The notes below the pieces were generated by a model. That model was not told where the DNA came from. It saw only the letters and a list, made by a program, of their open reading frames with translations, and did no database searches. From positions 62,001 to 126,000 of the forward strand of contig JAOZIE010000023.1 in the NCBI GenBank assembly GCA_026014485.1: 64,000 bases of DNA, given 5' to 3'. Shown here in pieces: positions 1 to 64,000 of this stretch (position 1 is its first letter; each line of letters opens with the position of its first letter). Source of the stretch: Candidatus Bathyarchaeota archaeon (GTDB lineage Archaea > Thermoproteota > Bathyarchaeia > Bathyarchaeales > Bathycorpusculaceae). A program made the translations under genes and the position numbers.

Positions 1-591
1 GCGTCCGCTGGTTCGGGGGTACTTGTGACCTTTAGCTTTCATGAGATGGAATTTTTCGCCTGCTTTCAGGAAAGGCTTCTCGGTTCGCCCAGAAGCGGCA
101 ATTACGCCGATGGTTGCCATGCAATAGTCGTTAATGTATCGGGTGCGTCCAGACGGCAAACGAATCAGTGTGCCTTGAGGAGTGTGCCCAACCACGGTTG
201 CGTAGGCACCTGAAGATTTGGCAAGTTTACCTCTGTCACCTGGTCGGAGTTCAATGTTACAGACCAAGACACCTTCAGGGATTCTTCCAAGCGAAAGAAT
301 GTTACCGATTTCGGGGGATGCATTTCCGCCTAACTGGACCTGTTGACCCTCAAAGGTTCCTTCGGGAGAGGCGATATGGCAGGTTTGGCCATTTTCGAAT
401 TTAATTAACGCTAAGGGTGCTCCGCGTCCAGGGTCGTGAAGAAGAGATTTTATGACGCCGTTGATGTTTGCGTTGAAAGCTTCTTTCGGCGCCACGACTG
501 GGTACTGGGCTGGAGCTACACGTTTATGTGTTGATGCGCGGTATGTTGAACCGCCACGTCCGCGTCTTTGTACACGAATTCGTTTTCCCAT
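1..591 (-). CDS. rpl2: Ribosomal protein L2 (uL2), 3'-truncated by window edge
   Basis: The reading frame opens at the ATG at 589-591 with MGKRIRVQRRGRGGSTYRAS, the basic N-terminus of archaeal L2, and stays open for 197 codons to the window edge. L2 binds 23S rRNA near the peptidyl-transferase centre. The visible end (KGHKYPRTSGR) lies just before the conserved C-terminal segment of the family (VRGVAMN region), so roughly 40-50 residues should lie outside the window. It is the last visible gene of the L3-L4-L23-L2 run, starting 20 bases after L23. Identity is near certain. Confidence 0.95.
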   Translation of the reverse strand, partial: MGKRIRVQRRGRGGSTYRASTHKRVAPAQYPVVAPKEAFNANINGVIKSLLHDPGRGAPLALIKFENGQTCHIASPEGTFEGQQVQLGGNASPEIGNILSLGRIPEGVLVCNIELRPGDRGKLAKSSGAYATVVGHTPQGTLIRLPSGRTRYINDYCMATIGVIAASGRTEKPFLKAGEKFHLMKAKGHKYPRTSGR

Positions 592-611
592 TTTCAGTTC
601 TCCATGTTAGC

Positions 612-872
612 TTAGAGTATGCCGAGTTTTATGGCAACATCAGATGCTTTGAACTCTGGCTTAAGTTTCACAAAGGCTTTCTTTTGTCCCTGCGGAGTGA
701 TAAGCATGGTTATTTTGTCCACTTTCACTTCGTAGAGTTCCTCAACTGCCTTCTTGACATCAGTTTTGCCTGCTTTGAGGCTGACCATAAAGATTAACTT
801 GTTATCTTTTTCAACCATGAGGCTGGCTGATTCGGTCATTAACGGATAAAAAATAACGTCGGTTGGTTCCAT
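612..872 (-). CDS. rpl23: Ribosomal protein L23 (uL23)
   Basis: This 86-residue protein has the compact archaeal L23 form: an N-terminal YPLMTESASLMVEKDNKL strand-helix segment, then KTDVKKAVEELYEVKVDKI, then a GQKKAFVKL tail. L23 sits at the polypeptide exit tunnel and contacts SRP and nascent chains. The start ATG overlaps the stop of L4 by one base (position 872), so the two are probably translationally coupled. Length and gene order both match archaeal S10-type operons. Confidence 0.95.
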   Translation of the reverse strand: MEPTDVIFYPLMTESASLMVEKDNKLIFMVSLKAGKTDVKKAVEELYEVKVDKITMLITPQGQKKAFVKLKPEFKASDVAIKLGIL

Positions 873-1669
873 TATGCGTTTTCTCCTTCGCCGTAAAGTT
901 TGCCTAACTGCTCAATTGCGCCGTTTGTCCACAGAGTCAATCTGCCGGGGTGGGTGCCAGGCGCAAGGAGTTCAGCGTTAAGGTTTTTGACTGCCACCAC
1001 ATCAACGCCAGGCAAATTATTTGCCGCTTTGGCTAAGCTGCCTTTGTTCTCTGCAACCACAATTAGGGGTCCGACAGCCTGCTTCATTTTTCTGCCGCGG
1101 TGTTTACCTTTTCCAGCGCGGATGTTTCTGCTTTCGCGCACTCGGTACACATCGGTTAGTAAGCCGAGGTTTGTCAGGGTTTCTTCGACTTCTTTGGTTT
1201 TGGTTAACCCTGCCAAGGTATCTTCAACAACCAGAGGAATCGCTAGAACACCTTCGACTTCATGTCCACGAGAAGCCACAGTTTCTTCGGATCCAGTGGC
1301 GGCTATGGCTGAGAGTAGTGCAAGGCGTCTTTCTTTCTTGGAGATTGCTTTGACTATTTTGGTTTCGGCTGTTGGCGGGTGAGCTTGTCTTCCACCGACG
1401 GTTCCAGGGGCAAACGCGGCTTTTCCGCCGCCGCCTTTTTGGCGGGGAACCCTAGCGAGTGCCATGCCTGTTCCGCGGGATTCTGCGGAGGTTCGTTTTC
1501 CAGCCATAGGGTCTCTACCTTGGCGTTGAAGCCTGTGAGATTGAATGGAAAGAACAGCGCGTTTTATCACGTCAGGTCGAAGGGGGGTATCAAAAACTGG
1601 GGGAAGCGCAACTTGCCCAGTTGGTTTTCCTTCGAGGCTGAAAACTTGTGTGGTTTTTTGAGTTGGCAT
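872..1669 (-). CDS. rpl4: Ribosomal protein L4 (uL4/L1e)
   Basis: The product is 265 residues, usual for archaeal L4. It shows the family core: GRDPMAGKRTSAESRGTG and VPRQKGGGGKAAFAPGTVGG (the extended loop reaching into the exit tunnel), then KKERRLALLSAIAATGS. The C-terminal part carries the Rossmann-like NLPGVDVVAVKNLNAELLAPG segment. It starts 5 bases after the L3 stop and overlaps L23 by one base. No anomalies seen. Confidence 0.95.
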   Translation of the reverse strand: MPTQKTTQVFSLEGKPTGQVALPPVFDTPLRPDVIKRAVLSIQSHRLQRQGRDPMAGKRTSAESRGTGMALARVPRQKGGGGKAAFAPGTVGGRQAHPPTAETKIVKAISKKERRLALLSAIAATGSEETVASRGHEVEGVLAIPLVVEDTLAGLTKTKEVEETLTNLGLLTDVYRVRESRNIRAGKGKHRGRKMKQAVGPLIVVAENKGSLAKAANNLPGVDVVAVKNLNAELLAPGTHPGRLTLWTNGAIEQLGKLYGEGENA

Positions 1670-1674
1670 TGTTT

Positions 1675-2688
1675 TTACTTTCCTTGGGGTGATTCTAGTG
1701 AAACGTAGGTTACTTGTGGTGGTTCTTCAGATACTTGGGTTGGTGGTCGTGCTGGAACACGTAGTTTGATTGTTCGCTTTTCAGTGCCAGGTATGCTACC
1801 CTCGATAAGCATGTAGGGTGCTTTGAGGTTTCCGTACCTGAGGAATCCGCCTTTGACGTTAACTTCTTTGCCGTCTTTGCCGATTTTGAGCACACGCTTG
1901 TTGTATTCTATGCGTTGGTGGTAGCCCATTTGCCCTGCACGTGCAACAGAATACATCAGGTGGTGGGGGTTCCATGGACCCAAGGTGGCGATGCCGCGTT
2001 TAGTTTTGCGGCCTTTGGCTTGTAGAACTGTGACGCCCCAACGTTTTACTGGGCCTTGCCAGCCTTTGCCAGTGGTTATGGCGGCAACGTCGAGGTATTG
2101 TCCGCTTTTGAAGACCTCTTCAGCAGTTACGGTTTTGCCCAAAAGCCCTTTTGCATATTCAAGCTGTTGGGGTATGGTGCCTCCGCCGATTTCTATTTCG
2201 GTGACTTCAGGCTTCTTTTTGGCTAAGTTGGCTTGGTTTGGCTGGGTGGCGATGATGGCGCGGATGTTTGTTGTCCGCTCAAGGTTCTCATCGATTTTCT
2301 TTTGCATCTCGTCAGTGTCAAAGTTTTCAGGCAAAACAAGTTTACGCTCTAACTCTTCAGGAGGGTTTTTCATCCAGCATTCAGTCAACTGTTCCAGCCC
2401 ATACGGAGTATGAGTGTAAGTTCGGATACCGCAAACCAAAATCGGGGGTGTTTCTAGTATGGTTGCGGCTTTCATGACTTCTTTACCGAAGTTAGGGCTG
2501 CGTTTCCTGTCTTCTATGGAGAAGACGTAGGTCATGCCTGCTTTGTAGCCTGCAAAACCCAGCAGCTTCGGTGTTTCCGCGTCTACTTTTGGCCAATAGC
2601 GGATTCTTGCCGCTGGTCGTTTAGCGCGTTGTCTAGGTAAATATGCTAGTGACCCATGTCTTGGAGCATGATGTTTTCGGTGACCCAT
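1675..2688 (-). CDS. rpl3: Ribosomal protein L3 (uL3)
   Basis: The 337-residue protein begins MGHRKHHAPRHGSLAYLPR, the standard archaeal/eukaryotic L3 opening, and contains GKGWQGPVKRWGV, the tryptophan-containing central loop near the peptidyl-transferase centre, and KTKRGIATLGPWNPHHLMYSV. It is the first gene of the L3-L4-L23-L2 transcription unit, with a non-coding stretch of about 290 bases upstream. A TATA-like TTTATTA lies on the minus strand around 2728-2734, a weak promoter candidate. Confidence 0.96.
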   Translation of the reverse strand: MGHRKHHAPRHGSLAYLPRQRAKRPAARIRYWPKVDAETPKLLGFAGYKAGMTYVFSIEDRKRSPNFGKEVMKAATILETPPILVCGIRTYTHTPYGLEQLTECWMKNPPEELERKLVLPENFDTDEMQKKIDENLERTTNIRAIIATQPNQANLAKKKPEVTEIEIGGGTIPQQLEYAKGLLGKTVTAEEVFKSGQYLDVAAITTGKGWQGPVKRWGVTVLQAKGRKTKRGIATLGPWNPHHLMYSVARAGQMGYHQRIEYNKRVLKIGKDGKEVNVKGGFLRYGNLKAPYMLIEGSIPGTEKRTIKLRVPARPPTQVSEEPPQVTYVSLESPQGK

Positions 2689-2817
2689 CTTTCTTCCGCT
2701 TCGCGAAGATTAGCAATAAGAAATTAAAGTAATAAACGTTACCGTTACCTTTCCCGTTTAGTTTGCTGTTTAGGATAACGGTTGTTGTTTTAATTTATGA
2801 AGATGATTAAGGCACAG

Positions 2818-2831
2818 GTCTCTTAAGAGAC
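2818..2831. repeat. Perfect 14-bp palindrome upstream of the L3 operon
   Basis: GTCTCTTAAGAGAC is a perfect 14-bp palindrome in the 286-base gap between the HemK-like gene (stop at 2975) and L3 (start at 2688), both on the minus strand. It lies about 130 bases upstream of the L3 start, further than a core promoter normally extends. It could be an operator, a terminator stem without a loop, or chance. Confidence 0.35.
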
Positions 2832-2974
2832 TTTCTCAAGCTGACTACAGCCAACGTTTGCGGCCTTTTCTCGGCAACTTTTGCGCAAAAAGGAGTTTGC
2901 AGAAAACAAATCAAAAAGCCAAACCTAAAGGCGGGTCATCTTAGCTTGCTACTCAGGGGAAAAATTAAATTTCC

Positions 2975-3595
2975 TTAAACAGAAAACTGTGCTTTCACCA
3001 AAACGAGGGTCTCAAAAAAAGGCAATTCCAAACGAGCCACGGGCTTTGCTTCCATCTTAAGCACCTTAAACTGAGCCACTGACTCTGCAACATTTGACAA
3101 GGTTGATTGCATTAGAAGAATCGCACCATCCTTTTCCAAGTGGTTTGCCGATTGAGAAATGAATCTGTCGATTATTTGCCGCCCTGCGATTCCTCCTGCC
3201 CACGCCCTACCCAGCCAAGAGGCGTCTTCACCCTGCTCAGAGGGCAAGTACGGCGCGTTGAAGAGAATCATGTCAAATTTTACGGTTTCAGCCAGCGAAG
3301 CGAACAGGTCACTTTGCACAAAAGAAACCTTGCTCGCTACACCATTTCGTTTGGCGTTTTGGTTGGCGCATCGGACGGCATAAGGATTCACATCTACGGC
3401 AACAACTTCGCTTGCCTGCTCAGCCGCCAAAATGGCGAGGATACCGCTGCCTGTGCCCATGTCCAGCACCCGCGCGCCCACCGCCACTTGAAGGTTTTCG
3501 GCGAACAGAAACGAATCTTCCGCGGGCTCGTAAACCTCAGAGGCAACCCCAAAAACATAATCACCGAAAAAAGCTTTCTTACTGGCAGAGTTCAT
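2975..3595 (-). CDS. HemK2/Mtq2-like protein N5-glutamine methyltransferase
   Basis: A 206-residue class I SAM methyltransferase. It has the N-terminal YEPAEDSFLFAENL signature of the archaeal/eukaryotic HemK2 (Mtq2/N6AMT1) branch, motif I VLDMGTGSGILA (about 43-54), and motif IV NAPYLP (113-118) in place of the usual NPPY. The family methylates the glutamine of the GGQ motif in class I release factors (aRF1 in archaea), often with a Trm112-like partner. The gene overlaps the end of KsgA by 17 bases. The Pro-to-Ala change in NPPY is seen in some archaeal relatives and does not argue against activity. Confidence 0.85.
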   Translation of the reverse strand: MNSASKKAFFGDYVFGVASEVYEPAEDSFLFAENLQVAVGARVLDMGTGSGILAILAAEQASEVVAVDVNPYAVRCANQNAKRNGVASKVSFVQSDLFASLAETVKFDMILFNAPYLPSEQGEDASWLGRAWAGGIAGRQIIDRFISQSANHLEKDGAILLMQSTLSNVAESVAQFKVLKMEAKPVARLELPFFETLVLVKAQFSV

Positions 3596-4397
3596 CGGCT
3601 ATTACCCCAAAATCCTCAGGCGCCAGTTCCCTAACGCGCCTACCCCGCAACGATAAAGTGGAAACGCGGTTTTCAGCGTCTGCCTTGCCCATTTTGAGTT
3701 CGTTTCGGAGGAACGGAGCCAGCGCGTTGCCAAGTTTCTTGTTGCGCTGCGTGAAGAGCCACTTTACCATACGCCTAAAGAAAGCGTGGTCCTTCACGGA
3801 AAAAGTCGGAGTCGCCCAAGGTTTCAGCCGCACCACAACCGAGTCCACCTCAGGTTCAGGATGAAACATCCACTTCGGAACCTCATCCAACAATTCCACT
3901 TCGGCGCCCTGAAACGCGACAACCGATATCCAACCATATTCCCCGCTGCCCGCGGGCGCCAAGAGACGCTGGACAAATTCCTTCTGCACAACAAGCACGG
4001 CACATTCAAAGCCGCGGTCCAGCAACCACAAAACCAGCTGCGAGCTGAGATAGTAAGGCGGAAAAGAAATCGCTTTGTTGAAGGCGGGTACCTCCACTTT
4101 CAGCACATCCCCCTCAACCACCACAACGTTACTTAACCCCTTGACCTGTTCGCGGAGTACTCTGGCAACCTGCGGGTCTTTCTCAACTGCTATAACCGCC
4201 CTGCATTTGTCTGCCAAAAAACGTGTAAAGAAACCGAAGCCGGCGCCTGCGTCAAGCACGGTGTCTTGGGGGGTTAGGGTGGCATAGCGGCTTAGTTTGG
4301 GGTAAATGGAGAAGTCCACCATAAAGTGTTGCCCCAAAACCTTGTTGGGGACTATTTTGTGTTCTCGAAGCAAAGCCTGTGTTTCGTCAATGCTCAT
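3579..4397 (-). CDS. rsmA: 16S rRNA adenine dimethyltransferase KsgA/Dim1 with variant motif IV
   Basis: The 272-residue protein is a KsgA/Dim1 family Rossmann methyltransferase: VLGQHFMVD (20-28) binds SAM at the N-terminus, motif I is LDAGAGFGFFT (48-58), and VEKDP and EGDVLK follow. The family dimethylates two adenines of helix 45 in 16S rRNA. The catalytic NLPY/NIPY motif is replaced by FPPY (112-115, in AISFPPYYLSSQL), so the usual Asn is missing. The gene order Pus10-L21e-RpoF-DUF655-KsgA-HemK is classic for archaea, which supports orthology despite the odd active site. Confidence 0.9.
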   Translation of the reverse strand: MSIDETQALLREHKIVPNKVLGQHFMVDFSIYPKLSRYATLTPQDTVLDAGAGFGFFTRFLADKCRAVIAVEKDPQVARVLREQVKGLSNVVVVEGDVLKVEVPAFNKAISFPPYYLSSQLVLWLLDRGFECAVLVVQKEFVQRLLAPAGSGEYGWISVVAFQGAEVELLDEVPKWMFHPEPEVDSVVVRLKPWATPTFSVKDHAFFRRMVKWLFTQRNKKLGNALAPFLRNELKMGKADAENRVSTLSLRGRRVRELAPEDFGVIADELCQ

Positions 4398-4423
4398 TTA
4401 CACTTTAAGCGACCTGACTATGG

Positions 4424-4999
4424 TTAGTGGAAACGAGTGAACAGGCGGTACTTGCTTTCGCCCTCAAGCTCTTCCATCACACGTTTAGTGATAAGCTTCA
4501 CAGGGCTGGGCAACTCGGTGCGCTTCATGATGTCATCGTAGCTTTGGAAAGGCTTCCTCTCGCGTTCATTAATAACCTGCCACATGTACTTTTTGCCTAT
4601 ACCCGGAATCAACTCTAAAGCATGCATACGCGGAGTAATCGCCCGCGCCGTATTAAAGAACGTAACAAACCATGCCTCACGGTTTTGCACAATCTTGCTC
4701 ACCGTAGACGCAAGCTCAGCCTTCCCTGCCGCCGTCAACTCGTCGTAGCCGATTCGGCCAATAATGTAGGTGACTTCTTCACGGCTGTCTTTACCCACAT
4801 AAACGCGGTCAGCAGGCTTAAGAAGTAAGCCCTCTTTAACAAGCGCTTCCAGAAGCGTAAAGTACTCTTCCCCAACACATTGAATCAAAGCGCCTGCTCG
4901 GTAACTGGCTCGTCCTGATGGGCGGAAGCCAGGTTTGCCGTGTTGCAGGAAGTCAAGTACGTAAGCGTACTCCTCGTATTGCTTCTCCATAGTAGTCAC
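4424..4999 (-). CDS. DUF655 family protein with helix-hairpin-helix
   Basis: The 191-residue protein matches the archaeal DUF655 family: an N-terminal part beginning EEYAYVLDFLQHGKP, a strand-rich middle (RVYVGKDSREEVTYIIGRIGYDEL), and a C-terminal helix-hairpin-helix centred on LIPGIGKKYMW (about 139-149), suggesting nucleic-acid binding. The family is usually encoded between RpoF and KsgA, as here, and is thought to act in RNA or ribosome biology, but no reaction is known to me. Confidence 0.9.
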   Translation of the reverse strand: MTTMEKQYEEYAYVLDFLQHGKPGFRPSGRASYRAGALIQCVGEEYFTLLEALVKEGLLLKPADRVYVGKDSREEVTYIIGRIGYDELTAAGKAELASTVSKIVQNREAWFVTFFNTARAITPRMHALELIPGIGKKYMWQVINERERKPFQSYDDIMKRTELPSPVKLITKRVMEELEGESKYRLFTRFH

Positions 5000-5044
5000 T
5001 CTACTTATTCCCCCTTACTGCTTAAAAAGACTTGTATGGTTTAC

Positions 5045-5383
5045 CTATTTTAGAAGCCTATTTTCATTCAATAGGTTAACGATAGCCTCAAGTTTCTGGG
5101 CTTCAATAATCTTGCGCCCACCCGCCAAGAAGATACGCAGTTCATCCACGCTTTGAGGCATACAATTAACAACCTGTACAGCTTCATCTTCCTCTAAACC
5201 GTACTCATTCACCAACTTATCTAAGAGAACCTCGGCAGCTGCAGAATCCACTTTTGTGAACTTTGATACGTAGTCTAGGGTGCGGCGCTGGAACTGGTCT
5301 AAGTTTTCATCGCCGATTGCCTCTAGCACCTGTTTTACTTGGGGCAAACTGAGTTTGCTTTGACCTAGCTCGTTTTTACTCAT
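5045..5383 (-). CDS. rpo4: DNA-directed RNA polymerase subunit F (Rpo4/Rpb4)
   Basis: The 112-residue all-helical protein has the Rpb4/RpoF family layout, including LSLPQVKQVLEAIG, RRTLDYVSKFTKVD and a C-terminal VVNCMPQSVDELRIFLAGGRK helix pair (HRDC-like). Rpo4 pairs with Rpo7 to form the stalk of archaeal RNA polymerase. It follows L21e by 16 bases and precedes DUF655 by 45 bases in a standard archaeal order. Confidence 0.93.
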   Translation of the reverse strand: MSKNELGQSKLSLPQVKQVLEAIGDENLDQFQRRTLDYVSKFTKVDSAAAEVLLDKLVNEYGLEEDEAVQVVNCMPQSVDELRIFLAGGRKIIEAQKLEAIVNLLNENRLLK

Positions 5384-5399
5384 TCAGATAAAACCTTCT

Positions 5400-5696
5400 T
5401 TAGGTGCCCTTGTAGGGTTCCAGATGTTCAGTTCGAATAATCAGGTCACGAGTGGAGTTGCCTGTAGCAACACGCACAATGTAGCCGCGTCCCCGTTTGT
5501 CAACGACCTTGCCGATTTTTCCGTGGTACCGCCTGTGCGGCAAAGCTTTCTGCTGGGTAGAGTTAATCTTGATTATGACGCTGTCACCGTTTGTGTACTC
5601 GTATAGGAACTTTGTAAGTTTTGGCTTACCCTTCTCTCTGATGGGTTTTTTCAATACACCGCGTGAAGCCGCGCAATATCCTTTTGAGGGTTTCAT
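5400..5696 (-). CDS. rpl21e: Ribosomal protein L21e
   Basis: The 98-residue basic protein begins MKPSKGYCAASRGVLKKPIR and carries the SH3-like barrel segment VIIKINSTQQKALPHRRYHGK with GKIGKVVDKRGRGYIV, as expected for L21e (eL21), a eukaryote/archaea-specific large-subunit protein. It starts 12 bases after Pus10. No anomalies seen. Confidence 0.95.
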   Translation of the reverse strand: MKPSKGYCAASRGVLKKPIREKGKPKLTKFLYEYTNGDSVIIKINSTQQKALPHRRYHGKIGKVVDKRGRGYIVRVATGNSTRDLIIRTEHLEPYKGT

Positions 5697-5708
5697 TCAG
5701 TTTTCACC

Positions 5709-7043
5709 TTACTGGTCTTCCATTATGACTTTCAAAACGTCAAGCTTGATAATCTTCGCTGGGTTTTTGAGTAATTCCGCAACGCTGGGCACTGTTCGTC
5801 CCTCATCGCCTGACACCAATTCTTTAACATAGAGGCCGCCTTGGCAACGTACTTCCAGCAAAGCCTCTTTTGGGGATATCTTCTTAACTTTAAGCTTATA
5901 TATGTACCTTTCCCGCGTCAAATCAGCACGTCTATGCATAACACGTATAGGCGTCTGCTGCTGGATTGTTGTCCCCGTCAGCGTCTGCTCCAGCGGCTGC
6001 AGGTCAGCATCAGAGACTTCATGCTCAAACTGTACAAGTGCGCGGTACTCTTTCTGGGCGTTCTCCGCCTTCTTGAGCTTCCGAACCACATCGCGCTGTG
6101 TGAAGCGTAGCCGCGAAACCTCAACCTTATCTTTTGCGCCAGCGTTGATTGTTTCCTGAAGCGCCTTTAGGTCAAGGAACCGCTTCTTTGGTTTGGAAAC
6201 TTCAACTACGAAGGGGCGTCCTGAACCCAGCATGCGAGCGTCGATGTCTTCTCTGCCTGAAGCGTGAAACGAAGTTTTCTCTCCCTGCGCCGCCTCCAAC
6301 AGCGGCTTCGACGCCAGTTCCTCCACAGATTCAGGATAAAGCAAACCTGTCCCGCCGCATTGACTGCAACCTCTGCCTCGGCAATTGGAGCAGAACCACT
6401 TTGACTGCGGGATATCCCTGACGAGTTTGCGGTATCGCCCAGCCACAAAAAGGGGGTTCACCTGAAGCTTAACGTGTTCAGTGAAGGGGTTAACGATAAT
6501 CATAAGGTCAGGTTTGCGGTAATCCGCCGTCTTTCCCGTCTCCGCTTCCACCTTCTTGCCTAGAACGCGCCCAAACTCATGTTTGATGCTTTCGCCGTAG
6601 CCAACATTGAAACTGGCTTTGAATTCATCCTCGCGTTCAGCAACGGCAACGGGAACCTCCACGCCCACCAGAAAAGTCGAAAACTCATATGCCTGCGTTT
6701 TCTCCAGAACCTTCTGGATTAAGCTGTCGATTTGTTGAAATCGATCTTCGCACAAGAAACAGGATTCGACATCCGTTTTGGGGATTCGTTTCTTTAGGTG
6801 CCGTAACATGGCTTGGGCGGTTTGAGAGAAACCGTTTGCCGCCAGAACCTTTAGGGTTTTGACTCCTTGAATGTTCTTTTCTGATGCTTGCGCGCTGGCT
6901 TGCAGTGTTAAGGTCAGCTTGAGGGATTCGCCGCGGCGGCTGTTTTCTAAGCCGTAGCCCAGCAATGCGAATTGCCTGCCAAGGCAGTTGTCGCATAACG
7001 GATACTTCTCTAGCATAGCCAACGTTTTTTCCAGAACGTCCAT
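5709..7043 (-). CDS. pus10: tRNA pseudouridine synthase Pus10
   Basis: The 444-residue protein has the two-part Pus10 layout. The N-terminal THUMP-like accessory domain holds Cys pairs, CDNC (17-20) and CFLC (about 97), and a zinc-ribbon-like CSNCRGRGCSQCGG near residue 215. The catalytic domain follows, with GREDIDARMLGSGRPF (about 265-280) carrying the catalytic Asp and TGTTIQQQTPIRVMHRRAD further on. Archaeal Pus10 makes pseudouridine 54 and 55 in the tRNA T-loop. It sits 10 bases downstream of SRP54. Confidence 0.95.
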   Translation of the reverse strand: MDVLEKTLAMLEKYPLCDNCLGRQFALLGYGLENSRRGESLKLTLTLQASAQASEKNIQGVKTLKVLAANGFSQTAQAMLRHLKKRIPKTDVESCFLCEDRFQQIDSLIQKVLEKTQAYEFSTFLVGVEVPVAVAEREDEFKASFNVGYGESIKHEFGRVLGKKVEAETGKTADYRKPDLMIIVNPFTEHVKLQVNPLFVAGRYRKLVRDIPQSKWFCSNCRGRGCSQCGGTGLLYPESVEELASKPLLEAAQGEKTSFHASGREDIDARMLGSGRPFVVEVSKPKKRFLDLKALQETINAGAKDKVEVSRLRFTQRDVVRKLKKAENAQKEYRALVQFEHEVSDADLQPLEQTLTGTTIQQQTPIRVMHRRADLTRERYIYKLKVKKISPKEALLEVRCQGGLYVKELVSGDEGRTVPSVAELLKNPAKIIKLDVLKVIMEDQ

Positions 7044-7053
7044 GTGTAAAAGC

Positions 7054-8400
7054 CTACTTGAATTCTGCGGGTAACTGCCCGCCCATACCCTGCATGAAGG
7101 GCAATCTGCCTTTCTTGCGTTTCATCATCTTTAGCATTCGCCGCATCATAACGTACTGCTTTAGGAGCTCCTTGACTTCTTTTTCGCTGGTTCCAGAGCC
7201 CCGCGCCACCCGCCTTACACGGCTATAGTTGAACATCTTGGGGTTCTCTTTCTCATCTGGACGCATAGATTGAATTATAACACGCCACTTTTCCAGTCGC
7301 CCCTCAGCCAAGTTAAGCATATCGTCAGGCACCTTGCTAGACATGCCCGGAAGCATCTGAAGCACCTTTCTGAAGGGACCCATGCCGCGGACAGCTTCAA
7401 ACTGCTCGTACATGTCAGTTAACGTAAATTTGCCACTCAACATTGCTTTGGCTTTTTTCTGCGGAACCTTAATTTCGGCTTCCTGAACCTTCTCCAGCAA
7501 CGTCTCCAAGTCACCCATGCCCAGCAGGCGACCAACAAAACGTGAGGGAACAAACTGCTCGATATCCTCGACTTTTTCGCCTGTCCCAATGAATTTTATG
7601 GGCGCACCCGTAGCCGCCACCGCAGAAAGGGCACCTCCACCCCGCGCTGAGCCATCTAGCTTAGTAACTAGTATGGAGCCGATGGGTGTGGCTTCGTGGA
7701 AGGTCTGCGCCTGAACCAGAGCCTGCTGCCCTATGGTGCCATCTATAACCATCATGACCTCGTTGGGGTGAATGTGTTTCTCAAGGTTCTTCATCTCCTT
7801 GATGAGGTCTCTTTCTTCCTTGTGCCGCCCAGAAGTATCCACGAGGACCACATCTTTGTCTGGAAACTGTTTCAGTCCTTGAGCGACCACCTTCACGGGA
7901 TCCTTAGCTTTAGGGTCCCCGAAGATGGGAACGTTGATTCTGGCGGCGAGCTGTTGTAGCTGCGCAAACGCGCCAGGTCTGAAGGTGTCAGCGCAAATCA
8001 AGGCGGGTTTAAGCCCCTTCTTCTGCAGGTACCTTGCCAGTTTGGCGGCGTGAGTGGTTTTCCCAGAGCCTTGGATGCCAACTAACATTAGAATGTATCG
8101 TCTACCGGGATCCATCTTTAGGGGAACGTTTTTTTCACCGACAAAGCGGGTTAGTTCCTCGTAGACCACTTTGATGACGTGCTCGCGTCTGCTGATGCCT
8201 GGCGGCATCTTTTCTTTTAGCGCCCGCTCTTCAATGCGCTTGGATATGCCCAGAACTAGCTGCACGTTAACGTCTGCCTGCAGGAGCGCCCGCTGAATGT
8301 CGCGTACCAACTCCTTAACGGTAGCTTCATCTACCACGGAGGAGCGGAAAACCTTTTTTATCGCATCAGTAAGTGAGGAGCCTAAGCGGTCTAGAGCCAT
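7054..8400 (-). CDS. srp54: Signal recognition particle 54 kDa protein (SRP54/Ffh)
   Basis: The 448-residue protein shows the N, G and M domains of SRP54. The N domain ends near residue 95. The GTPase has G1 GIQGSGKTT (about 108-116), [18 protein letters not shown] and [11 protein letters not shown]. The methionine-rich M domain (from about 325) includes [14 protein letters not shown] and [20 protein letters not shown], which bind signal peptides and SRP RNA. It uses ATG at 8400 with a GGAG about 10 bases upstream. It heads the Pus10/L21e/RpoF run on the minus strand. Confidence 0.97.
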
Positions 8401-8733
8401 CGTGTGTCTCCAACCCTAAAAAAGCCTAAGGCGCGCTTAAAAGTATATTGCAGTATTTCAAGGGTTAGACTTGTTCCCGCGCCGATTTGCCGGCGTCAGG
8501 ACACTCTACGTTTTACGTGTCATATGTCGCGGGTTTTTCCAGTAGAATGCGTATTCGCTGACCGTGCAGGTTTGAAGCCTCAGTTTCCCCATAATTGAGT
8601 TTTCGTCACAGATTCAGACGGCTCTTCATGCATCATTGGCTTCACCCAGTATAAGTTACAGAGGAATAATTAGGTGTGACGGAAAATCTTTTATCAGCCT
8701 TACATCAAATGCAGTAGGTCAGGTGAAAACCAA
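8401..8733. promoter_or_regulatory. Divergent intergenic region with SRP54 promoter candidate
   Basis: No convincing gene is seen in these 333 bases. On the minus strand an ATATACTTTTAA element (8437-8448) sits about 40 bases upstream of the SRP54 start, the right distance for a TATA box with a short leader. On the plus strand CTTTTATC near 8688-8695 could serve the small membrane-protein gene at 8734. The rest shows no repeat or RNA fold I can support. Confidence 0.4.
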
Positions 8734-8931
8734 GTGACTGCTGAACGTGTAATTCATGCCGCCGTGTTTGTCCTCCTGCTCGTCGGGTTATGCACTGTTA
8801 CGGGGTGGGCGAGCTACCAGTACATACAAGAGTTAGTTCTCAAAGTGGCAGGCATCACGCTCAGTTGGGGAATAACCCTGCTAATCCTCTACGTTGCATT
8901 CAAGAAGAAAGAGTGGCACTGGTGGGGCTAA
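8734..8931 (+). CDS. Small two-helix membrane protein, function unknown
   Basis: The 65-residue product begins at GTG (8734) preceded by AGGTGAAAA, a fair ribosome-binding site. It has two hydrophobic segments, VIHAAVFVLLLVGLCTVTGW (about 6-25) and VAGITLSWGITLLILYVAF (about 38-56), and a short basic/aromatic tail (KKKEWHWWG). I do not recognise the family. It lies alone between SRP54 (divergent) and aIF5A (convergent). Coding status rests on the RBS and the coherent membrane topology. Confidence 0.55.
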   Translation: MTAERVIHAAVFVLLLVGLCTVTGWASYQYIQELVLKVAGITLSWGITLLILYVAFKKKEWHWWG

Positions 8932-8974
8932 AGCTCCACTGAAAAAGAGACAAAACAAAGAGAAGGAAAAAAAG

Positions 8975-9367
8975 CTATTTGGTGCGGGTGATCTTCACTT
9001 TACCCAGAATCTGCCAGTACTCGATTTCTACGCCTGGCTCAAGCTTGCTCTTGAGATCCTCTTCATCTGGGAAAGGCGCATCCACGTACTCATACGTTTC
9101 CAAATCCATGATTTGAACGCCTGTTGGGTTAACTGAAAAGATTTGTCCAGCGCGCTTGTCGATTAAGGGGACTTCTGCGTTAGCGTCAACTGGTTTGACG
9201 AACTGCCTTTTTTGATCGTCGAATACGCCTATGGCGACTATTCGTGCTTTGGCGGCTCCGTGTTTTCCTGGTTTGGATTTGGTTATGTCCACGATTCTGC
9301 AGGGCTCACCTTCGATCATCATGTAGCCGCCGACGCGTAGTTCTCCAACGTCCATTGGTTTAGTCAT
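8975..9367 (-). CDS. eif5a: Translation factor aIF5A (hypusine-containing)
   Basis: The 130-residue protein has the aIF5A SH3-like N-terminal domain with the hypusination loop SKPGKHGAAKAR; the modified residue would be Lys35. An OB-fold C-terminal domain ends KLEPGVEIEYWQILGKVKI. aIF5A promotes peptide-bond formation at poly-proline stretches and needs deoxyhypusine synthase, not seen in this window. Its promoter is the ATATAT element at 9414-9422 shared with the divergent NAD kinase. Confidence 0.96.
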   Translation of the reverse strand: MTKPMDVGELRVGGYMMIEGEPCRIVDITKSKPGKHGAAKARIVAIGVFDDQKRQFVKPVDANAEVPLIDKRAGQIFSVNPTGVQIMDLETYEYVDAPFPDEEDLKSKLEPGVEIEYWQILGKVKITRTK

Positions 9368-9413
9368 ACTCTCACCGAATGTCTGTTAACTAACACCAAA
9401 TTTGAACAACACC

Positions 9414-9422
9414 CATATATAG
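9414..9422. promoter_or_regulatory. Near-palindromic TATA element between aIF5A and NAD kinase
   Basis: CATATATAG lies in the 91-base divergent gap. It is about 47 bases from the aIF5A start on the minus strand and about 40 bases from the NAD kinase TTG on the plus strand. Either direction would give a transcript start about 25 bases away and a short leader. One symmetrical TATA box may serve both genes. Confidence 0.5.
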
Positions 9423-9458
9423 ATTAAGGTATCGCTAATTACTCAACGGTGGAAAAGC

Positions 9459-10316
9459 TTGTTTAAAAGCGCCGGATTAGTCGCCCGCTACGATAAAAAA
9501 CAAGCGTTAAAGCTGGCTGACAACTTAGCGGAGTACCTGGCAGGTAAAGGCGTAGAGGTTTACCTTGAAGATACCCTGCGGGGAAGAGTCAAAAGCGCAG
9601 GGAAGCTGGTTCCGCTCAGAGACATGAAAACCGACTTTGTCATCGCTATAGGCGGAGACGGAACCATCCTCAGAACATGCATAACCCTTCCCAAACCTGA
9701 GCCGCCCATTTTAGCTGTAAACATGGGTGTCCGAGGTTTCCTCACTGAGGTCGCCCCAGAAGAGGCTTGCCAAGCGGTTGACAGAATCCTGAAAGGGGAC
9801 TTCAAAATCGAGAAGTGCTCCAAACTGTCCACGTTAGCCAACGGGGAACCGACCCCTGACGCATTAAACGATGTGGTTGTTTCAGGCGGGGAGCCATCAA
9901 AAATTCTTTATTTACAAATTTTCAAGGATGACCTGCCCATCGCGCAGTTGGAGGCAGACGGCGTAATCATATCAACCCCCACGGGGTCCACGGGGTACAC
10001 GCTTTCGGCGGGCGGACCAATAATTGATCCTGAAACAGACGCCATCGTTTTAACGCCAATTTGTTCGCTGACCACTTTTCGCTCTATGGTTTTCCGCGGA
10101 GACACAAAAATCAGGATAGAGTCTGTGAGACCCAAGGAAATGCTGGTTTTGGTGGATGGCGCTTATCGGCGGCTTTTGCCCAGCAAAAACCCAACTGTGA
10201 CTGTTTCGCAGTCAAAGAATGTAACTTCGTTCATCAGGTTCAAAGCCAACTTTTACACGCGGTTGGAGAGCAGGCTTCAGTTCAAAGGCTGCTTTGAGGA
10301 ACGGGATGAAAAATAG
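9459..10316 (+). CDS. nadK: NAD kinase (ATP-NAD kinase)
   Basis: The 285-residue protein carries the NAD kinase signatures GGDGTIL (65-71), the central DVVVSGGEPSK region, and the glycine-rich TPTGSTGYTLSAGGPI loop that binds NAD. It phosphorylates NAD to NADP in the cytosol. The start is TTG at 9459 with GGTGG just upstream (about 9448-9452) and a TATA element about 40 bases upstream; the sequence FKSAGLVARYDKKQALKLA that follows is a normal family N-terminus. Confidence 0.95.
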   Translation: MFKSAGLVARYDKKQALKLADNLAEYLAGKGVEVYLEDTLRGRVKSAGKLVPLRDMKTDFVIAIGGDGTILRTCITLPKPEPPILAVNMGVRGFLTEVAPEEACQAVDRILKGDFKIEKCSKLSTLANGEPTPDALNDVVVSGGEPSKILYLQIFKDDLPIAQLEADGVIISTPTGSTGYTLSAGGPIIDPETDAIVLTPICSLTTFRSMVFRGDTKIRIESVRPKEMLVLVDGAYRRLLPSKNPTVTVSQSKNVTSFIRFKANFYTRLESRLQFKGCFEERDEK

Positions 10317-10342
10317 AAAAAAGCACACCCCCTAAGCGCGTT

Positions 10343-10882
10343 ATGGTCTTGGATACATCTGCTTTCATTGCGGGTTTTGACCCCTTCACCATACGGGAAG
10401 AGCAAGTTGTTCCGCCCATGGTTGAGGAAGAAGTGAAAAGGAACGCCCTGACCATACTAAGATTTAACATGGCAGTTGAGAGTGGGCGACTAAAAATTTT
10501 TTCACCCTCTAAAGAAGCCACGGATAAAGCGGAGGCTTTTGCGGCTTCAGTTGGTGATTCGTTTTTCCTCTCACAGGCAGACATTCAAGTGCTTGCTTTG
10601 GCTTTGGAGATTAAAGAGAGAGGGGACTGCCCACAGATTGTGACGGACGATTACTCAATCCAGAACGTGGCTACAAAGCTAGGTATGGGGTTTGTTTCGC
10701 TGGCGACCTTTGGCATCCGCCGCCTGCTGAACTGGATCAGGTACTGCCCCGCATGCCACAGGACGTACCCCGCCAACTACAAAGGCAAAGAGTGTACGGT
10801 ATGCGGCACAAAACTAAAACGTAAACCGCAGCGGCAACGGGAAGCAGATTCACAGAAGGATAAGCAGAAGAATCAAAAATAA
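10343..10882 (+). CDS. nob1: rRNA maturation endonuclease Nob1 (PIN + zinc ribbon)
   Basis: The 179-residue protein opens with a PIN nuclease domain: VLDTSAFIAGF (catalytic Asp4), PPMVEEEVKRN, SQADIQVLALA and TDDYSIQNVA supply the acidic cluster. A C-terminal zinc ribbon with CPAC (about 134-137) and CTVCG (about 152) follows. Nob1 cleaves the 3' end of pre-16S rRNA. The basic tail overlaps the end of the convergent DUF2070 gene by 33 bases, so the last dozen residues of both products are coded on opposite strands of the same DNA. Confidence 0.92.
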   Translation: MVLDTSAFIAGFDPFTIREEQVVPPMVEEEVKRNALTILRFNMAVESGRLKIFSPSKEATDKAEAFAASVGDSFFLSQADIQVLALALEIKERGDCPQIVTDDYSIQNVATKLGMGFVSLATFGIRRLLNWIRYCPACHRTYPANYKGKECTVCGTKLKRKPQRQREADSQKDKQKNQK

Positions 10883-12667
10883 GCCTTCCAACCCAAATAT
10901 CGGCACAACTATCCGTTTTGCTTTCTGGATGGATTTATCCACAAGAACAGTCATGAATTCTAGGCATTCGCCTCCGATAACTCTGACTTTGGGAACCACG
11001 ATGCGTTGGCAGGTTGCCATGCAACTTTCGAGGTTGCTCGCCGCCGCCGTGGCTACATTTGTGATGTGCCCGATTAGGGTAGTTTGGTCCATGGCTTCGC
11101 CGACTGGGTGATAACCTCGTCGCCCAAGCACCACTGCGCTGACAGCGTGGGTATCGGTTGTGAAGACCTCGCTTTCATCAAAGCCAGCCGAAGCAAGGGC
11201 AGCAATTATTTTTTCCCGCAACCCCGTGACCATGTTGTTGCCGTCTATGACGACGTAAGCGGTTTTCTGGTTGCCGACTTTGACAACGATTGCGGTGATT
11301 CCACCTGTGCCCATGCCGTCTTTAAGGGTGAATTCTGTAGGGTAAACCGTAGAAGCACCTACTTCAAATAATGAAGCATCCTGCGAGGCAGCCTTCTTGA
11401 GGCATTTTGCAGCTACGTTTCTGAGCGTATCCAAAGACGCTTCGATTTCGTTGCTTTCCGTCAAGCTGTTGTGGGCGTTGACTACCAAGACATCCAACCC
11501 TAGTTTGCTGGCTTCCTCGCTGACGAGGGCGCCAAGCTCCTGAGGCAAATCCTCTGTTGTTTTCGGAGCTAGAGTGAAGGAGAGGAAAGCGGTTTTCCCA
11601 AAGACTTGGCATGAAGCGGAAACGAAACCTTCGGAAACCATGACAAACGGCGTTGCTTTGCCGATTGTTCCCTGCGTTTTTGCGGACGCCAAAATGTGGT
11701 CGATTATTTTGTGGTTTTGGGCTTGGGACGCCGCATCCAGTTCGTGACCAAGAAGCCCCAGAGGCACACAGGCGTTGCCCCCGTATTCTTTTTCGAATTC
11801 GCTTTTAAGCAGAGAAGGCAGCAGGCTGCTTCCGATGTTTTTGAAGGGACCCGGATGCACAAGGGGCACAATTACGGCAGCTTTGGGTTTTGAAGAATCG
11901 AACTTGAGGAAGGAAACCTCAACGTCTGTTTCACCGCCCATTTTCTCCAAGTATCCTTCTAATGGAGCGTTAAGCGCCGCGACCCAGTTGAGCATAAACG
12001 CCTTGAAAAGCGACATTGAAGGCACCCCGTAGGTTTTCTGTCCAATCTGATCTATAATGCGGACGAATATGAAAGCAAAACCGCAGGCGATAAACGGCGC
12101 AACGGTTATAAACGGCACAAAAGCTGCAGATGCAACGTTAAGCGTAGTCCAATAAACCGTGAAGGGCGCGATGCATGCGAACGGGGGGAGTATTATGGCA
12201 GCTAACCGCCGTGGAAAGCTAGCCGATGAAACCGAAAGAAACACAACAGTTCGCAGTGTTAGCAGGGCAGAGAAACCCAAGAGGCAGAGGTCAACCCACC
12301 AGACTAAGCCAAGCGTGGAGCCTAAAGCGGCGCCGATGAGGAGAAAGAAAAGCCAGAATACCCAACTGAAAAGAGAAACCGCCAAGGTTCTTCTGAGCGT
12401 GAATATTATGTCCTTAAGAGCCACATAGCTGAGGAAAAAATCAACGGTGAAGTTAACGGCGAAGAGAGCCACACCCAGAAACAGCCCACCAGACAACCCT
12501 TCCAGTGAAGGAAACAACGCCACTGAAGAGACACCTGCAAAAACGCAAAGGACGAACAGGGCAACTATGGTTGCCTTTTGGGACGGCAAAAAGAACAGTG
12601 ATCTGTAGTGCCTTTGCGCTTTGTTTATCGACTGATTTAGCGCGCCGTCTGTTGCCACAACCATCAC
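10850..12667 (-). CDS. DUF2070 family multi-pass membrane protein
   Basis: The 605-residue protein has an N-terminal membrane half with about six to seven helices (about 30-225), then a large soluble part with HPGPFKNIGSSLLPSLL, GLLGHELDAASQAQNHK and VVNAHNSLTESNE, and a C-terminal hydrophobic tail (FGLEGLFLILLLILL). These are hallmarks of DUF2070, an archaeal family of unknown function; the conserved His/Asp/Asn positions in the soluble half look enzyme-like but no reaction is established. A TTTTAATAGG TATA candidate lies at about 12699-12708. Its 3' end overlaps Nob1. Confidence 0.85.
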   Translation of the reverse strand: MMVVATDGALNQSINKAQRHYRSLFFLPSQKATIVALFVLCVFAGVSSVALFPSLEGLSGGLFLGVALFAVNFTVDFFLSYVALKDIIFTLRRTLAVSLFSWVFWLFFLLIGAALGSTLGLVWWVDLCLLGFSALLTLRTVVFLSVSSASFPRRLAAIILPPFACIAPFTVYWTTLNVASAAFVPFITVAPFIACGFAFIFVRIIDQIGQKTYGVPSMSLFKAFMLNWVAALNAPLEGYLEKMGGETDVEVSFLKFDSSKPKAAVIVPLVHPGPFKNIGSSLLPSLLKSEFEKEYGGNACVPLGLLGHELDAASQAQNHKIIDHILASAKTQGTIGKATPFVMVSEGFVSASCQVFGKTAFLSFTLAPKTTEDLPQELGALVSEEASKLGLDVLVVNAHNSLTESNEIEASLDTLRNVAAKCLKKAASQDASLFEVGASTVYPTEFTLKDGMGTGGITAIVVKVGNQKTAYVVIDGNNMVTGLREKIIAALASAGFDESEVFTTDTHAVSAVVLGRRGYHPVGEAMDQTTLIGHITNVATAAASNLESCMATCQRIVVPKVRVIGGECLEFMTVLVDKSIQKAKRIVVPIFGLEGLFLILLLILL

Positions 12668-12801
12668 CTTATGATGAATTCACTATGAGGGAACATATGC
12701 CTATTAAAAGCTAGCCAAGTCGAATCAACTGGCTATGGAGAAGCAGAGTCAGCAGTTGCAGTTACGCGTTAACTTTTTAAGTGCAGCTCAGGAAAGATAA
12801 A

Positions 12802-14055
12802 ATGGTATTTTTACAGCGAGTTTTGGAGGCACAGAGGCAGAATACTTCAATCAAGAAAGGAAGTTTACGGGTTTTGAGGCAGCGAATCATAATCACGATA
12901 GTGGTTTCGGTGCTTGTGCTCGCGTTACTGTTGTCGCTGATAACCGTCAACTTGTTCTCGGAGAAGGCAATAGCCGCTCCTGATGTTTACTTTGGTGTGG
13001 ATGTCGGGTTCGGGGATGAATACGACGTTTACCGAGTTGCAGATGCTGTGGAGGGCTACGCCAACTTGATAATAATCGGGTCCTTGGCGGTGACCACCGA
13101 TACGGCTGTATTGACAAGAGTTTGCGATTATCTTTACGCAAAAGGGTTCAGTTTCATCATCTACATCGGGTTTGGTCCACAGGCGCCAGAGGGTCCCGAC
13201 AGAGACTTCTTCAGCACCACGGCGGTGCGGTGGGGCGACCAGCTTTTGGGAGCCTACATATTTGATGAACCAGGAGGCAAACAGCTTGATTACTCTCCTG
13301 GAAGCATCCATTACGTTGACAAGCCAGTTAAAGAGGCAGTCAACGTCACAGATGCCGCACAGCAGTTTTTCGCCGCCGTGAACGTTGCATTGGTAAACAT
13401 AACTGGTCCAATGTACTATAATGAGCCTAACCTGAGGGTTTTCACCTCTGACTATGCGCTTTATTGGTTCGATTATATTGCGGGGTACAACGTGGTTCTT
13501 GGGGAGTTCGTGGGAAATCAAAGCAGGCAGTTGGCGGCAGCGCTCTGTCGCGGAGCAGCAAACGCTCAGCACATGGAATGGGGAATTACCATCACGTGGA
13601 AATATAATCAAGCGCCGTTTCTGGAGGATGCTGCCCAACTCTACGATGACATGGTGCTTGCCTACGAGAATGGTGCCCAATACATTGTGGTTTTCAACTC
13701 GCCCGACAACCAATCGGCAACAACCGAATTGGGGATTTTGACACCTGAGCATCTTGACGCCATGCGGCAGTTCTGGGACTACGCCAGCATACACCCTCGA
13801 ACTGAAGGGAAAACCGTGGATACGGCGTATGTTTTACCCAGCGACTTTGGAATTGGCTTCCGCGGAACAGAAGAAGCCATTTGGGGTCTGTGGCCTTCGA
13901 ACGCGACGGCGGTTAAAATCGAGAGGGAATCAAACAGCCTAATCGACCAGTACGGTACAGACTTGGACATTGTGTACGAAACGTTATGCGACGGCTTTCC
14001 AGTCAGGTTGATGTACGACAGACTGATTTTCTGGAACGGCACCGTAATCGGGTAG
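12802..14055 (+). CDS. Membrane-anchored extracellular protein, possibly TIM-barrel hydrolase-like
   Basis: I place the start at ATG 12802, not GTG 12781, because the TATA-like CTTTTTAA ends at 12780 and transcription would begin near 12800. The product (417 residues) has one N-terminal anchor (IIITIVVSVLVLALLLSLIT) and an outward domain of about 370 residues. Alternating strand/helix segments such as ANLIIIGSLAV, FSFIIYIGFGP, GAYIFDEPGGKQ, VVLGEFVGNQ and AQYIVVFNSPDNQ suggest a (beta/alpha)8 barrel like those of glycoside hydrolases, with FDEP a possible acidic catalytic site. Several NxT/S sequons would allow N-glycosylation. I do not recognise the exact family. Confidence 0.7.
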   Translation: MVFLQRVLEAQRQNTSIKKGSLRVLRQRIIITIVVSVLVLALLLSLITVNLFSEKAIAAPDVYFGVDVGFGDEYDVYRVADAVEGYANLIIIGSLAVTTDTAVLTRVCDYLYAKGFSFIIYIGFGPQAPEGPDRDFFSTTAVRWGDQLLGAYIFDEPGGKQLDYSPGSIHYVDKPVKEAVNVTDAAQQFFAAVNVALVNITGPMYYNEPNLRVFTSDYALYWFDYIAGYNVVLGEFVGNQSRQLAAALCRGAANAQHMEWGITITWKYNQAPFLEDAAQLYDDMVLAYENGAQYIVVFNSPDNQSATTELGILTPEHLDAMRQFWDYASIHPRTEGKTVDTAYVLPSDFGIGFRGTEEAIWGLWPSNATAVKIERESNSLIDQYGTDLDIVYETLCDGFPVRLMYDRLIFWNGTVIG

Positions 14056-14057
14056 CC

Positions 14058-15032
14058 CTAACTCTGAAAAGCCACAGCGCCGTCGACTGCCTTTGCGAAC
14101 TGCCTCAAACCAGTTGTGTCGGGCAGGTCCATGAACAGAAGCATAAACTGCGTCACACCCAAATCCAAGTAAGGCTGCAGCATACTGGGGATAGCATCAG
14201 AAGTTCCCACAAAATTGTCTCTCTCGAAATCTACTCGGCTCTGCGCAACAGGCTTGAGTTGTTGGATGCTTTTTTCGAGTGCGGTCTGGTTTTGCCTAAC
14301 CAAGATTTGCCCCGTTGGCCAGCATGCCTTTTCTATGCTGCTGAAATCTCTGCCCACGGAGGTACAGTGGCTCTGTAGGACCTGCAGCTTGTGTCGGTAC
14401 AGGTCAAGGGTTGGTTGGTAACCGAAGTCGAATCTGTCAGCGTATTTCGCCGTCACTTTGAGAAGGTACTTCTCGCCGCTGCCTCCAACTATTATAGGCG
14501 GGTGCGGCTTCTGGATGAGTTTAGGCTCGCAAACGGCGCCCTCAATTCGGTAATGCTGCCCCGTAAAAGTTGCTTTTCCGTCACACCAAAGTTTTCTGAT
14601 TATCTCTAAGGATTCCGCAAGCCGCTGCACCCGCACCCTAGCCGCGGAAAAGGGGAAGCCGTAGGCTGCGTGTTCGTCTTCTTGGATGCCTGCTCCTAAC
14701 CCGAACTCTAACCTTCCGCCTGAAACTATGTCTAATGTTGCGGCCATCTTGGCGAGTAGCGCGGGGTTCCTGAAACCGTTGGAGGTCACCATGGTTCCCA
14801 AACGGATCCGTTTTGTTGAAACTGCTAACGCTGAAAGGGTGGTCCAGCATTCCAGTATCGGCATGTAGCCAAACATCAGGTGGTCGTCAAGCCACGCTGA
14901 ATGGTAGCCTAGCCGTTCGCATTCGCAGACTACATGTTGCAGTTTTCTAAACAGGGATGCAGGAGTTGCTTCGTCTTTGAAGGCGTAGAAAGGAAGGAAT
15001 ACCCCAAATTTTGCTTTGCCCAATCTAGTCAC
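14058..15032 (-). CDS. LLM-class (luciferase-like) flavin/F420-dependent oxidoreductase
   Basis: The 324-residue protein is a luciferase-like monooxygenase family TIM barrel: KFGVFLPFY at the N-terminus, LGYHSAWLDDH, KRIRLGTMVTSNGFRNPALLAKMAATLD, GGRLEFGLGAG and KPHPPIIVGGSGEKYLLKVTAKYADRFDF. In archaea such enzymes usually use coenzyme F420. The substrate cannot be told. It ends 2 bases from the stop of the convergent secreted-protein gene and has no operon partners. Confidence 0.88.
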   Translation of the reverse strand: MTRLGKAKFGVFLPFYAFKDEATPASLFRKLQHVVCECERLGYHSAWLDDHLMFGYMPILECWTTLSALAVSTKRIRLGTMVTSNGFRNPALLAKMAATLDIVSGGRLEFGLGAGIQEDEHAAYGFPFSAARVRVQRLAESLEIIRKLWCDGKATFTGQHYRIEGAVCEPKLIQKPHPPIIVGGSGEKYLLKVTAKYADRFDFGYQPTLDLYRHKLQVLQSHCTSVGRDFSSIEKACWPTGQILVRQNQTALEKSIQQLKPVAQSRVDFERDNFVGTSDAIPSMLQPYLDLGVTQFMLLFMDLPDTTGLRQFAKAVDGAVAFQS

Positions 15033-15490
15033 GCTTCTTGTTCGCAGTTACTTTGTTGTTTGCCAATAAAGAAGTTGCCGTAAAACCAAAAAGGATAGAC
15101 AAGTCAATTGTAAATCAAAAAACAACCATTTTAAATAAAAAATATAGTAAAACTTGGTTTTCAAAACAGTTCAAAATCTAATTTCTTCCACAGTTAAGGA
15201 ATATTGGTAATGCATTAAGAAGGGCAAATAACGATTAAATGAAAAGAATTGAAAGAGTGCAACAATCTGAACAGGCACCGTTAAGGAAGCAGAAAGAGAC
15301 CCAACAGAGGAGTCTTAGGCAGGTCTCTCAAACAAGACACGCTTACAGCTTACGGTTGTTAAACAGGAAATAACCATTGGCAAAGCCTGAAAACACCGTG
15401 AAATTTGTTAGAGGTGAAGCGGGCAGCTGAGGTTGGAAGGAGAAACTGTTTTATCTGTAAAGCTCATATAGTAGTCGTCTTGCGAATGCT
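15033..15490. other. 458-base intergenic stretch, no supported gene
   Basis: AT-rich sequence between the LLM oxidoreductase and the Sm-like gene. TTTTAAATAAAAAATATAG near 15130-15148 could hold the minus-strand promoter of the oxidoreductase. A 44-codon basic reading frame (15239-15373, starting MKRIERVQQSEQ) lacks a good ribosome-binding site and I do not call it. ATATAG at about 15466-15471 is a TATA candidate for the gene at 15491, which would then be nearly leaderless. Confidence 0.4.
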
Positions 15491-15787
15491 ATGCCAGAGC
15501 AAGAATTGCCCCCATCCATATTTCATATGTTGGAAAGAAATGTGGGCAAAAAAATCAGAGTCATTTTAGACCCTACGTACGGCTTCGACGGCACGTTAGT
15601 CGCTGTAACTGGCGAGCCAGCAGGAATTTGGCTTTCCGACGCAGAGGCAATCGTTTTGAGGTCGACTATGGCGCAGCCGATTCCTCAGGTAGCTAGCAGA
15701 GAAGAAAGAAGCGAAATTTTCCTAAACCTACAGTCAGTCCAAAGGCTAGAAGTGCTACACTCGTCACCTTCAAGACGAGAGAAATAA
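15491..15787 (+). CDS. Sm-like (LSm fold) small protein
   Basis: The 98-residue product reads like an Sm1-Sm2 protein: an N-terminal helix (PPSIFHMLERNVGK), then strands KIRVILDPTYGFDGTLVAVTG and AGIWLSDAEAIVL, a linker, and a late strand SEIFLNLQSVQRLEVL. LSm proteins form ring oligomers that bind U-rich RNA. It is divergent enough from canonical archaeal Sm1/Sm2 that I infer the fold only. A TATA-like ATATAG about 25 bases upstream suggests a leaderless transcript. Confidence 0.6.
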   Translation: MPEQELPPSIFHMLERNVGKKIRVILDPTYGFDGTLVAVTGEPAGIWLSDAEAIVLRSTMAQPIPQVASREERSEIFLNLQSVQRLEVLHSSPSRREK

Positions 15788-15795
15788 AGGCGAAA

Positions 15796-15960
15796 TTAGA
15801 AGATTTTAGCCAGAACTGAAACCACAATTAAGCCAACAGACAGAACCATGAGAATTTCAGGCCTAATTTTTATACCTTCGGTTTCTTCCTCAAAGAATCG
15901 AAGCAGCCCTGCGCTTGCGGCGGGCATTGGACCTTGATTGTCTTTTCGTTTTCGACTCAC
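15796..15960 (-). CDS. secG: Preprotein translocase subunit Sec61-beta (SecG homologue)
   Basis: A 54-residue protein with the archaeal Sec61-beta signature: a basic start (SRKRKDNQ), PMPAASAGLLRFFEEETEGIKI, then one C-terminal membrane helix (LMVLSVGLIVVSVLAKIF). It is the small stabilising subunit of the SecYEbeta channel. A longer frame to 15999 exists, but I choose GTG at 15960: it has GAGG just upstream, a minus-strand TATA candidate (ATTAAATAA, about 15996-16006) at the right distance, and it gives the family's normal length. Confidence 0.85.
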   Translation of the reverse strand: MSRKRKDNQGPMPAASAGLLRFFEEETEGIKIRPEILMVLSVGLIVVSVLAKIF

Positions 15961-16244
15961 ATCTGCTGCCTCATCGATAGAAGCAATACAGCAATTCATT
16001 ATTTAATGTTGTGCCAAACAGCCTCGAAAAAAGAGCGGTCTATTAATCCAGAGCAACGTCGAAGTTGCGGTCGCTACAGGGCTAACTGCGCAAACGGGAA
16101 AAGGAGGCAGATTCGCGACGTATACAAAAGCATCAACAAAACACAGTAAAACTAGCACATCATTGCCCCTTCTCGCCGCGTTTGTTCTACGCAAACAAGT
16201 TTAAGGCTCTTCAAGCGTACTAACAGCAGATAAGGTGAACATGT

Positions 16245-16532
16245 GTGCATATAACTGAGTTCCAAGAAATGATGAAATACCTGTACTTTCACAGAGACAG
16301 CGAACGGGGAGTGAAAGGAACCTTCGAGTGGTTGACGGACGAAGTTGAAGAGTTGGGAGAAGCCCTTCAGGGAGAAGATAAGGAAGCAACCGAAAAAGAG
16401 TTCGCTGATGTCATAGCTTGGCTGTCGTCGCTAGCCAATTTGCTGGGCATCGATTTGGAGAAAGCAGCACTAAACAAGTACCCGCACCTGTGCCCGAAAT
16501 GCAAAAAAGCACCTTGCGAATGCACCTTTTAA
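16245..16532 (+). CDS. MazG-like nucleotide pyrophosphohydrolase
   Basis: The 95-residue protein has the all-alpha NTP pyrophosphatase motif: EVEELGEALQ (ExxE) and EKEFADVIAWLSSLANLLGID (ExxD), which bind Mg2+ and cleave nucleoside triphosphates to monophosphates. The C-terminus adds CPKCKKAPCEC, a likely small zinc knuckle. I use GTG at 16245 (MHITEFQEMMKYLYFHRD), matching archaeal relatives. Substrate unknown; house-cleaning of non-canonical nucleotides is the usual role. Confidence 0.85.
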   Translation: MHITEFQEMMKYLYFHRDSERGVKGTFEWLTDEVEELGEALQGEDKEATEKEFADVIAWLSSLANLLGIDLEKAALNKYPHLCPKCKKAPCECTF

Positions 16533-16841
16533 GAAACCAGACGCTCCTGGCCCAGCCCCGTTAAGAGCCAGACTCTTGGCCGTTTTCCTTTGCAGCAAAC
16601 CGTTTTCGCTACCTCCAGAAGCCGCAGATGATGAAGAACCACCGCATAGGACAGCTTGGTGTTACGGGCGACTGTTCCTGCGCTGGCGGGTTGCGTTTCC
16701 AAGACAGTTAGGATTTTGGTTCTAGCTTTTAACCCGCTTTTTACGTTCTTTATATGGTGCAGGAAAGCTTTTGGATGGTAAGCGTTTTTTATGCTTGGAC
16801 ACCTGCAAGTACATTAGCGGTTTATGCTGAAAAGCTTTAGC
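16533..16841. other. Convergent intergenic stretch, no supported gene
   Basis: These 309 bases separate the 3' ends of MazG and PolD large subunit. AAGAG-CCAGA-CTCTT (about 16564-16578) is a small hairpin that could help end the MazG transcript. TTTATATGG near 16750 looks like a plus-strand TATA box but no reading frame or clear RNA follows. The ATGATGA near 16628 resembles a C box but lacks a partner D box. Confidence 0.35.
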
Positions 16842-19800
16842 TTAGCCGAAGTCGAAGAGACTGGTCTGCTTGGGCTTGTTGTTGTCAAACATCGAGTGAA
16901 GCTCCTCCTTAATCAGAACAAGCCGCTGAGTATAGTAGTTGGGGAGGTTGTACTTGTTGACCAGTTCCTGTGCTGCATCAAGGTACTTTTCGATGCCGCC
17001 ACGGTAAACTGTGAGCGTCAAGGCGCCCCCGCAGAAACATTTGCCATTTAAGGGCAGACGACGAAATTTCCTGTTGCAGGATTTGCATCGGAAGGCTTGA
17101 GTTGAGAAAGCGCGTAGGTTACCTGAAATGTCTCTGAGGAAATGTTTAGTCAGAACCTTTAGCGCTACGTTTCGGACATCCACAGCGTCGATTCTTTCAC
17201 CCAACGCCATCTGCAGGTGAAGCTTTTCCACCATTGATTTGAAGAGTTTGTAGCTGCTTTCAGAGTTGCCCATGCTTATGTCGGAAACGGGCGTGGTGTA
17301 GTTGAAGCCTTCAAACTGCGCCTCGGTGCCAAGCCTGTGGCTGATTAGATCCATTATTGGCCGTATCTGTTTGGCTTCGGCCTTTTCCAGCGTTTTGTCG
17401 TAGAACTCACGTGAGTACACCGCGTCCACATCGCAGTCGTGTGCTTGCCTTTGCACCTCTTTGGTGTTGACGAAGGGAATGACTAGTATGGGGGCGTCCA
17501 TTATGCCGCCTATCTGCGCGGGCAAGTAGCGGAAAGAGAAGTTAAGGAGGGTATCCATTGCCAGCATAATGGCGTCTTCGTCGCCGTCGCAGTCCCTGCG
17601 TTTAGCCGAGTGCCAAAGCGGATGGGCATAAATCACCTTCAAGTTTGTGAAGCCGACAACCCGCCCCAAAATGCCCACGCAGGTGTGTGGAGCCAACCCG
17701 AAGATAAGTTGCCCCACCATTTCTTGAGGACTTTTGACGTTGTAATAGCTGGGTAACTTGTACACCTTAGTTAAGAGCTCGTCAATGAAGCCCGCTATCT
17801 GAACAAAGTATTCTGCAGCATTCCAAGGTATAACGACGTCTTGCACTTTAAGCTCCAGAACTTGGTCTGGATCAGTAAGGGGCACACCGTAAATGTCATG
17901 TGTGTAGCCAAGTTGCCGAAGCTTCTCTACAGGCACGTCAACTTCGCCAGGTTTGATGTGAGTCAGCGGCGCGTTTGTACCGTCAAAACGGATTGTTCCG
18001 TCTTTGTAAACCGACAGGTCATATTTAGCCCGCAGGATGCCCTTTTCAATTATTTCAGGGGTTTTGTCCTCGTTGGTTAAGCCTTTGACCCCCCGAAGCA
18101 GCTTGGGCGCCGCAACACCCAAATTACGCAAGGCACTATCCACCAACTCTTTGAAGTTGATTGTTTGCCTCTGGTAGGGCACGGCATCGGCTTTGCATGT
18201 TGAGCAGCCCGTCTCCTTTAGGGGTTTGCCACAGCGGGGGCAACTTTTCTCGTAAACGGTTTCACAGTCGCATTCAGCACATTTCACCCTGAAAGTGTAA
18301 GTTTTGCAGATGGGGCATTTGCGTTTAACCAACTCGATGAACGCGGGACCTTTTCGTCCTGCCTCTATCAGGTCACGGTGGGAACCCCCTGCCAAGCCGA
18401 CGGGAAAAAGCATATGCACCAGCGGCCTCATTTCTCGCCGTTTAGCTTTTTCAGGGCGCCCCATACGCGCACCAACAAACGTGGGAGCCTTATCCCGCAC
18501 TTCGACACCTGAAAGCGCAGTCAGTACTTTGAAAACCGCTTCCGCTGGAACCTCAGCTGCCGACGTTTCGGTGCCATAGCCCAGGGAGAAAGCTAAAGCG
18601 CAAGCATCTTCGCCGTCAAGGGTTATTTTGTCTTCTGCAACTTTGTGGGGAGCAAAAATCTTTCGCAGAACCTGAGCTGTTTCCTGAGTGTGTTCGCCTT
18701 CGATTCGGGTGGCAAAGCCGCCTTCAAGAGCCACGTTCGCGTTTGAAAGCCAAGTTCTCAGCAGTTGGAGGTCGCAGGTTGAGGAAAGGTTGGACCAGAA
18801 AAAAGTGAACCTCGGATGCAATGGCACCTGCAAAGTTTGCGAGAGGGTAATTGCTTGTTTAGCGGTGAGTTCGGCTTTGAAAGGGTCGAGAAGTAATTGC
18901 TCCAGCGCGGCTGGCTGGAAGTTCACGGCGTGGGCAGCTTTCTGCAAGTCTCCCCCGAACTGTGCCTTAACTGCTGCGTTTAGGTCTTTTACCCACCATT
19001 CTTCCACGTAACCTGACGGAGAAAGAGCCTTGTTGCAGTAGAGAAAATCGCCAAAGCTAATCAGCATGTCGCCCAAGAACAGAATTTTCTCCACTTTGCC
19101 CTTTACGCTGCTGAAGTTTTCTAGGGTAACCTTGACCACGGAGCCGTCTTTGAGCAGAACAACTGGCGGCTCAAGCGAATCCACGGGAACGGTTACGCCG
19201 CCTTTCCCTGGAAGTTCCAGACGCACTTGCGTGCCAGCAGCCAAGAAACTCTCCAGCACCAGCATGGTTGCAGGATGAATGCCCACTGCTGAGAGCCCAG
19301 TGTTTCGGGACCTGCCATACCTCAGCCTAAAGCCTCCTCGGCGTGAGGGAAAAGCGAAAATGGGACGCCCAGCGATAACGTCATCCATGAAGCCCGCAGA
19401 TTTCTTTTCAGATTTCTTTTTGAATTCCCTTAGCCAATCCCATCCTTGGAAGCCAAGTTTCTCGACGATAATGTGCACTTTGAGGGCTCGTCCCACGATG
19501 CCGTCGTTGACGACTCGGAGGGCGCCGCCTCGGACACGGTTGGTTTCTATGCGGGGCAGGTTTCGGTACGAGGATACTTCTATAGGGTCAGATTCGGTAC
19601 CTGTAACCTCGATGGGTAAATAGTCAAAAGCTTTCTTGATTTCCGCGTCAGGGATGTGATATTGGAAGCGCCCCACTGACCGCTCATACGAACGCAGTTC
19701 CTCTATGAAGCGGGCAACCTCCTCTGGCGTCGGCTTGTAGCGGTCCAAGTCAAGCAAACGCCGAACAAAATCCCCCACCACCAAGGTCAAGGCTTGGTCT

Positions 19801-20255
19801 GTGCCGCCAGCCGACCTTATGGGTCCAGCAAAGTAGATGGCAAGGTAACGGGAGCGGTCAAGGTTAGCTTTGATTTTTACTTGTGCCACGCCTTGGATTG
19901 GGGCGGCGGTTAAGCCTTCAGTGAAAATCGCCAGCGCCGTACGGATAGCCTGTTCAGCCGCTTTCTCAGGCTCCATCTCCCCAAATTTGCCTGTGACTAT
20001 TTGTTCAGCTATTTTGAAGGCAATTTCTTCTCTGCCAATTTTTGTGCTTAACTCGCGGATGCTGGCTGCCACGCCTTTTGGACCCACAAGACCCTGAACG
20101 AGGTCGGCTATGTCTTGGGCAATTATGCTTTCAACTTTTAAGGCGGGGTCTAAGCCTTTTTGGCGGGCGCTTTCGCTGATTGCGTATAGTCTGCTCAGTT
20201 CGCTGCCCATAGAATCCACGTAGCTGCGGTAGGCAGCGCTCATCTTGCTGGTCAC
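16842..20255 (-). CDS. polC: DNA polymerase D large subunit DP2
   Basis: The 1137-residue protein is the catalytic subunit of PolD, the archaeal replicative polymerase. It has the N-terminal SRYLAIYFAGPIRSAGGTDQ block, two double-psi barrel regions, a zinc-ribbon cluster (CPICKTYTFRVKCAECDC, then CPRCGKPLKETGCSTC, about 625-665), the catalytic DCDGDEDAIML loop (about 890), and a C-terminal CKSC...CFCGG zinc site that contacts DP1. The last residues KQTSLFDFG form a PCNA-interacting PIP-box-like motif. No intein interrupts the catalytic loop. Its partner DP1 is at 27193-28764. Confidence 0.97.
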   Translation of the reverse strand: MTSKMSAAYRSYVDSMGSELSRLYAISESARQKGLDPALKVESIIAQDIADLVQGLVGPKGVAASIRELSTKIGREEIAFKIAEQIVTGKFGEMEPEKAAEQAIRTALAIFTEGLTAAPIQGVAQVKIKANLDRSRYLAIYFAGPIRSAGGTDQALTLVVGDFVRRLLDLDRYKPTPEEVARFIEELRSYERSVGRFQYHIPDAEIKKAFDYLPIEVTGTESDPIEVSSYRNLPRIETNRVRGGALRVVNDGIVGRALKVHIIVEKLGFQGWDWLREFKKKSEKKSAGFMDDVIAGRPIFAFPSRRGGFRLRYGRSRNTGLSAVGIHPATMLVLESFLAAGTQVRLELPGKGGVTVPVDSLEPPVVLLKDGSVVKVTLENFSSVKGKVEKILFLGDMLISFGDFLYCNKALSPSGYVEEWWVKDLNAAVKAQFGGDLQKAAHAVNFQPAALEQLLLDPFKAELTAKQAITLSQTLQVPLHPRFTFFWSNLSSTCDLQLLRTWLSNANVALEGGFATRIEGEHTQETAQVLRKIFAPHKVAEDKITLDGEDACALAFSLGYGTETSAAEVPAEAVFKVLTALSGVEVRDKAPTFVGARMGRPEKAKRREMRPLVHMLFPVGLAGGSHRDLIEAGRKGPAFIELVKRKCPICKTYTFRVKCAECDCETVYEKSCPRCGKPLKETGCSTCKADAVPYQRQTINFKELVDSALRNLGVAAPKLLRGVKGLTNEDKTPEIIEKGILRAKYDLSVYKDGTIRFDGTNAPLTHIKPGEVDVPVEKLRQLGYTHDIYGVPLTDPDQVLELKVQDVVIPWNAAEYFVQIAGFIDELLTKVYKLPSYYNVKSPQEMVGQLIFGLAPHTCVGILGRVVGFTNLKVIYAHPLWHSAKRRDCDGDEDAIMLAMDTLLNFSFRYLPAQIGGIMDAPILVIPFVNTKEVQRQAHDCDVDAVYSREFYDKTLEKAEAKQIRPIMDLISHRLGTEAQFEGFNYTTPVSDISMGNSESSYKLFKSMVEKLHLQMALGERIDAVDVRNVALKVLTKHFLRDISGNLRAFSTQAFRCKSCNRKFRRLPLNGKCFCGGALTLTVYRGGIEKYLDAAQELVNKYNLPNYYTQRLVLIKEELHSMFDNNKPKQTSLFDFG

Positions 20256-20370
20256 GCGCGGCGTCCCCTCAATCAGTGTGGAAACAGCATCTATTTTGGC
20301 TTTCTAACATAAAGCAAAAGAAAACACCTTTCTGAGAAAGGCTACTTACACTCAGAAAACGCAAACGGGA

Positions 20371-20631
20371 TCAGGAACCTTTCAAAGGCACAGACCTTCG
20401 TGAGGCACCATATATTTTGTCTGTGAACATGCAGTAAACATCAACTTCGCCATGTGAGGGCTTAATGGGAAATTCTTCCTGAAGCCCACAGCTACTGCAG
20501 CCTGCAATGGCGCGGGCTTCCTCACGTAGGATGTCTACGCGAACCGTTTCTTTTCCGCATCTTGGGCAGGAGAAGAACTTTGGTAGACGTTTCTTAGGTA
20601 TGTGAATTACTTTCTTTCTTCTTCGGCCCAT
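20371..20631 (-). CDS. elf1: Transcription elongation factor Elf1-like zinc-ribbon protein
   Basis: The 86-residue protein begins MGRRRKKVIHIPKKRLPK and has one zinc ribbon: CPRCGKE and CSSCGLQ, then VDVYCMFTDKIYG. This is the Elf1 family, which binds RNA polymerase near the downstream DNA and aids elongation. It has GAGG 9 bases upstream of its ATG and shares the TTAAATA promoter region at 20680-20688 with the divergent NAD synthetase gene. Confidence 0.88.
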   Translation of the reverse strand: MGRRRKKVIHIPKKRLPKFFSCPRCGKETVRVDILREEARAIAGCSSCGLQEEFPIKPSHGEVDVYCMFTDKIYGASRRSVPLKGS

Positions 20632-20679
20632 CTTGGCTTCCTCTGGGTGGTTTACCCTTTTTTAGTATCTATGCTTGCC

Positions 20680-20688
20680 CTTAAATAC
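20680..20688. promoter_or_regulatory. Symmetrical TATA element between elf1 and nadE
   Basis: CTTAAATAC reads as a TATA box on both strands. On the minus strand it lies about 50 bases from the Elf1 ATG; on the plus strand about 40 bases from the GTG at 20725. This distance is one reason for choosing GTG 20725 as the NadE start. Confidence 0.45.
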
Positions 20689-20724
20689 TTGCCTACAACC
20701 ATAAAAAGATGGAAGCGTGAGGAA

Positions 20725-21567
20725 GTGGAGCTTAAACCAACAGCTCTGGAAGTAAACCTATCCGACGTGGCAACCAGAATCCAGCGGTTCATCCGAACCT
20801 ACGTCGAAAACGCTGGAGTCAAAGGGGTAGTCTGTGGGATGTCGGGAGGAATCGACAGCAACACGATAGCGGCGCTCTCCGCATTAGCCATAGGCGGAGA
20901 AAACGTTTTGGGGCTTATGCTGCCTGAGAAAGAAACATACAATCCTAAAGACATAGAAGACGCCAAGACCGTAGCAGACATATTCGGCATCCAAACCCAA
21001 ATCTGTGACATCACGGCGCCGTTGGAAGGCTTCTATGAGTCAATTCCAATTTTTGATCCAAAAGAAAAACTCAGCAAGGGCAACATTAAAGCCAGAACCA
21101 GAATGATTTACCTCTACTATCACGCCAACAAGCTTAATCGACTCGTGTGTGGTAGCAGCGACAAGTCTGAAACCATGATGGGGTACTTCACCAAGTGGGG
21201 AGACGCCGCCGCTGATATAGCGCCGATATTGGATTTGTACAAGACACAAGTTCGTAAGCTCGCCGTGCACATAGGCATTCCATCGGACTTGGCAGAGAAA
21301 CCGTCAACACCTGCCCTGTGGCGCAACCAGTCTGCGGAGGGGGAACTCGGAATCAAATATGAGGTACTGGATCTTGTTCTGTTTGGGCTTGAACGGTTCA
21401 TGGCATCTAAAGAGATAGCAGAACAGGTAGGCTTGGAGGAAAGTCAAGTTGAGAAAATCAAGAAAAGGTGGCTTGCCGTTGAGCATAAAAGGCGGTTGCC
21501 CTTGTCGCCCAAACTTGAGTACAGAACGGTAGGAACCGACTTCAGGTTGCCGCACAGCATATATTAA
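20725..21567 (+). CDS. nadE: NAD+ synthetase
   Basis: From GTG 20725 the product is 280 residues (MELKPTALEVNLSDVATRIQ...), a normal N-terminus for NH3-dependent NAD synthetase; the frame is open further upstream to 20602 but that part overlaps elf1 and the promoter. SGGIDS (40-45) is the PP-loop that adenylates deamido-NAD. GSSDKSE, KWGDAAADIAPILDLYKTQV and KPSTPALWRNQSAEGELG are further family motifs. A GTGAGGAA ribosome-binding sequence directly precedes the start. It is followed after 14 bases by a nitrilase-type amidohydrolase that may supply ammonia. Confidence 0.93.
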   Translation: MELKPTALEVNLSDVATRIQRFIRTYVENAGVKGVVCGMSGGIDSNTIAALSALAIGGENVLGLMLPEKETYNPKDIEDAKTVADIFGIQTQICDITAPLEGFYESIPIFDPKEKLSKGNIKARTRMIYLYYHANKLNRLVCGSSDKSETMMGYFTKWGDAAADIAPILDLYKTQVRKLAVHIGIPSDLAEKPSTPALWRNQSAEGELGIKYEVLDLVLFGLERFMASKEIAEQVGLEESQVEKIKKRWLAVEHKRRLPLSPKLEYRTVGTDFRLPHSIY

Positions 21568-21581
21568 CAGAAGGAAAGCAC

Positions 21582-22415
21582 ATGAAAGAGAAAATAAAAA
21601 TTGCCTTAGCCCAAATCAGTAGCAGACGCGAAGACAAAAAAAGAAACCTCGCAAAAATTGAACAATATACCATAAGGGCAAAGGAGCAGGGAGCGGATCT
21701 TGTGATTTTTCCTGAGCTTTCCCTCACAGGCTATGTTGTTAGAGACCAGATTTATGAGCTAGCGGAAACGATACCGGGACCTTCAACTCGGAAACTGGAG
21801 CAGCTCGCAAAAGAGACAGGTATGTACATCATTTTTGGTATGCCAGAGCTAAGCGAAAAAACGAAGGCAACAGTATGCAACACTTCAGTTTTCATAGGTC
21901 CTGAGGGAATAATTGGTAAGTACCGCAAAATGTATTTGCCAACTCACAGTGTATTTGAAGAGAAAAGGTATTTCCGACCAGGATATCAAGCCGTAGCCTT
22001 TGACACCGCCATCGGAAAAATTGGGTTGTGTATATGCTATGACATCTTTTTCCCAGAAGTGACCCGTCTCACCCGTTTGCTTGGAGCGCAATTGGTTGTG
22101 TACATATCTGCATCTCCCGCCGTCCGCAGAAGCTACTTTGAAATCCTCACTGCAGCAAGAGCTTTGGAAAACACGGCTTACCTTGCGTATGTTAACCTTG
22201 TCGGAGTGGAGGATGGGCTGCAGTTTTGGGGGGGAAGCCGACTGGTGAGTCCAGCTGGCGAAGTTCTTGCTAAGGCTAAGTATGATGAGGAAGACTTTGT
22301 CATGTGTGAGGTTGACTTTGAAGACCTTAAGCCTGCGGAAACGTTTATCCCGACGCTTAGGGACTTGCGTCCTGAACTATTTGACGAGTTAAAGAAAAGC
22401 TCGGAACGCCTATAA
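21582..22415 (+). CDS. Nitrilase-superfamily carbon-nitrogen hydrolase
   Basis: The 277-residue protein has the full Glu-Lys-Cys triad: FPELSLTGY (Glu45), KYRKMYLP (Lys116) and CICYDIFFPE (Cys152). The superfamily hydrolyses amides or nitriles. It is separated from nadE by only 14 bases and the pair ends in a strong hairpin, so they are one operon. In many organisms a nitrilase domain is fused to NadE as its glutaminase; here the two parts may be separate subunits of a glutamine-dependent enzyme. An unrelated amidase role is also possible. Confidence 0.88.
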   Translation: MKEKIKIALAQISSRREDKKRNLAKIEQYTIRAKEQGADLVIFPELSLTGYVVRDQIYELAETIPGPSTRKLEQLAKETGMYIIFGMPELSEKTKATVCNTSVFIGPEGIIGKYRKMYLPTHSVFEEKRYFRPGYQAVAFDTAIGKIGLCICYDIFFPEVTRLTRLLGAQLVVYISASPAVRRSYFEILTAARALENTAYLAYVNLVGVEDGLQFWGGSRLVSPAGEVLAKAKYDEEDFVMCEVDFEDLKPAETFIPTLRDLRPELFDELKKSSERL

Positions 22416-22435
22416 GCAGACTTGGAAGCAAGTGA

Positions 22436-22452
22436 CCCCCTCTTTTAGGGGG
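22436..22452 (+). terminator. G/C hairpin ending the nadE-nitrilase operon
   Basis: CCCCCT-CTTTT-AGGGGG forms a perfect 6-bp stem with a 5-base loop, 20 bases after the nitrilase stop codon. No long U-tract follows, so it may act as a 3' stabiliser or a terminator. Confidence 0.55.
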
Positions 22453-22488
22453 CATATGAGAGTTAGGATGGCAAGTTGTGTGGTTGCG

Positions 22489-22520
22489 TCACAAATCACA
22501 ACTACATCACATCACTGTGA
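22489..22520. repeat. Cluster of TCAC/GTGA half-sites
   Basis: TCAC occurs at 22489, 22496, 22507 and 22512, then GTGA at 22517. The 22496-to-22507 spacing is again 11 bases. The same TCAC core is found in the two phased arrays nearby, so these look like extra half-sites for the same DNA-binding protein. Confidence 0.5.
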
Positions 22521-22547
22521 CATCATATGTTTTGTTGGAAGTCACGT

Positions 22548-22580
22548 GTGATTTAGCCGTGATTCCGCTGTGATTTAATG
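22548..22580 (-). repeat. Phased 11-bp repeat array A (three units)
   Basis: GTGATT occurs at 22548, 22559 and 22570, exactly 11 bases apart. On the minus strand the units read AAATCACAGCG, GAATCACGGCT and AAATCACACGT, the same consensus as array B at 23757 but in the opposite orientation. The 11-base period puts each unit on nearly the same face of the helix, typical of cooperative operators, iterons or centromere-like sites. Confidence 0.7.
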
Positions 22581-22586
22581 GAATCG

Positions 22587-22596
22587 GTGACGTCAC
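22587..22596. promoter_or_regulatory. Perfect palindrome GTGACGTCAC
   Basis: A perfect 10-bp palindrome made of two inverted GTGAC halves, 17 bases from the last unit of array A. A near copy, GTGACGTCAT, is at 23674-23683. It may be a symmetrical form of the same binding site. Confidence 0.5.
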
Positions 22597-22935
22597 GAGA
22601 CTTTTTGGTGGGGTTTTTTGGATAAAATGTGAAGGCGCCATAAAAGGGAAAAAGCGTGTTTTTGTTGTTTGATTGGGTGTTTGAGGGAATATAGTTGAGG
22701 GAAATTATGTGAATTGGCTGCAGCAGTTGCTTTTTGTTAACAGATATGAGTCTAAGTGTGCCTATAATGCCCAAAGCGGCGCGGTTAAAAATGGCTAATT
22801 TGAAGCTGAAAACGCAATATAAGGACGATTTAATCCCTGAAGGTTAAAGTAAGTAATTAATCACCATAATATCCCATATAAGGTTGTTTTCAAGGGGCAT
22901 TATTGTGTTTTTTGGGCTTAAAAGGTCGATACCGC

Positions 22936-22943
22936 TTTTATAA
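22936..22943 (+). promoter_or_regulatory. TATA box for the gene at 22998
   Basis: TTTTATAA lies about 58 bases upstream of the TTG at 22998, giving a predicted leader of about 30 bases that contains the GAGG ribosome-binding site at 22985-22988. Confidence 0.45.
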
Positions 22944-22997
22944 CACGAGCCAGTATACAAAACCGTATCCATTCAGCATATCGCGAGGAACGTAAGA

Positions 22998-23477
22998 TTG
23001 AAGCTCAAAGAAGGCGTACAATTGTGGCTAAACGGAGCATTAAACGACCCCGTTGTCAAAATTCTGACCAAAAATAGCCAATTGACACGAACACAGCTTG
23101 AAACGCTGCTAATAGACGTTTTAGCTGAGAATATGGCAGGCAAACAGTTAAAATACGACGAAAAAGCCAGATTACGCTTAACAAAGGCCAAAATAAGCCG
23201 CGGATCCTTCAACAGGACATTAAAACAGTCTAAAGAAAACGTCATAAAATCAATCTACACAGTACTGCTCCTAGGATATTTAGGAGTCTTTGAGACCACA
23301 ACTCTTGACCCATACCTCGAAATAGCCAATAAATTGAAGGAGTATATGGAAGCACACGAGGACCTCCCAGACAACCTAGAGGGGGTACAAGAGCACCTAA
23401 AAGTCATAGAAATCATCAGAGAAGAGCTAGAAATGAGCCTAAAACGGCTTTCTAGCCCATCAGAGGACAGGCTGTGA
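22998..23477 (+). CDS. Conserved-looking small protein, putative DNA-binding, between phased arrays
   Basis: The 159-residue product starts at TTG 22998, 9 bases after GAGG. It is largely helical and charged. The part ISRGSFNRTLKQSKENVIKSIYTVLLLGYLGVFE (about 70-105) could be a helix-turn-helix followed by a hydrophobic helix; the C-terminal third (about 110-150) is a probable long helix or coiled coil. No signal peptide is seen. I do not recognise the family. It lies alone between the two 11-bp arrays and upstream of the membrane winged-helix gene, so a role in recognising those repeats is a reasonable guess only. Confidence 0.65.
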   Translation: MKLKEGVQLWLNGALNDPVVKILTKNSQLTRTQLETLLIDVLAENMAGKQLKYDEKARLRLTKAKISRGSFNRTLKQSKENVIKSIYTVLLLGYLGVFETTTLDPYLEIANKLKEYMEAHEDLPDNLEGVQEHLKVIEIIREELEMSLKRLSSPSEDRL

Positions 23478-23673
23478 CATCACAAATCACAAAAAGCACA
23501 TAAAAAACGCGGCAAATTCACAAGAAAAAACCAGCATTCAAGCAGGTCAAAAAGCAGCAAACTATCACCAAGATTTACAGAGATCTTGCTAAAAGAAGCC
23601 TAAATCTAACCTATTCTAAACATAGGCACCACTCCAAAGTAGAGGGATAAAGAAAGAGTCAAACTTGTGATGT

Positions 23674-23683
23674 GTGACGTCAT
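23674..23683. promoter_or_regulatory. Near-palindrome GTGACGTCAT
   Basis: Nine of ten bases match the perfect palindrome GTGACGTCAC at 22587-22596. It is part of the longer GTGATGTGTGACGTCAT cluster upstream of the gene at 23810. Confidence 0.4.
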
Positions 23684-23756
23684 AGCAAGGCAGGGCGTAG
23701 TACACCATAAACCTTAAATTTTCCATGGAGAACTGTGATGTGTGATGCAACACAAT

Positions 23757-23800
23757 AAGTCACGCCTAAATCACATCCAAATCACAGGCAAATCACAGAG
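23757..23800 (+). repeat. Phased 11-bp repeat array B (four units)
   Basis: Four tandem 11-base units start at 23757, 23768, 23779 and 23790: AAGTCACGCCT, AAATCACATCC, AAATCACAGGC and AAATCACAGAG. The core AARTCAC is fixed and the last three or four bases vary, as in operator or iteron arrays. The array ends 9 bases before the ATG of the membrane winged-helix gene and overlaps its GAGG ribosome-binding site, so protein bound here should block transcription or translation of that gene. Confidence 0.75.
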
Positions 23801-23809
23801 GCAGACTAG

Positions 23810-24616
23810 ATGATAGACATCATCACCTTGGCGATTGTAGGGACGCTGCTAGGTGTTCTGGCGGCAGTCACCACGTACGCAGCAATCCAATATTACAAGC
23901 AGCTAAGTAGAGCACAAAAGGAATACGAAAAAGCCCGAGATTTTGTGGAGGACATCGTGCTTAGTTTTAACCGGGAACTGAAAAGGGAAGCTGAAAGGAT
24001 ACAAACAGTAGTTTACAAAGTAGAAGTCAACGCATCCAAAGCAGATGCTGGGCGCAGGATAGCTGAAAGTGTGGAAAAAAGGGTTGGGCCCATTGAAAGC
24101 CAAATCAATGAGATAAACGCCAAAGTTGACGCCATAGACACAGCAGTCAGCGACATCTCAGAGGTTAATGCAAAAGCCATCAAGGAACTATCTACTGTAG
24201 ACGTGACAGGTGTAGGCACTAAGCTTCAAGATATCGAAACATCACAGGAAACTTTGAGAACAAAGATAACTCAGCTAGAAGAACAATTACAAAAATTAAC
24301 TTCAATTCCTGAAGGAAAAGTAGAGACACCTCTGCCAGTTATGCCTGTAATGCCCATTAAACGAGACAAAGCAATGGCATCATTAACAGAAACCGAAGTT
24401 GCAGTTTTGGAGTTTCTTTCTTCAGAGGGCCCAAAATCGGCGCCTGAAATTAAAGAGAAAGTGCAACTCAGCAGAGAACACACGGCAAGGCTCATGAAGA
24501 AGCTCTACGAGGAAGGCTACTTGGAAAGGGAAACGGGAAAGTTACCCTTCAAATACAGCATAAAAAAGGAAATGGAAAAGCTCCTAAGGAAACCCGAAAC
24601 CGCACCACCACTTTAA
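23810..24616 (+). CDS. Membrane-anchored coiled-coil protein with C-terminal winged helix
   Basis: The 268-residue product has three parts. An N-terminal membrane helix (IITLAIVGTLLGVLAAVTTYAAI written here in part: LAIVGTLLGVLAAVTTYAA, about 7-25). A long charged coiled coil (about 30-165) with heptad-like runs such as VEKRVGPIESQINEINAKV and LRTKITQLEEQLQKL. After a Pro-rich linker, a winged helix-turn-helix (about 190-255) with LTETEVAVLEFLSSEGPKS, APEIKEKVQLSREHTARLMKKL and YEEGYLERETGKLPFKY, the MarR/ArsR-type arrangement. It could tether DNA to the membrane. The 11-bp array B runs into its start, so autoregulation is likely. Family not recognised. Confidence 0.8.
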   Translation: MIDIITLAIVGTLLGVLAAVTTYAAIQYYKQLSRAQKEYEKARDFVEDIVLSFNRELKREAERIQTVVYKVEVNASKADAGRRIAESVEKRVGPIESQINEINAKVDAIDTAVSDISEVNAKAIKELSTVDVTGVGTKLQDIETSQETLRTKITQLEEQLQKLTSIPEGKVETPLPVMPVMPIKRDKAMASLTETEVAVLEFLSSEGPKSAPEIKEKVQLSREHTARLMKKLYEEGYLERETGKLPFKYSIKKEMEKLLRKPETAPPL

Positions 24617-24683
24617 GGGCTATAGACTGCACCGAGCAATAATGAACACATCGACCAAGCAAAAAAATTCCTTTGTTGTGGGT

Positions 24684-25115
24684 CTACTTAAGTTTCTGTT
24701 TTATCACAGCTTGTGGAGTAACAGAGGAAACTTTGTACTTTAAGTTGTTAGCGCCGCCATTTCTTATGAGGAAACCTTTGCTGGTCATCCGTGAAAGATA
24801 AGTTGACACCGTACTCAACGTTATGGGTTCCTTAAGTTCCTGCTCGTAAAAAGACTGAATGTCTTTAGAGGTGAACCAGACCAGAGGAAAATTCTTCTGC
24901 ACAACCCCGCGAACCTTTTCAAACCGTGAAGCACCACCTACTGCTTGTGGGGTAGTTGTAACAGAACTGGGGTTTTCTCCAGGCATACCGCCCAGCAGCT
25001 CGACCAGGTCTAAAAGCCGTAAAGCCTTATCTCTAGTTATTTGCCCTTCAAAGGCAACAGTGTATCGATTGCCTTCACTATCGAATAGCTCCACACGCAT
25101 TTTCCGAGCTGGCAT
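24684..25115 (-). CDS. Winged-helix protein next to the replication origin
   Basis: The 143-residue product has a short strand-rich N-terminal domain (MRVELFDSEGNRYTVAFEGQ), a helix (TRDKALRLLDLVELLGG), a Ser/Thr-Pro linker (about 48-62), then a winged helix-turn-helix (about 68-130) with FTSKDIQSFYEQEL, LSTVSTYLSRMTSKGFL and LKYKVSS. It is soluble. It is convergent with the membrane winged-helix gene and transcribed away from the origin. I do not know its target; position suggests a role at the origin or in regulating nearby genes. Confidence 0.78.
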   Translation of the reverse strand: MPARKMRVELFDSEGNRYTVAFEGQITRDKALRLLDLVELLGGMPGENPSSVTTTPQAVGGASRFEKVRGVVQKNFPLVWFTSKDIQSFYEQELKEPITLSTVSTYLSRMTSKGFLIRNGGANNLKYKVSSVTPQAVIKQKLK

Positions 25116-25312
25116 CTACGGTATACACCTTTAGAGGCGTTCACAACTTTACACTTCACACCTAATAGCTGTTATGGTGAAAAACAAAAAATTTTAAACG
25201 TTAAAAACAAGCTCATTTCTAAAAATAAGCAAATATTGCAGCCATTAGGCTATTACAAGGTTCACAAGATTTTAGAAACGTAAACAGATTTATGAAACAG
25301 CTTGATTCGCAA

Positions 25313-25336
25313 TTTCCAGTAGAAGCATAGGGGTGT
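25313..25336 (+). promoter_or_regulatory. Origin recognition box 1 (ORB-like)
   Basis: The element reads TTTCCAGTAGAAG, then a 4-base AT-rich spacer, then GGGGTGT. It shares the TTCCAGTAGAAG left part and G-string right part with ORB3, and matches the known archaeal ORB style (TTCCAGTGGAAAC ... GGGG). Orc1/Cdc6 binds such sites with its winged helix and AAA+ insertion. Confidence 0.78.
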
Positions 25337-25574
25337 CTGTTTCACTGTAAATAAACAAGAAAATAGCCTTTTAAAGAAAAAAGACGCTATTAAGGAGACA
25401 TTTAAAGATAGAATTCACATGGTATTCACAAAATTGTGAAGTAAAGAGGCTAAAAAAGAAAGAGTATAATATTGTTAAATGCCTCCACGGCGAATCTTGA
25501 GTATAAGCTACTTTTCTTAACAGTAAATTAATTGGTTATTATGGTGTTTAATTGAAGTTTCATGTTGATGAGGC

Positions 25575-25598
25575 ACACCCCTTCATTTCCTCTCCAAG
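25575..25598 (-). promoter_or_regulatory. Origin recognition box 2 (ORB-like, inverted)
   Basis: On the minus strand it reads CTTGGAGAGGAAATGAA followed by GGGGTGT. The GGGGTG is at the same distance as in ORB1 and ORB3 and the central AG.GAA agrees, but the left CCAGT is degenerate. Its orientation is opposite to ORB3, as expected for boxes flanking an unwinding element. Confidence 0.65.
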
Positions 25599-25635
25599 AA
25601 ATTTCAGTAAACAGCCACGCTTTAGGGAGACAAAA

Positions 25636-25760
25636 AAAATTTGGAGTTCTCTCGTCTAATTTCTTTAACAATCATTATTAATATAGAACAAAGAATGTTA
25701 AGTCACAGAGTATTATTCTTCTATATCTATATCTTACATATACTCACAAGAGTATTACTG
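25636..25760. other. AT-rich candidate duplex-unwinding element
   Basis: This stretch between ORB2 and ORB3 is almost all A/T, with runs such as TTAACAATCATTATTAATATAG and TCTATATCTATATC (positions about 25665-25735). Such regions melt first at archaeal origins. A short hydrophobic frame across it is an artefact of the T-rich sequence. Confidence 0.55.
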
Positions 25761-25761
25761 A

Positions 25762-25785
25762 GTTCCAGTAGAAGTTTTGGGGTGC
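25762..25785 (+). promoter_or_regulatory. Origin recognition box 3 (ORB-like)
   Basis: It reads GTTCCAGTAGAAG, spacer TTTT, GGGGTGC. It is identical to ORB1 over TTCCAGTAGAAG and GGGGTG with the same spacing. It lies 170 bases upstream of the orc1/cdc6 start and may also take part in its autoregulation. Confidence 0.78.
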
Positions 25786-25881
25786 GTGCGTTGAAGTTAA
25801 TATGCTTATCACCAAGAGTTTTTATCCTGTTTTAGGATTATTCAGCTTCAAAACTACTTTTCTGTACTGTAGCCTTTATCT

Positions 25882-25902
25882 GTTCCACCCGAAATAACGG
25901 TG
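25882..25902 (+). promoter_or_regulatory. Degenerate mini-ORB near the orc1/cdc6 start
   Basis: GTTCCACCCGAAATAACGGTG keeps TTCCA, GAAA and a GGTG end at about the ORB spacing, but only partly matches the three better boxes. It is 30 bases before the initiator ATG. Confidence 0.35.
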
Positions 25903-25931
25903 TAGCCTCTGAAAACAGTTGGGGAAAGAGA

Positions 25932-27179
25932 ATGGGCAATCCAAACATACTCGACGATGTATTCGAAAAATTCGTTAACGAAGCAAAACTATTCAAAGAC
26001 AGAGAAGTCTTAAGGCACGATTACTTACCAGATAAACTTCCCCACCGCGAAGAACAGATACGCCTACTAGGACAATCAGTGGCTCCAGTTCTGAAAGGCT
26101 CCCGATGCTCAAACATCTTTATCTACGGAAAAACAGGCACAGGAAAAACTGCAGTAACAAAATTTGTTCTCAGCCATCTTGAATCCAAAGCTAAAGAATA
26201 TGGTGCACCCGTAAAATTCTGTTATGTAAACTGCAGAATGACTGGCTCAGAATATCGCGTCTTTGCTAGCCTAAGCCAAAGTTTAGGATTATCCATACCC
26301 TTTACTGGTTTGTCTGTGGGCGAGGTTTTTGATAGGTTCCGAGTAGGTTTAGAAAACACCCGAACAATATTCATTATAATTCTTGATGAGATAGATGCGT
26401 TAATCAAAGAACGTGGCGACAGTATCCTCTATGAGTTAACCCGAATTAACGAAGCCTTACAAAAGAGCAAAGTCGCACTCATAGGTATATCCAATGACCT
26501 TCGTCTCAAAGAATTCCTCGACCCAAGAGTCTTAAGCTCACTCAGCGAAGAAGAACTAGTTTTTCGACCATATGATGCTGCAGAACTCAGGAACATACTT
26601 CTTGAGCGGTCAAGACTCGGCTTCTTTGAGGGTACACTTTCAGAATCCGCATTAAGCATTTGCTCAGCTTTGGCAGCAGCTGAACACGGCGATGCACGTC
26701 GCGCTTTGGATTTGTTGAGGGTAGCTGGAGAAGTTGCTGAGCGACATGGTGAAGCCAAAGTCACTGAAGACCATGTACGTGAGGCTGAAAAACACATTGA
26801 ACACAATAAGGTTGTAGACGCCCTCAAGAATTCTACGCTACACTCTAAACTTGTGCTGTTAAGTGTTTACCACTTAAGCAAGGCAAGCAGCAACGCTACA
26901 ACTGGAGAAATATACGACATATATAGTGAACTCTGCGGAGAAACAGGTTCCAGTCTCCTAACCCAAAGACGCCTCGGAACACTCATAAACGAACTCGACG
27001 CCTTGGGGCTGCTAAACTCCAAAGTGGTAAGTATGGGACGCTATGGACGCACCAAAAAAATACGTCTAGAGATCTCTCGTTCCATGGTAAAAGAAGTCTT
27101 TAGCGCCGACGATAGGCTGGAAAAACTCATAAAGTACGAACCAAAACTTCTTTCAAAAAATCTGCGTACCTCCCACTAG
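25932..27179 (+). CDS. cdc6: Replication initiator Orc1/Cdc6
   Basis: The 415-residue AAA+ protein has Walker A GKTGTGKT (66-73), Walker B IIILDEIDAL (about 145), sensor 1 ALIGISND, the arginine-containing sensor 2 region EHGDARRALDLLRVAGE, and a C-terminal winged helix (about 305-400). It binds ORB elements and loads MCM. An upstream AAAGAG precedes the ATG. It lies directly after the predicted origin, as is usual for archaeal initiators, and converges on the PolD small subunit gene with a 13-base gap. Confidence 0.96.
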   Translation: MGNPNILDDVFEKFVNEAKLFKDREVLRHDYLPDKLPHREEQIRLLGQSVAPVLKGSRCSNIFIYGKTGTGKTAVTKFVLSHLESKAKEYGAPVKFCYVNCRMTGSEYRVFASLSQSLGLSIPFTGLSVGEVFDRFRVGLENTRTIFIIILDEIDALIKERGDSILYELTRINEALQKSKVALIGISNDLRLKEFLDPRVLSSLSEEELVFRPYDAAELRNILLERSRLGFFEGTLSESALSICSALAAAEHGDARRALDLLRVAGEVAERHGEAKVTEDHVREAEKHIEHNKVVDALKNSTLHSKLVLLSVYHLSKASSNATTGEIYDIYSELCGETGSSLLTQRRLGTLINELDALGLLNSKVVSMGRYGRTKKIRLEISRSMVKEVFSADDRLEKLIKYEPKLLSKNLRTSH

Positions 27180-27192
27180 GGGTCGTTGTTCT

Positions 27193-28764
27193 TTAAAGAA
27201 ACGAAAGTACCTTGGTTTCCATAGTCTGCAGGTTAACTACAGGCACTTTGCCTGGTGTAGGAACCAAACCCAACTTTGCCATGTAATCTGTCTGTTCCTG
27301 CCAGCCACCTGAATTCACAACTAAGACACCCCGATGGTTACACATACCTAAAACATGAATGTGTCCTGCGTGAAAAATATCTGGAACCCTATCTATAACC
27401 AGAAAATCTCGGTTTTCAGGTGACAAAGTGGTTTTTCCGCCGTAAATAGGCGCCAAATGGCGTCCTTGCAAGAACAGCTTCATAGCCTTCTCAGGGTGTT
27501 CATGGTCTGTGCCCGGAACGGACCCGATAATATCGTCCAAGCTGCGTCCATGGTACATTAGGACTTCTACGCCGTGCAGGCTGACTGTACATGGGTTTCC
27601 CAAAGAGTAGATTCTTCTGGACCCTTGCAGCGTAGGCAGATACTCTTCAGATATAGCAGGTTGGGGTAGCGCTTTTCTGGGTGCATCATGGTTGCCTGGT
27701 GAAACTACGATTTCTATATGTTCAGGTAAGCGTGAAAGCGCTCTTGCCGCCATCTTGTATTGTTTGTGTACATCTCGGATGTTGAGCTCTAAGGCTTGTC
27801 CAGGGAAAACTCCCACTCCGTCAACTACGTCTCCTGCAACAAGGCAGTACTTCACGTGGCCAGCGATTTCTCTCATGCGTTCGTTTCCGTACTGCCCGTT
27901 TAGCCACTGCAGAAACCGTTTGAAAGCTTCTTTACTGAATTTGTTGCTGCCGATGTGTATGTCTGAGGTTAGCACAGCGTAAACGGGTTCCGAAGCTCTA
28001 CGCATTGGTTTCTGCCCCACCTCTGGAAAAATAATGTCCTCTGCCATGAACAGTCGACCTCTAGTTTTGACCACTGCTACACAAATGACTTGGTCTGGCA
28101 GGAGCATCTGCGCTTTTTTTTGGACTTCCTCTGGAGCTTTGGTTGGTACAAGTATGGTGGCGGTTGCGTTGAGGTCTTCGATGGTTACCAGCAGCTGCTG
28201 TTTGGCTTCCCGTTTCTCAGTGACCATACCAATGATTTTTAGTTTTGCCTTCGCCTGAGACTTGAGCGCTTCCGAAATGGGCGTAGCCGCTCTTAAATCC
28301 ATTCTTTGCCTAAGAAGCTTCTCCATACGTTTGAACCTGTCTTGGAAGTAATGGAGAAAATCTTCCATAGACCCGTTAGAGCTGAGTTTTCCTGTGGGGT
28401 CTTCCAACACGTTGATTTCTGATTCCACATCTTTTGCGTAAGGCCTAAATGGGCTGTTAGCTTCGGGATATTGCCTTGGCTTTTCTTGTTGCAGCGGCTC
28501 GTGGGCTGCCGGTTCAGATGTGAAATCTGCTTGAGGTTCTGTTTCAGCTTCGGGTTCTTGCAGAACTGACTCTAGAAGGTTTTTGCAAATGAAGAAGGGT
28601 TTTTCCTCTAAGCATTCGATTTTCTGTAACGCTTTGGACATTACGTCGGTGGGGTCATCTACGGCAGAAATTGTGGTGAGGAACTCAAAGGCATCTTTGT
28701 CCATCTGGTATCCTGCAGCAATGGTGATTTCTACAGCCTTTTGAAGCCTTCCCTGTTCCCTCAT
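27193..28764 (-). CDS. polB: DNA polymerase D small subunit DP1
   Basis: The 523-residue protein has an N-terminal helical domain (1-70), a low-complexity acidic/Pro linker (about 70-115), an OB-fold (about 165-260; LKIIGMVTEKREAKQQLLVTIED), and an Mre11-like calcineurin phosphoesterase domain with TSDIHIGS, AGDVVDGVGV, VSPGNHDAPR, YHGRSLDD and HAGHIHVLG. These metal ligands are complete, so the 3'-5' proofreading nuclease should be active, unlike the eukaryotic B-subunits. It pairs with DP2 (16842-20255). Confidence 0.96.
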   Translation of the reverse strand: MREQGRLQKAVEITIAAGYQMDKDAFEFLTTISAVDDPTDVMSKALQKIECLEEKPFFICKNLLESVLQEPEAETEPQADFTSEPAAHEPLQQEKPRQYPEANSPFRPYAKDVESEINVLEDPTGKLSSNGSMEDFLHYFQDRFKRMEKLLRQRMDLRAATPISEALKSQAKAKLKIIGMVTEKREAKQQLLVTIEDLNATATILVPTKAPEEVQKKAQMLLPDQVICVAVVKTRGRLFMAEDIIFPEVGQKPMRRASEPVYAVLTSDIHIGSNKFSKEAFKRFLQWLNGQYGNERMREIAGHVKYCLVAGDVVDGVGVFPGQALELNIRDVHKQYKMAARALSRLPEHIEIVVSPGNHDAPRKALPQPAISEEYLPTLQGSRRIYSLGNPCTVSLHGVEVLMYHGRSLDDIIGSVPGTDHEHPEKAMKLFLQGRHLAPIYGGKTTLSPENRDFLVIDRVPDIFHAGHIHVLGMCNHRGVLVVNSGGWQEQTDYMAKLGLVPTPGKVPVVNLQTMETKVLSFL

Positions 28765-29005
28765 CTGTTGTTTTCTCCGATTTCTCTTCTGAAAGCAAAT
28801 GCGCTTTGCTTCTTTCTGTGTGCTTTCTCCTCTATTAGTCTATTCAAACTTGCGCGCCTGTACGAATTGTTAAAGATGTTGGAAGATAGTTTGATTTTTT
28901 CATCTCTAATCTGATGCAGGCTGTTTCCTGTTTATTTTTTTAGCCGATTCCTTAAGTCTGAATTAATTATACTTCGAGTTTAGCATTGTAATATTTTGGT
29001 TCAAG

Positions 29006-29014
29006 TTTAAATAA
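29006..29014 (+). promoter_or_regulatory. TATA box for the PhoU-like regulator gene
   Basis: TTTAAATAA is centred about 24 bases before the ATG at 29033, which predicts transcription starting at or near the A of the start codon, that is, a leaderless mRNA. Confidence 0.55.
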
Positions 29015-29032
29015 TTCGGTTTATCCTTAGAT

Positions 29033-30043
29033 ATGTCACGTTTAGAACAGTCTGAATCGGAAGTATCGCTGATGGCAGATTTACGTAAGGTGCAACAAAC
29101 ACCAACTGGCACATTCTTTGTTTGCCTTCCAAGAGCCTGGTCAGAGAATAACGGTTTAAAAAAGGGCGCATTGGTTGCTCTAAACCAGACAAGCGATGGC
29201 AAACTTTTCATCGACCCAAAATACAACGATGAACCCTTACCGCGAATTACCACTTTGAATGTGGGCCCCTATTTGGGGCGGGAAATCGTTGGTCACTACC
29301 TTTTAGGCTCTGATATAATTCGTATTGAAGCCAAAGGCGGAATAGACTTTGACGTTAGACAGGTCGTTAAGGAAACAGTAGGTTCCTTGATTGGGCTGGA
29401 AATTGTTGAGGAGAATTACTCTCAAATTGTTTTACAGTGTCTGCTTGAGCCTTCAGGTTTTCCTCCTGAAAAAATTCTGCGGCGTAACTACGCAATCGTT
29501 GCGGGGATGCATCGTGATGCCGTCAACGCGTTAATAGATGGCGATTTGCAGCTTGCCAAAAGCGTCACTGCCCGAGACGACGAAAATAACCGGCTATACT
29601 TTCTTTTAGTTCGCATTTTACGGACCATACTGCAGAACCCCCGTTTAGGCGAGAAACTTGGGTTAACCACGATAGAGTGTTTGGATTACCGTTTAGCTGC
29701 AAGTTTGGTGGAAACCATGGGTGATGCCTGTGTGCAGATTGCTACGAAGGCCCTGGAACTTAACGGTGTTAAGCCCTCGGATGAACTGCGTAAGTTGCTG
29801 TCGGAGTTGCAATCAGTCTGCTACGATGCACATGACCACGCGTTGAAGTCGTTTGTAAACAAGGACATCGGCTCAGCAGAGAACGTACGGCGAATGCGCC
29901 AGAAAATCCAAGCGCTGTCTACAGGCATCGAGCAAGTGGCAAAGGCTCAACCTTTAGACGTTATGCCGCAGACTTTGGCAACCACGGTTTTCCTAAAGCA
30001 GATTTACGAACACAGCGTGGACATGGCAGACTTAGTTGCTTAA
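29033..30043 (+). CDS. phoU: AbrB-PhoU domain regulator (phosphate uptake regulator-like)
   Basis: The 336-residue protein has an N-terminal SpoVT/AbrB-type swapped-hairpin DNA-binding domain (RKVQQTPTGTFFVCLPRAW, about 18-60), a linker domain, then PhoU-type helical bundles (about 140-330; ENNRLYFLLVRILRTIL and EHSVDMADLV). Archaeal AbrB-PhoU proteins are thought to regulate phosphate transport or other uptake systems. No transporter is adjacent. Promoter spacing suggests leaderless translation from ATG 29033; M14 is a possible alternative start. Confidence 0.88.
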   Translation: MSRLEQSESEVSLMADLRKVQQTPTGTFFVCLPRAWSENNGLKKGALVALNQTSDGKLFIDPKYNDEPLPRITTLNVGPYLGREIVGHYLLGSDIIRIEAKGGIDFDVRQVVKETVGSLIGLEIVEENYSQIVLQCLLEPSGFPPEKILRRNYAIVAGMHRDAVNALIDGDLQLAKSVTARDDENNRLYFLLVRILRTILQNPRLGEKLGLTTIECLDYRLAASLVETMGDACVQIATKALELNGVKPSDELRKLLSELQSVCYDAHDHALKSFVNKDIGSAENVRRMRQKIQALSTGIEQVAKAQPLDVMPQTLATTVFLKQIYEHSVDMADLVA

Positions 30044-30171
30044 CCTTTACTATCGGCTGCTCAAAGCAACCTGAGCCCCAAATATATACGGCGATAATGT
30101 TGCCCTTTTGGCTCATTTTCTACGCCTATACTGAAACGTTTTTAGCCCAAAGCCGCAATCCATATTGTCAA

Positions 30172-30299
30172 GCCGGGGTGGCGGAGTGGTTAACGCGCTG
30201 GCCTCGAGATCCAAGTTTGCACAAAAGGGCCGTGCCAAATGGGCAAGCCAGCCAGTGGGCTTCGTGCTCGCAGGGGTTCGAATCCCTTCCCCGGCGCCA
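30172..30299 (+). tRNA. tRNA-Ser (CGA) with a 37-nt intron
   Basis: Acceptor GCCGGGG (30172-30178) pairs with CCCCGGC (30289-30295), followed by G73 and an encoded CCA (30297-30299). The anticodon stem CTGGC (30198-30202) pairs with GCCAG (30247-30251); the loop CTCGAG|A holds anticodon CGA at 30205-30207. An intron of 37 bases (30209-30245) interrupts the canonical 37/38 site. A long variable arm (GGGC-TTCGT-GCTC) and GGTTCGAATCC T-loop confirm a class II serine tRNA. A longer plus-strand reading frame across this gene is spurious. Confidence 0.93.
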
Positions 30300-30422
30300 C
30301 TCGCCTTTGGGTGAAACGGAACCTAGCAGGTTTTTGCTTATTTTTCTTGTTTTTTGCTCAAAAGTTAATGGGTTATTCAACTTGTGTTGTTCAACCTGTT
30401 ATTAACTTAGGTTAAACCAAGC

Positions 30423-30430
30423 TTTATATG
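30423..30430 (+). promoter_or_regulatory. TATA box for the chelatase/corrinoid cluster
   Basis: TTTATATG lies about 43 bases upstream of the ATG at 30470, giving a leader of about 18-20 bases. The genes from 30470 to 41647 are tightly spaced on the plus strand and this is the only clear promoter seen ahead of them. Confidence 0.55.
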
Positions 30431-30469
30431 GCTTGCATTGGATAATCCAACCAAAAAGAGACAGAGAGC

Positions 30470-32503
30470 ATGCATTGGCGAAACAAAGCAGTTTACCCTT
30501 TTAGCGCCATCGTTGGACAAGAACAAATGAAGAAGGCCCTAATCCTCAACGTAATCAACCCAAAAATTGGCGGAGTCCTTCTTCGAGGTGAAAAGGGAAC
30601 CGGCAAATCATTAGCAGTTCGCGCCTTAGCTAACCTTTTACCTGAAGTGGCTACAGTGGCAGACTGCCCTTTTCACTGTGACCCCACCCTGCCAAAGGAT
30701 GCCTGCGAATACTGCAGCTCCAAAATAGCCGCGGGTGAAGACCTCTCCTTAACTAAGCGTCCTGTTTCCGTCGTCGAGTTACCTGTCGGGGCTACAGAAG
30801 ACCGACTTGTGGGAACAATTGATATCGAGAAAGCAATCAAAACAGGCGAAAAGCATTTTGACCCTGGAATTCTCGCAGAAGCTAACCGAAACATCCTCTA
30901 CATAGACGAGGTAAACCTGCTTGATGACCACCTTGTTGATGTCTTGCTTGACGCAGCAGCTATGGGCGTAAACTTTGTGGAGCGCGAAGGCGTTTCATTT
31001 AGTCATCCTGCACATTTCGTGTTAGTTGGCACCATGAACCCTGAAGAGGGAGAACTTCGTCCTCAACTGTTGGACCGTTTTGCGCTTTCAGTGGAGGTTA
31101 AAGGTATCCCATACCGAGAGGCAAGGGCAGAAATTGTGAGAAGACGCATTGCCTTCGAAAACAACCCCTCAGCATTTATTGAATCTCAGCAAGCAAATCA
31201 GGAACAACTTCGCCAAAAGATTGTTGAAGCAACCAACCTTCTGCCTAAAGTGCAGTTAAGCGAAAAAATGCTAGACCTCATCACTCAACTCTGCATAGAC
31301 TTCGCCGTCGACGGGCACAGAGCCGACATCACAATATACAAAACCGCCTGTGCTATTGCTGCCTTCAAAGGAAAAACCGACGTCACTGAAGAGGACGTCA
31401 AAGAAGCAGCTGAGCTAGCGTTGCCTCACCGTCACAGGCGTCACCCATTTGAAGAACCAAATGTGGAGCAGCAGCAGATCCAAGAAAGCATTCAAAGATG
31501 GGACCAACACAAAGATCCTCCTCCAACCCCCTCCTCTCCAGAAAGTGATGGTTCCCAGAGTAATCCTCCTGACCAATCAAACGAACATGAAGAACCTGAA
31601 CGGGAAGCTGTCTTCAAAGCCGATGCACCCTACCAAGTCAAACCCCTTGCAACACCTGTTCTGGATCAAGTTCAGCGCGGAGGCACAGGACGTAGGTCAA
31701 AAAGCAGAAGTGACTCTCAACGCGGACGATACGTAGGCAGTATTATCCCAAAGGGCAAAGTAACCGACTTAGCTTTTGACGCCACTTTTAGAGCTGCAGC
31801 CCCTTTCCAGGGCAGACGAAGAGAACAAACGGGGACTCAAGACGCTTTAATCATTGAAAAATGTGATCTGCGGGAGAAGGTGCGGGAAAACAAAATTGGC
31901 AACTTAATCATGTTCGTGGTTGATGCAAGCGGTTCTATGGCTGCTGAAGAACGAATGACCGCTACCAAAGGCGCAATTCTGTCGCTTCTGCTGGATGCTT
32001 ACCAGCGGCGGGACCGCGTAGGTATGGTTGTTTTTAGGAAAAACGATGCTGAACTTGTTCTTCCGCCAACTAACAGTGTTGAGATAGCCCAAAAATACTT
32101 GTCCACCTTGCCCACAGGCGGACGTACTCCAATGGCTCATGGTTTGTCTCTTGGGCTGGAAACTGTCAAGGAGTATTTGAAGCGAGACAAAGAGGTTGTT
32201 CCTCTGTTGGCTTTGGTTTCTGATGGGCGGGCTAATGTGCCTCTTAATGGCGGTGACCCAGTGGAGGAAGCAAAATTGGTTGCTCGTGAGATAGGTTTTG
32301 CAGGTGTAAAATCAGTAGCTATTGACACTGAACGGGGTTTCCTTACTTTTGGGCTTGTTAAGCAAATATGTAGTGAAATGAACGGGTACTATCTACGGCT
32401 GGAGGAGTTGAGTGCTACTCCTATTGTTTCCGCTGTCCGCGATGGTATGCTTCATGATCCCGAAAATCCCGAAATTAACTGGAACACCTCGCTGTGGAGG
32501 TGA
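30470..32503 (+). CDS. Mg/Co-chelatase ATPase, ChlI-ChlD fusion
   Basis: The 677-residue protein joins an AAA+ ATPase and a von Willebrand A domain. The AAA+ part has Walker A GEKGTGKS (40-47), a Cys-rich insert (CPFHC and CEYC, about 65-82), Walker [14 protein letters not shown] and sensor GTMNPEEG. After an acidic/Pro linker (about 335-400) the VWA domain has the MIDAS motif VDASGSM (about 483-489), TGGRTP and SDGRANV. Such proteins power metal insertion with a large CobN/ChlH subunit, present here at 35499. The ATP-binding transporter genes follow immediately; the next start lies within its last codons. Confidence 0.92.
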
Positions 32504-33591
32504 ATTACCTGAAAAAAACTACTGTTGCTTTAACCGTAGTTCTCATCGCTTTGATCGTTGGTGCTTCAGTTTATGGAGTCTACACCTTATATTCCTCTCC
32601 CGCGTCGCCTACGCCTTCTCCCTCGCCTTCATCAACCCCTAGTTTAAGTCCTACTCCACAGCAAACTGAAACTGTGACAGTCGTTGATGAAACTGGTGTT
32701 TCTGTTGAAGTTACCCTTCCTGTAACTCGAATAGTTAACATAGCGCCTGGAGCCGCAGAAATCCTTTGTGCAATAGGTGGCGGCGAGAAAATAGTTGGGC
32801 GTGATGCGTACTCCACTTTCCCGCCGTCTATGTCCGCAGTGCCTATCGTTGCTGAGTCTTCATTTGGTCCTAACATGGAACAAATTTTGGAGTTGAACCC
32901 TGACTTAATTATCGCTGACCAAGGGTTAAGTGATGCGAACAGGCAGAAATTTGAGGCAGTGGGTGTGCCTGTAATTGTTGAAATGCTGATGGAGCCGCGC
33001 CTTGAGGATGCAATACGTAATTTTGGCACGGTCTTAGGTGAATTGGACAAAGCCAATGATTACATCAATTTCACACAGTCTTATGAAACTCTTGTTAAAG
33101 ATCGAATAGCCACTCTGTCGCAGAGCGAGAAACCTACTGTTTACTTTGAGTGGTATCAACCTTGGTACACATCGAGCTTAGGTGACTCATGGGATGAACT
33201 GATAGTTTCTGCAGGAGGACAAAACATTGCCCCTTCAACACTCAACGTTAGCAACCCCATATTAAGCCCTGAATATGTCGCTGAACAAAGTCCAGAAATC
33301 ATTGTTCGAATGTTGACCCGAATGGACGGCGAAGACAACGCGGCATTCGAAACGTTACGCAACGAAATCCTAAGCCGCACTGGATTAAGCACAACAACCG
33401 CAGTCAAAGAAAGCAACGTCTTCATTATCCATAACAATCTGCTAGTGCTTCGACCCGCAATTGGTCTGCTCTATTTGGCGAAGTGGTTCCACCCCACACT
33501 GTTCGCAGACATTGACCCTGCTGCAATACATGTGCAAATGATCCAAAAATACTTCGGAATAACCCTCTCTGGAGTGTTTGCGTATCCATGA
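32494..33591 (+). CDS. Corrinoid/iron-complex ABC transporter binding protein (BtuF/FecB-like)
   Basis: The product (365 residues from GTG 32494; GTG 32500 is also possible) has an N-terminal signal anchor ([19 protein letters not shown]), a Pro/Ser/Thr-rich spacer typical of archaeal surface lipoprotein-like or anchored binding proteins, and a class III periplasmic-binding fold: [36 protein letters not shown] and GVPVIVEM. It should capture B12-type corrinoids or metal chelates outside the cell. It overlaps the chelatase gene and the permease gene by a few bases, so all are co-translated. Confidence 0.9.
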
Positions 33592-34664
33592 GCACTGCTG
33601 CTGAGCTTAGACGGCTTTACAGCAAAGGCAAGAAACGGAAGGTTCTTGCTATCTTTGCCCTTTTTATTGCGTTACTTGTAGCCATTGTAGCTTCTGTTAG
33701 TCTTGGCGCTGGTTCGCCTCGGTTTATTGAAGCTATGAACGTTATTTTCTCAAGGGTTTTTCCCTTTTTTAACATAAATCCTGAGCCGGCAATTACTCAA
33801 TTTATAATTATGGATTTGCGTCTTCCCCGCATCGTTCTTGCGATTGTCGCTGGGGCAGGTCTTGCTGCCTCTGGGGCAACCATGCAGGGTGTATTGCGTA
33901 ACCCTCTTGTTTCTTCTTATGTGCTGGGAATTTCCGCTGCTGCAGGTTTCGGCGCTGCATTAGCTATTGTTTTTGGAATAAGCGTCATTGGTTTGTTTGG
34001 CGGTTACGTAATCATCGCTAACGCTTTCCTTTTCAGTTTGCTGGCGATGGTGCTCGTGTATGGTATTGCCCGTATGCGCGGAATCTCTACTGAAACAGTA
34101 ATTTTGGCTGGCATAGCCATTGGCTTTCTCTTTTCCGCCCTGTTATCTTTAATTCAGTATGTTGCTCCCGAAAATGAAGCAGTGCCTGCTGTTGTTTATT
34201 GGCTGATGGGTAGTCTTCATACCTCAACCTGGACGAGTGTTCTGATTGTTTCTCCAATTGTTCTGATAACTGTGTTGCTTATGGTGCAGCAGTCTTGGAA
34301 CATAAACGTCCTGAGCATGGGTGAAGATGTAGCAACAAGTCTAGGCGTCAACTCTAAACGCGTTTTAGGGATAAACATGGTGCTAGAGACACTGGCGACT
34401 GCCAGCATAATCGCTTTTTCTGGTGTAATCGGTTTTGTAGATTTGATTTCTCCACATATCGCAAGGATGCTCATTGGAAGCGACCACCGCTTTCTTATAC
34501 CCTGCAGTGCCCTTACAGGGGCTTTCATGCTTTTATGCTCAGATACTGTAGCCCGTCTTGTGCTTGCACCGACCGAGCTCCCCGTTGGAATCGTTACTTC
34601 GCTGCTTGGTGTTCCCTTTTTCATCTATATTCTGGTAAGTAAGAGGAGGCAAAGCTGGCGTTGA
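33588..34664 (+). CDS. ABC transporter permease (BtuC/FecCD family)
   Basis: The 358-residue protein has about nine to ten membrane helices and the FecCD family blocks: IIMDLRLPRIVLAIVAGAGLA, ATMQGVLRNPLVSSYVLGISAAAGFGA, VYWLMGSLHTSTW, MGEDVATSLGVN (contacts the ATPase) and GFVDLISPHIARMLIGSDHR. It forms the membrane channel of a BtuCDF-type importer. It overlaps its neighbours by 4 bases on each side (ATGA and TTGA junctions). Confidence 0.94.
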   Translation: MSTAAELRRLYSKGKKRKVLAIFALFIALLVAIVASVSLGAGSPRFIEAMNVIFSRVFPFFNINPEPAITQFIIMDLRLPRIVLAIVAGAGLAASGATMQGVLRNPLVSSYVLGISAAAGFGAALAIVFGISVIGLFGGYVIIANAFLFSLLAMVLVYGIARMRGISTETVILAGIAIGFLFSALLSLIQYVAPENEAVPAVVYWLMGSLHTSTWTSVLIVSPIVLITVLLMVQQSWNINVLSMGEDVATSLGVNSKRVLGINMVLETLATASIIAFSGVIGFVDLISPHIARMLIGSDHRFLIPCSALTGAFMLLCSDTVARLVLAPTELPVGIVTSLLGVPFFIYILVSKRRQSWR

Positions 34665-35482
34665 AACTTACAATAAATAACCTCTCCTTCACCTATGCAG
34701 GTGTTCCTGCTCTTAGCGATGTGGAGCTAGAAGTAGGTACAGGTGAAGTTTTAAGCATCGTTGGACCTAACGGTTCTGGCAAGAGCACCCTTCTCAAATG
34801 CATCAACAGAATCTTGAAACCTAAGCAGAACTCCGTTTTAATTGACGGCAAAGACACCAGCACCTTTAACCTCAAAGAACTCTCCAAACTTATCGGGTAT
34901 GTCCCTCAAAGCTCAACAAGCACCTTTTCCTTCACGGTTTTTGACGTAGTGCTAATGGGTAGAAAACCCTACATCCACTGGAGTCTAAGCGAACGCGACA
35001 ACGAAATCGTGGCTGACATGCTGGATTTTCTAGGCATCGGCGACTTAGCAATGCGCCACTTTAACGAGCTCAGCGGCGGCGAGCAGCAGAAGGTTATTGT
35101 TGCCCGTGCTTTGGCTCAGCAACCTCAGGTTTTACTTCTTGACGAGCCGACTAGTTCCCTTGATATACGGCATCAGCTTGAAATTCTTTGTCTACTGAGG
35201 CGTTTGGCTTTGACCAAAGGATGCTCCATTATAGTTTCAATGCATGACTTGAACTTGGCAAGCCGCTTCTCGGACAGGATGATTATAATTAAAAAAGGCA
35301 AAATTTTCGCCAGTGGTACGCCGGAATCCGTGCTGACTGAGGAGACCATCGAGTCGGTTTACGGTATACGCTGCAAAGTAACAAATTCAGTTTTGGGGAA
35401 ACCTCAGGTCGTGCCACTGATATCCGACCTCCCTGAGGAAACGACCTTAAAAATGCGCCCTGAAATAACGGAAAAACTGTAG
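34661..35482 (+). CDS. ABC transporter ATPase (BtuD/FecE family)
   Basis: The 273-residue protein starts at TTG 34661 within the permease stop. It has Walker A GPNGSGKST, Q-loop VPQSS, signature LSGGEQQK, Walker B VLLLDEPTSSLD and the switch His in VSMHDLN. This set is typical of the FecE/BtuD ATPases that energise siderophore or cobalamin uptake. A 40-residue C-terminal extension follows the family core. Confidence 0.94.
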   Translation: MKLTINNLSFTYAGVPALSDVELEVGTGEVLSIVGPNGSGKSTLLKCINRILKPKQNSVLIDGKDTSTFNLKELSKLIGYVPQSSTSTFSFTVFDVVLMGRKPYIHWSLSERDNEIVADMLDFLGIGDLAMRHFNELSGGEQQKVIVARALAQQPQVLLLDEPTSSLDIRHQLEILCLLRRLALTKGCSIIVSMHDLNLASRFSDRMIIIKKGKIFASGTPESVLTEETIESVYGIRCKVTNSVLGKPQVVPLISDLPEETTLKMRPEITEKL

Positions 35483-35498
35483 TAAAGGAGATTAAACA

Positions 35499-38400
35499 AT
35501 GAGTAAACTCAAAATAGCGTTTATTACAACAATACCCACAGACGCAGTACCTTTTATTTCTGCTCTTAAAACAGTAAACGACCGTTTCGGCGATATAGCC
35601 ACTGCCCGTCTTTGGAGTGGTGGTGACTTTCGAGATTTTGGCAGCTTAAACGCCTTTATCCAGTATGCTCAGACTTCGCACATAGCCCTTGTGCATTTAA
35701 TGGGTGACCTCCCCGAGTTTGACACTCTACTGGAGTCCATGAAGAAGGCAGGTGTCCCTGTTCTGGTGGCGGCTTCCTTTTTTGGTAAGAACAAAGATTT
35801 CCGAAGCCTTTCAACTGTCGCTTCTGAGGATTACAAAAAAATCTTTGGCTACATCAATTATGGCGGGAAAAAGAACTTTGAGAATCTCCTACTTTACTTA
35901 GCAAACCGCTTCACAGGAACTGACTTCGAGTTTGCTGCTTGTGCCCAGCCTCACTGGGAAGGTATCTACCATCCCGACTTCGACTATGTGCCTACATTGG
36001 AGGAGTATGTAGAAAAGAAGGTTCAGCCTAACAGACTTACTGTGGGCATCTGGTTCCATCAAAGCCACTGGCAAGGGGGCAACACAAGCTTTGTTGACAG
36101 CTTAGTACGGGACCTTGAGCAGCACGATGCAAACGTTCTACCCGTTTTTTTCAGCGGGTCAAAAGATGAAAGTCTAGGTATAAACAGGTTAGAATGGGTA
36201 ATTGACAACTACTTCATGAAAGACGGCAAGCCAACGGTGGACGTGGTCATAAGCGCCCTGTCCTTCTCTTTAACCACCGCTCTATCTGGAGCTAACGCAC
36301 CCGCTGCCCTCAAAAAACTAGACGTTCCCGTCTTGAAAGCAATCACTACCTGTAACACCTTTGACGAATGGCACAATACGTTGCAGGGACTAAGCATTTT
36401 GGATGTGCCTGCAAATATAGCGATGCCCGAGTTCGACGGCGCCTTAATTACCGTGCCCGTTGCCGCGATGGATTTCTCACAAACCAGCTCTTCAACGGGA
36501 ACCCGATTAATCACGTTTGAGCCGATCCCTGAACGAATAGCCAAACTGGTCCGTTTGAGCCTGAACTGGGGACGATTGAGACGTTTATCCAACAGCGAAA
36601 AGAAAGTCGCCATAATCTTCCACAATTACCCCCCACGAAACGACACCATCGGTCACGCTTTCGGTTTAGACTCATCCGTCTCGATTATGAATATCCTGCG
36701 GGACTTAAAGGAGCAAGGCTACGGGTTAGATTGTATGCCTGAAAGCAGCCAGAAACTCATGGACACCATAGTTAATGGTTTAACAAACGACCGCAGGTGG
36801 GCAAGCACCGAGGAACTTGCGGCAAGAGCGGTCGCCAAAATCCCCGGCGAACAGTACGCCAAATGGTTTAGCGAGTTGCCCGTTGACGTTAGAGAAAAAA
36901 TGGAGAAAGACTGGGGAAAAGCGCCTGGCACGCTCTTCAGCCACAACGGCACGTTGCTAATTGCCGGCATAATCAACGGTAACGTCTTCATTGGGCTGCA
37001 GCCGCCTCGTGGTTACTTGGAGAACTCTTCAAGCATATATCACAGCCCCGACCTTTCCATGCCCCACCACTACTACGGTTACTACCACTGGATTCGAAAT
37101 GTCTTCAAAGCTAATGTAATCATGCATATTGGCACCCACGGCTCCTTGGAGTGGTTACCTGGCAAATCAGCAGGTCTTTCTGACTCTTGTTCTCCAGACA
37201 TAGCCATCTCTGACTTGCCCAACATTTATCCCTACGTAATAACGAATCCAGGCGAAGGCACTCAGGCTAAACGGCGCAGCTACTGCTGTATAATTGAGCA
37301 CCTCATTCCCGTCATGCACAATGCCGACACTTATGAGGAGCTCGCCAAGCTTGAGGTTCAAATGAAGGATTACTACCACGCCAAAACCGTAGATCAAGGC
37401 AAACTGCCCGTTGCACAGAAACTGATTTGGGAAACTGTAATTCAAGCCAAACTGGACCACGACCTTGAGGTGACTCAGGAATCTGCTTTTGCTGATTTCG
37501 ACGAATTCTTAGAGCAGTTGCATGCCTACATTAACGAGTTGTCAGATGCTCAGATTCGAGATGGTCTTCACATATTTGGTGAACCGCCAACGGATACACG
37601 GTTGGAAGAGTTCCTGGTTAATTTAACTCGGTTAAGCAACGGTTCGGTGCCTTCTCTGAGGCAGTCTATCGCTGAACTGAAGGGTTTCAATTACGATGAA
37701 TTACTTGCAAACCGCGGTAAACTTAATGCTGACGGCAAAACCAACGGCGACATAATCAAAGACCTAACCAGCTTGTCTTTTGAACTAATAAAGCAGTTCA
37801 AAGCTGCTGATTTCAACACGCAAACTCTCGACTCAATAGCCTCGGAGGTTCTTGGAGAATGTAGCCCAAAGGTGAAGCGGTGCCTTTCTTACGTTGCGGA
37901 GTTTCTTGTGCCCGCGCTGGCTGCAACCACCGACGAATTAACTAACACCTTAGCGGCTTCTGCGGCAAGCTACATCTCTCCTGGTCCCTCAGGTTCTATA
38001 ACCAGAGGCATGGCTGATGTTTTGCCTACAGGCAGAAACTTCTATTCTGTGGATCCCCGTGCGGTTCCAACACGTGCTTCTTGGGAGGTCGGTGTTGCTT
38101 TGGGCGACGCTTTACTGGGGCGGTACCTGAAGGAGGAAGGTAAATACCCTGAAAACGTGGGCATCATCATATGGGCAACTGACATAATGAAAACTAAAGG
38201 TGATGACATCGCGGAAATTCTTTACTTGATGGGTGTAACGCCTGTTTGGGAGGATTCCAGTGGGCGCGTCGTCGGCGTCAAAGCTATCCCAATGGAAACC
38301 CTGAAGCGTCCGCGTGTTGATGTGACGATTCGCATCAGCGGGCTTTTCCGCGACACCTTCCCCAACGTTGTTCACCTGTTAGATGAAGCCGTGGCTTTGG

Positions 38401-39236
38401 TTGCTGCCCTCAAAGAGCCTCAGGAGGAAAACTTCATTGCTAAACATGTGGACGCTGAAATCGAAGAGCGCACCGCTCAGGGTGTTGATGCGGAAAAAGC
38501 ACATGAAGAGGCCCACTACAGGATTTTCGGTGACCGCCCAGGAGCCTACGGCTGCGGAGTCAGCGAGGCAATTGACGCGAAAGACTGGAAGGAACAAAAG
38601 GACCTCAGCGACATCTATGTCACTTGGGGGAGCTATGCTTACACCCGCAAAAAATACGGTAACTCTGTTCCTGAGCAGTTTAAACGGCGCCTAAGCAAGA
38701 TTAACGTGACTGTGAAAAATCAGGATTCACGCGAATACGACATTCTGGACGGCGACGACTGGTACGATGCCCATGGCGGCATGATTAACGCCGTAAAAAT
38801 TGTGGGTGGAACAAAACCGCGGTCTTACTGTGGGGACAGCTCTGACCCCAACAGAGTCAAAGTAAGAAGCACGGTGGAGGAGACCTGTCAAGTTTTCCGT
38901 TCACGCCTTCTTAATCCAAAGTGGATTCAAAGCATGAAACGGCACGACTACCAAGGCGCCGCAGACCTTGCCCGAACAATGGACTTCGTTTTCGGATGGG
39001 ACGCTACCGTGGAGGCTGTTGAGGACTGGATGTATGAGGACTTAGCTAAAAAGTACGTGTTAGACAAGGATATGCAACAGTGGCTCAAAGACGTGAATCC
39101 CCATGCGCTTCAGAACATGGTGGAGCGCCTTTTGGAAGCCATCCAACGGGGCATGTGGGAAGCCTCCGAAGACATGAAAAAGCAACTTCAGGACCTCTAC
39201 TTAAACATTGAAGGGTTGCTGGAAGGCGCAAATTAA
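35499..39236 (+). CDS. cobN: CobN/ChlH-type chelatase large subunit
   Basis: The 1245-residue protein begins at ATG 35499 with a good AAAGGAGA site. It shows CobN/magnesium-chelatase H family blocks: VAIIFHNYPPRNDTIGHAFGLDSS, MHIGTHGSLEWLPGKSAGLS, ANPG-like YVITNPGEGTQAKRR, DVLPTGRNFYSVDPRAVPT, SRVLGVKAIP-like VVGVKAIPMETLKRPRVDVTIRISGLFRDTFP written here only in part, and FGDRPGAYGCGV. These large subunits bind the tetrapyrrole and metal (Co in hydrogenobyrinate diamide for CobN). The fused ATPase at 30470 would be its motor. The gene lies between a corrinoid importer and CbiZ. Confidence 0.93.
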   Translation: MSKLKIAFITTIPTDAVPFISALKTVNDRFGDIATARLWSGGDFRDFGSLNAFIQYAQTSHIALVHLMGDLPEFDTLLESMKKAGVPVLVAASFFGKNKDFRSLSTVASEDYKKIFGYINYGGKKNFENLLLYLANRFTGTDFEFAACAQPHWEGIYHPDFDYVPTLEEYVEKKVQPNRLTVGIWFHQSHWQGGNTSFVDSLVRDLEQHDANVLPVFFSGSKDESLGINRLEWVIDNYFMKDGKPTVDVVISALSFSLTTALSGANAPAALKKLDVPVLKAITTCNTFDEWHNTLQGLSILDVPANIAMPEFDGALITVPVAAMDFSQTSSSTGTRLITFEPIPERIAKLVRLSLNWGRLRRLSNSEKKVAIIFHNYPPRNDTIGHAFGLDSSVSIMNILRDLKEQGYGLDCMPESSQKLMDTIVNGLTNDRRWASTEELAARAVAKIPGEQYAKWFSELPVDVREKMEKDWGKAPGTLFSHNGTLLIAGIINGNVFIGLQPPRGYLENSSSIYHSPDLSMPHHYYGYYHWIRNVFKANVIMHIGTHGSLEWLPGKSAGLSDSCSPDIAISDLPNIYPYVITNPGEGTQAKRRSYCCIIEHLIPVMHNADTYEELAKLEVQMKDYYHAKTVDQGKLPVAQKLIWETVIQAKLDHDLEVTQESAFADFDEFLEQLHAYINELSDAQIRDGLHIFGEPPTDTRLEEFLVNLTRLSNGSVPSLRQSIAELKGFNYDELLANRGKLNADGKTNGDIIKDLTSLSFELIKQFKAADFNTQTLDSIASEVLGECSPKVKRCLSYVAEFLVPALAATTDELTNTLAASAASYISPGPSGSITRGMADVLPTGRNFYSVDPRAVPTRASWEVGVALGDALLGRYLKEEGKYPENVGIIIWATDIMKTKGDDIAEILYLMGVTPVWEDSSGRVVGVKAIPMETLKRPRVDVTIRISGLFRDTFPNVVHLLDEAVALVAALKEPQEENFIAKHVDAEIEERTAQGVDAEKAHEEAHYRIFGDRPGAYGCGVSEAIDAKDWKEQKDLSDIYVTWGSYAYTRKKYGNSVPEQFKRRLSKINVTVKNQDSREYDILDGDDWYDAHGGMINAVKIVGGTKPRSYCGDSSDPNRVKVRSTVEETCQVFRSRLLNPKWIQSMKRHDYQGAADLARTMDFVFGWDATVEAVEDWMYEDLAKKYVLDKDMQQWLKDVNPHALQNMVERLLEAIQRGMWEASEDMKKQLQDLYLNIEGLLEGAN

Positions 39237-39261
39237 AAAGAACAAAACAAGGGCTGATATA

Positions 39262-40011
39262 ATGAAAGAAAGCAATAAAAAATTGGGCGAAAAAGAAATT
39301 CCTCTTTCCCTCAACGAAGAAGCCAAAGTAATCTACCATGTATACGAAGGGTTTCCCCTTAACACGCTGCTTGTTTCTTTTAGAGAAAAACGCCGCATCC
39401 TCTCTACTTTAGAAGGCTACAAAGAGGTATTCCACGTTGCTAACAATTACACTCCCCTAGAGCTTTCTCATCGTACGATGGCGAATTTTCAGAATTATAA
39501 GCAGAATTTTCCTTTATCGTTGGGGATTCAGCCTGCGGATATTGCCTTTTTGGGCACTGGCGTAGACATGGACAATCTGGCTGTATGCGCGCGGTCATAT
39601 GAGGAGTTGAAAGTGTGCTGTCTGGCAACTGCAGGGGCAGGAGGCAATGCTTTACGGACGGGTGTGGATGTGGCAAGTTTTGTGGAGCGCCCTGGTCAAT
39701 TCACGGAGACCACTGGAACAATCAACATTATCCTTTTAACCAACGCCACGTTAAGCGATGCCGCAATGGCGCGCGCGATAATCACTGCAACTGAAGCAAA
39801 AACTGCCGCCCTTCAGGATTTGAACGTTAGAAGCACCTCTTCGCCTCAGTATCAGGCGACTGGCACTGGAACCGATAACGTAATTATAGTTTCAGGAACC
39901 GAAGGCAAACCGCTGCTGTTAACCAGCGGACACACCAAGATTGGCGAGTTGATGGGATCCTCCACTAAGGCCGCGGTTACTGATGCGTTAAAAAAACATG
40001 ATGGTATATAA
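39262..40011 (+). CDS. cbiZ: Adenosylcobinamide amidohydrolase CbiZ
   Basis: I place the start at ATG 39262 (25 bases after the CobN stop), giving 249 residues; the longer frame begins inside cobN. The C-terminal two thirds carry CbiZ blocks: CCLATAGAGGNALRTG, TINIILLTNATLSDAAMARAIITATEAKTAAL in part, YQATGTGTDNVIIVSG and SGHTKIGELMGSSTKAAV. CbiZ removes the aminopropanol tail from adenosylcobinamide, giving adenosylcobyrate for corrinoid salvage. This strongly ties the cluster to B12 metabolism. Confidence 0.93.
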   Translation: MKESNKKLGEKEIPLSLNEEAKVIYHVYEGFPLNTLLVSFREKRRILSTLEGYKEVFHVANNYTPLELSHRTMANFQNYKQNFPLSLGIQPADIAFLGTGVDMDNLAVCARSYEELKVCCLATAGAGGNALRTGVDVASFVERPGQFTETTGTINIILLTNATLSDAAMARAIITATEAKTAALQDLNVRSTSSPQYQATGTGTDNVIIVSGTEGKPLLLTSGHTKIGELMGSSTKAAVTDALKKHDGI

Positions 40012-40034
40012 GAAATAGATGAGAGGTGTCTTGA

Positions 40035-40898
40035 GTGAACGAGTTTATTATAACTGAAAAATTCACCAAATGCTACGGCAAAGTCAGCGCTGTCCAAGAT
40101 TTAGATTTAACTGTGTACGCGGGGGAGATTTTCGGTTTCTTGGGGCCTAACGGCGCTGGCAAGACTACAACTATCCGTGTTATGACTACTTTGACTAAGC
40201 CGACTTCTGGGCGTGTCCAGATTAAAGGCTTTGATGTGGTGAAGGACGCCGACAAAGTCAAGAAACTCATTGGGGTAGTGCAGCAACATTTGAGTTTAGA
40301 CCGCGATTTGACGGTGCGGGAGAACATGGAGTTTCATGCTCGACTACATCACATTGGCTCGTCTGAACGCAAACGGCGCATAAACGAGTTGCTGACCTAT
40401 GTGGAGCTCAACGATTTTGCAGACCGCATGGTTGATACGCTTTCCGGTGGCATGAAGAAGCGCGCTGCAATTGTCTGTAGTCTCATACATGAGCCTGAAG
40501 TGTTGTTTCTGGATGAACCCACGGTTGGATTGGATGCTCAGGCAAGGCGGCGTTTGTGGGATTTGGTGCGGCGCCTGAATGCGGATGGCACCACAATTTT
40601 TCTAACTACCCACTACATCGAGGAAGCTGAGGCGCTTTGTGGACGGGTAGGCATTATGCACCATGGACAGTTGATTGCTCTGGATACTCCTTTGGAGTTG
40701 CGTAAAAAGTTGGGAGCCGTCACTGTTGAAACGCTTGTTGACAACAAGGAAACACGTTATCAATATTTTGCTGACCGCGCAGCGGCGACCCGTTATGTGC
40801 AGAGTTTGCCGCCTGAAGCTAAAACCATAATCATTCGTGACTCAAACTTAGAGGACGTGTTTGTGGAGCAAACTGGACAAAAAGTGGGTGACAACTAA
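40035..40898 (+). CDS. ABC-2 exporter ATPase (DrrA-like)
   Basis: The 287-residue protein starts at GTG 40035 after GAGGTG. It has Walker A GPNGAGKTT, VVQQHLSLDRDLTVRENMEFHAR (DrrA-type Q-loop region, given in part), LSGGMKKR and FLDEPTVGLDAQARR, and a C-terminal regulatory tail with LRKKLGAVTVETLV. DrrA-type ATPases drive export of drugs or lipids. It forms a pair with the next gene (stop/start TAATG). Its link to the corrinoid genes is only by position. Confidence 0.92.
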   Translation: MNEFIITEKFTKCYGKVSAVQDLDLTVYAGEIFGFLGPNGAGKTTTIRVMTTLTKPTSGRVQIKGFDVVKDADKVKKLIGVVQQHLSLDRDLTVRENMEFHARLHHIGSSERKRRINELLTYVELNDFADRMVDTLSGGMKKRAAIVCSLIHEPEVLFLDEPTVGLDAQARRRLWDLVRRLNADGTTIFLTTHYIEEAEALCGRVGIMHHGQLIALDTPLELRKKLGAVTVETLVDNKETRYQYFADRAAATRYVQSLPPEAKTIIIRDSNLEDVFVEQTGQKVGDN

Positions 40899-41647
40899 TG
40901 CTTGAAGCCTTAAACGATGTTTACACCATATTGTGGGTGGATCTGCGTTTTCTAAGACGCCATTGGCGCTCAACAGTCGCCACTAGCCTTGTGAATCCGC
41001 TTCTGTACCTTGTAGCTTTTGGCTACGGCCTTGGACGAGGAATCAGTTTTGGCGATGTCGGCTACCTCGAATTCGTCATACCCGGCATAATTGCCTTGTC
41101 CGCGATGTCTACTAGCTTTAGTGGTGCAGGCTCAAAACTTAACGTGGACAGGTTATTCTACAAGAGTTTTGACGAATGCTTGATGTCGCCCGTTAGTCTG
41201 TACTCGATAGTGGTGGGTAAAGCTGCGATAGGTGTAGTGAGGGGTCTGATAAGCTCTTTTGCTATCTTAGCTATAGGCGTCTACCTCTCTCCAGTGCTAA
41301 ACGTTACGCCCCTCTTCTTGTTCTCTTTGTTCGTTTCCTGCTGCGTATTTGCCCTGCTAGGTGTGCTAATTGGTTTAGTGATAAATTCGCATGCAGATAT
41401 GAGCACCTTCAGCAACTTAGTGATGTTGCCCATGACTTTTCTAAGCGGCACGTTCTTCTCTTTAAGCGCGTTACCCGTGGCGGCAAAAGCCGTGTTGTAT
41501 GCCCTTCCGCTTACCCACTCAAGCGAGAGTTTGCGGGCAGCGGCGTTGGCGCAGCCTTTTCCGTGGCTGTCTTTGCTGGCTCTCTTCGGGTTCGGGCTGG
41601 TTTTCTTCGTCGGGTGCATGATGGCTTTGAAGAGAAATAGCCTGTAA
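40898..41647 (+). CDS. ABC-2 type transporter permease (DrrB-like)
   Basis: The 249-residue protein has about six membrane helices in the ABC-2 pattern: FLRRHWRSTVATSLVNPLLYL at the start, FVIPGIIALSAMSTSF, DECLMSPVSLYSIVVGKA, and VMLPMTFLSGTFFSLSALP before the last two helices. It overlaps the ATPase by one base. Together they would form a homodimeric half-transporter exporter. Substrate unknown. Confidence 0.9.
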   Translation: MLEALNDVYTILWVDLRFLRRHWRSTVATSLVNPLLYLVAFGYGLGRGISFGDVGYLEFVIPGIIALSAMSTSFSGAGSKLNVDRLFYKSFDECLMSPVSLYSIVVGKAAIGVVRGLISSFAILAIGVYLSPVLNVTPLFLFSLFVSCCVFALLGVLIGLVINSHADMSTFSNLVMLPMTFLSGTFFSLSALPVAAKAVLYALPLTHSSESLRAAALAQPFPWLSLLALFGFGLVFFVGCMMALKRNSL

Positions 41648-41975
41648 GAAGTGCGGGTGATTTCCCCCTCTTTTTTATTTGATTCTGCAACTGCTGTCCT
41701 CAGAACCTGTTTTCTTGTGGTGTGCTGTAGCAGTACCCGTTTGGGTAACTCTGATTTAGTTTTTTGACTTACCTTATTGTGAGTTTGTTATATCTTCTTT
41801 TTCGGTTATGTACGGATGTGATAATTTTTCTCTCGTCCTGTGTGTTTGTGTTTTGGGTTTGTGTCTTGGTTCTGTTTTTGGGGTTTTCTTGTGGTGTTGC
41901 TGTTTTTTGTGATAGTAACACTAAAATAGTTGCTACTTTTTTTAAAAAAGGTAATACTGGATGGATGTGTAACCC
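41648..41975. other. T-rich intergenic stretch, no supported gene
   Basis: These 328 bases are unusually rich in T and TG runs. A hydrophobic reading frame (41764-41979) is open but its composition simply follows the T-richness and it has no ribosome-binding site. It may hold the transcript end of the transporter operon. Confidence 0.3.
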
Positions 41976-42389
41976 ATGACGACACTGACACGTAGTAACG
42001 GCGGAAACAGAAAAAGCACACCCGCCTCTTTTTCAGCAACAAAGAATCTGCAAAGCAAAGGATACCCCGTCATAGCCGTAGACGCCGACAAATCAACCTG
42101 CCCCCACGACATGCTCCATCCAGGATATGTGGGTTTGCCAGTTATTGGTCCGCAGTTTGGAGGTGACCCTGAACTCATAGCTGCCCAAGAGCCGGATTTA
42201 GTTTTTGTTACTGAAACCGCAACTTCAAATCTTGACGCGCTACCGAGTCAGCCTAGAATACCCGTCGTCGGTATCGTCTGTGGTGGTCTCGATACCCCCG
42301 ACAGTATTCAAACTTTCTGTGATAGTCTAACGGATAATGGGTCAAGTGTTCCAAAAGAAAAACCGTGCAACGGCAGCTATAAGCTATGA
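41976..42389 (+). pseudogene. Remnant of an ABC transporter corrinoid/iron-complex binding protein
   Basis: The 137-codon frame has a middle part that resembles the core of FecB/BtuF-type binding proteins: YPVIAVDADKST, LPVIGPQFGGDPELIAAQEPDLVFVTE and PVVGIVCGGLDTPDSIQTF. It has no signal peptide or anchor, no first lobe start, and lacks the whole C-terminal lobe; intact relatives are over 300 residues, as at 32494. No homology continues in the roughly 270 bases after the stop that I can see. I read it as a decayed copy, but an expressed fragment is not excluded. Confidence 0.5.
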
Positions 42390-42676
42390 ACAATGAGCAT
42401 TAAGTGCCCTTCAAACTCGGACCTCTAACATCCCTGACTCCGAGAAGCCAGCAATATCCATCTGCCGCTTTAACCGCGCGAGACCATACCCATTCGCAAA
42501 ACGTCGTAACCTCCGCGATTTAACAACGATCTGCCTCTTTGCCTGAACTAACCCTCAATTTGTGTTCCAACGATACTTTTTCCTGTGTTTTGGCATCTTG
42601 ACAGGGCGGAGGCGGGGTTACGTTAGTTTTATATCCTAACTTTAGGCAATTATAATTGTGGAGCTGGTCTGGCGAG

Positions 42677-42859
42677 ATGGAACAAATCGCTGAGGGCGTT
42701 AGTGACTTTGGTGATTTTAAAGCTATTCTATTTGAAACTTCTGATGGACGCCATTTTGTACGGTTTATACCGCTGCAGAGTTCAGAGAAACCCCGTGTTG
42801 AGTGGCTTTGCAAAGGCGACCATTTAGAATGGCTCAGATGCTTGTATACAAAAGGTTGA
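42677..42859 (+). CDS. Small hypothetical protein
   Basis: A 60-codon frame from ATG 42677 (open upstream to TTG 42656). TTTTATATCC (about 42627-42636) is a good TATA candidate and would give a leader of about 15-20 bases. The product (EQIAEGVSDFGDFKAILFET, then RHFVRFIPLQ and WLCKGDHLEWLRC) looks like a small mixed alpha/beta domain. I do not recognise it. It is convergent with the ATP-citrate lyase operon. Confidence 0.4.
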   Translation: MEQIAEGVSDFGDFKAILFETSDGRHFVRFIPLQSSEKPRVEWLCKGDHLEWLRCLYTKG

Positions 42860-42929
42860 TGTGGCGGCAGAACGTGCAGCGGGGACAAATAAACCGCTAC
42901 GACGCGCCGTTAACCACGGTTTTGGATGC

Positions 42930-44774
42930 TTATTGGCTCATGTAGGTGATGTCGTCCCACGGGTGCCTGTAGAGTCCCTGCTTGAGGCGCTTCTGGTCCA
43001 AGAAGTGTCCAATCATGCCGATGGTTCTGCCCAGCACAAATAGGCCGTTTAGGGCGCCCATCTGGATGTATTCGGCGGCTTCCGATTTTGGCATCTCGTT
43101 TCTGAGCATATCCGCAAAGCATATTCCGATGCAGCCGTCCACGTTTAGGATGAGGTTGTCTTTCTTGGCTGTCGTGAGTTTTTCTACTTCGAGTGCGTAG
43201 TCCAGAAGCGGGGTGGTTTTGAAGTGTTTCTTGGCGTACTCCTTCATTATTGTTACGCGCATGTCTGGGTTATTGACGCTCTTAACCCTGTGTCCGATGC
43301 CTTGGATGTTCACGCCCTTCTTTTTCATTTCGGCAATGAACTGTGCTGGCGTTAATCCCCTGTCGTAGGCATCAGAGAACATCTGGGCTGCGCCGTCGAT
43401 GGCTCCTCCAAACCTTGGACCGATGGTCAGCATGCCGCTTGCAACCGCGGAAATCAGGTCTTTGCCTGCCCTAGCTGCAACTATGGTGTTATGAGCCCCC
43501 GACACTGCGGGACCGTGGTCAGCCGTGACCATGATGGACATCTCTATGAATTTGGCTGCGTACGATGGGAACTGACGCTTAAACCACAGGATGCTAAGTA
43601 CTCCGCCGATGCCTATGTCCTGTTGGAAGACCTCGGATATGGGCATTTTGCCGTAGAGCAGTTCTTCGCCTCGGTCATCTGAAATTGTGCAGATAAAATT
43701 CGAAGGCTTCCTGATAAGACCCTCTTTGAGCGCTTTGGCGTAGTCCATCGGAATCTTTGGCACGGGTGGCTCAGGCTCAGGTTTGATACCTCCCTTTTCG
43801 ACTAAGCTTTCATATGTGGCTTTGATTTTCTGGTCGTAGTCATCATACGAGTTCGGCACTATAGCGCCTGCCGCCTTCAACGCCGCGTTCTTTGCATCTG
43901 CGGTTTCCGCTTCACTGCCCGCTTTTGCACCTGCATGCCCGAATTGGACTTCGGTTTTGAAGGCTTTGGAGCAGGTTCCGGTAACCCAAATCACCAGCGG
44001 CTTAGTTATCTTCTTGTTCCTAAGCGCCTCAGCGATGTCGTATTCGCCTCTGCCGCCTACCTCGCCCAAGCAAACCAGCATCTTAACTTCGGGTATGCTT
44101 TCATATCTGAGAAGGTGGTCCAGCAACGTGGAGCCCGGATAAGAGTCGCCGCCTATGGCTATGCCCTCGTATAAGCCGTTTGTGTTTCTGGAGATAATGT
44201 TGTATGCCTCGTTGCTTAATCCGCCGGATTTTGAGACGAACCCCACAGAGCCCGGTCTGTAGAGCTTGCTTTCTATTATGTTTTCGATGGTGCCGCCTGT
44301 GTTGCCGATTTTGAAGCAGCCTGCTTTGATTCCTCCGACGGTTGCGGGTCCGATGATGATTTTTCCGAGGGCTTTGGCTTTGGCGGTTAACTGCTTCGTT
44401 TTCCTCTCGGGTACTCCCTCCGCGATTATCACAACCGTTTTTATCTGCGGTGTATCTAGTGCTTCTTCAGTTGATGGCGCGGCTGACCTGAAGGATGCAA
44501 AGTTAATCATGACGTCAACGTGGGGGTGCATCTTGGCGGCTTTCGTAAGCGACTTATAGACGGGTATCAGAACCTCGCTGTTGCCAAAGAAGAACTTTGA
44601 GAAGCCGTCTGAGCCGGTGGGGTTGATTATCGCCGCCACTGATGGGGTTTCGCGTCCTGAAGCGTAGTCGAAGTCCAGCATCCTTTGTGTGGCTTTGACT
44701 TGGTTATTGTAGATGAATGACTGGGTGTTCTTGCTGAACAGTTCCCCTGTCGTTGCTGCTACTTCTGTTGTCAC
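42930..44774 (-). CDS. aclA: ATP-citrate lyase, alpha subunit (AclA)
   Basis: The 614-residue protein has the succinyl-CoA-synthetase-like CoA-binding and ligase domains, with the phosphorylated His280 in FGHAGAKAG, and a C-terminal citrate-synthase-like domain (about 360-614) with [29 protein letters not shown] and [14 protein letters not shown]. Length and layout match the large subunit of bacterial two-subunit ATP-citrate lyase. The enzyme cleaves citrate with ATP and CoA to acetyl-CoA and oxaloacetate. It starts at GTG directly after the aclB stop (TAAGTG), so translation is coupled. Confidence 0.95.
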
Positions 44775-46088
44775 TTAGTTTCCTCCATTCAACGCTATCG
44801 AGACAATTTTGGTCATGTGGGTTTCTGGTCCATAAACTTCAATCGGCACCCCAATTCTTTTGCCCAGTTCCCTCATCTGCATCAATCCTTCTTGGTAGTT
44901 GGGGCCTCCTCTTCGGACGTAGATTTTAACTTGATTCTCCTGAAGCTTCTGCTGGTATTCGCTGAGGGCTTTGATTATGCCCTTGAATGTTTTGGCTACG
45001 TCGGTGAAGTTGGCTATGCCGCCGCCTATGAGCAGGAATTTGCCCTTCTGGTTTTTGTTGCGGGTCATGAGGTCGATTATTGTTTTGGCATAGAGATAAG
45101 TGAACTCCTCGTTGGGGTCTCCAGAATATTCGCCGTAGTTAGCCATCTCATTCATGTACCCAAGGTCGGTGATTGTGTCTGCGTATATGACTGAGGCTCC
45201 GCCGCCAGCTACCATCGTCCAAACTCTCCCCTCAGGGTTGAGGACGGTAAGCTTTAGTGAAGCGCCAGTCTTGGAGTCCAAATCCTCAACGAAGGCTTCC
45301 TCTTTTGTGGGCGTTCGACCGAAGGGCACGGGAAACTCTATGTCGCCCCATTTGTCGCCGCTCTCAAACTCGGCGGTGTTGTCCAGCTTGGCTGCGAGGT
45401 CCAGCGGGATAACCGCATTCTGTGTCACCACAACTGGGTTAATTTCCAAGTAGGTGAAGTTTAGGTCTGCATAGAATTTGAACAGTGCCTCGATGAATCC
45501 AGATACAAGTTTCCTGCGATCCACAGGAACTTTTTCCAGAAGTTTTTCCTCGATTTCCGCCGCCGTTGGAACCGTGCTGATGGGCACTTCTAGGCGTGAT
45601 GCCTTAGCGTCGACGTCTCCCACGTTTACTCCGCCTTCGTGGTAGAACAGGATGGCGTCGCCGTCGTGGGTTGCCATCATGGAGATATAGCATTCATCTG
45701 ACTCGTTGTGGGGCACCATCGGTTCAATGATGAAGTGTGTTAGTTGCCCTACTGTTCCTTTGTCCGCGGGTTTTCCGTCGGCGTCGAATTTGCCGTAGAT
45801 GGTTATGGGTGCCTTGGCTTTTTCTTCTATCCACTTTTTGGCTTGGTCATAGTTTGCGCCGACAAGGATGAGGTTGTTTTTTCCTCTGCGTTTTATCAGT
45901 TGGTCGGGTTTGACAACCAACTTTTCAGTGGTTAGCCACTTGTATTGGTTGGGCAACTCGGTCATGTCGGTGTCTGGTCCAACGGTAACGCACTTGTCGG
46001 AGATAACGTATTTTCCGTTGGAGTAGTCTTTGAATAGGCGGGCAAGCATGCGTTTGCCGTCTGCCTCTCTGATTGCTTTATGTGCCAT
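44775..46088 (-). CDS. aclB: ATP-citrate lyase, beta subunit (AclB, ATP-grasp)
   Basis: The 437-residue protein carries an ATP-grasp domain (KLVVKPDQLIKRRGK, FYHEGGVNVGDVDAKA, FTYLEINPVVV) and a C-terminal CoA-ligase-type domain (VYTMVAGGGASVIYADTI-like VWTMVAGGGASVIYADTI, FLLIGGGIANFTDVAKTF, YVRRGGPNYQEGL). This is the small ATP-citrate lyase subunit, equivalent to the N-terminal part of the fused animal enzyme. The order aclB then aclA is the same as in green sulfur bacteria. It follows isocitrate dehydrogenase by 10 bases. Confidence 0.95.
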   Translation of the reverse strand: MAHKAIREADGKRMLARLFKDYSNGKYVISDKCVTVGPDTDMTELPNQYKWLTTEKLVVKPDQLIKRRGKNNLILVGANYDQAKKWIEEKAKAPITIYGKFDADGKPADKGTVGQLTHFIIEPMVPHNESDECYISMMATHDGDAILFYHEGGVNVGDVDAKASRLEVPISTVPTAAEIEEKLLEKVPVDRRKLVSGFIEALFKFYADLNFTYLEINPVVVTQNAVIPLDLAAKLDNTAEFESGDKWGDIEFPVPFGRTPTKEEAFVEDLDSKTGASLKLTVLNPEGRVWTMVAGGGASVIYADTITDLGYMNEMANYGEYSGDPNEEFTYLYAKTIIDLMTRNKNQKGKFLLIGGGIANFTDVAKTFKGIIKALSEYQQKLQENQVKIYVRRGGPNYQEGLMQMRELGKRIGVPIEVYGPETHMTKIVSIALNGGN

Positions 46089-46098
46089 TTTTTCTTCC

Positions 46099-47313
46099 TC
46101 AAAGTTTTTCTACGAGTTTGTTTGCCACTTCGGCGATGAACTCTTCAGTATACACCTGTTTGTTTTTCGGGTCGGGTGTGGCAACACGCATTAAATCGCC
46201 AGTCATAATGCCGTTCTCGACGGTTTCCAGAGCCGCATCTTCCAGTTTCTGTGCGAATTCCCCGACCTCTGGGGTTTTGTCCAGCTCGCCTCTCTTTTTG
46301 AGGCAGCCTGTCCAAGCGAATATGAGCGCCATGGGGTTGGTTGAGGTCTTCTCGCCTTTCAGGTATTTGTAGTAGTGTTTCTGGACGGTGCCGTGGGAGG
46401 CTTCAAATTCGTAGTATCCCTGTGGGCTGACCAGAACTGAGGTCATCATTGCTAAGCTGCCGTAGGCTGAGCCCAACATGTCGCTCATGACGTCTCCATC
46501 GTAGTTTTTGCATGCCCACAGCATGCCGCCTTCGGTCTTCATTATTCTGGCGACTGCATCATCAATTAAGGTGAAGAAATATTCCAGCCCTGCTTCGTCG
46601 AATTTTGTTTTCCAGTTGTTTTGGTATTCCTCATCGAATATCTTGCGGAACTGTGCGTCATACGTTTTGGATATCGTGTCTTTTGCGCCAAACCATAGGT
46701 GAAGTTTTTGGTCGTAAGCGTAGGTGAAGCATGCCTTGGCGAAGCTGGCTATGGATTTGTCGGTGTTGTGGATGCCTTGGATGACGCCTGATCCGTTGAA
46801 GTCTTGGATGGTTCCGCGCCATAGTTCCTTGCCTGCAGCGTTTGTAAACAGTAATTCGGCTTTTCCCGCCTCTGGAACCCTATACTCGCAGTTCTTGTAC
46901 ACGTCGCCGTAGGCGTGTCTTCCGATGTGAATGGGTTTCTTCCATGACCTAACCGCGGGCAGAATGTTCTCCACTAGTATGGGTGCCCTGAAAACTGTGC
47001 CGTCCAGCGCCGCCCTGATGGTGCCGTTGGGGCTTTTCCACTCCTGCTTTAGGTTGTATTCTTTGACGCGGTCTTTGTTGGGTGTGATGGTGGCGCATTT
47101 CACGCCGACACCGTATTTCTTTATAGCCTCAGCCGCGTCGAGGGTTATTTTGTCGTCGGTTTCGTCCCTCTTCTTCAGTTGCAGGTCGTAGTATTCAAGG
47201 TTCATGTCCAGATGGGGCAAAAGGAGTTGGTCTTTGACCATTTGCCACATTATTCTGGTCATTTCGTCTCCGTCTATCTCGACGATTGGTGTCTTCACTT
47301 TTATTTTTGGCAT
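46099..47313 (-). CDS. icd: NADP-dependent isocitrate dehydrogenase (eukaryotic-type)
   Basis: The 404-residue protein matches the homodimeric type II isocitrate dehydrogenase family (that of eukaryotic cytosol/mitochondria and some bacteria): [72 protein letters not shown] and [17 protein letters not shown]. It interconverts isocitrate and 2-oxoglutarate; the reverse, carboxylating direction would serve a reductive TCA cycle. It lies 19 bases after the aconitase gene in the citrate operon. Confidence 0.95.
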
Positions 47314-47332
47314 TTAGATTCCTCTTTTTATG

Positions 47333-49264
47333 TTATTTGACTGTGTACGAAAGCAAGCCGCCTTCGTAGAGTATGTCTTTTTGTCTCTGGGAAAGGTTGT
47401 ATGTGAGTTCGATTTTCAGGTTCTTGGTTTTGTCTACTAAGATGACTGGTTCGTTGCTCTGAATTTTCTTCTTGATGTCGGGGATTTCGATTTCGTCGCC
47501 CTGCTCTATCTTGTCGTAGTCCGCCATGTTCTTGAAAGACAGCGAAACTATGCCAAAGTTCACAAGGTTTGCAGCGTGGATACGCTCCACCGACTTGGCT
47601 ATAATTGCCTTGACGCCCAGATACATCGGACACAACGCCGCGTGTTCTCTGGAGCTTCCCTGCCCGTAGGATTCGCCTGCCACCACAACCGTGTGTTGCC
47701 CCTTCTTTTTTGCTTCCATGGCTCTCTTGGGGAATGAGGGGTCAATCGGCTCAAAGACATACTCCGAGTACTTGGGCACGTTGGACCTGTACTTGAGTCT
47801 AGCTCCCGCTGGCATTATATGGTCAGTTGTGATTTTGTCCTCCACTTTTATGCCGACGACGCCTTTTATGCTCTCTGGCATTTTATCGTTGACTGGAGGG
47901 TTGCCGATGTTTGGGCCCCTGACGATTTCAACACTTCTGTTAGCATCCTCGGGGAAAATGAACATAGAGTCATCGATGAGGAACTGCGTTGGCATGTCCA
48001 CCTTCGGATATTCAATGCCTGCATCTCTGGGGTCAGTGAATTTCCCTGTGATTGCAGCCACAGCCGCAACCTCTGGGCTTACAAGATAGACCTGCGCGTC
48101 TGCGGTGCCGCTTCTGCCCTTAAAATTCCTGTTGCTTGTCCTCAAGGATACCGCGGTCGTCTTGGGGCTCTGGCTGTTACCGATGCAAAAGCCGCACGCC
48201 GCCTCCAATAGTCTAGCTCCAGAATCTAACAGGTCGCTGATGTAGCCGTCTCTTGCCGCCATCTGCAACACCTGCCTTGAGCCAGGCGCAACTCCAAACG
48301 ACACGTCGGGGTGAACCTTTTTGCCTTTCATGATTTTGGCTACCGTGGCTATTTCTTTGTATGATGAGTTAGTGCAGGAGCCAACCATGACTTGGTCTAC
48401 TTTCAGGTTCTTCATGTCGCTGACTCGTACTATGTTGCCTGGGCTGTGCGGCGCCGCTGCAAGAGGCTCTATTTCGCATAGGTCAAGGTCTACGACTCTG
48501 TCATATTCTGCGTCGTCGTCAGCTTTCAGCTCGACCCAGTCTGCCTCTCTGCCCTGCGCTTTAAGGAACTTTCTGGTTTCCTCATCCGAGGGAAATATCG
48601 ATGTTGTTACCCCCATTTCCGCGCCCATATTGGTGATGGTTGCCCTCTCTGGGACGGTGAGGTTTGCCACGCCAGGTCCCGCGTACTCCATGACGACGCC
48701 GACGTTGCCCTTCACCGTGAACATCTCCAGCATTTTTAGAACAACGTCTTTGGCGGTGACCCACGGCTGAAGCTTGCCTTTCAAGTTAATCTTGTACACT
48801 TTTGGGCATGTGATGTAGAATTCGCCTCCGCCCATGGCTACCGCAACGTCGAGTCCACCCGCTCCTATGGCTATCATGCCGATGCCTCCGCCGGTGGGTG
48901 TATGGCTGTCGGATCCAAGGAGGGTTTTTCCGGGTTTTCCAAACCTCTCTAGGTGAACTTGGTGGCATATGCCGTTTCCTGCTTTCGAGTAGACGATGCC
49001 GTATTTGGCGGCTACTGTCTGGAGATACTTGTGGTCGTCGGCGTTTTCGAAACCAACTTGGATGGTGTTGTGGTCTACGTAGCTTACGGAAAGCTCGGTT
49101 TTCACCTGTTTTAAGCCCATTGCTTCAAACTGCAGGTAAGCCATGGTTCCTGTGGCGTCTTGAGTTAAGGTTTGGTCAATTTTGATGCCTATTTCGCTGC
49201 TGGGTATATATTCGCCAACAACAAGATGTTTTTCTAGTATCTTTCGAGTGAGGGATTTGCCCAT
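47333..49264 (-). CDS. acn: Aconitate hydratase
   Basis: The 643-residue protein has the aconitase 4Fe-4S ligands in GSCTNSSY and ACGFCIGNSQSP, the substrate-binding SDSHTPTGGGIG near the N-terminus, SNRNFKGRSG, and the C-terminal swivel domain with GESYGQGSSREHAAL. Its length suits the shorter mitochondrial/Aquifex-like group. It interconverts citrate and isocitrate. It is the first gene of the operon and has the strongest promoter and ribosome-binding site of the window (TTTATATATG; GGAGGA). Confidence 0.95.
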   Translation of the reverse strand: MGKSLTRKILEKHLVVGEYIPSSEIGIKIDQTLTQDATGTMAYLQFEAMGLKQVKTELSVSYVDHNTIQVGFENADDHKYLQTVAAKYGIVYSKAGNGICHQVHLERFGKPGKTLLGSDSHTPTGGGIGMIAIGAGGLDVAVAMGGGEFYITCPKVYKINLKGKLQPWVTAKDVVLKMLEMFTVKGNVGVVMEYAGPGVANLTVPERATITNMGAEMGVTTSIFPSDEETRKFLKAQGREADWVELKADDDAEYDRVVDLDLCEIEPLAAAPHSPGNIVRVSDMKNLKVDQVMVGSCTNSSYKEIATVAKIMKGKKVHPDVSFGVAPGSRQVLQMAARDGYISDLLDSGARLLEAACGFCIGNSQSPKTTAVSLRTSNRNFKGRSGTADAQVYLVSPEVAAVAAITGKFTDPRDAGIEYPKVDMPTQFLIDDSMFIFPEDANRSVEIVRGPNIGNPPVNDKMPESIKGVVGIKVEDKITTDHIMPAGARLKYRSNVPKYSEYVFEPIDPSFPKRAMEAKKKGQHTVVVAGESYGQGSSREHAALCPMYLGVKAIIAKSVERIHAANLVNFGIVSLSFKNMADYDKIEQGDEIEIPDIKKKIQSNEPVILVDKTKNLKIELTYNLSQRQKDILYEGGLLSYTVK

Positions 49265-49270
49265 AATTTA

Positions 49271-49310
49271 TCCTCCTTTGGAAAGTTTTCCTTTCTCGTG
49301 CATATATAAA
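49271..49310 (-). promoter_or_regulatory. Promoter and strong SD of the aconitase/ATP-citrate lyase operon
   Basis: On the minus strand TTTATATATG (49301-49310) is a near-consensus TATA box about 40 bases upstream of the ATG at 49264, and AAAGGAGGATAAATT gives a strong Shine-Dalgarno (GGAGGA at 49271-49276) seven bases before the start. This suggests high expression of the operon. Confidence 0.65.
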
Positions 49311-49500
49311 TGTTGTCAATTTATAAGGTGAATGGCTGAAATCTCATATTTACATAAATAAATTAAGTTAATTTCGCAATGCTAAACGTTAAAAACAGTA
49401 GTCAAAAAGCTAGGGTTGGGCGCCAGTGCCTGTTCCCTGCTTTTTGAAGCGGTAATCAAATGACCTGCTGCTATTCTCGTGTTTGTGCCAAGATTGACTC

Positions 49501-49824
49501 TTAGAAGCCGAGCATCGACTTCTGTTTGTGTTCGTCTGCGCCGTGGTCGTGTTCGTTTTCTTCGGAAATGTGGTGTGCTACGTGGAATCCTAACCCTGTC
49601 GCTGCTCCCGCTGAAAGCCCCAGCAGCAGGTTAGTGAGCCAGACGAGCTGCGGCAAGCCAACCAACGCCACCACCACAAGCAGGTCAAAGCCTACAGCAA
49701 TGCCTAGGTACCCATAGCACCAAGTTTTTACACTTATGCCTCTGGGCTGGTTTATGCCTATACCCACAAGCATGCCAAACATGATTGCGAAGCCTACTAA
49801 CGCAAAGATCCAATCGTATGTCAC
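49501..49824 (-). CDS. Small membrane protein with His-rich tail
   Basis: The 107-residue product has three hydrophobic segments (IFALVGFAIMFGMLVGIGI, about 5-23; YLGIAVGFDLLVVVALVGL, about 39-57; VWLTNLLLGLSAGAATGLGF, about 61-80) and a short cytosolic or outer tail rich in His, Glu and Asp (HVAHHISEENEHDHGADEHK), which could bind metal. I do not recognise the family. It lies upstream of the aconitase operon on the same strand, separated by that operon's own promoter. Confidence 0.7.
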   Translation of the reverse strand: MTYDWIFALVGFAIMFGMLVGIGINQPRGISVKTWCYGYLGIAVGFDLLVVVALVGLPQLVWLTNLLLGLSAGAATGLGFHVAHHISEENEHDHGADEHKQKSMLGF

Positions 49825-50022
49825 TTAAATTCCCCTTCTTGTCAGTTTATCTCTTGCTAATCCACTTTAATAGCTTATCTGGTGGCTTTGAATGAATTTC
49901 ATCACAGTCTCCCATGCGGCAAGCATTTTATTCACCGTTACCTTTTTTACGGCACCCGCGGGAGTATCTTTCCTCTGGCTGGTGATTTAGGTAACCCACT
50001 TTGACGAAAGACAATGCCATAA

Positions 50023-50164
50023 ATGGGCGCTGCTGCTGCGCCAAAGGCACAACAAGCTATCGTCTCTGCTCTCCGCGATATCCAACGGTGATTATTCGGG
50101 TGCGCAGACTCTTTTCCAAGAAATCTTCTACGGCGTACCCAAAGGCAAAGCCGCTGAACCTGGA
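50023..50164 (+). pseudogene. Probable out-of-frame 5' part of the radical SAM gene
   Basis: A frame from ATG 50023 reads MGAAAAPKAQQAIVSALRDIQR and stops at TGA 50089-50091. Skipping one base (CGG-T-GAT) continues as DYSGAQTLFQEIFYGVPKGK and then into the frame of the gene at 50165 without a stop. The combined peptide looks like normal coding sequence with coherent codon use, and no start codon exists in the downstream frame before 50165. Either a one-base assembly or sequencing error, a genuine mutation, or a programmed +1 shift at a stop codon would explain it. Confidence 0.55.
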
Positions 50165-52069
50165 ATGTCGGGGTCTTTGCTCTACCACATGGCTATGGTC
50201 ACCAAGATGGAGACGGAATCCCGTGTCCTTCTCAAAGAACTCGGCATCCAGCAGCCCGATATAGATGAGCCGCTGTGGCGGTTCTATAAAGAATTCGCCT
50301 CTGATGTCGCTGAACTCACTCAGCCCTATTTTACCCTCAACGTGGATGCCCAAAAAACCGCTTCAGAACCGAGTTTGGAAACAAACGAGAAAATCATCCT
50401 GTTCATGAATCTGGCCCAGAAAACCCGCGCGGTAACCGAGCAACTCTGCAGCAAAAACCCTGATGCCGCCTCCGCAGTTAAAGCGCTGTTCCAAGATTGG
50501 GCAAATGCGGTTGCGGAGATGCGGTTGCGCCAGGAGTACCAGACAATCAAGGGGCTGTTGACGCTTTCAGCCTTGGCGCAGACTCTGGGTGTCCAGCGCT
50601 TAGAAGAAGCAATGCAGAAAGTACAGGATGAGTTCGGGCGAGAAACCGTAAACATCGCTTTAGAGGTTACCCTCAAAGTTGGCATGCGCAGGGAAAAGCT
50701 GCAGTCAATCATGCTCAGCGACCACTACCTCAACTACAACATGAGCATGGATACATTGGATGGGCACATGCAGTTTCTAAACTGCCCCATCTACGGCGGA
50801 CACAAATACATCAGTGAAGAACTCGGCGTAAAAGATGCTGTTTCCTCCCTTTTCTGTAGGCACTTCTGTTTCGCCCACGCCAAAGCAATGCTGGAAACAG
50901 TTATGCCCTTCACATTCGATTTAACCCAGCCTATGCGGATGGCTACAGACGGCAAATGCGATTTCTACCTCCGACTAGGCTACTCGCCGCAATCCACCGT
51001 CTCAAACAAATTCGTCCCGCTGGTTGTTTCATGGAACCTTACCCGAAAATGCAACCTGAAATGCTCCCACTGCTACATAAACGCCACCCCCAACGAACTC
51101 GTCGGTGAATTGAACACGGAGGAATCAAAACGGCTTATCGACCAAATCGCCGAAGTCAGCCGTCCCCTTCTTATACTCAGCGGCGGGGAACCTCTCCTCA
51201 GAAAAGACGTCTACGAATTAGTCCGTTACGGCACAGAGAAGGGGCTGCGGATGGGTTTAGGCAGCAACGGCTGCTTAATCGATGCAAAAGCCGCCCGAAA
51301 CCTCAAAGAGGCAGGCATCAAAACCGTTTCCATCAGCTTAGATTCACCCATACCTGAGCAACACGACGAATTCCGAGGTGTAGCTGGCTCTTGGCAGAAA
51401 GCAGTTGACGCCGTGAAGGCGCTGCGGGAAAACGACGTTTTGGTTCAAATAAACACCACGCTTACCCAGCAAAACTACAACCAAATCGACGACATCATGT
51501 CCCTCTCCGAGCAGATAGGCGTGGAGAACTTCCACCTATTCTTCTTGGTACCGACGGGGCGAGGCACAAAAATCGCCGACATATCCCCTGAAATGTACGA
51601 AGACATGATTAAACACACCTTTGCCAAAACCGCCAAACACAAACTCAACGTTAGACCTTCCTGCGCACCCCAATTTATGCGCATAGCCAAAGACATGGGC
51701 TTAGACATGCGGCAATGGATACGCGGATGCATCGCTGGCATGTACTACTGCAGGATCTACCCCAACGGCGACATCACACCTTGCCCGTACCTACCCGTTA
51801 AACTCGGCAACATCCGCGAGCAAACCTTCAAAGAAATTTGGCTAAATTCTCCCGTCTTTAAGGCGTTGCGCGACCCGAACTCTTTGAAGGGTAAATGCGG
51901 TGCATGTGACTACAAAATCGTATGTGGTGGCTGCCGCGCCCGCGCCTACGGCTTGTCAAGCGACTTCATTGACTACTGCGGAGACCTTCGTGAGCCAACC
52001 GAGCTGCATGGTGACTACTTGACTGAAGACCCTTGGTGTGTTTATCAACCGAAAAAATCAGGAGCTTAA
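50165..52069 (+). CDS. Radical SAM/SPASM protein with N-terminal accessory domain
   Basis: From ATG 50165 the product is 634 residues. An N-terminal helical region (1-150) is followed by a Cys-containing domain with NCPIYGGHKYISEELG, LFCRHFCFAHAKAM and GKCDFYLRLGY (about 215-270), resembling the L-2-amino-thiazoline-4-carboxylate hydrolase family. The radical SAM core starts at TRKCNLKCSHCYI (CxxxCxxC, about 295) with LILSGGEPLLR. A C-terminal SPASM-type Cys cluster (CRIYPNGDITPCPYLP, CGACDYKIVCGGCRARAYG) should hold extra Fe-S clusters. The substrate is not evident. The true start is probably upstream, across a frameshift. Confidence 0.85.
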   Translation: MSGSLLYHMAMVTKMETESRVLLKELGIQQPDIDEPLWRFYKEFASDVAELTQPYFTLNVDAQKTASEPSLETNEKIILFMNLAQKTRAVTEQLCSKNPDAASAVKALFQDWANAVAEMRLRQEYQTIKGLLTLSALAQTLGVQRLEEAMQKVQDEFGRETVNIALEVTLKVGMRREKLQSIMLSDHYLNYNMSMDTLDGHMQFLNCPIYGGHKYISEELGVKDAVSSLFCRHFCFAHAKAMLETVMPFTFDLTQPMRMATDGKCDFYLRLGYSPQSTVSNKFVPLVVSWNLTRKCNLKCSHCYINATPNELVGELNTEESKRLIDQIAEVSRPLLILSGGEPLLRKDVYELVRYGTEKGLRMGLGSNGCLIDAKAARNLKEAGIKTVSISLDSPIPEQHDEFRGVAGSWQKAVDAVKALRENDVLVQINTTLTQQNYNQIDDIMSLSEQIGVENFHLFFLVPTGRGTKIADISPEMYEDMIKHTFAKTAKHKLNVRPSCAPQFMRIAKDMGLDMRQWIRGCIAGMYYCRIYPNGDITPCPYLPVKLGNIREQTFKEIWLNSPVFKALRDPNSLKGKCGACDYKIVCGGCRARAYGLSSDFIDYCGDLREPTELHGDYLTEDPWCVYQPKKSGA

Positions 52070-52275
52070 CGGAACCGAATTTTTAGACTAAATTCAGCTT
52101 TTCGCATACCGTACGCAAAAACAAAGGTTTCTTTCCTGCTTTAGAAACCTATTTAAGCTATGTAAGGCAACCTCAATAGAAAATTAGGGCGCCCATCAGT
52201 GGCGCTTGATAATAAGGGCAAGAACTTCAATGCATCACGAATCATGTCTGATGCCCTCTGTGGAGGCAAAATGGA

Positions 52276-53490
52276 ATGACCCAGACTGGCGGCTTAACTT
52301 TTTCGAAGGCATTACGGGAAACGTTTGTTGCTTACGCCTTCGACTTGGTCGGGTTAGCTGCGGGCTTCTTGGTTGCCTACGAACTTGGCGTTTTCAAAAT
52401 AGCGCCTTGGGCTATAGCCCTCTACCCCGCGGTTCTTGGCTCTAAAGGCGTAATTGAAGGCATACTCAGCGGGCGCCTAAGCACCGCGTTGCACTTGGGT
52501 ACTGTTTATCCACGGTTTTCCAAAAACACAAAAAGCTTCTACAACCTGATTGAATCCGTAGTCGTCTTAACTTTAATAACCAGCGTCGCCATGAGCGCAA
52601 TTTCTCTGGTTTTCGGCACCCTTTTTTGGGGGATAACCTTCGCGGATTTCCCCGCTATCTTGTCTGTGGTGGTGGCAACTATGGCGTTGGGGCTTGCTCT
52701 TTTGGCGGTAACTGTGAAAGTGGCTTTTGTTTCTTTCACGAAAGGCTTAGACCCCGACATCATGGTGTACCCCATAATGTCCGCAGTCGCCAGCATATTC
52801 ATAACCCTATGCTACATTGTAACCCTCAACCTCTTCTTACTAAACAACGCCATCGGCGTTTGGACTGTTGCCCTTCTCGGTGGTACTCACCTGCTGCTGG
52901 CAATCTACATTTTCCCCAAGAACCTACATGAACAAGAATTCATCAAAACCATACGAGAATCTTTGGCTGCGTTGATGATTGTTGCTTTAATAGTCAACGT
53001 AACTGGGACTCTTCTACGCGGAATAAGTCGTTACGCAAACAGCCGAATAGAATTCTACACCGTATATCCCGCTTTAATCGGCTTAGTGAGCGATGTCGGC
53101 GCAGTTGTAGGTTCCACTGCAACCACCAAACTGGCTTTAGGCATGATTAAACCCAAGCTTTCCTCAATAAAGCACCACGCAGTCACCATCCTAACCGCTT
53201 GGCTTGCTTCAATCGTGATGTTCATAGCGTTGGCTTTCGTGGCTCTGTTTATTCACGGAATATTCACTCCCACCGCCTTCTACAACAGCCTCACTGTTTT
53301 GCTTCTCACTAACGTGATTGCAGTAACCTTGATTGTTGTCCTTTCCTTCGCGATTTCAATTGTCTCTTTCCAGAAAAGTCTAGACCCGGGAAACTTTGTA
53401 ATACCCATCGAAAGCGCGTTTGCCGCCAGTATAACCTCGGTGGCTCTGCTTTTGGCTCTTGCTTTGTTGAGCTTTATGTCGGTGATATAG
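52276..53490 (+). CDS. MgtE-like divalent cation transporter (two membrane domains)
   Basis: The 404-residue protein has about ten membrane helices arranged as two copies of the MgtE membrane domain. Each copy has a glycine-rich entry segment (ALYPAVLGSKGVIEGILSGRLST and VYPALIGLVSDVGAVVGSTATTKL, the first given to its core) and a late LDPD/LDPG motif (TKGLDPDIMVYPIMS; SLDPGNFVIPIES) that forms the ion pore. The N-terminal and CBS regulatory domains of bacterial MgtE are absent. The next two genes encode PhoU/TrkA-C proteins that probably regulate it. Confidence 0.85.
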   Translation: MTQTGGLTFSKALRETFVAYAFDLVGLAAGFLVAYELGVFKIAPWAIALYPAVLGSKGVIEGILSGRLSTALHLGTVYPRFSKNTKSFYNLIESVVVLTLITSVAMSAISLVFGTLFWGITFADFPAILSVVVATMALGLALLAVTVKVAFVSFTKGLDPDIMVYPIMSAVASIFITLCYIVTLNLFLLNNAIGVWTVALLGGTHLLLAIYIFPKNLHEQEFIKTIRESLAALMIVALIVNVTGTLLRGISRYANSRIEFYTVYPALIGLVSDVGAVVGSTATTKLALGMIKPKLSSIKHHAVTILTAWLASIVMFIALAFVALFIHGIFTPTAFYNSLTVLLLTNVIAVTLIVVLSFAISIVSFQKSLDPGNFVIPIESAFAASITSVALLLALALLSFMSVI

Positions 53491-53543
53491 CATGATTAAA
53501 ATATTCCATAACCAATATTTATCGACGGAGCGCCTCTGACTGT

Positions 53544-54155
53544 ATGCCTAGCTTCGAAAGAATCGAATACAAACCCATACCTGTCCGAGACCTTCTTGTG
53601 GAAATGAAGAACCTGTCTGAACTCATGATTGACTTAGCCTACTCAGCCGCACTGTTCAACGATAAAGAGCTTGCCGAAGACGTTTTAACTCTTGAAAGCC
53701 ACATCGACACATTAAGTTACCTGTTAGACATGGAAATCATGGTGGCTGCCCAAGGCGACCCCAAGGACGCTGAAGCCCTGATCGGAGTCTCTACAGTGGC
53801 GGCTGCTACAGACAAAATTTCCGACGCCGCCGCCGACATAGCCGCCATCGTGACGCGCAGCATCGGCATCCATCCCATTGTCGGTGAAGTCTTCGAGAAG
53901 GTTGAAGAGCGCCTCATGAAGGCAACCGTGAAAAAGGGCTCTGTAATTGTTGGAAAACGGCTAGATGACCTTGACTTAGCCGCCCGAATGGGCGTAGATG
54001 TAATTGCCATACGTAGAAACAGGGACTGGATAATAGACCCCGCTGACGATGAATGCGTCCTTTCCGGGGATACCCTGATAACGCGGGGTGCACCTTTAGG
54101 CACCAACGAGTTCAAGGAACTTGCTGAAGGAAAACTGACTAAACTCGAGGACTGA
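53544..54155 (+). CDS. PhoU/TrkA-C domain protein (COG3273-like), first copy
   Basis: The 203-residue protein has an N-terminal PhoU-like helical bundle (about 12-110; EMKNLSELMIDLAYSAALFN, given in part) and a C-terminal TrkA-C (RCK_C) domain (about 115-195) with VKKGSVIVGKRLDDLDLAARMGVDVIAIRR and DDECVLSGDTLITRG. RCK_C domains bind small ligands or ions and gate transporters. It follows the MgtE-like gene by 53 bases and is a diverged duplicate of the next gene. Confidence 0.87.
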   Translation: MPSFERIEYKPIPVRDLLVEMKNLSELMIDLAYSAALFNDKELAEDVLTLESHIDTLSYLLDMEIMVAAQGDPKDAEALIGVSTVAAATDKISDAAADIAAIVTRSIGIHPIVGEVFEKVEERLMKATVKKGSVIVGKRLDDLDLAARMGVDVIAIRRNRDWIIDPADDECVLSGDTLITRGAPLGTNEFKELAEGKLTKLED

Positions 54156-54157
54156 CT

Positions 54158-54751
54158 TTGAACCAGCATGAAAGAATTAAAGAAATCGCTGCTCAGTTTG
54201 TCGAGCTTAAAGACACCTCAGAACTGATGATTGACCTTGCTTATTCCGCGCTGTTCTTGAACAGCCGAGAACTAGCTGAAGAAGTACAGCAACTCGAAGA
54301 ATACATGGATAACCTTCACACAGACTTCGAACTACTCGCCTTAACAAGCGACTTCACAGAGGAAGAAGCATCTGGCTTCTTGGGACTAATCAGACTGGCT
54401 GTGGCAACAGAGAGAATCGCGGACGCCGCCGCTGAAATGGCTGAAGTCGTCCTCAGAGGTATCGAGCCGCATCCCGTTCTAAAGTTAACCATAAGAGAAG
54501 CAGAAGAAACCGTCACACAGGCATGCGTCACCCGAAACTCCCCGCTGATTAACCAAACCCTCAAGGAAGCACGATTACCCGAAGAGACAGGCATGGCTGT
54601 GTTAGCTATAAAGCGGGCGGGCAAAACTCTACGTCCCAAATCTGACTCAAAAATCCAGTTAGGCGACATCTTAATCGCGTCGGGGTACGCTGAGGGCGTT
54701 GAAGACCTGAAAAAACTTGCTTCTCCCGAGGAAGTCTGCGACATAGAGTAG
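54158..54751 (+). CDS. PhoU/TrkA-C domain protein (COG3273-like), second copy
   Basis: The 197-residue product starts at TTG 54158, 2 bases after the previous stop; the nearby ATG at 54169 is out of frame. Layout matches its neighbour: PhoU-like bundle with KDTSELMIDLAYSALFLNSRELAEE (in part) and a TrkA-C domain with INQTLKEARLPEETGMAVLAIKRAGK and IQLGDILIASG. The two copies may form a heteromeric sensor for the MgtE-like transporter. Confidence 0.87.
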   Translation: MNQHERIKEIAAQFVELKDTSELMIDLAYSALFLNSRELAEEVQQLEEYMDNLHTDFELLALTSDFTEEEASGFLGLIRLAVATERIADAAAEMAEVVLRGIEPHPVLKLTIREAEETVTQACVTRNSPLINQTLKEARLPEETGMAVLAIKRAGKTLRPKSDSKIQLGDILIASGYAEGVEDLKKLASPEEVCDIE

Positions 54752-54818
54752 TTTAACTCCTTATTCTGAATTCATTAACACTATAAGTCTGCTTGCAAAG
54801 TAGCTTAGCGGAGGCATC

Positions 54819-55184
54819 ATTATCCCCCAAGCAGAGGAAGCGGCCAAGGACGCAAGTGGCTTTGTTTGTCCTAACGGTTCATGCCGCAAAGTTTTTGCCC
54901 ATCCGCTTAAAGCAATTACTGTCGGCGTCTCAGCGGAGCCTTACAACGCTTGCCCCTACTGCTTAACTGAACTTCCAGAGGGCACAAAACCCGTTCCGTT
55001 AAGTACAGCAAAAGACGAGCAAACCCCAACTGCAACTGAGCCACGCGAGGCAATCACTAAGTCTTCTGCCTGCAAAAACTATCTGGGCTTCCTAAGCCAA
55101 AGGTCAGAGGGTACCCCAATCCCCGACGAATGCTTAACCTGCTTGTGCATCGTTCAATGTATGCTGAAGACAGCGAACGTGTAG
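54819..55184 (+). CDS. Zinc-binding small protein with a non-canonical AUU/AUC start
   Basis: A 121-codon frame ends at TAG 55182-55184. It holds three Cys groups: CPNGSC (about 17-22), CPYC (about 46-49) and CKNYLGFLSQR...PIPDECLTCLCIVQCM (about 86-117), a pattern I associate with small archaeal zinc proteins. No ATG, GTG or TTG lies between the in-frame TAG at 54801-54803 and the conserved region. GGAGG (54810-54814) sits 4 bases before ATT 54819 and 7 before ATC 54822, and CTATAAG (54781-54787) is a TATA candidate. I therefore infer initiation at ATT or ATC. Confidence 0.65.
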   Translation: MIPQAEEAAKDASGFVCPNGSCRKVFAHPLKAITVGVSAEPYNACPYCLTELPEGTKPVPLSTAKDEQTPTATEPREAITKSSACKNYLGFLSQRSEGTPIPDECLTCLCIVQCMLKTANV

Positions 55185-55404
55185 TCTTTTATTTACACCG
55201 TTACTTTTTAAGCAACCAATAGCTCTCTTCAAAAACCATAAGGAGACCCCATCTTCCTGACACCTACCACGTTATGCGCCAAATAAAAAGAGTGCAGCTT
55301 AGACCCTGCATGTGCCTGCCCTACTCTAACAATGATGTGGCAGAAGACATGCACTGAAAAATAGAAAAATTATGATTGGAAGGGTAAAGGAAAGGAATTA
55401 GTGT

Positions 55405-55755
55405 TTACTGTTTGTCGTTCTTTTTCTTCTTTTCTGGAGATGCACTTGCGTTTTCAGCTTCAGCTACTGGTTCTTCCTCTTTCTTCTCTTCCATCTCAGT
55501 TGTGATTTCCTCGATTGGTTTTGGCGGGGGTGTTGTTGCCATTGTCCAGCCGATCCACGCACCAATCAGTAGTATCGCAACGAACGCTACAAGAACGGGT
55601 ACCGCAATTAGCCAGTATCTTACTGCTTCTAAGGAGCCAACGTTTAGCCACGGCTGAATTAGTTGCTCGTAACCAAAGAGTGCAACTAAGTAAACTACAG
55701 TAACAACTGCACAGACAGCAAGTATCGCTCCACCTATTGCTTGATCTTTACTCAT
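55405..55755 (-). CDS. Two-helix membrane protein with charged tail
   Basis: The 116-residue product has two membrane helices (GGAILAVCAVVTVVYLVALF, about 8-27; WLIAVPVLVAFVAILLIGAWIGW, about 48-70) and a long C-terminal tail dominated by Pro, Glu and Lys (KPIEEITTEMEEKKEEEP, then EKKKKNDK). It resembles conserved archaeal small membrane proteins of unknown role. It lies alone between the zinc protein (convergent) and the adenosylhomocysteinase gene. Confidence 0.75.
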   Translation of the reverse strand: MSKDQAIGGAILAVCAVVTVVYLVALFGYEQLIQPWLNVGSLEAVRYWLIAVPVLVAFVAILLIGAWIGWTMATTPPPKPIEEITTEMEEKKEEEPVAEAENASASPEKKKKNDKQ

Positions 55756-55834
55756 TGTGATTCACCACTTATAGAAGCATGTTTATGGTCATTGTGCTTT
55801 TAAAGTTTATCCTGACTTTCAACTAGCCCCAGCT

Positions 55835-57091
55835 CTATGTGGTTCCCATTTCCCATGTTGAAAGGTACTTCTGCTGCTCAGGCGTCAATTTGTCGATTTT
55901 TATGCCCATGGCTTCAAGTTTTAGCTCGGCAACTTTCTCATCGATTTCTTTAGACACGGTGTACACTTTGGGAGGCATCTTTTCGGCTTTGACGATGCTT
56001 TCTGCGCAAAGCGCTTGGTTGGCAAAGGACATATCCATCACTTCCGACGGGTGACCCTCTGCTGCTGACAAGTTTACCAGTCGTCCTTCTGCTAGGAAGT
56101 AGAGTCTTCTGCCGTCTTCAAGAGTGTACTCCTCCATGTTGGGGCGGATGGTTCTCTTAGCTTTTGACAGTGATTCAAGACCTGAGATGCTGATTTCAAC
56201 GTTGAAGTGTCCACTGTTGGCGATTATGGCGCCGTCTTTCATCTTCTCCATATGTTCTTTGCGTATGACGTTTATGTCCCCTGTTGCTGTAACGAAAAGG
56301 TCTCCGATGGCTGCGGCTTCCGACATCTGCATAACACGTAACCCATCCATGGCGGCTTCCAGCGCTTTTGTTGGAATCACTTCGGTTACAATAACGTTTG
56401 CACCTAAGCCCCGAGCGCGCATAGCTATGCCTCTGCTACACCAGCCGTAGCCTGCGACAACAAAGTTTTTACCTGCCAAGAGAACGCTTGTGGCTCTTAA
56501 TATGCCGTCGATGGTGCTTTGGCCTGTGCCGTAGCGGTTGTCAAACAGGTATTTGGTGTAGGCGTCGTTGACTGCTACTATCGCGTACTTGAGGCTTCCA
56601 TCCTGCTCCATGGCTCTAAGTCGAACTACGCCGGTGGTTGTCTCCTCAGTTCCGCCTTTAACTTTTTCCAGTTGACTGGGGCGTTTACTGTGTAATGTAC
56701 CTACCAAGTCAGCGCCGTCGTCAAGGGTTATTTCAGGTTCAAAGTCAAGCACTTTGTCTATGCAGTTGTAGTATTCTTCAGTGTTCTGTCCGCGCCAGGC
56801 AAAAACGTTGATGCCTTCTTCAGCCAACGCGGCTGCTACGTCATCCTGTGTGGACAGCGGGTTAGAACCGCATAGGGCGACTTTTGCTCCGCCCGCAGCT
56901 AACGTCTCGACGAGCACGGCGGTTTCTTTGGTTACGTGTAGGCACGCGCCCAAAGTGAGTCCCTCGAACGGTTTTTCTTTGGTTAATCTTTCTTTGATTT
57001 GGCATAGAACTGGCATGTGCGCCGCGGCCCATTCGATCTGCAGTTTGCCTTGAGGCGCCAGTGCCTTGTCTTTAACTTGGCATTCGTCCAT
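55835..57091 (-). CDS. ahcY: S-adenosylhomocysteine hydrolase
   Basis: The 418-residue protein carries the AdoHcyase blocks: [57 protein letters not shown], the NAD-binding [20 protein letters not shown] (about 216-235) and GHFNVEI. It recycles the product of SAM-dependent methylation, consistent with the several methyltransferases in this window. Length is usual for archaea. Confidence 0.96.
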
Positions 57092-57240
57092 TTTGATCCC
57101 TTCTTTCAGAAAGAATCAGTGGACTACCTATTTAGAATTTGCTTCCGACAGAGCATCCGTCCATGTATTTTGCGTTTCCCCTTTTTGTGGGACAGCCTTT
57201 TTTCTAGTTCTGAAAGTTGGAAAAGCTTATTTACGCCCTG

Positions 57241-57259
57241 CTCGAACCTACTGTTCGAG
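57241..57259 (+). promoter_or_regulatory. Hairpin overlapping the ribosome-binding site of the gene at 57269
   Basis: CTCGAAC-CTACT-GTTCGAG is a perfect 7-bp inverted repeat. Its right arm contains the start of GAGGT (57257-57261), the likely Shine-Dalgarno for the TTG at 57269. A DNA operator or an RNA hairpin that hides the binding site are both possible. Confidence 0.5.
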
Positions 57260-57268
57260 GTAATGTAA

Positions 57269-57874
57269 TTGAAGGAACCCTTCGCCGAATTTGTCAAAAC
57301 CGCTCTTGGTCCCAAAACTCTGTTAATTACTTGCGGTTTGCCTGCAAGCTACAAAACTGAAACTTCGCAGGAAGCTGCAAAAATTAAAGGCTACACAATC
57401 CTACGTAGTGACTTGATTCGGCTGGAAGTTCTCAAGAACGAGGACATATTCGACGCAAAAGTCGCTGGAAACATGAATAAACGGTTGTCCGTGTATGATG
57501 AGGTTTTCCGCAGAGCAGATGAGTTGGCCGCAAAGAACGATGGTGGCATAATTTTGGATGCGACTTTCGTGACGCAAGAGTTGAGGCGGCGTGCGGCGGA
57601 GATTGCAGCGAAGCACGGTTTGACCTTCGTTATTATGCAGACTACTTGTCCGCAGGAAGTTTCTGTTGCTAGAATTAAGCGGAGAACCAAAGAGAAGTAC
57701 GAGTCCAACGCCCTTACCGAAGAAGCGTATCTTGCGAACAAGAACAAGTTTGAGCCTGTGGATTTGGATGACTTGAAAAGCCGTTATCCGCAGTTGAAGG
57801 TGACGCAGTTGATGGTGGATACGTGCCGTGATGAACCCGACCAATGGTTCATAATTGGCATGGAACAACGGTGA
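57269..57874 (+). CDS. P-loop kinase-like protein (AAA_33 type) with variant Walker A
   Basis: The 201-residue product starts at TTG 57269 after GAGGT. It has a P-loop-like CGLPASYKTETS (about 21-32) in which the usual Gly before Lys is Tyr, a Walker B-like GGIILDATF (about 91-99), and a LID-like region with IKRRTKEKYES. It resembles the polynucleotide-kinase/zeta-toxin-like AAA_33 group. The substrate is unknown. It is followed by a PHP phosphoesterase 18 bases on, and a phosphotransferase-like gene is close by on the other strand. Confidence 0.8.
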   Translation: MKEPFAEFVKTALGPKTLLITCGLPASYKTETSQEAAKIKGYTILRSDLIRLEVLKNEDIFDAKVAGNMNKRLSVYDEVFRRADELAAKNDGGIILDATFVTQELRRRAAEIAAKHGLTFVIMQTTCPQEVSVARIKRRTKEKYESNALTEEAYLANKNKFEPVDLDDLKSRYPQLKVTQLMVDTCRDEPDQWFIIGMEQR

Positions 57875-57892
57875 AGCTGGCAAAGCAGCGCC

Positions 57893-58762
57893 ATGATAAT
57901 TGACCTTCATATACACTCAAAAAGCTCCGATGGCAAATTCGCCGCAGAGGAAATCTTAACGGAAGCAAAGGCGCGGAACATAGGCTTTTTGTCGATTACG
58001 GACCACGATTCGATAGGCTGCCAAACCCGCGCTGTTGCCTCTGCGAAGGAAGTGGGCATCCGCTACGTTTGCGGTGTAGAGTTGAATGTGACTTTTTCGC
58101 ATCCGCGGTTCCGCGCAGGCAAGGCGGTTTCGCTGGATTTCTTGGGTTACCAGTTTAATCCCCAAGACGAAGCCCTGCGGAGCAAGCTGGATTTGATGGC
58201 GAAGTACCGCGAGGAACGCGCCGCAAAAATCTTGGAAAACCTAAACGGAGACTTCGCCAAGGAAGGCATCTCGGCGCTGACTAAGGCGGACCTTTCGGAG
58301 ATTGAGGCGTCGGTTGATGGCGTGTTGGGTAGACCTCACATTGCGGATTATTTAGTGAAGAAGCAGATTGTCCAAACGCGGCAGGAAGCCTTCGATAAGT
58401 ATTTGGTGAAATGTGATGTGCCCAAGTACCCGCTGTATCTGGCGGAGGCTTCAAAGCTGGTGCGGGATGCTGGCGGCAAACTGGTTTTGGCTCACCCCAA
58501 CGACCCCCACGGCACCTCGCTTGCGGCGTTGACAAAGTCTCTGCCTGAACAAACCGACATAGTGCAGGAATCAATGCTACCGTTCATAGACGGCGTGGAA
58601 TGCTGGCACTCCCGACACGACACGGCAACAACGCAGCATTACTTGGAATTTGCTAAGACGCGTGGTTTGTTGATGACGGGCGGAAGCGACTGTCACCAGA
58701 AACCCGTCGTTATGGGAACCGTCCAAATTCCCCGCTGGGTAGCTGACCAATTCCAAATGTAG
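57893..58762 (+). CDS. PHP-domain phosphoesterase
   Basis: The 289-residue protein has the PHP metal-binding motifs: DLHIHSKSSDG (His6, His8), ITDHDSIG (about 35-42), CGVELNVTF, VLAHPND and a C-terminal GGSDCH. The family includes histidinol phosphatases and 3',5'-nucleoside bisphosphate phosphatases (RNase AM/YciV-like), which this length and the DLHIHS/TDHDS opening resemble. It is in one unit with the P-loop kinase-like gene. Confidence 0.88.
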   Translation: MIIDLHIHSKSSDGKFAAEEILTEAKARNIGFLSITDHDSIGCQTRAVASAKEVGIRYVCGVELNVTFSHPRFRAGKAVSLDFLGYQFNPQDEALRSKLDLMAKYREERAAKILENLNGDFAKEGISALTKADLSEIEASVDGVLGRPHIADYLVKKQIVQTRQEAFDKYLVKCDVPKYPLYLAEASKLVRDAGGKLVLAHPNDPHGTSLAALTKSLPEQTDIVQESMLPFIDGVECWHSRHDTATTQHYLEFAKTRGLLMTGGSDCHQKPVVMGTVQIPRWVADQFQM

Positions 58763-58776
58763 TTTGGTTGGTTTAG

Positions 58777-59787
58777 CTACAGTTTTTCTGCGTACGTCTG
58801 GGCTAGTTTGAGGTAGGCTGTTGCTTCTGCTGATGCGGCTTGTTTTTCGTTGTCGTTTATGTTGGGGTCGTTGAGTCTGAAGCCGACGACTTTTCCGCGT
58901 ACGTATGCTCTGTAGCACTTGTAGAATGCCAACAGCTTCTGCAGTTCGTTGTCGCCTGAGTAGCTGATGTATTTTTCTACGAAGAACTCGGACAGGTCGG
59001 TTTTGCCTTTGAAGTCGAGGTCCATGGCTAAGAATGCCATGTCGGCGGCGACGTCTGAGAATCTGAATCGTTCGTTGAATTCTATGGCGTCGAAAATGTA
59101 GACTTTGTCGGTGACGAATATGTTGCCTGAGTGGATGTCTCCGTGGCAGTCTTTAACTTTGCCTTCTGCTATTCTCTTCTCGAACAGGGGTTTGTTGCTG
59201 CTGAGGAAATCGTTGATTTTCTGCTTTATCTCTTGGTAGCTCTGTGGGGATATTGTTTTGCCCACCACGTTTTGGGTTTGTTCAAAGTTTTCTTCCCAGT
59301 TCGTTTTCACCGTTTCGAAGGAGCCTACTTCGTTTATTCGTTTGTTGGTTTCTGCTTTTGCGTGGAACTCGGCGATTATCTTGGCGATGTTGTCGATTAG
59401 TTGTGTGTCGACTTTGTTTTCTTCGAGGAGTTTGGTCATGATTCTTTCTTGGGGTATCCGCTTCATTTTCAGGGCGTACTCGACGGTTTCTCCTTGGCCT
59501 TTTATGCTGATTGTGTTTCCGTTGTTGTTGATGGTTGCGACTTCGATGTACATGTCTCCGCAGAGTCGTCTGTTAAGTGTTAACTCTTTTTCGCAGAAGT
59601 ACCGCCTTTTTTCAAGGGTGCTGAAGTCCAAGAAGCCGAAGTTTACTGCTTTTTTGACTTTGTAGACGAAGTTTTGGGTTATGAAGACGTAGGATATGTG
59701 GGTTTGGATAAGTTGGATTTGCCCTGCATTTTCGGGGTGGGCTTGGTTTTTCATCAGGGCTTCCACGACTTGTTTTTGGGTTTGCAT
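58777..59787 (-). CDS. Aminoglycoside-phosphotransferase-like kinase
   Basis: The 336-residue protein has a protein-kinase-like fold signature of the APH family: VYKVKKAVNFGFLDFSTLEKR (ATP-lobe Lys), CHGDIHSGNIFV (catalytic loop with Asp, about 213-224) and IFDAIEFNERFRFSDVAADMAFLAMDL in part (metal-binding Asp). In bacteria this type of domain is often fused to an AAA_33 kinase domain; here an AAA_33-like gene is encoded nearby on the other strand. Substrate unknown. Confidence 0.85.
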   Translation of the reverse strand: MQTQKQVVEALMKNQAHPENAGQIQLIQTHISYVFITQNFVYKVKKAVNFGFLDFSTLEKRRYFCEKELTLNRRLCGDMYIEVATINNNGNTISIKGQGETVEYALKMKRIPQERIMTKLLEENKVDTQLIDNIAKIIAEFHAKAETNKRINEVGSFETVKTNWEENFEQTQNVVGKTISPQSYQEIKQKINDFLSSNKPLFEKRIAEGKVKDCHGDIHSGNIFVTDKVYIFDAIEFNERFRFSDVAADMAFLAMDLDFKGKTDLSEFFVEKYISYSGDNELQKLLAFYKCYRAYVRGKVVGFRLNDPNINDNEKQAASAEATAYLKLAQTYAEKL

Positions 59788-59950
59788 GCTGGTTAGCTTC
59801 CTTGGCTTTTCTTTTGTTTTGTTTGAACAATCTTCGCGGGGTAATATAGGATTATCTGAAATTCCAAGTCTAAATATGGCATATTACGATATTATAATTA
59901 ACCGTTAAATATCACCTCAGAGTTTAAGTTATAGTTATCCAACGGGAGAA

Positions 59951-60058
59951 ATGCGGGTGGGAACCGAAGAAACAGCGGCTTTACGGGAAGCCCTCAAAGA
60001 GTGCGGCTACTCAAAGAAAATCATAGACCGCATCCTCAATTGGTACCAAAAACACTAA
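59951..60058 (+). CDS. Very small helical protein (35 residues)
   Basis: The frame from ATG 59951 encodes MRVGTEETAALREALKECGY, then SKKIIDRILNWYQKH. GGGAG lies 3-7 bases upstream of the ATG and an AT-rich TTATAG lies near 59929-59934. The sequence is a good two-helix mini-domain with heptad-like spacing (LREALKECGYS..IIDRILNWY). It looks like a real small gene but I can name no function. Confidence 0.5.
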   Translation: MRVGTEETAALREALKECGYSKKIIDRILNWYQKH

Positions 60059-60072
60059 CCTACTGCGTGTAT

Positions 60073-60684
60073 CTATTTTTGGATGTACCCCAAGACTTCA
60101 TCCATTTGTCCTTTAGAGATGCTGCCTGACTTGTGAAGCGACTCGACAATTTCAGAAATTTTTGCTAAAGAATCCACTTTGAATCCCATCTTCTCCAAAC
60201 TCTCCTTGCCGCCTTGCTCCCTGTTCACCACCACAAGCAGCTGCTTCACGTTCGCGCCCAGTTCCCGAAGCGGTTTTACGCCCTCGATTTTGGATAAGCC
60301 CTCGCTAACGACATCATCAAAAAACAGCAGGTTATCGCCTTCAGCTACTTCTGCACCTGCGATTCTGCCCGTGACGCCATAGGCTTTCGTTTCTTTTCGA
60401 ACAATGACACAGGGCAAATCCAGTCTGCAGGCGATGCTGGGCGCAATCAATGCCCCTTTAAGTTCAATAGAAGCCAATTTGTTTATTTCCTCAGCAGCTA
60501 CAAGCGGCTTGATTTTTTCTGCGGCTGCATCTGCGATGGTGCAGAGTTCTTTTGGCGAGGAAAGCAGGCGCGCCATGTCGATGTAGTAGGGGCTGGTGGC
60601 TCCTGACTTGATTTTGAAGGTTCCGAATTTTATACAGCCCGAACGGTAAAGGGCACCCGCGACTTTTTCTGTGTTAACGTTCAT
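60073..60684 (-). CDS. pyrE: Orotate phosphoribosyltransferase
   Basis: The 203-residue protein has the OPRT layout: GCIKFGTFKIKSGATSPYYIDMA (N-terminal hood), VIVRKETKAYG (substrate loop) and the PRPP-binding LLFFDDVVSEGLSK (about 130-143). It makes OMP from orotate in pyrimidine synthesis. The PRPP motif usually reads EDVVTTGGS; here it is DDVVSEGLS, so the Thr-Gly part is altered. The rest of the family is well kept, so I hold to OPRT. Confidence 0.88.
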   Translation of the reverse strand: MNVNTEKVAGALYRSGCIKFGTFKIKSGATSPYYIDMARLLSSPKELCTIADAAAEKIKPLVAAEEINKLASIELKGALIAPSIACRLDLPCVIVRKETKAYGVTGRIAGAEVAEGDNLLFFDDVVSEGLSKIEGVKPLRELGANVKQLLVVVNREQGGKESLEKMGFKVDSLAKISEIVESLHKSGSISKGQMDEVLGYIQK

Positions 60685-60825
60685 TTCAAAGTCCCCAGAT
60701 TTGAGTATGCCCCCATAAATTTAACCGTTTACCGCTTCCAAGAAAAGGCTGCCTACTTGGGGTCTTTTTTTGGTTGGGAACCGCTACAGTCAAAAGCCTC
60801 GAAACAAATCTTAAGTGTGAAAATC

Positions 60826-62142
60826 ATGTCCGCCCAAACAGAGAAGAACGTTTACTGTTTCGTTTCAGGCAAGAACTGGAAGCTTTCTCTTGCCGAAATA
60901 GCCTCTTACCTAGATGCGCGAGGCATCAAGTTTGAGGTTTCTGAGTTCAGCCGTAGCTTCTTCACCATCAAAACAGAAACCGCCCTTGACGCGTCGGTCA
61001 TTGACGATTTAGGCGGAACCCTCAAAATCACGCAGGTCGCAGCTTTTGTTCCTACCAAACGCATAACTGACGCGTTTCTTGAAGAGGACAAGCAGGTTAA
61101 AAAGCAGCTTAAATTTGACTTGCCTCTGGACGCTTTAGCTGACAAGATGCCCCGTGCGGCTTCGGGGAAAGCGGTTTTCGGCGTGAGCGTCTACTGGGCA
61201 GACCCCTTCTTTAAACCCGCAGCGAGGGCAGCGCAGCGGTTCTTGGGCAGCGCTCTTAAAGACGAGTTGAAGGAGCAGGACAAGAAAGCCCGTTTCATGG
61301 GGTTCCCCCGCGACCGACAGAACCCGCAGCTTACCCCCGTGGAAGTCCTCAAGCAGGGTTTACTGGAGAACCACGCCGAAATTCTAATGTGCATCGGCAA
61401 AACCGAAACCGCCGTCGGCACCACCATGGCTGTGCATAACCCGTTTGAGTTCCAGAAACGTGATTTGGATAAGCCTGCGCAACGGAAAATCTTTGGCATA
61501 TCACCGCGTGTCTCTCGAATCATGGTTAACCTCACCCGCTGCACACCCGAAAAAGTCTTCTTGGACCCGTTCTGCGGAGTCGGCAACATCCTGCAGGAAG
61601 CCCTGCTCGCAAACGCCCGTGTTATCGGCGTGGACATCAACCGTTGGTGTGTGGAAGCCGCCAAACGGAACCTTTCGTGGCTGACGCGGGAGTACTCTTT
61701 GGCAGACGCCGATTACGCTGTGGTGCAGGGCGACGCCCGAGACCTGAGGCGCAAAATCCGCGAAGTCGACTGCGTAGCCACCGAACCCGATTTAGGTCCC
61801 GCCCTGCGCGAGGTTCCCACCGAGCCGTACGCCGAAAAAATCGTGAGCAGCCTCAAACCCCTGTTCGAGGACTTCTTAGTCTCAGCACACGGGGTAATGT
61901 GGGCAGGCAGCTACTTGGCTGTGGTTACGCCCTACATCAAAACGCGGTCAGGCAAGGCGGTAACTATGAACATCGGGAAAATGGCGCAATCCGTCGGCTT
62001 CAAGGCAGTAGCTCCATTCAGGGAGGTTGCATTCGTCGGGGACGCCGCAGATTTCCCATTAAGAGACTTAACCAGTTTTGTGGATGTAGACGAAAGACAC
62101 AAAATCGGCAGAGAAATCAGCATCTTCCAAAAGCCACAATGA
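60826..62142 (+). CDS. Trm11/TrmG10-like RNA methyltransferase
   Basis: I place the start at ATG 60826 (MSAQTEKNVYCFVSGKNWKL), though the frame is open to TTG 60757 and the upstream TATA region does not exclude it. The 438-residue product has an N-terminal THUMP-like domain and a C-terminal Rossmann methyltransferase with motif I VFLDPFCGVGNILQEAL (about 263-279) and VIGVDINRWCVEAAKRNL. The catalytic motif IV, DPPY in Trm-G10, reads TEPDLGP here. Relatives make m2G or m22G10 in tRNA. The altered motif means the reaction could differ. Confidence 0.82.
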   Translation: MSAQTEKNVYCFVSGKNWKLSLAEIASYLDARGIKFEVSEFSRSFFTIKTETALDASVIDDLGGTLKITQVAAFVPTKRITDAFLEEDKQVKKQLKFDLPLDALADKMPRAASGKAVFGVSVYWADPFFKPAARAAQRFLGSALKDELKEQDKKARFMGFPRDRQNPQLTPVEVLKQGLLENHAEILMCIGKTETAVGTTMAVHNPFEFQKRDLDKPAQRKIFGISPRVSRIMVNLTRCTPEKVFLDPFCGVGNILQEALLANARVIGVDINRWCVEAAKRNLSWLTREYSLADADYAVVQGDARDLRRKIREVDCVATEPDLGPALREVPTEPYAEKIVSSLKPLFEDFLVSAHGVMWAGSYLAVVTPYIKTRSGKAVTMNIGKMAQSVGFKAVAPFREVAFVGDAADFPLRDLTSFVDVDERHKIGREISIFQKPQ

Positions 62143-62253
62143 GCCCGCCAACCTATTTGGCTGCTAATAGCGATTCAGTGCAGAAAAGATAGAGGGGTAG
62201 GTCGCTATTGGCGTTTTTTCCAATCAAAAGAATGTTGGAAACGGCTTCAGAAG

Positions 62254-62739
62254 TTATTGGCCGTCGTATTTTTCGAATTCGTTGTTCACTATAACGAGTT
62301 CGACGTCTGCCTGCTTAAACATTTGAATGGTGTCTTCGTCGGCGTGGTAGCGTTTCTCGCAGACCACCCGTTTGATGCCTGCATTAATAATCATCATGGC
62401 GCAGGTTCTGCACGGTGTCATCTTGCAGTATAACGTTGCCCCCTCAAGCGGGATACCGAACCTTGCGGCTTGGATGATGGCGTTTTGTTCAGCGTGGAGC
62501 GTGCGAACGCAGTGCTGACTGATTTTGTCGTCGTAGCCGATGACTTTACGCAGGTCGTGCCCCACATCGTCGCAGTGCGGTAGCCCAGCGGGGGCGCCCA
62601 CGTAGCCTGTGGTCATGATGCGTTTGTCCTTGACGATAACGCAGCCTGCTCTGCCGCGGTCACATGTTGCGCGTTTAGAGACGGCTTCACAGAGATCCAG
62701 AAAGTATCTGTCCCAGTTGGGTCTTGAAGAGTTAGTCAA
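62254..62739 (-). CDS. dCMP deaminase-type cytidine deaminase
   Basis: I choose TTG 62739 as start (161 residues, beginning TNSSRPNWDRYFLDLCEAVS) because the longer frame adds an unlikely basic leader and a minus-strand TATTAAT box near 62784-62795 fits this start. Zinc ligands are in TLHAEQNAI and MTPCRTCAMM, with the second-site Cys/His in RATCDRGRAGCVIV. It converts dCMP to dUMP for thymidylate synthesis. GYVGAPAGLPHCDD is another family block. Confidence 0.9.
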   Translation of the reverse strand: MTNSSRPNWDRYFLDLCEAVSKRATCDRGRAGCVIVKDKRIMTTGYVGAPAGLPHCDDVGHDLRKVIGYDDKISQHCVRTLHAEQNAIIQAARFGIPLEGATLYCKMTPCRTCAMMIINAGIKRVVCEKRYHADEDTIQMFKQADVELVIVNNEFEKYDGQ

Positions 62740-62937
62740 CCTTTGTCCCGTCCGATTCCTGTTTGGAAGAAGTCTGCGGAACAAATTAATAAATGTAAAG
62801 AAAAACCGCTCCGTACCCCCTCCGAGCAACTTTGAACAGTGAGGGGATTCCCCCGCAGATCATTCCGCATCCCCTTTTTCATGCTTGTCACGTTCTTTGA
62901 GGTTCACAGTTTTTTCTTTTGACAAAGTTACAAATCG

Positions 62938-62945
62938 TTTAAATA
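62938..62945 (+). promoter_or_regulatory. TATA box for the L10e gene
   Basis: TTTAAATA is about 42 bases upstream of the ATG at 62980, predicting a leader of about 15 bases. This supports the ATG at 62980 over the in-frame TTG at 62950. Confidence 0.55.
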
Positions 62946-62979
62946 CAGCTTGAAAGTATCCCTAAAAAGGGATTATCTA

Positions 62980-63519
62980 ATGAAGGCTCGCAATTACGGA
63001 CCTGTCAAAGGGCAAGCCTACACGCGAAAAGAATACGTTAAAGGCTTTCCTCCACCGAAAATAGTCAAATTCACAATGGGCGATGTCAAGGGTACATGGG
63101 ACTACGAAGCCCGCCTTGTCTCCATACAGAGGAAGCAAATTCGACACTGCGCGTTGGAAGCTGCCCGCGTGGCAACGAACCGCATCCTCATGGACAAATT
63201 GATTAACGATTACCTCGTGAAAGTGTTGCCTTATCCACATATCATCCTTAGAGAAAACAAGATGATTTTTGGTGCTCACGCTGACCGGCTCCAACAAGGA
63301 ATGAGGCGAAGTTTCGGCAGAACTGTGGGGACTGCTGCTCGAATCGAACCTGGACAAACCATCATGACGGTGAGGGTTAAAGCTGCGGGGCTTGAAACAG
63401 CCAAAGAATCTTTGAAACGTGGAACTGCCAAACTACCTCTTACCTGCAGGATAGTCGTCGAGAAACTCGAACCGAAAGTCGAGTCAAAAGGTGACGCAGG
63501 CAAGGTGGACACAGAGTGA
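62980..63519 (+). CDS. rpl10e: Ribosomal protein L10e (uL16)
   Basis: The 179-residue protein begins MKARNYGPVKGQAYTRKEYV at ATG 62980, the standard L10e opening, with PPKIVKFTMGD, RHCALEAARVATNRIL, HIILRENKM and GMRRSFGRTVGTAARIEPGQ. It binds helices near the A-site tRNA. An in-frame TTG lies 30 bases upstream but the TATA box and the family N-terminus point to 62980. Its stop overlaps the start of PEP synthase (GTGA). Confidence 0.95.
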   Translation: MKARNYGPVKGQAYTRKEYVKGFPPPKIVKFTMGDVKGTWDYEARLVSIQRKQIRHCALEAARVATNRILMDKLINDYLVKVLPYPHIILRENKMIFGAHADRLQQGMRRSFGRTVGTAARIEPGQTIMTVRVKAAGLETAKESLKRGTAKLPLTCRIVVEKLEPKVESKGDAGKVDTE

Positions 63520-64000
63520 GTGAGGAAAAAAAAGAACTTGTAAGTTGGTTTGAAACTCTCCGAGTGACTGATATTCCCTCTGTTGGCGGCAAAAACGCCA
63601 GCCTAGGCGAAATGATTAACGCGGGACTGCCTGTTCCCCCAGGCTTTGCCGTAACTGCTTATTCTTACGAAAAATTCATTGAAGAAACGCTTTTGGTTGA
63701 AAAAATCTACAAAGTCATAAACGAAGTAATCACCGACAAGAATGACCCCAAACAGTACGAAATTGCTTCCAGAAAAATCCGTGCGCTCATAGAGAAAACT
63801 CCCGTGCCAAAATCCATCGAAACCGCAATCAAAGCAGCCTACAAAGAAATGAACAAACGGATGAACATGAAAGACACTTTTGTCGCGGTTAGGTCAAGCG
63901 CCACCGCCGAGGACCTTCCTGACGCTTCGTTTGCGGGGCAGCAGGAAACCTTCTTGAACATACGCGGCGTTGATGACTTGCTGGACAAGGTGCAGAAGTG
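63516..64000 (+). CDS. ppsA: Phosphoenolpyruvate synthase, N-terminal part (cut by window edge)
   Basis: The frame starts at GTG 63516, overlapping the L10e stop, and is open for 161 codons to the window end. It reads the N-terminal ATP-binding part of PEP synthase: SVGGKNASLGEMI (about 26-38), VPPGFAVTAYSYEKF, and VRSSATAEDLPDASFAGQQET (given to its core). PEP synthase makes phosphoenolpyruvate from pyruvate and ATP, the first step of gluconeogenesis from acetyl-CoA-derived pyruvate. The mobile His domain and PEP-binding domain lie outside. Confidence 0.92.
   Translation, partial: MSEEKKELVSWFETLRVTDIPSVGGKNASLGEMINAGLPVPPGFAVTAYSYEKFIEETLLVEKIYKVINEVITDKNDPKQYEIASRKIRALIEKTPVPKSIETAIKAAYKEMNKRMNMKDTFVAVRSSATAEDLPDASFAGQQETFLNIRGVDDLLDKVQK

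Follow-up and report, generated by a model that had tools for sequence, protein, structure and literature searches.

In the plasmid partition systems ParR/parC (plasmid R1) and TubR/tubC, arrays of approximately 11- to 12-bp repeats beside the operon promoter serve both as centromere and as operator of the autorepressor. TubR is a winged-helix protein, and centromere-binding proteins usually repress their own gene. For most archaea outside the Sulfolobales, we know of no established mechanism of chromosome segregation or positioning.

In the Sulfolobales, the DNA-binding protein of SegAB has clusters of sites close to its own genes and to oriC1, and hints of membrane association have been described (PMC12284271); the SegAB mechanism is described as not understood (PMC7617429). 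RocS of Streptococcus pneumoniae has been proposed to tether DNA to the membrane for segregation, with no energy-driven motor involved (PMC11500499).

The window analysed here is a stretch of 64,000 nucleotides of archaeal DNA, whose closest named relatives are Candidatus Bathyarchaeota genomes. It contains the following features around a predicted replication origin:

16842–20255: PolD subunit gene DP2
22489–22596: site cluster 1, with 11 or more TCAC/GTGA half-sites, among them the minus-strand array and GTGACGTCAC at 22587
22953–22970, no strand assigned: palindrome GTATACA-N4-TGTATAC, here GTATACAAAACCGTATCC
22998–23477, plus strand: gene 22998 (TTG start), encoding a small all-alpha protein of 159 aa that is conserved
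23474–23491: site cluster 2, composite GTGACATCACAAATCACA, overlapping and running past the stop codon of the small gene 22998
23667–23684: site cluster 3, GTGATGTGTGACGTCATA
23713–23722, plus strand: probable BRE/TATA-type promoter of the winged-helix gene 23810, CTTAAATTTT, inferred
23735–23796: site cluster 4, GTGATGTGTGATG and the plus-strand 11-bp array, covering the inferred transcriptional start site and leader of gene 23810
23810–24616, plus strand: gene 23810, encoding a putative winged-helix protein of 268 aa with membrane anchor and coiled coil, which is proposed to bind clusters 1–4
24684–25115, minus strand: gene 24684, second winged-helix-like protein (143 aa), between the pair 22998–23810 and oriC, syntenic in 20 of 20 relatives
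25116–25931, no strand assigned: probable oriC, with ORB-like repeats at 25314–25335 and 25763–25784 and a set of TTCACA sites
25932–27179, plus strand: orc1/cdc6 replication initiator gene (Cdc6_C, 2.9e-26; Cdc6_lid, 2.4e-24)
27193–28764: PolD subunit gene DP1

By analogy, RocS appears to be the closest functional counterpart of the 23810 module. Like the 23810 protein, RocS and the staphylococcal pSK1 Par protein unite a DNA-binding domain, a coiled coil and a membrane anchor in one polypeptide and have no NTPase. A further hallmark of this class is a segregation defect upon loss of the protein. The order of the parts is reversed, however: RocS has an N-terminal DNA-binding domain, DUF536 and a C-terminal amphipathic helix, whereas the 23810 protein has an N-terminal transmembrane segment and a C-terminal MarR-like winged helix, and DUF536 was not among the Pfam matches listed for it. 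Unlike RocS, the 23810 module is archaeal, has a site cluster beside its own gene and includes an extra small protein. The likeness to ParMRC and TubZRC lies in the 11-bp arrays at 22548–22573 and 23757–23796, with strict triples limited to 3 of the 33 genera of the family and looser spacing elsewhere. In contrast to ParR/parC and TubR/tubC, the module is chromosomal, carries no actin- or tubulin-like motor and has its membrane anchor within the DNA-binding protein. Among the neighbours between 20.4 and 30.0 kb, we found neither an actin- or tubulin-like filament NTPase of the ParM/TubZ type nor a ParA-type Walker ATPase, the sole P-loop protein being Cdc6. A ParB HTH/CTPase or a ribbon-helix-helix centromere binder was not found either, the 23810 protein being a MarR/HTH_27 winged helix and the 22998 protein matching nothing.

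Fold comparison (Foldseek) matched the 23810 protein to MarR regulators and to AspA of the Sulfolobus plasmid pNOB8, a winged-helix centromere binder from the Thermoproteota. AspA differs in being soluble and acting with ParB-like and ParA proteins, and MarR regulators match the 23810 protein equally well or better. SegAB resembles the module in that the sites of its DNA-binding protein are clustered close to the segAB genes and the origin, but SegB is not a winged-helix transmembrane protein, SegA is a ParA-type ATPase, and SegB sites are found chromosome-wide instead of at one locus. The ArnR/ArnR1-type transmembrane regulators also join an archaeal DNA-binding domain to a transmembrane segment (PMC10269533, PMC6396743); compared with these, the 23810 protein has no known target genes, is linked to an origin and combines an extended coiled coil with numerous sites at a single locus. 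In a literature search that was thin on subscription papers, no description of the gene pair or its sites was found. Since defining features of ParABS, SegAB, ParMRC/TubZRC and RocS were not recovered here, the module is described as a DNA-binding protein with a site array near an origin, and there is a real chance that it is distinct from the known partition systems.

A first-pass annotation of this DNA had reported two arrays of AARTCAC units exactly 11 bases apart. Both arrays, with three units on the minus and four on the plus strand, were recovered at exact spacing, but the middle minus-strand unit reads GAATCAC and departs from the motif. The plus-strand units are AAGTCAC, AAATCAC, AAATCAC and AAATCAC, with TCAC at 23760, 23771, 23782 and 23793; on the minus strand, GTGA occurs at 22548, 22559 and 22570. 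The additional TCAC/GTGA half-sites that had been noted between 22489 and 23747 were located at 22489–22596, 23474–23491, 23667–23684 and 23735–23746. Both arrays belong to a set of four ATCACA half-site clusters, which surround genes 22998 and 23810 and together span approximately 1.3 kb. Cluster 1 precedes the small gene by about 450 bp, and cluster 2 precedes the winged-helix gene by about 320 bp. The window contained three phased TCAC triples, compared with a mean of 0.013 expected from 300 dinucleotide-preserving shuffles, and its densest 350 bp held 14 half-sites compared with a shuffle maximum of 12. Genome-wide statements were obtained by pattern searches of the genome. In the whole 2.37-Mb genome (G000, 26 contigs), TCAC-N7-TCAC-N7-TCAC matched the two arrays only (three overlapping matches).

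The comparisons covered a family set of 91 genomes (33 genera) and a phylum set of 299 genomes (Thermoproteota). At 75 loci, the stretch between the small and the winged-helix gene contained 904 half-sites, compared with 151 in shuffles, with the consensus A-N-ATCACA and an A at position −1 in 74%. Family-wide, the commonest same-strand step was 7 bp (218 cases), followed by 10–12 bp (145) and 21–23 bp (80); in 86 cases, GTGA and TCAC formed a palindrome whose two half-sites start at a distance of 6 bp. The favoured layouts are the palindrome GTGAYRTCAC and direct repeats at 7, 10–12 and 21–23 bp. Since steps other than 11 bp are common, the phasing on one face of the DNA that had been proposed is limited to the two arrays and does not describe the cluster as a whole; exact 11-bp phasing is one part of a richer site grammar.

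The sites are confined to this locus to a high degree. The composite site GTGAYRTCACNNNTCACA was present in 80 of the 91 family genomes, and all copies (98 of 98) lay within 1.5 kb of the small gene; for the 11-bp triples, 55 of 57 matches in these genomes fell at the 22998–23810 locus. Across the 299 phylum genomes, the composite site was found at the locus in order-level relatives carrying the pair and in one further family (G136), with only four strays away from the module, and the cluster 2 composite keeps its position in other families too. In alignments of relatives, the clusters stand out as invariant islands amid an otherwise fast-changing spacer. Cluster 1, which in relatives lies approximately 400–620 bp upstream of the small gene, forms invariant islands in an alignment of nine sequences, while the spacer of about 370 bp to gene 22998 is poorly conserved. 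At the position of cluster 3, the sequence GTGATGTGTGAYRTCAT was near-invariant in a comparison of 20 genera. Between 22600 and 22950, a noncoding stretch of several hundred base pairs is retained in many relatives with hardly any conservation of sequence and with no Rfam match.

The gene neighbourhood is conserved as well. In 20 relatives, mostly of different genera, the order was the same: PolD large subunit, Elf1-like, NadE, usually a CN-hydrolase, 22998, 23810, 24684, cdc6, PolD small subunit and, where the contig reaches, PhoU. A further 80 loci agreed wherever the contig was long enough. Each genus examined showed synteny of the pair with cdc6 and the genes for both PolD subunits, and the winged-helix gene followed the small gene directly on the same strand in 105 of the 108 phylum genomes that have both. 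Loss of the repeats from close relatives that keep the same genes, named in the first-pass annotation as an outcome that would refute its reading, was not observed: the sites are kept across the family and the order, always beside the same genes and cdc6. In families that we take to be ammonia-oxidiser-like, the sites are looser and lie partly within coding sequence. As separate observations, DP2, DP1, Elf1, NadE and cdc6 form one conserved string around the origin (16842–28764 here) in all Bathyarchaeia genera examined; family f25 has GTGATATCAC and GTGACGTCA sites within the coding sequences of both pair genes (L172, L173; G105:C1:711553, G137:C1:109897); and in f16 genomes GTGATR repeats fall at the 3′ end of the coding sequence of the small gene. 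Such sites may have been selected either for the DNA itself or for the encoded protein.

The 23810 protein matches MarR/HTH_27 at residues 192–243. Its AlphaFold model (pLDDT 87) consists of a helix at 2–129, a second helix at 132–163 and, after a loose linker, the winged helix at the C-terminus (183–259); from alpha-helix geometry, the first helix would be about 19 nm long. An N-terminal transmembrane-like segment was present in 74 of 74 homologues and in the distant ones examined, and the recognition region SREHTARLMKKLYEEGYLER of the winged helix is near-invariant among homologues.

These properties can be combined into a model in which clusters 1–4 would form a multi-site binding platform for the 23810 protein. 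Held in the membrane by its N-terminal helix, the protein would dimerise along its long coiled coil, and its cytoplasmic MarR-like winged helix would read ATCACA half-sites arranged as GTGAYRTCAC palindromes and as 7- and 11-bp direct repeats. Filling of the four clusters over 1.3 kb beside oriC would tie the origin region to the membrane, in the manner of a centromere or attachment site, and the protein sitting on the array over its own promoter and leader would also repress its own gene. A membrane-fixed rod of some tens of nanometres, a DNA reader and at least 14 half-sites by the origin are, according to the predicted structure, what such a tether would need. Clusters 1 and 2 are far from the winged-helix promoter, and simple archaeal repression would presumably not need them. 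Since cluster 4 lies over the inferred transcriptional start site and leader of gene 23810, the protein probably represses itself as well, in the way known from plasmid centromere systems.

Membrane tethering of the origin region combined with self-repression is the best overall explanation at hand, to which we give an even chance. For its parts, self-repression by the 23810 protein is probable, and tethering has an even chance of being its main function. The first-pass annotation had suggested a new origin-linked segregation or anchoring system. This suggestion is supported in part: given the origin linkage and the predicted membrane anchor, a role in anchoring or segregation is reasonable, but the neighbourhood encodes no NTPase partner and the promoter-proximal array also looks like the operator of an autorepressor. 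With somewhat less than even confidence, we suggest an unrecognised archaeal system for attachment of the chromosome origin, with centromere-like clusters at a single locus, a membrane-anchored coiled-coil winged-helix binder and no NTPase motor, present in much of the Thermoproteota. If true, this would be a direct molecular form of the origin–membrane attachment of the replicon model. The conserved origin-linked pair with its dedicated site cluster is a concrete candidate for such attachment, and the module extends to groups with cultured members if the families taken as ammonia oxidisers are such.

The main rival to a tether is plain autoregulation by a membrane-bound transcription factor. 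The 23810 protein would then be a single-pass transmembrane regulator responding to a signal from the membrane or from outside the cell; its only targets would be its own gene and perhaps that of the small protein, with clusters 1–3 as looping or auxiliary operators. Its predicted combination of a transmembrane segment and a DNA-binding domain is that of transmembrane transcription regulators, which are common in archaea with about four per genome (PMC10269533); Sulfolobus, for instance, has membrane-bound activators of the ArnR type (PMC6396743). The array over the inferred start site and leader is what plain autorepression predicts, and the CTTAAAT-like core of the promoter at 23713 is kept in aligned relatives. 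With no off-locus sites, no wider regulon is indicated. On the other hand, it would be unusual for a regulator of itself only to be kept by cdc6 across most of the phylum, an archaeal operator typically has fewer sites than the 14 or more half-sites spread here over 1.3 kb, and the predicted structure shows no conserved sensor domain in the 23810 protein, only the coiled coil. We consider autoregulation as the whole function possible but doubtful.

A role in replication control, with iteron-like clusters that set origin firing by sequestration or handcuffing and the 23810 protein as a membrane-bound regulator of Cdc6 access, is unlikely. It would fit the distance of 1.5–3 kb between the clusters and the ORB repeats, the conserved string of genes that includes cdc6 and those of both PolD subunits, and the related TTCACA sites within oriC, some of which are 11 bp apart. 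However, the clusters (ATCACA) show no match to the ORB-type repeat (TTCCAGTRGAA...GGGG), and the ORB-like repeats are separate, at 25314 and 25763; the pattern was derived from these two copies, and similar repeats adjoin cdc6 in relatives. Furthermore, the clusters track the pair and not cdc6 across an insertion of approximately 2.6 kb or a separation of 14–33 kb. The pair adjoins cdc6 in Bathyarchaeia and in G354, G281, G267 and G136, but is not adjacent to it in families f21 and f25. The two lie 14 kb apart in the closed genome G105; for G097 and G113 the distance is 32–33 kb, and for G156 approximately 150 kb. Proximity to cdc6 is thus usual and adjacency is not obligatory; the lack of adjacency in f21 and f25 and the distance in G156 also count against the tether model, as do the looser sites of the ammonia-oxidiser-like families.

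TTCACA half-sites are also found in oriC and the promoter of gene 24684 (25141–25439), with TCAC at 25141, 25156, 25262, 25342, 25415 and 25426 and GTGA at 25177 and 25436. Among 182 oriC half-sites, 91% have a T at position −1 (TTCACA), and a conserved pair 11 bp apart (25415, 25426) is accompanied by an inverted partner at 25436. Their positions are shared by 20 relatives, and the sites also occur in genomes that have no 23810 homologue. The 24684 protein, which has weak similarity to Penicillinase_R and Cdc6_C, is likely the natural candidate for their reader, that is, an uncharacterised oriC-binding factor. Binding of the 23810 protein to oriC itself is unsupported: the sites there are TTCACA, not ATCACA, and independent of a 23810 homologue, so that direct contact is not indicated.

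The distribution of sites points to the 23810 protein as the reader of the ATCACA clusters. At loci with the winged-helix gene, half-sites were usually enriched (z up to 8) and accompanied by GTGAYRTCA palindromes, whereas the clear winged-helix-negative loci (G115, G131, G284, G265 and G167) had z values of about 1 or less and no such palindromes. In G115 and G131, gene order is retained for the small gene, cdc6 and a homologue of 24684, but a 23810 homologue is missing and half-sites are not enriched; both genomes retain the GTATACA palindrome and the TTCACA sites. G237 has no 23810 homologue and yet shows a weak half-site excess (z about 2). In G270, the downstream end is lost to a contig break and clusters are still present, so that this genome is uninformative on the binder. 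Since clusters are missing from small-gene loci without the winged-helix gene, the 23810 protein is the likely binder, and judged by this co-occurrence, with few clear gap lineages, it very probably binds the ATCACA clusters. That the 22998 or the 24684 protein does so instead is highly unlikely. Both genes are adjacent and conserved, the 22998 protein has a helix-turn-helix-like stretch, and the oriC half-site TTCACA is ATCACA with one flanking base changed; but in G115 and G131 both homologues are present, the 23810 gene is absent and ATCACA clusters do not occur.

Chance or low complexity as the source of the repeats was ruled out by the shuffles and genome-wide counts, a dispersed regulon or parS-like scatter by the composite-site, array and stray counts, ORB or iteron sites of Cdc6 by the mismatch to ORBs, and no structured RNA was matched by Rfam in 20000–27500.

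The small gene 22998 has homologues in 81 of the 91 family genomes and 128 of the 299 phylum genomes, and its product is among the best conserved of the neighbourhood (mean column identity 73–78%). Its AlphaFold model is all-helical (pLDDT 81); the protein has no Pfam or NCBIfam match and no PDB match by sequence or fold. With the helix-turn-helix-like stretch SRGAFNRTLKQA, spotted by eye, it is possibly a DNA-binding protein. Approximately 45 bp upstream of the small gene, the GTATACA palindrome occurs in every aligned Bathyarchaeia locus and is recognisable phylum-wide; in 74 of the 91 family genomes it is present exactly once per genome. It is also found at loci without the winged-helix gene and tracks the small gene, and the simplest reading of this pattern is that it belongs to the small gene, via its own product or another factor. 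A contig labelled Heimdallarchaeota (L156, JAEOTE010000074.1) also has a small gene of the Bathyarchaeia type (51% identity) next to an Elf1-like gene, possibly due to mis-binning or to a wider distribution.
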